From NCBI GenBank assembly GCA_902806105.1, contig CADCVI010000078.1, positions 456 through 12,162 of the forward strand: a stretch of DNA of 11,707 nucleotides, written 5' to 3'. Shown here one piece after another: positions 1 to 11,707 of the stretch. Under the pieces are notes generated by a model. The model had not been told where the DNA came from. It did not search any database and saw only the letters and a program-made list of their open reading frames with translations. Position numbers and translations under genes: made by a program. This DNA comes from an uncultured Rubrobacteraceae bacterium. Its GTDB lineage: Bacteria; Actinomycetota; Rubrobacteria; Rubrobacterales; Rubrobacteraceae. How positions within the stretch are numbered: the stretch's first letter is position 1; each line of letters opens with the position of its first letter.

Positions 1-199
1 CCCCGGGGAAGCCGACGCCCACCGGCCCGTCCCAGCGCGCCTTGGAGATGACCCGTACGGCCGTCGCCACGACGTCGTCCGGCCTGCCGGCCCGGGGGGT
101 AGGCACCCGTATCCTCTCGCCGACGAGCGCGCCAGTCTTGGTGTCCACTGGCGCGCCCTTGATCCCGGAACCGCCTATATCCAACCCGAAAACGTTCAT
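1..199 (-). CDS. ppgK: Polyphosphate glucokinase (ROK family), N-terminal part, runs off the window
   Basis: The first 66 codons are visible, starting at ATG 199-197. The N-terminus reads MNVFGLDIGGSGIKGAPVD, the ROK phosphate-binding signature (LDIGGSGIKG), followed by a DTKTG turn. Further on comes a WDGPVGVGFPG stretch that matches the second beta-strand region of actinobacterial polyphosphate glucokinases. Known members phosphorylate glucose to glucose-6-phosphate in the cytoplasm using inorganic polyphosphate and/or ATP. A purine-rich Shine-Dalgarno stretch (GGGAAGGGGAAGG) lies directly upstream of the ATG. The catalytic Asp and the zinc/ROK motif lie outside the window, so substrate preference cannot be checked. 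The gene lies downstream of the broken EfeO-like gene in the same direction, separated by about 147 bp, so it may have its own promoter. A generic ROK glucokinase is the main alternative. Confidence 0.88.
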   Translation of the reverse strand, partial: MNVFGLDIGGSGIKGAPVDTKTGALVGERIRVPTPRAGRPDDVVATAVRVISKARWDGPVGVGFPG

Positions 200-345
200 C
201 CTTCCCCTTCCCAATCTCCCGATTGATGCACTCATTGTAAATGCACCCGCAACCCCGCCCCACGCTGCCGCCACGCCGCCACAGGAGCGGCGCATCTCGC
301 AGGAACGACCGCCTGGCGCGCGGCCAGGGTTGCGCCGGGCCGTCG
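200..345. other. Intergenic region between the EfeO-like remnant and ppgK
   Basis: This 146-bp stretch has no coding frame I can support. On the minus strand it contains a possible -10 element TACAAT (239-234) about 35 bp before the ppgK start, but I see no convincing -35. It also contains a 6-bp GC hairpin (312-328). I looked for continuation of the M75 domain here in all three minus frames and found none. Confidence 0.5.
312..328 (-). terminator. Possible weak hairpin after the EfeO-like remnant
   Basis: CCTGGC (312-317) pairs with GCCAGG (323-328) around a GCGCG loop, about 20 bp past the stop codon of the minus-strand frame ending at 346. No T-tract follows on the minus strand, so this is at best a weak or Rho-assisted terminator. 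Confidence 0.25.
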
Positions 346-881
346 TCAGGCTTCGTCGAAGAGGCCCTCGCCCACGTAACCGCCCTCTCGGGCGCCCCGC
401 AGCGCCTCGACGTCCGTGACGAGCTTGCAGGGGTACTCCTCCTGACCCTCGGTCGTGTTCTCCTCCCAGAGCGCCTGCTCTATCCTGTGGAAGCCTCCCC
501 ACTCCTCCTCCGGCACGTCGCCCTCGCGGGCATCTATGTCCGGGTCGAGGTCGCCGACGCTGGCCGCGATCGGCTCGATCCTCTCCCAGTGGATGCGCGT
601 CGGGGCGTAGAGCTCCTTCGCCCCCTCGACGTCACCGGAGACGACGGCGTCTGCGAACCTCTCCGTGCCCTCCAGGAGCTTGTCGGACTCGGCCACGACG
701 TACTCCTCGTAGGTCTGCGAGGCGGTTTCTAGCTCCGGAGAACCCTCGGCCTGCGGGGCCGCGGTGGTCTCTCCTCGCCGCCTCCCTAGGGGGGCGGCTG
801 ACCGCCACAACCCGCGGCGATCAACGCCAGCAGGCCCACGATAGCTCCCAAAATAAGTCTTCCAGGCATAGGGCTGCCCAA
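346..881 (-). pseudogene. efeO: Broken EfeO/imelysin (M75) iron lipoprotein gene: frameshifted and C-terminally truncated
   Basis: A lipoprotein signal peptide is encoded from TTG 881 (GGAGG 9 bases upstream) or the in-frame ATG 869: a hydrophobic stretch ending LLALIAAGCGG. That frame stops at TAG 788-786, right after a run of six C. From about 785 another frame continues with a Thr/Ala/Gln linker and a clear EfeO-type M75 domain: YEEYVVAESDKLLEGTERF, the SGDVEGAKELYAPTRIHWER helix, ERIEPIA, DLDPDIDARE, and GFHRIEQALW with the HxxE motif (478-489). One extra base in the C-run would join the two frames. The domain then ends after LVTDVEAL plus about 16 residues. The second helical half, which usually contains a SHTDLWDFxAN-like motif, is absent. 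EfeO/EfeM proteins act outside the membrane in EfeUOB iron uptake. The gene follows the iron ABC operon by about 30 bp and was probably cotranscribed with it. Alternatives are a sequencing error in the C-run, or a short M75-only protein that is still functional. Confidence 0.75.
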
Positions 882-910
882 GATTCCTATCCTCCGATCA
901 TTTGAACTGA

Positions 911-1975
911 TTAGCTTTGTGGTGCTTCGTGGTTCGCGTCGGCCGGGAAGACCACGGCCGGTCCCTGGACGCCGACGGCGACGCGCTCGTTTATCTTGTA
1001 GGCGGAGCCCGCCCAGACGCGCGAGCGGAGCCTGCGGCCGGAGTCGAGGCGGAGCTCGACAAGCTGGTCGTGCCCGTAGAACTCCCGGCGAACAACGACG
1101 GCCTCCCCGGCGGCGAGCTTGTGCCCCAGCGGGAGCAGGAGGAGCGCCTCGGGGCGGAGCAGAACGTCGCCCTCGCCACCGTCCGACACGTCCCCGACCG
1201 CCGGGACCTCGCCGAGGTCGCAGAAGAAGCGCCCGCCCCGCATCCTGCCGGGGAGGAAATTCGCCTCGCCGACGAACCCGGCGACCTCGCGGCTCGCGGG
1301 GTGGTTGTAGAGCTTCTCGGGCTGCGCCTTCTGGGAGATGACGCCGTCGAGCATCACGGCGACCTCGTCGGCGAGGCTCAGGGCCTCCTCCTGGTCGTGG
1401 GTCACGAAGATGGCGGTCGCGCCGGCATCCGTGAGGATCTCGCGCATCTCCGTCCTCACGCGCGCCCTCAGGGTCGCGTCGAGGTTGCTGAACGGCTCGT
1501 CGAGCAGCACGATCGCGGGCTCCGGCGCCAGGGCGCGTGCGAGCGCGACGCGCTGCTGCTGGCCGCCGGAGAGCTCGTGCGGCATCCTGTTCCCGAGCCC
1601 CTTGAGGTGCGTCAGCTCCAGCACGCCCTCCACGACCCCCTCGCGGTTCTCCTTGCGGGAGAGCCCGTAGGCCACGTTCTTCGCCACGGTGAGGTGGGGG
1701 AAGAGGGCGTAGTCCTGGAAGACCATCCCGACCCTCCGCTTCTCCGGGGCGACGTTCACCCCTGGACCCGCAACGGTGCGGCCCGCAATCTCGACGGTCC
1801 CCGAATCCGGGTGCTCGAAGCCCGCGATGAGCCTGAGCGTCGTAGTCTTGCCGCAGCCGGACGGGCCGAGCAGGGCGAGTACCTTCCCCGCTTCGAGCTC
1901 GAAGTCCAGGTTCCTCACGGCGTGGACGGACCCGTAGCTCTTCTCGACCCCCGAGATGTTCACGGCGGCGTTCAA
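911..1975 (-). CDS. Iron(III) ABC transporter ATP-binding protein (FbpC/FutC type)
   Basis: This 354-residue protein is the cytoplasmic ATPase of the importer. All nucleotide-binding motifs are intact: Walker A GPSGCGKTT (37-45), Q-loop FQDYALFPHL (86-95), signature LSGGQQQR (135-142), Walker B with D-loop LLDEPFSNLD (157-166) and H-loop histidine in FVTHDQEEA (193). The C-terminal 100 or so residues look like a TOBE_2 domain (LLRPEAL and later strands), typical of the CUT/Fbp ATPase group. The start is taken as TTG 1975-1973, one base after the permease stop, because GGTGA lies 6 bases upstream. The next in-frame candidate, GTG 1963, lacks a ribosome site. The near-zero spacing implies translational coupling with the permease. 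Iron specificity is inferred from the binding protein in the same operon; from this subunit alone it could equally serve spermidine or thiamine import. Confidence 0.93.
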   Translation of the reverse strand: MNAAVNISGVEKSYGSVHAVRNLDFELEAGKVLALLGPSGCGKTTTLRLIAGFEHPDSGTVEIAGRTVAGPGVNVAPEKRRVGMVFQDYALFPHLTVAKNVAYGLSRKENREGVVEGVLELTHLKGLGNRMPHELSGGQQQRVALARALAPEPAIVLLDEPFSNLDATLRARVRTEMREILTDAGATAIFVTHDQEEALSLADEVAVMLDGVISQKAQPEKLYNHPASREVAGFVGEANFLPGRMRGGRFFCDLGEVPAVGDVSDGGEGDVLLRPEALLLLPLGHKLAAGEAVVVRREFYGHDQLVELRLDSGRRLRSRVWAGSAYKINERVAVGVQGPAVVFPADANHEAPQS

Positions 1976-1976
1976 G

Positions 1977-3590
1977 CTACTTCACCCGGTCCCGGATCGT
2001 CAGCAGGTAGAGCGGCGGGGCCGAGATCAGGATCAGGAGGAGCGCAGGACCGGCCGCCCGCGCGAAGAACGCCCCCGAGGTCGCGTTCCACACCTCGGTC
2101 GCGAGCGTGTCGAACTCTATGGGCCCTAGCAACAGCGTAGCCGGAAGCTCCTTCATCGTCGTCAGGAAGACTAGCGCCGCCCCCGCCACGAGCCCCGAAC
2201 GGGCGAGCGGCACGGTGATCGTCGCGAGTACCCCCAAGGGCCCCCGGCCGAGAGACCGTGCCGCCTCCTCTACGCTCGGGCGGGATTGCAGGAGCGCGGC
2301 GCGGATGGCCCCCAGAGCCTGCGGCAGGAAATGAACGACGTAGGCGAAGACGAGGAGCGCCAGCGTCTGGTACAGCGCCGGGACGTAGTTCGAGCCGAAG
2401 AAGACGAGGGCGAGGGCGAGGGCCACCGCCGGCAGGGCGAACCCCACGTACGAGAGACGCTCGACGAAACCGGAGATCCTGCCGGGGAACCGCACCGCGA
2501 GGACGGCCACCGGCAGCGCCGCGAGCACGGCGGCCCCCGCCGCGAGGGCGGAGACGAAGACGGAGTTCCACGCGCTCGCCCACACCGGCTCCAGCGTCTC
2601 GCCCGCCCCGATCCCCCGGACGAGCCAGTACACGAGGACGCCCACGGGCAGGACGAGCGCGAGCGAGACGACGCCGCCTGAGAACAACAGCGCCGGCCAG
2701 CGCCAACGCCCGAGCGGGACGAGCCGGGCCGACGCCGACCCCCTGCCCCCGTAGCTCGCCCGTCCGCGCGTCCGGTGCTCGACCGCGAGCACCGCGGCGA
2801 CGAGCACGACGAGCATGAGGGCGAGGATGGCGGCCGGGGTGCGGTCGAAAGCGGACTTGTACTGGATGTAGATCTCGGCCGAGAACGTGTCGTAGTGGAG
2901 CAGCGAGACCGCCCCAAAGTCGCTCAGGGCGTAGAGCGCGACGAGCAGGCCCCCCGCCACGATCGCCGGCCGAAGCTGCGGCAGCGTAATACGAAAGAAC
3001 GTCGCCCATCGCCCGCTCCCGAGCGAACGAGCCGCCTCCTCGAAGGAGGGATCCATCCCCCTCAGCGCGGCCCGTACCGTAAGGAACACGTAAGGATAAG
3101 TGAACAACGAGAGCGCCAACGCCGCCCCCGGCAGGCCATAGATGGAGGGCAGACGCTCCACGCCGAGCGGCTCGAGGCTGCCCTGCAACAGGCCCCTCGG
3201 GCCCAGCGTGCTCACGAGCACGAAGCCACCCACATAGGAAGGCACGACGAGCGGCAGCGCGACGAGGACCGCCCACACCTTCCGCCCCGGCAGGTCGGTG
3301 CGCGCCGTCAGCCAAGCGAGCGGGACGGCGATACCCACCGCCACCGCCGTGACCACGACGGCGAGCAGCACGCTGCGGGCGAGCACCTCCAGGGAGGAGA
3401 CGTCGAAGACGACCTCCGAGATCTCCGCAAGCCCCGCCTCCGAGGCCCGGAGGACGAGGTAGGCGAGCGGCAGCACCATCGCCGCCGCAACGAGCGCGGC
3501 CGGTACGGTCACGAGCGCCGGCGGACGCTTCCCGCGCGGGCGCCGCCTCGCACCCTTCGCCCTCCCTACCTCCTTCGGCAGGACCGTCAA
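1977..3590 (-). CDS. Iron(III) ABC transporter permease, two fused permease halves (FbpB/FutB type)
   Basis: This 537-residue integral membrane protein has a basic cytoplasmic N-terminus (rich in Arg/Lys to about residue 23) followed by two similar sets of hydrophobic helices, about 12 in total. Each half has an EAA loop that docks onto the ATPase: EEAARSLGSGRWATFFRITL from residue 184 and EEAARSLGRGPLGVLATITV from residue 441. This internal duplication is the hallmark of FbpB/FutB/SfuB-type permeases, in which one polypeptide forms the whole channel. The start is TTG 3590-3588 with GGAGG 7 bases upstream. The only nearby ATG opens a five-codon dead-end frame. The gene begins 16 bp after the binding-protein stop and ends one base before the ATPase start, so the three genes form one operon. 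No frameshift or truncation is visible. Confidence 0.93.
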   Translation of the reverse strand: MTVLPKEVGRAKGARRRPRGKRPPALVTVPAALVAAAMVLPLAYLVLRASEAGLAEISEVVFDVSSLEVLARSVLLAVVVTAVAVGIAVPLAWLTARTDLPGRKVWAVLVALPLVVPSYVGGFVLVSTLGPRGLLQGSLEPLGVERLPSIYGLPGAALALSLFTYPYVFLTVRAALRGMDPSFEEAARSLGSGRWATFFRITLPQLRPAIVAGGLLVALYALSDFGAVSLLHYDTFSAEIYIQYKSAFDRTPAAILALMLVVLVAAVLAVEHRTRGRASYGGRGSASARLVPLGRWRWPALLFSGGVVSLALVLPVGVLVYWLVRGIGAGETLEPVWASAWNSVFVSALAAGAAVLAALPVAVLAVRFPGRISGFVERLSYVGFALPAVALALALVFFGSNYVPALYQTLALLVFAYVVHFLPQALGAIRAALLQSRPSVEEAARSLGRGPLGVLATITVPLARSGLVAGAALVFLTTMKELPATLLLGPIEFDTLATEVWNATSGAFFARAAGPALLLILISAPPLYLLTIRDRVK

Positions 3591-3606
3591 GCCGGGGCCT
3601 CCATCC

Positions 3607-4779
3607 CTACAAGACCCCGGTCTCGCGGAGAAGCTCCAGCGTCCCCTGAAGGTCGTCGAGGTCGCCGAGGTCTACCTTTGGCGTCTGTATATCCGAGAGC
3701 GGGACGAGCCCCTCGGGGGTCTGGATGCCCTCGACCATCGGGTACTCGTACGTTTCGTCGGCGAAGTACTGCTGCGCCTGGTCCGCGAGCAGGTAGTCCA
3801 CGAAGCGCTGAGCCTCCTCGGCGTTGTCCGCCGTCTTCAGGATGCCGGCGCCGGCGACGATGACGAGCGCGCCCGGGTCGCCGTTCTGGAGGTAGTAGTT
3901 GCGCGCCCCGAAGTCCTCGCCCTGCTCGGCGAGCGCCCGGTAGAGATAGTAGTGGTTGACGAAGCCGACCTCGACCTCGCCCGAAGCCACGCCCTCGAGC
4001 GTGGTGGAGTTGTCCGGGTAGACGATGGGCTCGTTGGCCTGGATGCCCTCCAGCCACTCGCGCGCCCTGTCCTCGCCTTCAAGCGTCCTGAGCGCGGTCA
4101 CGAACGCCTGGAACGAGCCGTTCGTCGGGGCCCAGCCGATCTTGCCGCTCCACTCCGGATCGGTGAAGTCGAAGATGGAGGGGGGGAGGTCCTCTTCCTG
4201 CAGGGCCTCCGTGTTGTACGCAACGACCCTCGCCCGGCCGGAGGTGCCGACCCACAACCCCTCCGGAGAACGCAGATTCTCGGGCACCCGCGCGAGGGTG
4301 TCTTCCGGCAGCTCCGCGAACGCTCCCGCGTCGGCGACCGCCCCGAGTGCACCGGGATCCTGGGCGAAAAAGACGTCAGCCGGGCTGTTCTCGCCCTCCT
4401 CGGCGATGGTGGACGCAAGCTCCGCCGTATCTCCGTAGCGGACCTGCGCGTCGATGCCGGTCTCCTCCTCGAACTGCTCGATCACCGGCCCGACGAGGCC
4501 CTCCTCGCGCCCGGAGTAGATGACGAGCGCACCCTCCTCGGCCCGGAACGGCGCGGCGGCCGTGGTCTCGCCCGTCGTCCCCCCGCTGGTCCCTCCGCCG
4601 GTAGTCTCGCCGCCGGTAGTTCCGCCCGCAGCTGTCTCTCCCCCCGCGGGCTCGCCTGCTGCGGGCTCGCCTGCTGCTCCCCCGTTACCGCTACTAGGGG
4701 GCTCCTGGCCACAAGCGCCGAGGAGCGTCAGGGACAGAGCCAGGAGAACGAAGATGGAAGATACCCTGAGTCGAGACAA
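3607..4779 (-). CDS. Iron(III) ABC transporter substrate-binding lipoprotein (FbpA/FutA/IdiA type)
   Basis: This 390-residue lipoprotein captures ferric iron outside the membrane and delivers it to the permease. Residues 1-23 are a signal peptide with lipobox LLGAC; Cys23 would be lipidated. A Gly/Glu/Thr/Pro linker (about 26-76) tethers the domain. The periplasmic-binding fold starts near LVIYSGREEGL (85-95, Tyr88) and continues with the DVFFAQDPGALG, VVAYN (Tyr188) and KIGWAPTNGSFQA stretches. FVNHYYLYR follows (Tyr277/Tyr278), the position of the paired iron-binding tyrosines in FbpA/FutA proteins. The start is TTG 4779-4777, with GGCGGAG a few bases upstream and no better ATG or GTG in frame. 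This is the first gene of the importer operon and is preceded by an AT-rich promoter with a Fur-like dyad. The linker is encoded by short tandem DNA repeats and probably varies in length. Iron as substrate is well supported by the tyrosine pair but not proven; another metal complex is possible. Confidence 0.92.
   Translation of the reverse strand: MSRLRVSSIFVLLALSLTLLGACGQEPPSSGNGGAAGEPAAGEPAGGETAAGGTTGGETTGGGTSGGTTGETTAAAPFRAEEGALVIYSGREEGLVGPVIEQFEEETGIDAQVRYGDTAELASTIAEEGENSPADVFFAQDPGALGAVADAGAFAELPEDTLARVPENLRSPEGLWVGTSGRARVVAYNTEALQEEDLPPSIFDFTDPEWSGKIGWAPTNGSFQAFVTALRTLEGEDRAREWLEGIQANEPIVYPDNSTTLEGVASGEVEVGFVNHYYLYRALAEQGEDFGARNYYLQNGDPGALVIVAGAGILKTADNAEEAQRFVDYLLADQAQQYFADETYEYPMVEGIQTPEGLVPLSDIQTPKVDLGDLDDLQGTLELLRETGVL
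4646..4675 (-). repeat. Perfect 15-bp tandem repeat (two units) in the lipoprotein linker
   Basis: The unit GCGGGCTCGCCTGCT occurs twice back to back (plus-strand reading) and encodes the duplicated pentapeptide AGEPA-AGEPA at residues 36-45. A second, imperfect repeat built around GCCGGTAGT lies just upstream on the plus strand (about 4597-4625) and encodes TTGGETTGG-like residues. These repeats explain the low-complexity tether between the lipid anchor and the binding domain. Confidence 0.85.
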
Positions 4780-5036
4780 AACGCTCCGCCTATTCTAGAA
4801 TCGTTCCCGGCCACGATGGCCGAACGCCGGAGGAGCCGCCGGGGCCCGTTCCATCCGGCTCAATTATTTATAATGACAATCGTTTGCAATAACGACATTC
4901 ACAGGGTAGTTTACGCTGCGGGCTCAAGTCAAGCTCCGGTTGTGTTCTGCGTGAGCTGGATCACCACGGCGGCGAGGGATACCGAGCAGGACGTGGTTAT
5001 GACTCGTAATCGGGAGGGGTACGGGGCGTCTCGCGT
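4780..5036. other. Divergent intergenic region between the iron importer operon and the first GT-C gene
   Basis: This 257-bp region separates the minus-strand importer from the plus-strand GT-C gene. Its middle (about 4861-4900) is much more AT-rich than the surroundings and contains TATAAT (4869-4874, plus strand) and TTGCAA (4889-4884, minus strand). A Fur-like dyad overlaps both. Nearer the GT-C gene the only signal is a purine-rich GGGAGGGG (5012-5019). No coding frame here looks real. Confidence 0.7.
4874..4888 (-). promoter_or_regulatory. Degenerate Fur-type 7-1-7 operator in the promoter region of the iron importer
   Basis: TGACAAT-C-GTTTGCA has one half identical to the perfect dyad found at 7184-7198. 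The other half matches the ideal inverted copy at 4 of 7 positions. It lies about 95 bp upstream of the binding-protein start within an AT-rich core, overlapping likely promoter elements on both strands. Fur-family repressors are known to control such importers and to recognise 7-1-7 dyads. Binding here is inferred from the shared half-site and the position. Confidence 0.55.
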
Positions 5037-7076
5037 ATGGTAGAGGCCCTTCTTCTCCTGTTCTTTTCGTACCTCCCGGGGCACTTTCTTGGCGAGGCTC
5101 TCGTGCGCAAGGGCGACGGCTGGGGCGAGGCGGTGATGCTCCGTCTGGCGGCGAGTGCGGCGGTCGCCGCCCCCTTACTGGTCCTTCTAGCCCTCGCGGG
5201 GTGGTTCAGGACGCCGGTGATCGTCGTGAGCTTCGGGGCATGCGCGGTCGTGGCCTGGGGTTGGGCGAGGCGCCGGGGGGGCTTCCGTGCGAGGTTCTCG
5301 GGGTGGGACGCCGCAACCCTCGCGCTCGTGGGCGGCAGCTTCGCGCTTTACGCCGCGCGTCCGGCGGAGTACGTGATCAACAGCCGCGATCCCGGTGTTT
5401 ACACCCTGATCGCCGACAGGCTCGCGCGCACGGGTGAATTCTTCGTACGGGACCCGCTGGTCGGCGCGGTAGCGAGCTTCCACGATTTCGCCAGGGGCGA
5501 AAAATACCCCGGCCTTTACCTTTACGGCGAGGACCTCCTGGTGCCGCAATTCTTCCCTGGCCCCTTCGCCTTCCTGGGCCTCGGCAACCTCGCCGGCGGG
5601 CTGTGGGGCAGTTTGTACGTGGTGCCCGTCTTCGGGGCGCTGGCGGTGGGCATGGCGTTCTTGCTCGGCTCGGAGCTGTTCGGCAGGTGGGCGGGGCTGA
5701 TCGGGGCTGCCCTTCTGGCGACGAGCTACACCCAGGTCTGGTGGTCCCGGCATCCTTCTAGCGAGATCGTGACCCAGTTCTTCGTTCTCGGGGGGCTGTG
5801 GCTCGCCGCCCGGTTCGTGCGAGGTGGGGGAGGCGGCACCGGCTTTGTGGCGGGTCTGCTCTTCGGCGGGGCGATGCTGGTGCGGGTTGACGCTTTTCTG
5901 GCCGCGTCGGTCCTGCCCCTGCTTGCCGGCTACGACCTTTTTCTGGGGAGACCGGTGCGGCGCTGGCTGTACCCCGCCGTGCCGATCCTGCTCGCCGGCC
6001 TCGCCGGCCTCGTCTACCTCAACACGATCGCGGGTCGCTACCTCAACCTGATCTACGGCCGGCACGACCTCGACGAGGCGCTGAAGCTCGTCCCCTACGC
6101 GCTCGTCGCCGTGGTTATCTTCGTCCTCTTACTCTGGATCCTCCGTCGCCGGCTCGGGGAGCGGGTCGCGTGGTGGCTACGACTTCGGGTCGGGAGCGTG
6201 GCCGCGGCCTGCGCCCTTGCCATAGTGGGGGTCGCGCTCTGGGGTTATTTCGTCTTGCCGGTCCCGTGGGAGAGCCTCCCCAACGACTCCAGGGATTACG
6301 ACGCTTACCGCGAGCAGATCCTGGTGCGCCTGACGTGGTTTGTCACGCCGCCCGTAGCGCTGCTCGCGCTCCTCGGGCTCGTCCTCGCGGCACGCCGCCC
6401 GGATGCCGCCCGAATGCTCCTCTTCGGGGCGATCCTGGCCTTCGGGGTTCTCTACACCGCGGTCCCGAACGTCGCTCCCGACCTCCCGTGGGCTACACGA
6501 CGGTTCGTCCCGGCGGTCTTCCCCGGGGTGGCCCTGCTCGCCGGGTTCGCCGCCGTCGAGGCAGGACGGGGGCTGTCGCGGCTCTGGAGCCCTCGCGCGG
6601 GCCTCGCCCTTACCGGCGCCCTGGCAGCGCTCGCCTGCGCCTGGACGATCCATGCCACGCTCCCCATCCTGACCTTCAGGGAGCTGGAAGGCGCCGTGGC
6701 CGCGTTCGACAGGATCGAGAGCGAGATACCCGATGCCGACGTGATCTTCGTGGAGGTCCCTGATGCAACGGACCGCTCCGCCTCCACCTTCGAGTACCTG
6801 TACGGCCGCCCGGTTCTGCCCTACAGCCGCGACCGATTCAGGAACGAGAGGGAGGAGCTCGAGGAAGCTGGTCTGCTGGACGACGCCCTGTACGTCACGC
6901 TCGAAGGTATGCCAGGCCCTCTAATCTCGGGGTTCGAGTTCGATGAGGTGGCCCGCGAGGAGGCCATACTTCCCCGGCTGGACCCCGTCGAGGGGGACGA
7001 ACCCAAGCTGTCGACCCGCGTCGAACCCCTGCACCTGATCTACAGGGTCTACCGCCTGGAAACGGAACGCCGCTAG
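5037..7076 (+). CDS. GT-C membrane glycosyltransferase-like protein (ArnT/PMT family), paralog 1
   Basis: This 679-residue multi-pass membrane protein has many hydrophobic helices through about residue 535 and then a soluble tail of about 140 residues. A charged RDPGVY motif (117-122) sits in the first large loop after the N-terminal helices, where GT-C enzymes of families such as PMT_2/ArnT place their catalytic acidic residue. Asp118 is the candidate. Also family-like are QVWWSRHPSSEIVTQFF and the VAPDLPWATRRFVPAVFPG stretch. The N-terminus carries a distinctive YLPGHFLGE...RKGDGWGE stretch shared with the paralog at 8698. Known relatives move a sugar from a polyprenyl-phosphate carrier onto an acceptor on the outer membrane face; donor and acceptor are unknown here. 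ATG 5037 is the only suitable start; the nearest ribosome-site-like sequence is 17 bases upstream, so initiation may be weak or leaderless. The fold-level call is fairly firm but the enzymatic function is inferred. Confidence 0.78.
   Translation: MVEALLLLFFSYLPGHFLGEALVRKGDGWGEAVMLRLAASAAVAAPLLVLLALAGWFRTPVIVVSFGACAVVAWGWARRRGGFRARFSGWDAATLALVGGSFALYAARPAEYVINSRDPGVYTLIADRLARTGEFFVRDPLVGAVASFHDFARGEKYPGLYLYGEDLLVPQFFPGPFAFLGLGNLAGGLWGSLYVVPVFGALAVGMAFLLGSELFGRWAGLIGAALLATSYTQVWWSRHPSSEIVTQFFVLGGLWLAARFVRGGGGGTGFVAGLLFGGAMLVRVDAFLAASVLPLLAGYDLFLGRPVRRWLYPAVPILLAGLAGLVYLNTIAGRYLNLIYGRHDLDEALKLVPYALVAVVIFVLLLWILRRRLGERVAWWLRLRVGSVAAACALAIVGVALWGYFVLPVPWESLPNDSRDYDAYREQILVRLTWFVTPPVALLALLGLVLAARRPDAARMLLFGAILAFGVLYTAVPNVAPDLPWATRRFVPAVFPGVALLAGFAAVEAGRGLSRLWSPRAGLALTGALAALACAWTIHATLPILTFRELEGAVAAFDRIESEIPDADVIFVEVPDATDRSASTFEYLYGRPVLPYSRDRFRNEREELEEAGLLDDALYVTLEGMPGPLISGFEFDEVAREEAILPRLDPVEGDEPKLSTRVEPLHLIYRVYRLETERR
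5611..5749 (+). repeat. Near-identical 139-bp block shared with 9281-9419 (copy 1)
   Basis: Aligned by eye at a constant offset of 3670 bp, 136 of 139 bases match. The differences are at 5685 and 5699-5700, and the first 74 bases are identical. The block encodes residues 192-238, starting YVVPVFGALAVGM. The flanking sequence of the two genes is clearly more diverged. Confidence 0.93.
5856..5906 (+). repeat. Identical 51-bp block shared with 9526-9576 (copy 1)
   Basis: All 51 bases match at the same 3670-bp offset. The block encodes LLFGGAMLVRVDAFLAA. It is separated from the 139-bp block by about 100 bp of visibly diverged sequence. Confidence 0.92.
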
Positions 7077-7126
7077 AAGCGCAGCCCATCCGCATGCACA
7101 CGTTGCTTACGCTTTCCGTTATATCT

Positions 7127-7152
7127 AGTGATCTAGATCAGTGATCCAGGTC
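7127..7152. repeat. Tandem palindromic 13-bp repeat, possible operator
   Basis: AGTGATCTAGATC is followed directly by AGTGATCCAGGTC; the units differ at two positions. With its neighbouring base, the first unit contains a perfect 12-bp palindrome TGATCTAGATCA (7129-7140). The second contains GTGA-n6-TCAC (7141-7154). The pair lies about 30-55 bp upstream of the LPXTG gene's -35 box. The regulator is unknown. Confidence 0.6.
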
Positions 7153-7182
7153 ACCCCGACGGCCCCCGTCTCGCTACCTGTG

Positions 7183-7212
7183 TTGACAATGATTGTCATT
7201 TTCAACTATGTT
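7183..7212 (+). promoter_or_regulatory. Sigma-A-type promoter of the LPXTG gene
   Basis: A consensus -35 TTGACA (7183-7188) is followed, after 18 bp, by a TATGTT -10 (7207-7212, 4 of 6 matches). This would place transcription start near 7219 and give a leader of about 45 bases before the ATG at 7265. The Fur-type dyad overlaps the -35 box and the spacer, a classic repressor arrangement. Confidence 0.65.
7184..7198. promoter_or_regulatory. Perfect 7-1-7 Fur-family operator
   Basis: TGACAAT-G-ATTGTCA is an exact 15-bp inverted repeat of the layout recognised by Fur-family repressors (Fur, Zur, PerR). A second, weaker 7-1-7 dyad overlaps it with a 6-bp shift (TGATTGT-C-ATTTTCA, 7190-7204), as known for two-dimer Fur sites. 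Its position on the -35 element and spacer implies repression of the LPXTG gene when the metal is plentiful. Iron versus zinc cannot be told from sequence alone. Confidence 0.75.
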
Positions 7213-7264
7213 GCTCGCGCTCGTAAGCGTAGGGGCCGAGAGGTCCCAAGAAAGGAGATGGAAG

Positions 7265-7645
7265 ATGAGGAAGACGTTTGCTGTCGCGATCGTGCTGGCT
7301 GCCATGTTGGCCTTCGCGGTGCCGGCCTTCGCCCAGGGCGGATCTGCTAGCGGGGGTGGCTCTGCTAGCGGTGGTGGCGGCTCCGCGAGCGGGGGGGGAT
7401 CCGTCTCAGCCCCGGCTCCGGCCGCTCCGGCTCCGGTCGCTCCGGCCCAGTACGAGGCCCCTGCGGCACCTGTGGAGGAGGCTGCTCCGGTCCAGTACGA
7501 GGCACCCGTGGAGGAGGCAGCTCCGGTTGAGCAGGAAGCGGCGCCGCTCCCGACGACCGGTGGCGTTTCCCCGGTGATGCTGGTCTCCGTGGCGCTGGCC
7601 TCCGTGGTTTTGGTCGGCCTGGTCGCACTGCGGCGCAGGGCCTAG
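7265..7645 (+). CDS. Small LPXTG sortase-anchored, low-complexity surface protein
   Basis: This 126-residue protein is built entirely of export and anchoring signals around an unstructured core. Residues 1-23 are a signal peptide (RKTFAVAIVLAAMLAF, cleavage after AFA). Residues 24-48 are SASGGG-type Gly/Ser repeats. Residues 49-94 are Ala/Pro/Glu-rich with two QYEAP units (62-66, 77-81) and repeated PVEEAAPV. LPTTG (95-99) is a textbook sortase signal, followed by a hydrophobic helix and an RRRA tail. Sortase would cleave after Thr98 and attach a chain of about 75 residues to the cell wall. ATG 7265 is chosen because AAAGGAG lies 7 bases upstream and the signal peptide starts there; an in-frame upstream start at 7193 would fall inside the operator and promoter. 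No enzymatic or NEAT heme-binding domain is present. Function is unknown; a spacer, a glycan-bearing wall protein or a metal-responsive surface coat are possibilities. Confidence 0.88.
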   Translation: MRKTFAVAIVLAAMLAFAVPAFAQGGSASGGGSASGGGGSASGGGSVSAPAPAAPAPVAPAQYEAPAAPVEEAAPVQYEAPVEEAAPVEQEAAPLPTTGGVSPVMLVSVALASVVLVGLVALRRRA

Positions 7646-7668
7646 AGTAGGCTTATCGGGCCTCTTTT

Positions 7669-7697
7669 GGGCGGGGCGTTCGCGTCCCGCCCTTCTT
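7669..7697 (+). terminator. Rho-independent terminator after the LPXTG gene
   Basis: A 10-bp stem (7669-7678 with 7683-7692, GGGCGGGGCG against CGTCCCGCCC with one G-T pair) closes on a TTCG tetraloop and is followed by TTCTT. It lies 24 bp past the LPXTG stop codon and about 30 bp before the epimerase start. It probably isolates the small gene or attenuates read-through. Confidence 0.72.
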
Positions 7698-7723
7698 CGG
7701 TACCGATTGGATAGGAGAACTTG

Positions 7724-8689
7724 GTGAGCAAGGTGTTGGTTACAGGAGCGGCAGGGTTTATAGGATCGCATCTCGTGGATCGGTTGCTGGGGGCTGGGTA
7801 CGAGGTTGCGGGCCTCGACTGCTTCACCGACTACTACTCGCCGGAGGTGAAGCGAAGGAACCTGTCCCGTGCCCTCGCCCACGAGCGGTTCACCCTGATC
7901 GAGGGCGACCTCCTGAGGCTGGACCTCGACGATGTGATCGGCGGTGTGGACGGGGTGGCGCACCTGGCCGGGGAGCCGGGCGTGAGAGCTAGCTGGGGGG
8001 AGAGGTTCCCGACCTACCTGGAGCGCAACGTGCAGACCACTCAGCGGTTGTTGGAAGCGGCCTCGCGGGAGGGCTTGAAGCACTTCGTGTACGCGTCTTC
8101 TTCCTCGATCTACGGGTCGAGCGACGGGGGGCCGGTGGCCGAGGATGGCGCGCTGAAGCCCGCCTCGCCCTACGGGATGAGCAAGGCCGCCGCCGAGGAA
8201 CTGATTCGGCTGTACGCGAGAGAGAAGGGCGTGACGTCGACGGTACTGCGCTACTTCACCGTGTACGGTCCCCGCCAGCGACCCGAGATGGCCCTCTCGC
8301 GGTTCATCTCGGCGATCTCGTCCGGGGAGCCCGTCGAGGTCTTCGGTGATGGCTCTCAGGCTCGCGAGATGACCTACGTTTCGGACGTGGTCGAGGCGAC
8401 CGTGGCCGCCCTGGAGACGGAGCCGAAGGAGCCGACGCGAGCCTACAACGTCGGCGGGGGGACGCGCACGACGGTAGGCCGGCTGGTGAGCCTGGTCGGG
8501 GAGGTTCTCGGGGAGAGGACCGAGGTGCGGTATTGTCCGCCCGTCCCGGGGGACGTACGTTCCACGTGGGCCGACCTTGGGCGTTCGAGGCGGGAGCTCG
8601 GCTACGAGCCCCGCGTCTCGCTCGAGGAGGGCGTGGAGCAGCAGGTGCGCTGGGCGCTCGCCGAGCGGCGCGCCCTGGCCGCGGTCTGA
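7724..8689 (+). CDS. NAD-dependent sugar-nucleotide epimerase/dehydratase (extended SDR, GalE-like)
   Basis: This 321-residue cytoplasmic enzyme is a complete extended short-chain dehydrogenase. It has the Rossmann motif GAAGFIG (8-14), an acidic residue after strand 2 (Asp32) for NAD ribose, HLAG (80-83), and SSSSIYG (125-131) with the catalytic Ser region. The active-site YGMSK (Tyr150, Lys154) and a substrate-domain stretch YFTVYGPRQRPEMA follow. The GVRASW segment is common among UDP-glucuronate and UDP-glucose 4-epimerase-like members. The exact sugar cannot be fixed from sequence. GTG 7724 is preferred because AGGAG lies 6 bases upstream; the adjacent TTG 7721 would leave only 3. Eight bases separate its stop from the following GT-C gene, so it probably supplies an activated sugar to that pathway. 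A UDP-xylose synthase or dTDP-glucose dehydratase is less likely but not excluded. Confidence 0.88.
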   Translation: MSKVLVTGAAGFIGSHLVDRLLGAGYEVAGLDCFTDYYSPEVKRRNLSRALAHERFTLIEGDLLRLDLDDVIGGVDGVAHLAGEPGVRASWGERFPTYLERNVQTTQRLLEAASREGLKHFVYASSSSIYGSSDGGPVAEDGALKPASPYGMSKAAAEELIRLYAREKGVTSTVLRYFTVYGPRQRPEMALSRFISAISSGEPVEVFGDGSQAREMTYVSDVVEATVAALETEPKEPTRAYNVGGGTRTTVGRLVSLVGEVLGERTEVRYCPPVPGDVRSTWADLGRSRRELGYEPRVSLEEGVEQQVRWALAERRALAAV

Positions 8690-8697
8690 ACCCCGGG

Positions 8698-10746
8698 GTG
8701 ATCGAAGCCGCCCTCATTATCCTCGTGCCTGTCGTGCTCTACCTGCCGGGCCACTTCCTGGGCGGCTCCCTCGCTCGAAAGGGCGACGGCTGGACGGAGT
8801 CGACGCTGCTGCGCATCTCGTGCGCCATCGCCGTCGCGACCCCCATCCTGGTACTTCTGGCCCTGATGGGGTGGTTCAGGGCGCCCGTGCTGCTGGCGTG
8901 TTTCGCGGCGGCCACCGTCGTTGCCTGGGCGCTGGCGCGGAGGGGGAGTCAACCCGTCCGTCGGCCCTTCGAGCGGTGGGATCTCGCCCTCTACGCGCTC
9001 GTGGTCGCGAGCTTCTCGCTCTATGGCAACCCTGCGGAGTACGTGTTGAAGGACCGGGATCCCGGGGTCTACGCGGTGGTCGCCGCGAAGCTCGCTCGTA
9101 CAGGGGAACTCCTCACGCGCGACCCCCTGGTCGGCGCCGTATCCGCCTTCCACGAGTTTGCCGACGGGGCGAAGCACTCCGGCTTCTTTATCCAGGGGGA
9201 CGACCTTCTGGTACCCCAGTTTTTCCCAGGACCTTTCGCCCTCCTGGGCCTCGGCAACATGGTGGGGGGCTCGTGGGCCGGTTTGTACGTGGTGCCCGTC
9301 TTCGGGGCGCTGGCGGTGGGCATGGCGTTCTTGCTCGGCTCGGAGCTGTTCGGCCGGTGGGCGGGGCTCGTCGGGGCTGCCCTTCTGGCGACGAGCTACA
9401 CCCAGGTCTGGTGGTCCCGCTATCCCTCGAGCGAGGTTCTGACGCAGTTCTTTATCCTGGCGGGTCTGTGGCTCGCGGCCCGGTTCGTGCGAGGCGGCGA
9501 CGCGACGACGGGGCTGATGGCTGGCCTGCTCTTCGGCGGGGCGATGCTGGTGCGGGTTGACGCTTTTCTGGCCGCGCTCGCGATCCCGGCTCTCGTCGCG
9601 TACGATCTCCTCCTCGGACGCTCGCTGTCGCGCTGGGCGTTCGTGTGCGTCCCGCCGCTGATCCTGGGCGGAGGGGCCCTTCTCTACCTGTGGACCGTCG
9701 GAGGTCGCTACCTGAACATCATCGAGGATCTTCACGTCCCGGCCGGGAGCCTGCGCCTCTCCGTTTATGCTCTGGGTGCCTCGCTGCTCCTGGCGTTTCT
9801 CATCTGGTTTGCGCGCAGGTGGGGGAGGGCCGGCATCGAGGGTCTGCTGGAGGCTCGCGGGCGAAGCGCAGCCCTTATCGCGGCCGCGGTCGTGTCCGGG
9901 GCCGCCTTGTGGGCCTACTTCGTGATGCCGGAGCCCTGGGCGGGGCTGCCCGAGTACTGGGGCGGTCGCGAGGATCCCATGGCCGAGTTTCACGCCTACG
10001 ACCGGCAGGTCGTGGTGAGGATGGTGTGGTTTCTTACCCCCGCCGTGGCGCTCCTTGGGATGGCGGGGTTCCTGCTCGCGTCGTACCGGCTCGACCGGGC
10101 ACGGGCTCTTTTTCTGGGGGCGGTCCTGGCGTTCGGGGTTCTGTACGTCGCCGCGCCGAACGTGGCGCCGGATCTGCCCTGGGCGACCCGCCGGTTCGTG
10201 CCGGCCGTCTTCCCCGGGGTGAGCCTGCTCGCGGGTTACGCGGCGGTGGAGGCGGGACGGGCGCTCGGGAGGGCGTGGGACGCGCGGGCCGGGGCCGCGC
10301 TCGCGGCTGTGCTCGCGGCCGTCGCGCTAGGCTGGTCCGCGTACGTGGCCTGGCCCGTCTACGGCGTGCGAGAGCTTGCGGGGGCCGCGGAGGGGATCGA
10401 GAGCCTGGAGGATGCAGTGCCTCCATCCCGGGTGATCTACGTCGAGACTCCCGCCGAGGATTACGCTGCTACCCTGGACTACCTCTACGGGCGACCGGTT
10501 CTGGTTTATCACAGGGATCAGCTCCAGAAGGAGCTGCCGAAGCTGCGCGAGGCCGGGCTGCTGGAGGACGCCGCCTTCGTGACCGTGGAGGAGTGGCCCA
10601 AGCCCGTCTTCCCGGGCCTGAAGCTTCGCAAGGTCGGCGAGGAGAAGGTGAGCTTCCTCCGGCTCGAGGATGGGTTCAAGGAGGTGCCGCGGGAAGCTTA
10701 CGTGGAGCAGCAGGGGTTCAAGATCTTCGAGCTGGAGGCGGGATGA
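8698..10746 (+). CDS. GT-C membrane glycosyltransferase-like protein (ArnT/PMT family), paralog 2
   Basis: This 682-residue multi-pass membrane protein is homologous over its full length to the product of 5037-7076. It shares YLPGHFLGG...RKGDGW near the N-terminus, RDPGVY (120-125, candidate catalytic Asp121), QVWWSRYPSSEVLTQFF, NVAPDLPWATRRFVPAVFPG and a soluble C-terminal tail containing YLYGRPVL. The start is GTG 8698, eight bases after the epimerase stop. It aligns with the paralog's N-terminus and is probably reached by coupled translation, since no strong ribosome site is present. The frame is open further upstream (to 8533), but that part only overlaps the epimerase and reads as low-complexity Arg/Gly sequence. 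The gene overlaps the next by ATGA. Like its paralog it probably transfers a lipid-linked sugar outside the membrane; donor and acceptor are unknown. The two copies may differ in acceptor or act in sequence. Confidence 0.8.
   Translation: MIEAALIILVPVVLYLPGHFLGGSLARKGDGWTESTLLRISCAIAVATPILVLLALMGWFRAPVLLACFAAATVVAWALARRGSQPVRRPFERWDLALYALVVASFSLYGNPAEYVLKDRDPGVYAVVAAKLARTGELLTRDPLVGAVSAFHEFADGAKHSGFFIQGDDLLVPQFFPGPFALLGLGNMVGGSWAGLYVVPVFGALAVGMAFLLGSELFGRWAGLVGAALLATSYTQVWWSRYPSSEVLTQFFILAGLWLAARFVRGGDATTGLMAGLLFGGAMLVRVDAFLAALAIPALVAYDLLLGRSLSRWAFVCVPPLILGGGALLYLWTVGGRYLNIIEDLHVPAGSLRLSVYALGASLLLAFLIWFARRWGRAGIEGLLEARGRSAALIAAAVVSGAALWAYFVMPEPWAGLPEYWGGREDPMAEFHAYDRQVVVRMVWFLTPAVALLGMAGFLLASYRLDRARALFLGAVLAFGVLYVAAPNVAPDLPWATRRFVPAVFPGVSLLAGYAAVEAGRALGRAWDARAGAALAAVLAAVALGWSAYVAWPVYGVRELAGAAEGIESLEDAVPPSRVIYVETPAEDYAATLDYLYGRPVLVYHRDQLQKELPKLREAGLLEDAAFVTVEEWPKPVFPGLKLRKVGEEKVSFLRLEDGFKEVPREAYVEQQGFKIFELEAG
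9281..9419 (+). repeat. Near-identical 139-bp block shared with 5611-5749 (copy 2)
   Basis: This is the partner of the 139-bp block in the first GT-C gene: 3 mismatches, two synonymous codon changes and one Ile/Val change. It encodes residues 195-241 here. Confidence 0.93.
9526..9576 (+). repeat. Identical 51-bp block shared with 5856-5906 (copy 2)
   Basis: This is the partner of the 51-bp identical block in the first GT-C gene, at the same 3670-bp offset. Confidence 0.92.
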
Positions 10747-11678
10747 AGCGGCGGCTCGCGCTGGTCTTCGGCGGGCTCGGCCTGCTGCTCGTGCTCGCCT
10801 TCGTTCTGGCGGGGGTGGACCTCCGGGGGGCCTGGGCGTACGCGGTCGATCATCCCTTCGAGGTGGCGCTCGCCGCCGTGGCCTACACGGCGGCGTTCGC
10901 GCTAAGGGCTGCATCGTGGCGCCCGCTGATCGGCGCCCCGATCCCGCTCCCAAAGCTCTTCAACCTCCTTATGGGCGCCCTGTTCCTCAACCATGCCGCC
11001 CCGGCCAAGGCGGGCGACCTCGCCCGCATGTACGCCCTCTCGCGCCGGGTGCCCGCCGGGCGCGCCGTCGCGAGCGTCGTGCTGAGCAGGATCGTGGACC
11101 TCGTGGGCCTGCTCGCGGTGCTCGCGGCGGCGTTGGCTCTCGCCGGGGCCGGGGGGTGGGGGAGGCTGCTTCTCCCCGCCCTGGCCGTCGCCGGGGCGGT
11201 GGGTGGCCTGTTCCTGCTCGCCCGCCTGCGGCTGCCCGCCTCCCTTGGCGCCCGGTTTGGCGCCGTCGAGAAGGTCTTGAGCAGCGCGCGCGAGGCGCTC
11301 GGGGAGACCAGCCGTGGAGCCCTGCTACGGGCGTTCGCGTTCGCGGCGCCGGCGTGGGTGCTCGAGGCGGGCATCCTTTACGTCGTGGGGCGGGGTCTCG
11401 GGCTGGGGCTCTCCCCGGCGGAGGTCGTAGCCGCTACCTGCTTCGCGGTGCTCGTCGCGGCCGTGCCGCTCACGCCCGGGGCCCTGGGGACGTACGAGGC
11501 CGGGATGGTCGCCATCCTGCTAGCGTTCGGCGCCTCAGCCGAGCTCGCGTTCGCCGCCGCCGTCATCACGCACGCCATGAAATTTTTGTACGCTTTTGCA
11601 GCCGCGCCCTTCGCTTTCGGGGAAGGATTCGCGGCGCTGGAGAAAGGAAAGGTGAGGCCCGATGAAGTCCGCTTCTAA
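10743..11678 (+). CDS. Flippase-like membrane protein (UPF0104 / lysylphosphatidylglycerol synthase TM domain)
   Basis: This 311-residue integral membrane protein has about eight hydrophobic helices. Family-like motifs are FLNHAAPAKAGDLARMY (81-97), where the Asn, Pro, Gly-Asp and Arg positions are typical, and PLTPGALGTYEAG (242-254), matching the conserved P-x-TPGxLGxxE of the last third. Relatives include the membrane domain of MprF and the AglD/UPF0104 proteins, which often sit in polysaccharide or lipid-glycan clusters and are thought to move or process lipid-linked molecules. There is no C-terminal aminoacyl-transferase domain, so it is not a complete MprF. The start ATG 10743 overlaps the GT-C stop (ATGA), indicating translational coupling; the open frame upstream of it only overlaps the GT-C gene. 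Its end overlaps the following gene by 17 bp. A role in handling the lipid-linked sugar used by the GT-C enzymes is inferred from context. Confidence 0.85.
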   Translation: MKRRLALVFGGLGLLLVLAFVLAGVDLRGAWAYAVDHPFEVALAAVAYTAAFALRAASWRPLIGAPIPLPKLFNLLMGALFLNHAAPAKAGDLARMYALSRRVPAGRAVASVVLSRIVDLVGLLAVLAAALALAGAGGWGRLLLPALAVAGAVGGLFLLARLRLPASLGARFGAVEKVLSSAREALGETSRGALLRAFAFAAPAWVLEAGILYVVGRGLGLGLSPAEVVAATCFAVLVAAVPLTPGALGTYEAGMVAILLAFGASAELAFAAAVITHAMKFLYAFAAAPFAFGEGFAALEKGKVRPDEVRF

Positions 11679-11707
11679 GTTCGAGATCGTCGCTGCCCGG
11701 TGCTGGA
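11662..11707 (+). CDS. Start of an unidentified gene, runs off the window
   Basis: Fifteen codons are visible (MKSASKFEIVAARCW) from ATG 11662, which lies inside the last codons of the flippase-like gene in another frame. GGTGAGG sits about 4 bases upstream of the ATG, a usable ribosome site. The 17-bp overlap and shared direction suggest it belongs to the same operon. The visible part is too short to assign a family; a further glycan-pathway enzyme would fit the context but is a guess. Confidence 0.6.
   Translation, partial: MKSASKFEIVAARCW

Follow-up and report, generated by a model that had tools for sequence, protein, structure and literature searches.

A conserved, probable Fur-type operator ahead of a predicted sortase-substrate gene and a predicted surface glycosylation operon in Rubrobacter-like actinobacteria

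The window, by which we mean the whole stretch of DNA analysed here (11,707 nucleotides), has its nearest loci in Rubrobacter MAGs and in R. marinus; its host is a Rubrobacter-like actinomycete and not a Firmicute. The features of the window that are needed below, with coordinates and strand, are as follows.

911..1975, minus: FbpC-type ATPase
1977..3590, minus: FbpB-type permease
3607..4779, minus: FbpA-type ferric-binding lipoprotein (best solved match 7w3w, 2.1e-88)
4874..4888, plus: weaker Fur-type site TGACAATCGTTTGCA between fbpA (minus) and GT39a (plus)
5037..7076, plus: GT39a, GT-C glycosyltransferase paralogue of GT39b, divergent from fbpA
7129..7153, plus: tandem palindromes TGATCTAGATCA / TGATCCAGGTCA, probable second regulatory sites
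7183..7212, plus: sigma-70-type promoter TTGACA-18-TATGTT, overlapped by the operator (consensus scan)
7184..7198, plus: putative Fur-type operator, perfect 7-1-7 dyad TGACAATGATTGTCA (0 mismatches to the Fur-like motif)
7190..7204, plus: imperfect second 7-1-7 of the overlapping array, shift +6, TGATTGTCATTTTCA (4/7 arm pairs)
7265..7645, plus: small secreted LPTTG protein of 126 aa with signal peptide, Ser/Gly spacer, Pro/Ala/Glu repeats and sorting signal (sequence reading)
7669..7692, plus: 10-bp G+C-rich hairpin with TTCG loop between the LPXTG gene and the epimerase gene, a possible attenuator or 3' stabiliser
7721..8689, plus: EPI, SDR epimerase, UDP-glucuronate 4-epimerase-like (family and solved-structure matches)
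8698..10746, plus: GT39b, GT-C (PMT_2/GT39-like) membrane glycosyltransferase (Pfam; AlphaFold2 model)
10743..11678, plus: FLIP, flippase-like LPG_synthase_TM protein (family match)
11662..11707, plus: start of AP, alkaline-phosphatase-superfamily membrane protein, cut by the window end (start by eye against relatives; family from the protein of locus L003)

The perfect 7-1-7 dyad that a preliminary description had placed at 7184–7198 is present, as is the overlap it had noted with the promoter: of its 15 bases, five fall in the −35 box (all but the first base of the box) and ten in the adjoining part of the 18-bp spacer. This promoter (−35 TTGACA at 7183–7188, −10 TATGTT at 7207–7212, 10 of 12 consensus matches) is the sole promoter-like site that a consensus scan found in 6500–9500. 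The overlapping dyad shifted by 6 bp was also recovered, at 7190–7204, but it is imperfect, and its sequence differs from TGATAATNATTATCA at three positions. Perfect 7-1-7 dyads of whatever sequence are no rarity here: the window has two of them against a shuffle mean of 1.69, with at least two in 51 of 100 shuffles. The rare feature is the match to a Fur-like sequence, not the dyad as such: at up to three mismatches the window holds two matches, compared with 0.01 expected. The second of these lies in the fbpA promoter region (4874–4888), and its 15-mer is identical in loci L001, L002, L003, L005, L087, L100 and L104.

The preliminary description had tied its reading in part to conservation of the dyad upstream of orthologs. 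At orthologous loci the dyad is indeed conserved, with zero or one mismatch in all five related loci (L001–L005) besides the window. When the window, L001, L002 and L004 are aligned, 20 of the 21 columns of the 21-bp array (7184–7204) and 28 of the 30 columns from −35 to −10 are invariant; the flanks drift, with 34/102 invariant columns upstream and 15/38 downstream. The imperfect partner is found at +6 in these three loci as in the window. In L003 and L005 (R. marinus) the imperfect partner of the perfect dyad is at −6 and an overlapping array is kept. Divergent genes flank the site in L087, L088, L092, L093, L097, L098, L100, L104, L115, L129 and L131, relatives in which the other gene alone could be its target; in the window, L001–L005 and L089 no gene was recognised on the divergent side.

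Across 39 genomes of the class, the motif TGMNAATSATTNKCA has 35 exact sites in 25 genomes (0 to 4 per genome, none in the remaining 14), and the reversed pattern, used as a control, has one. Thirty-one of the 35 lie no more than 700 bp before FTR1/EfeU, EfeO, siderophore-ABC (FecB/FecC-type), SufC-like, EPI or AP genes, a count that describes the set and is no independent enrichment test, since several of the query proteins were taken from site neighbours and chosen after the sites had been seen. Query members have Pfam matches that confirm FTR1 and PF01497; for the SufC-like protein Pfam gives an ABC ATPase only, the name SufC being our reading, and the neighbour at L090, one of the 31, is merely 35% identical to its query. 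A 32nd site (L095) precedes the gene of a PF01497 binding protein. Three sites remain: at L111 and L113 the genes behind are lipoprotein-like without an assigned name, the one at L111 having no Pfam match, and at L094 the neighbour is ambiguous. FecCD-like genes are also among the genes at the motif, and FbpA carries a variant of it. When two mismatches to TGMNAATSATTNKCA were allowed, unrelated genes made up many of the loci examined, and two-mismatch matches in or near such genes were not counted as support.

The region upstream of the operon was also followed through its AP gene. Protein search gave strong AP orthologs in 21 of the 39 class genomes, and those of G005, G010 and G015 were left out of the upstream test because their contig starts inside the operon. 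Where the region upstream of the operon or of AP was readable, a Fur-type site was found in 18 of 18 genomes: 16 have at most one mismatch, and two (G026, G031) have two mismatches, to one of five pattern forms that were picked after the sites were seen. For each of these 18 sites, none of 400 shuffles gave a match. The test scanned 25 regions, including the window and genome G008, which has no AP ortholog and for which one of 400 shuffles matched. Among 296 genomes drawn evenly from the phylum, 14 had an AP match at 1e-60, all of them already in the class set except G289 (51% identity). Relatives repeatedly show the order iron importer, site, glycan operon. Conservation of the dyad and the class-wide sites at iron genes together support the earlier view that the element is a Fur-type operator, as far as comparison of sequences can show.

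The importer genes of the window, fbpABC (minus strand, 911–4779), encode a ferric-type ABC importer. In FbpA and EfeO the lipobox Cys is followed by a Thr/Ser-rich linker, a candidate glycan acceptor. At 346–810 (minus) the window holds a remnant of EfeO, matching residues 50–180 of 302 of the R. marinus protein, whose C-terminus by eye resembles the tail of EfeB. At this place both EfeO and EfeB are found in R. marinus (L005), and in L001 just an EfeB tail was matched.

The first gene behind the putative operator encodes a protein with the layout of a sortase substrate by sequence reading (signal peptide, motif, hydrophobic span, basic tail), its C-terminus being LPTTG-hydrophobic-RRRA. Among five copies counted, the sorting motif is LPTTG, LPATG or LPSTG in four and LPASG in that of G008. 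The protein has no Pfam or NCBIfam match at 1e-3 and hence no NEAT domain, in agreement with the preliminary description. A metal-binding role was considered and rejected as a likely reading: no His, Cys or Asp precedes the sorting motif in the five copies (that of G008 has three Met there), and without His or Cys in this part metal binding is unlikely. The most likely role of the LPXTG protein is a passive one, as a spacer or acceptor anchored to the wall rather than as a metal binder. Sortase genes occur in 39/39 class genomes, a set that does not include the window's own genome, and none was found among the nine main window proteins scanned.

A homology search with the LPXTG protein scored 7992 candidates and returned 17 matches at E ≤10, seven of them below 1e-3. 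Its gene is present in six of nine readable genus-level epimerase loci, namely the window, L001, L002, L004, L113 (G008) and L115 (G009); G005 and G010, cut by contig ends, and G006, in which no such locus was found, are not counted. The G009 copy (L115, 8001–8574) is diverged, lies between a ferritin gene (minus) and the epimerase gene behind a one-mismatch Fur-type site, and has a broken reading frame in the deposited sequence. L003, L005 (R. marinus) and L112 (G007) lack the gene, the dyad lying directly before the epimerase gene, and so do all seven of the loci outside the genus that were examined (L087, L092, L093, L098, L100, L104, L129), in which the gap between site and epimerase gene, about 90–105 bp, is too short for it. 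These loci do not support the proposal that the operator exists primarily for the surface protein. From the comparison, the LPXTG gene appears to be a lineage-restricted first gene of the operon, and the conserved target would be the operon itself, which comprises a uronate-type epimerase, a GT-C enzyme, a flippase-like protein, AP and a polyprenyl-phosphate-sugar synthase and stands beside fbpABC/efeUOB.

The best solved match of EPI is 6zl6 (7e-74), which we take to be the UDP-glucuronate 4-epimerase of Bacillus cereus, and the next distinct protein is MoeE5 (8.3e-66); no NCBIfam model was above cut-off among the matches listed (25 of 30). Arg185 of the B. cereus enzyme is reported, in the excerpt of PMC12338863, to hold the carboxylate of UDP-GalA, and the residue of EPI aligned to it is conserved (counted by hand). 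EPI differs from the B. cereus epimerase in having Ser aligned to Thr126, also counted by hand. UDP-GlcA 4-epimerase activity is a prediction from sequence kinship and the presence of the carboxylate-binding Arg. A UDP-glucose/GDP-mannose dehydrogenase gene was seen behind a Fur-type site in L116 (G005), at 260–1774, and in L113 (G008), at 6118–6541. The site has one mismatch in G005 and two in G008; the gene is complete in G005 and in pieces in G008, where it is divergent from the LPXTG and epimerase genes. A Fur-type site before such a gene fits a supply of UDP-glucuronate.

GT39b has PF13231 above cut-off. A sequence search against solved structures gave nothing at 0.1, and an AlphaFold2 model was therefore used (59 sequences; pLDDT 84.6, pTM 0.89). 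It resembles the folds of AglB, human and yeast oligosaccharyltransferase, PglB and ArnT, with low query TM-scores of 0.38–0.45 (25 matches, E ≤0.001). The model places GT39b in the GT-C class, a fold that leaves the substrate unfixed. The gene is split in L001, L003 and L112 and reduced to three pieces in L002, and in L005 no match to it was found; outside the genus, a single GT39 gene follows EPI in loci with EPI. In the deposited R. marinus genome (L005; G004:C1, ~2.397–2.404 Mb) the matches to GT39a, EPI, FLIP, AP and GT2 are all in pieces. These broken genes and the split or reduced GT39b reflect either sequencing indels or decay of the locus. By eye, the two GT39 paralogues, otherwise diverged, share near-identical stretches at about 5610–5760 and 9280–9420, which suggests gene conversion.

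FLIP belongs to the LPG_synthase_TM / TIGR00374 flippase-like proteins and is not of GtrA or Wzx type. Outside the window, in relatives with a long enough contig, AP is followed by a GT2 gene resembling polyprenyl-phosphate-sugar synthases. The GT2 protein of L003 matches Pfam PF00535, with dolichol-phosphate-mannose synthase as best solved match (3.6e-14), and is also close to undecaprenyl-phosphate aminoarabinose-type transferases; its NCBIfam matches are all below cut-off.

A further element lies upstream of the dyad, in the form of tandem TGATCNNGRTCA palindromes with copies at 7129–7140 and 7142–7153. L001, L002 and L004 have the tandem at an unchanged distance, with one degenerate copy in L001. 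Of 38 Fur-type sites (36 exact ones and the one-mismatch sites of L002 and L115), 13 have a relaxed palindrome, TGAYCNNGRTCA, no more than 120 bp away; random positions drawn in these loci had one in 70 of 7600 cases, and 200 shuffles gave a mean of 0.025 and a maximum of 1. The 13 are the window, L001, L002, L004, L086, L090, L091, L095, L099, L103, L110, L111 and L115, at distances of 42–83 bp. In the divergent siderophore-type promoters of L086, L099, L103 and L110 there is one palindrome on each side, at 59–61 bp. With up to two mismatches, the tandem form was found at 10 places in 8 of the 39 genomes (reversed control, 1). Four are before flavodoxin genes (G013, G020, G021, G039), flavodoxin being matched in 7/39 class genomes; three are before the glycan operon (G001, G002, G003), one is beside the L111 Fur-type site, and G022 has one before an unnamed lipoprotein gene and one among unrelated genes. 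The TGATCNNGRTCA palindrome resembles CRP/FNR sites, and the tandem palindromes are probably the sites of a second iron-starvation regulator with CRP/FNR-like geometry. A transcription start near 7219, as placed from the −10 box, would put the centre of the nearer palindrome at about −71, the usual position of a class I activator.

Fur-family genes are present in 39/39 class genomes. R. marinus has four, of which three were compared with solved structures. For one, the Fur chain 9ire is clearly best (1.6e-29; next 4.6e-22); for another, 9ire is again first (2.2e-21), followed by PerR chains (1.3e-18); for the third, 3eyy, presumably a Nur, is first (1.5e-19), with 9ire second at a nearly equal score and FurB/Zur 2o03 fourth. 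A DtxR-type C-domain was matched in 31/39 class genomes. With these domains and the four Fur paralogues of R. marinus, there is more than one candidate binder; that the signal is iron rather than zinc is suggested by the target genes. Fur homologs of R. xylanophilus are given in PMC2464607, in the part of that paper available, and no study of Fur targets in Rubrobacter was found among the literature matches listed.

We consider it likely that 7184–7204 is an iron-responsive Fur-type operator leading both the LPXTG gene and the glycosylation operon, on the comparative basis of site conservation, promoter overlap, importers with the same motif, gene order and enzyme families. Chance has in its favour the frequency with which perfect 7-1-7 dyads arise in shuffled windows, and a perfect dyad alone is not significant; a chance palindrome is nevertheless ruled out by the conservation, the Fur-motif match and the class-wide motif set also speak against it, and its probability is practically negligible. 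The operator might instead control the LPXTG gene alone, with the transcript ending at the hairpin of 7669–7692 and the epimerase operon having an unregulated promoter of its own. The hairpin between the genes is strong and may end transcription ahead of the epimerase gene, and four relatives (L001, L002, L004, L115) have predicted hairpins in this gap too. However, the consensus scan did not call it a terminator, its tail is T-poor, no promoter-like site was found between it and the epimerase gene, and the site stands directly before the epimerase gene in L003, L005, L112 and the seven loci outside the genus, which makes control of the LPXTG gene alone unlikely.

The 7-1-7 form is common to Fur, Zur, PerR and Nur regulators, and PerR, 3eyy and FurB/Zur chains are among the matches of two of the Fur-family proteins of R. 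marinus. Binding by another paralogue of Zur, PerR or Nur type, with zinc, peroxide or nickel as the signal, is nevertheless quite improbable in our view: the genes at the motif are those of FTR1/EfeU, EfeO, PF01497 and FecCD-like proteins, with the variant at FbpA, and no zinc or peroxide genes were recognised among the named neighbours of the 35 sites. That the motif stands between an iron importer and glycan genes in many relatives would also fit a leftover of a once divergent importer promoter, without control of the gene behind it. We nevertheless regard a leftover as very improbable: in the window, fbpA has a separate promoter site at a distance of 2.3 kb, and the site ahead of the LPXTG gene is the more perfect dyad of the two and lies in an array that is nearly invariant among four loci.

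Under the preferred reading, an iron-responsive operator ahead of the LPXTG gene and the glycosylation operon, we infer binding by Fur, iron as the signal, read-through of the hairpin and the exact sugar and acceptor as follows. While iron is plentiful, RNA polymerase would be blocked by a Fur-family repressor bound across the −35 box and spacer; once iron is scarce, the repressor would leave 7184–7204 and transcription would proceed. The transcript would carry the small sortase substrate first and then, reduced by the hairpin, the extracytoplasmic glycosylation operon. In that operon, EPI would produce a UDP-uronic acid (probably UDP-GalA), whose sugar GT2 would attach to polyprenyl phosphate; once turned over by the flippase-like protein, the lipid-linked sugar would be passed on by the GT-C enzyme to an acceptor at the surface. 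As this acceptor we would guess first at the Ser/Gly spacer in the LPXTG protein or at the Thr-rich linkers in FbpA and EfeO, with a cell-wall polymer as the alternative. The sugar and acceptor steps are tentative, and we give them somewhat less than an even chance.

More generally, comparison of these loci suggests that Rubrobacter-group soil bacteria remodel their surface sugars when iron runs short. In a wider and rather doubtful extension, Rubrobacteria would possess an iron-starvation-induced surface glycosylation beside FbpABC/EfeUOB, under a Fur-type repressor and an FNR/CRP-type activator, in which uronic-acid-rich glycans on the wall spacer and on the linkers of the ferric lipoproteins would collect Fe(III) for the importers, an anionic glycan taking the place of a heme relay. 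A working motif for iron control is also gained for a class of Actinobacteria for which the literature matches listed included no study of Fur targets.

The Fur box of B. subtilis and E. coli is modelled, in the excerpt of PMC11353095, as two overlapping 7-1-7 repeats. The element described here is like that model in its 15-bp 7-1-7 dyad, its overlapping though imperfect partner shifted by 6 bp, its position over the −35 box and spacer and its iron-uptake neighbours, and unlike it in that the window arms are TGACAAT and not TGATAAT, one repeat of the two is perfect and exact sites number only 0 to 4 per genome. Multi-component transmembrane glycosylation systems such as GtlA/GtcA/GtlB and CsbB/GtcA/YfhO, as described in the excerpt of PMC8035078, likewise combine a GT-A polyprenyl-phosphate sugar synthase, a flippase-like protein and a GT-C enzyme, as found here in one locus. 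Unlike in the systems of that excerpt, the flippase-like protein here is LPG_synthase_TM and not GtrA, an epimerase and an alkaline-phosphatase-family protein are added, and an iron-type operator stands ahead. Among the matches listed, the literature searched gave no iron-regulated glycosylation operon of this kind.

Isd-type systems provide Fur-regulated sortase substrates, and those known to be under Fur control are for the most part proteins that bind heme in pathogens. Like these, the window has a predicted sortase-anchored wall protein behind a Fur-type operator and adjoining iron transport. Unlike them, it has a wall protein without NEAT domain and without His or Cys before the sorting motif, no sortase among the proteins scanned, and an LPXTG gene that leads a glycosylation operon, not a heme relay. 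In these environmental actinobacteria the same type of switch would precede a wall protein with spacer-like features and, with it, a glycosylation operon, beside ferric importers, and, if the link holds, surface glycosylation would be part of the iron-starvation response, which is testable in cultivated Rubrobacter.
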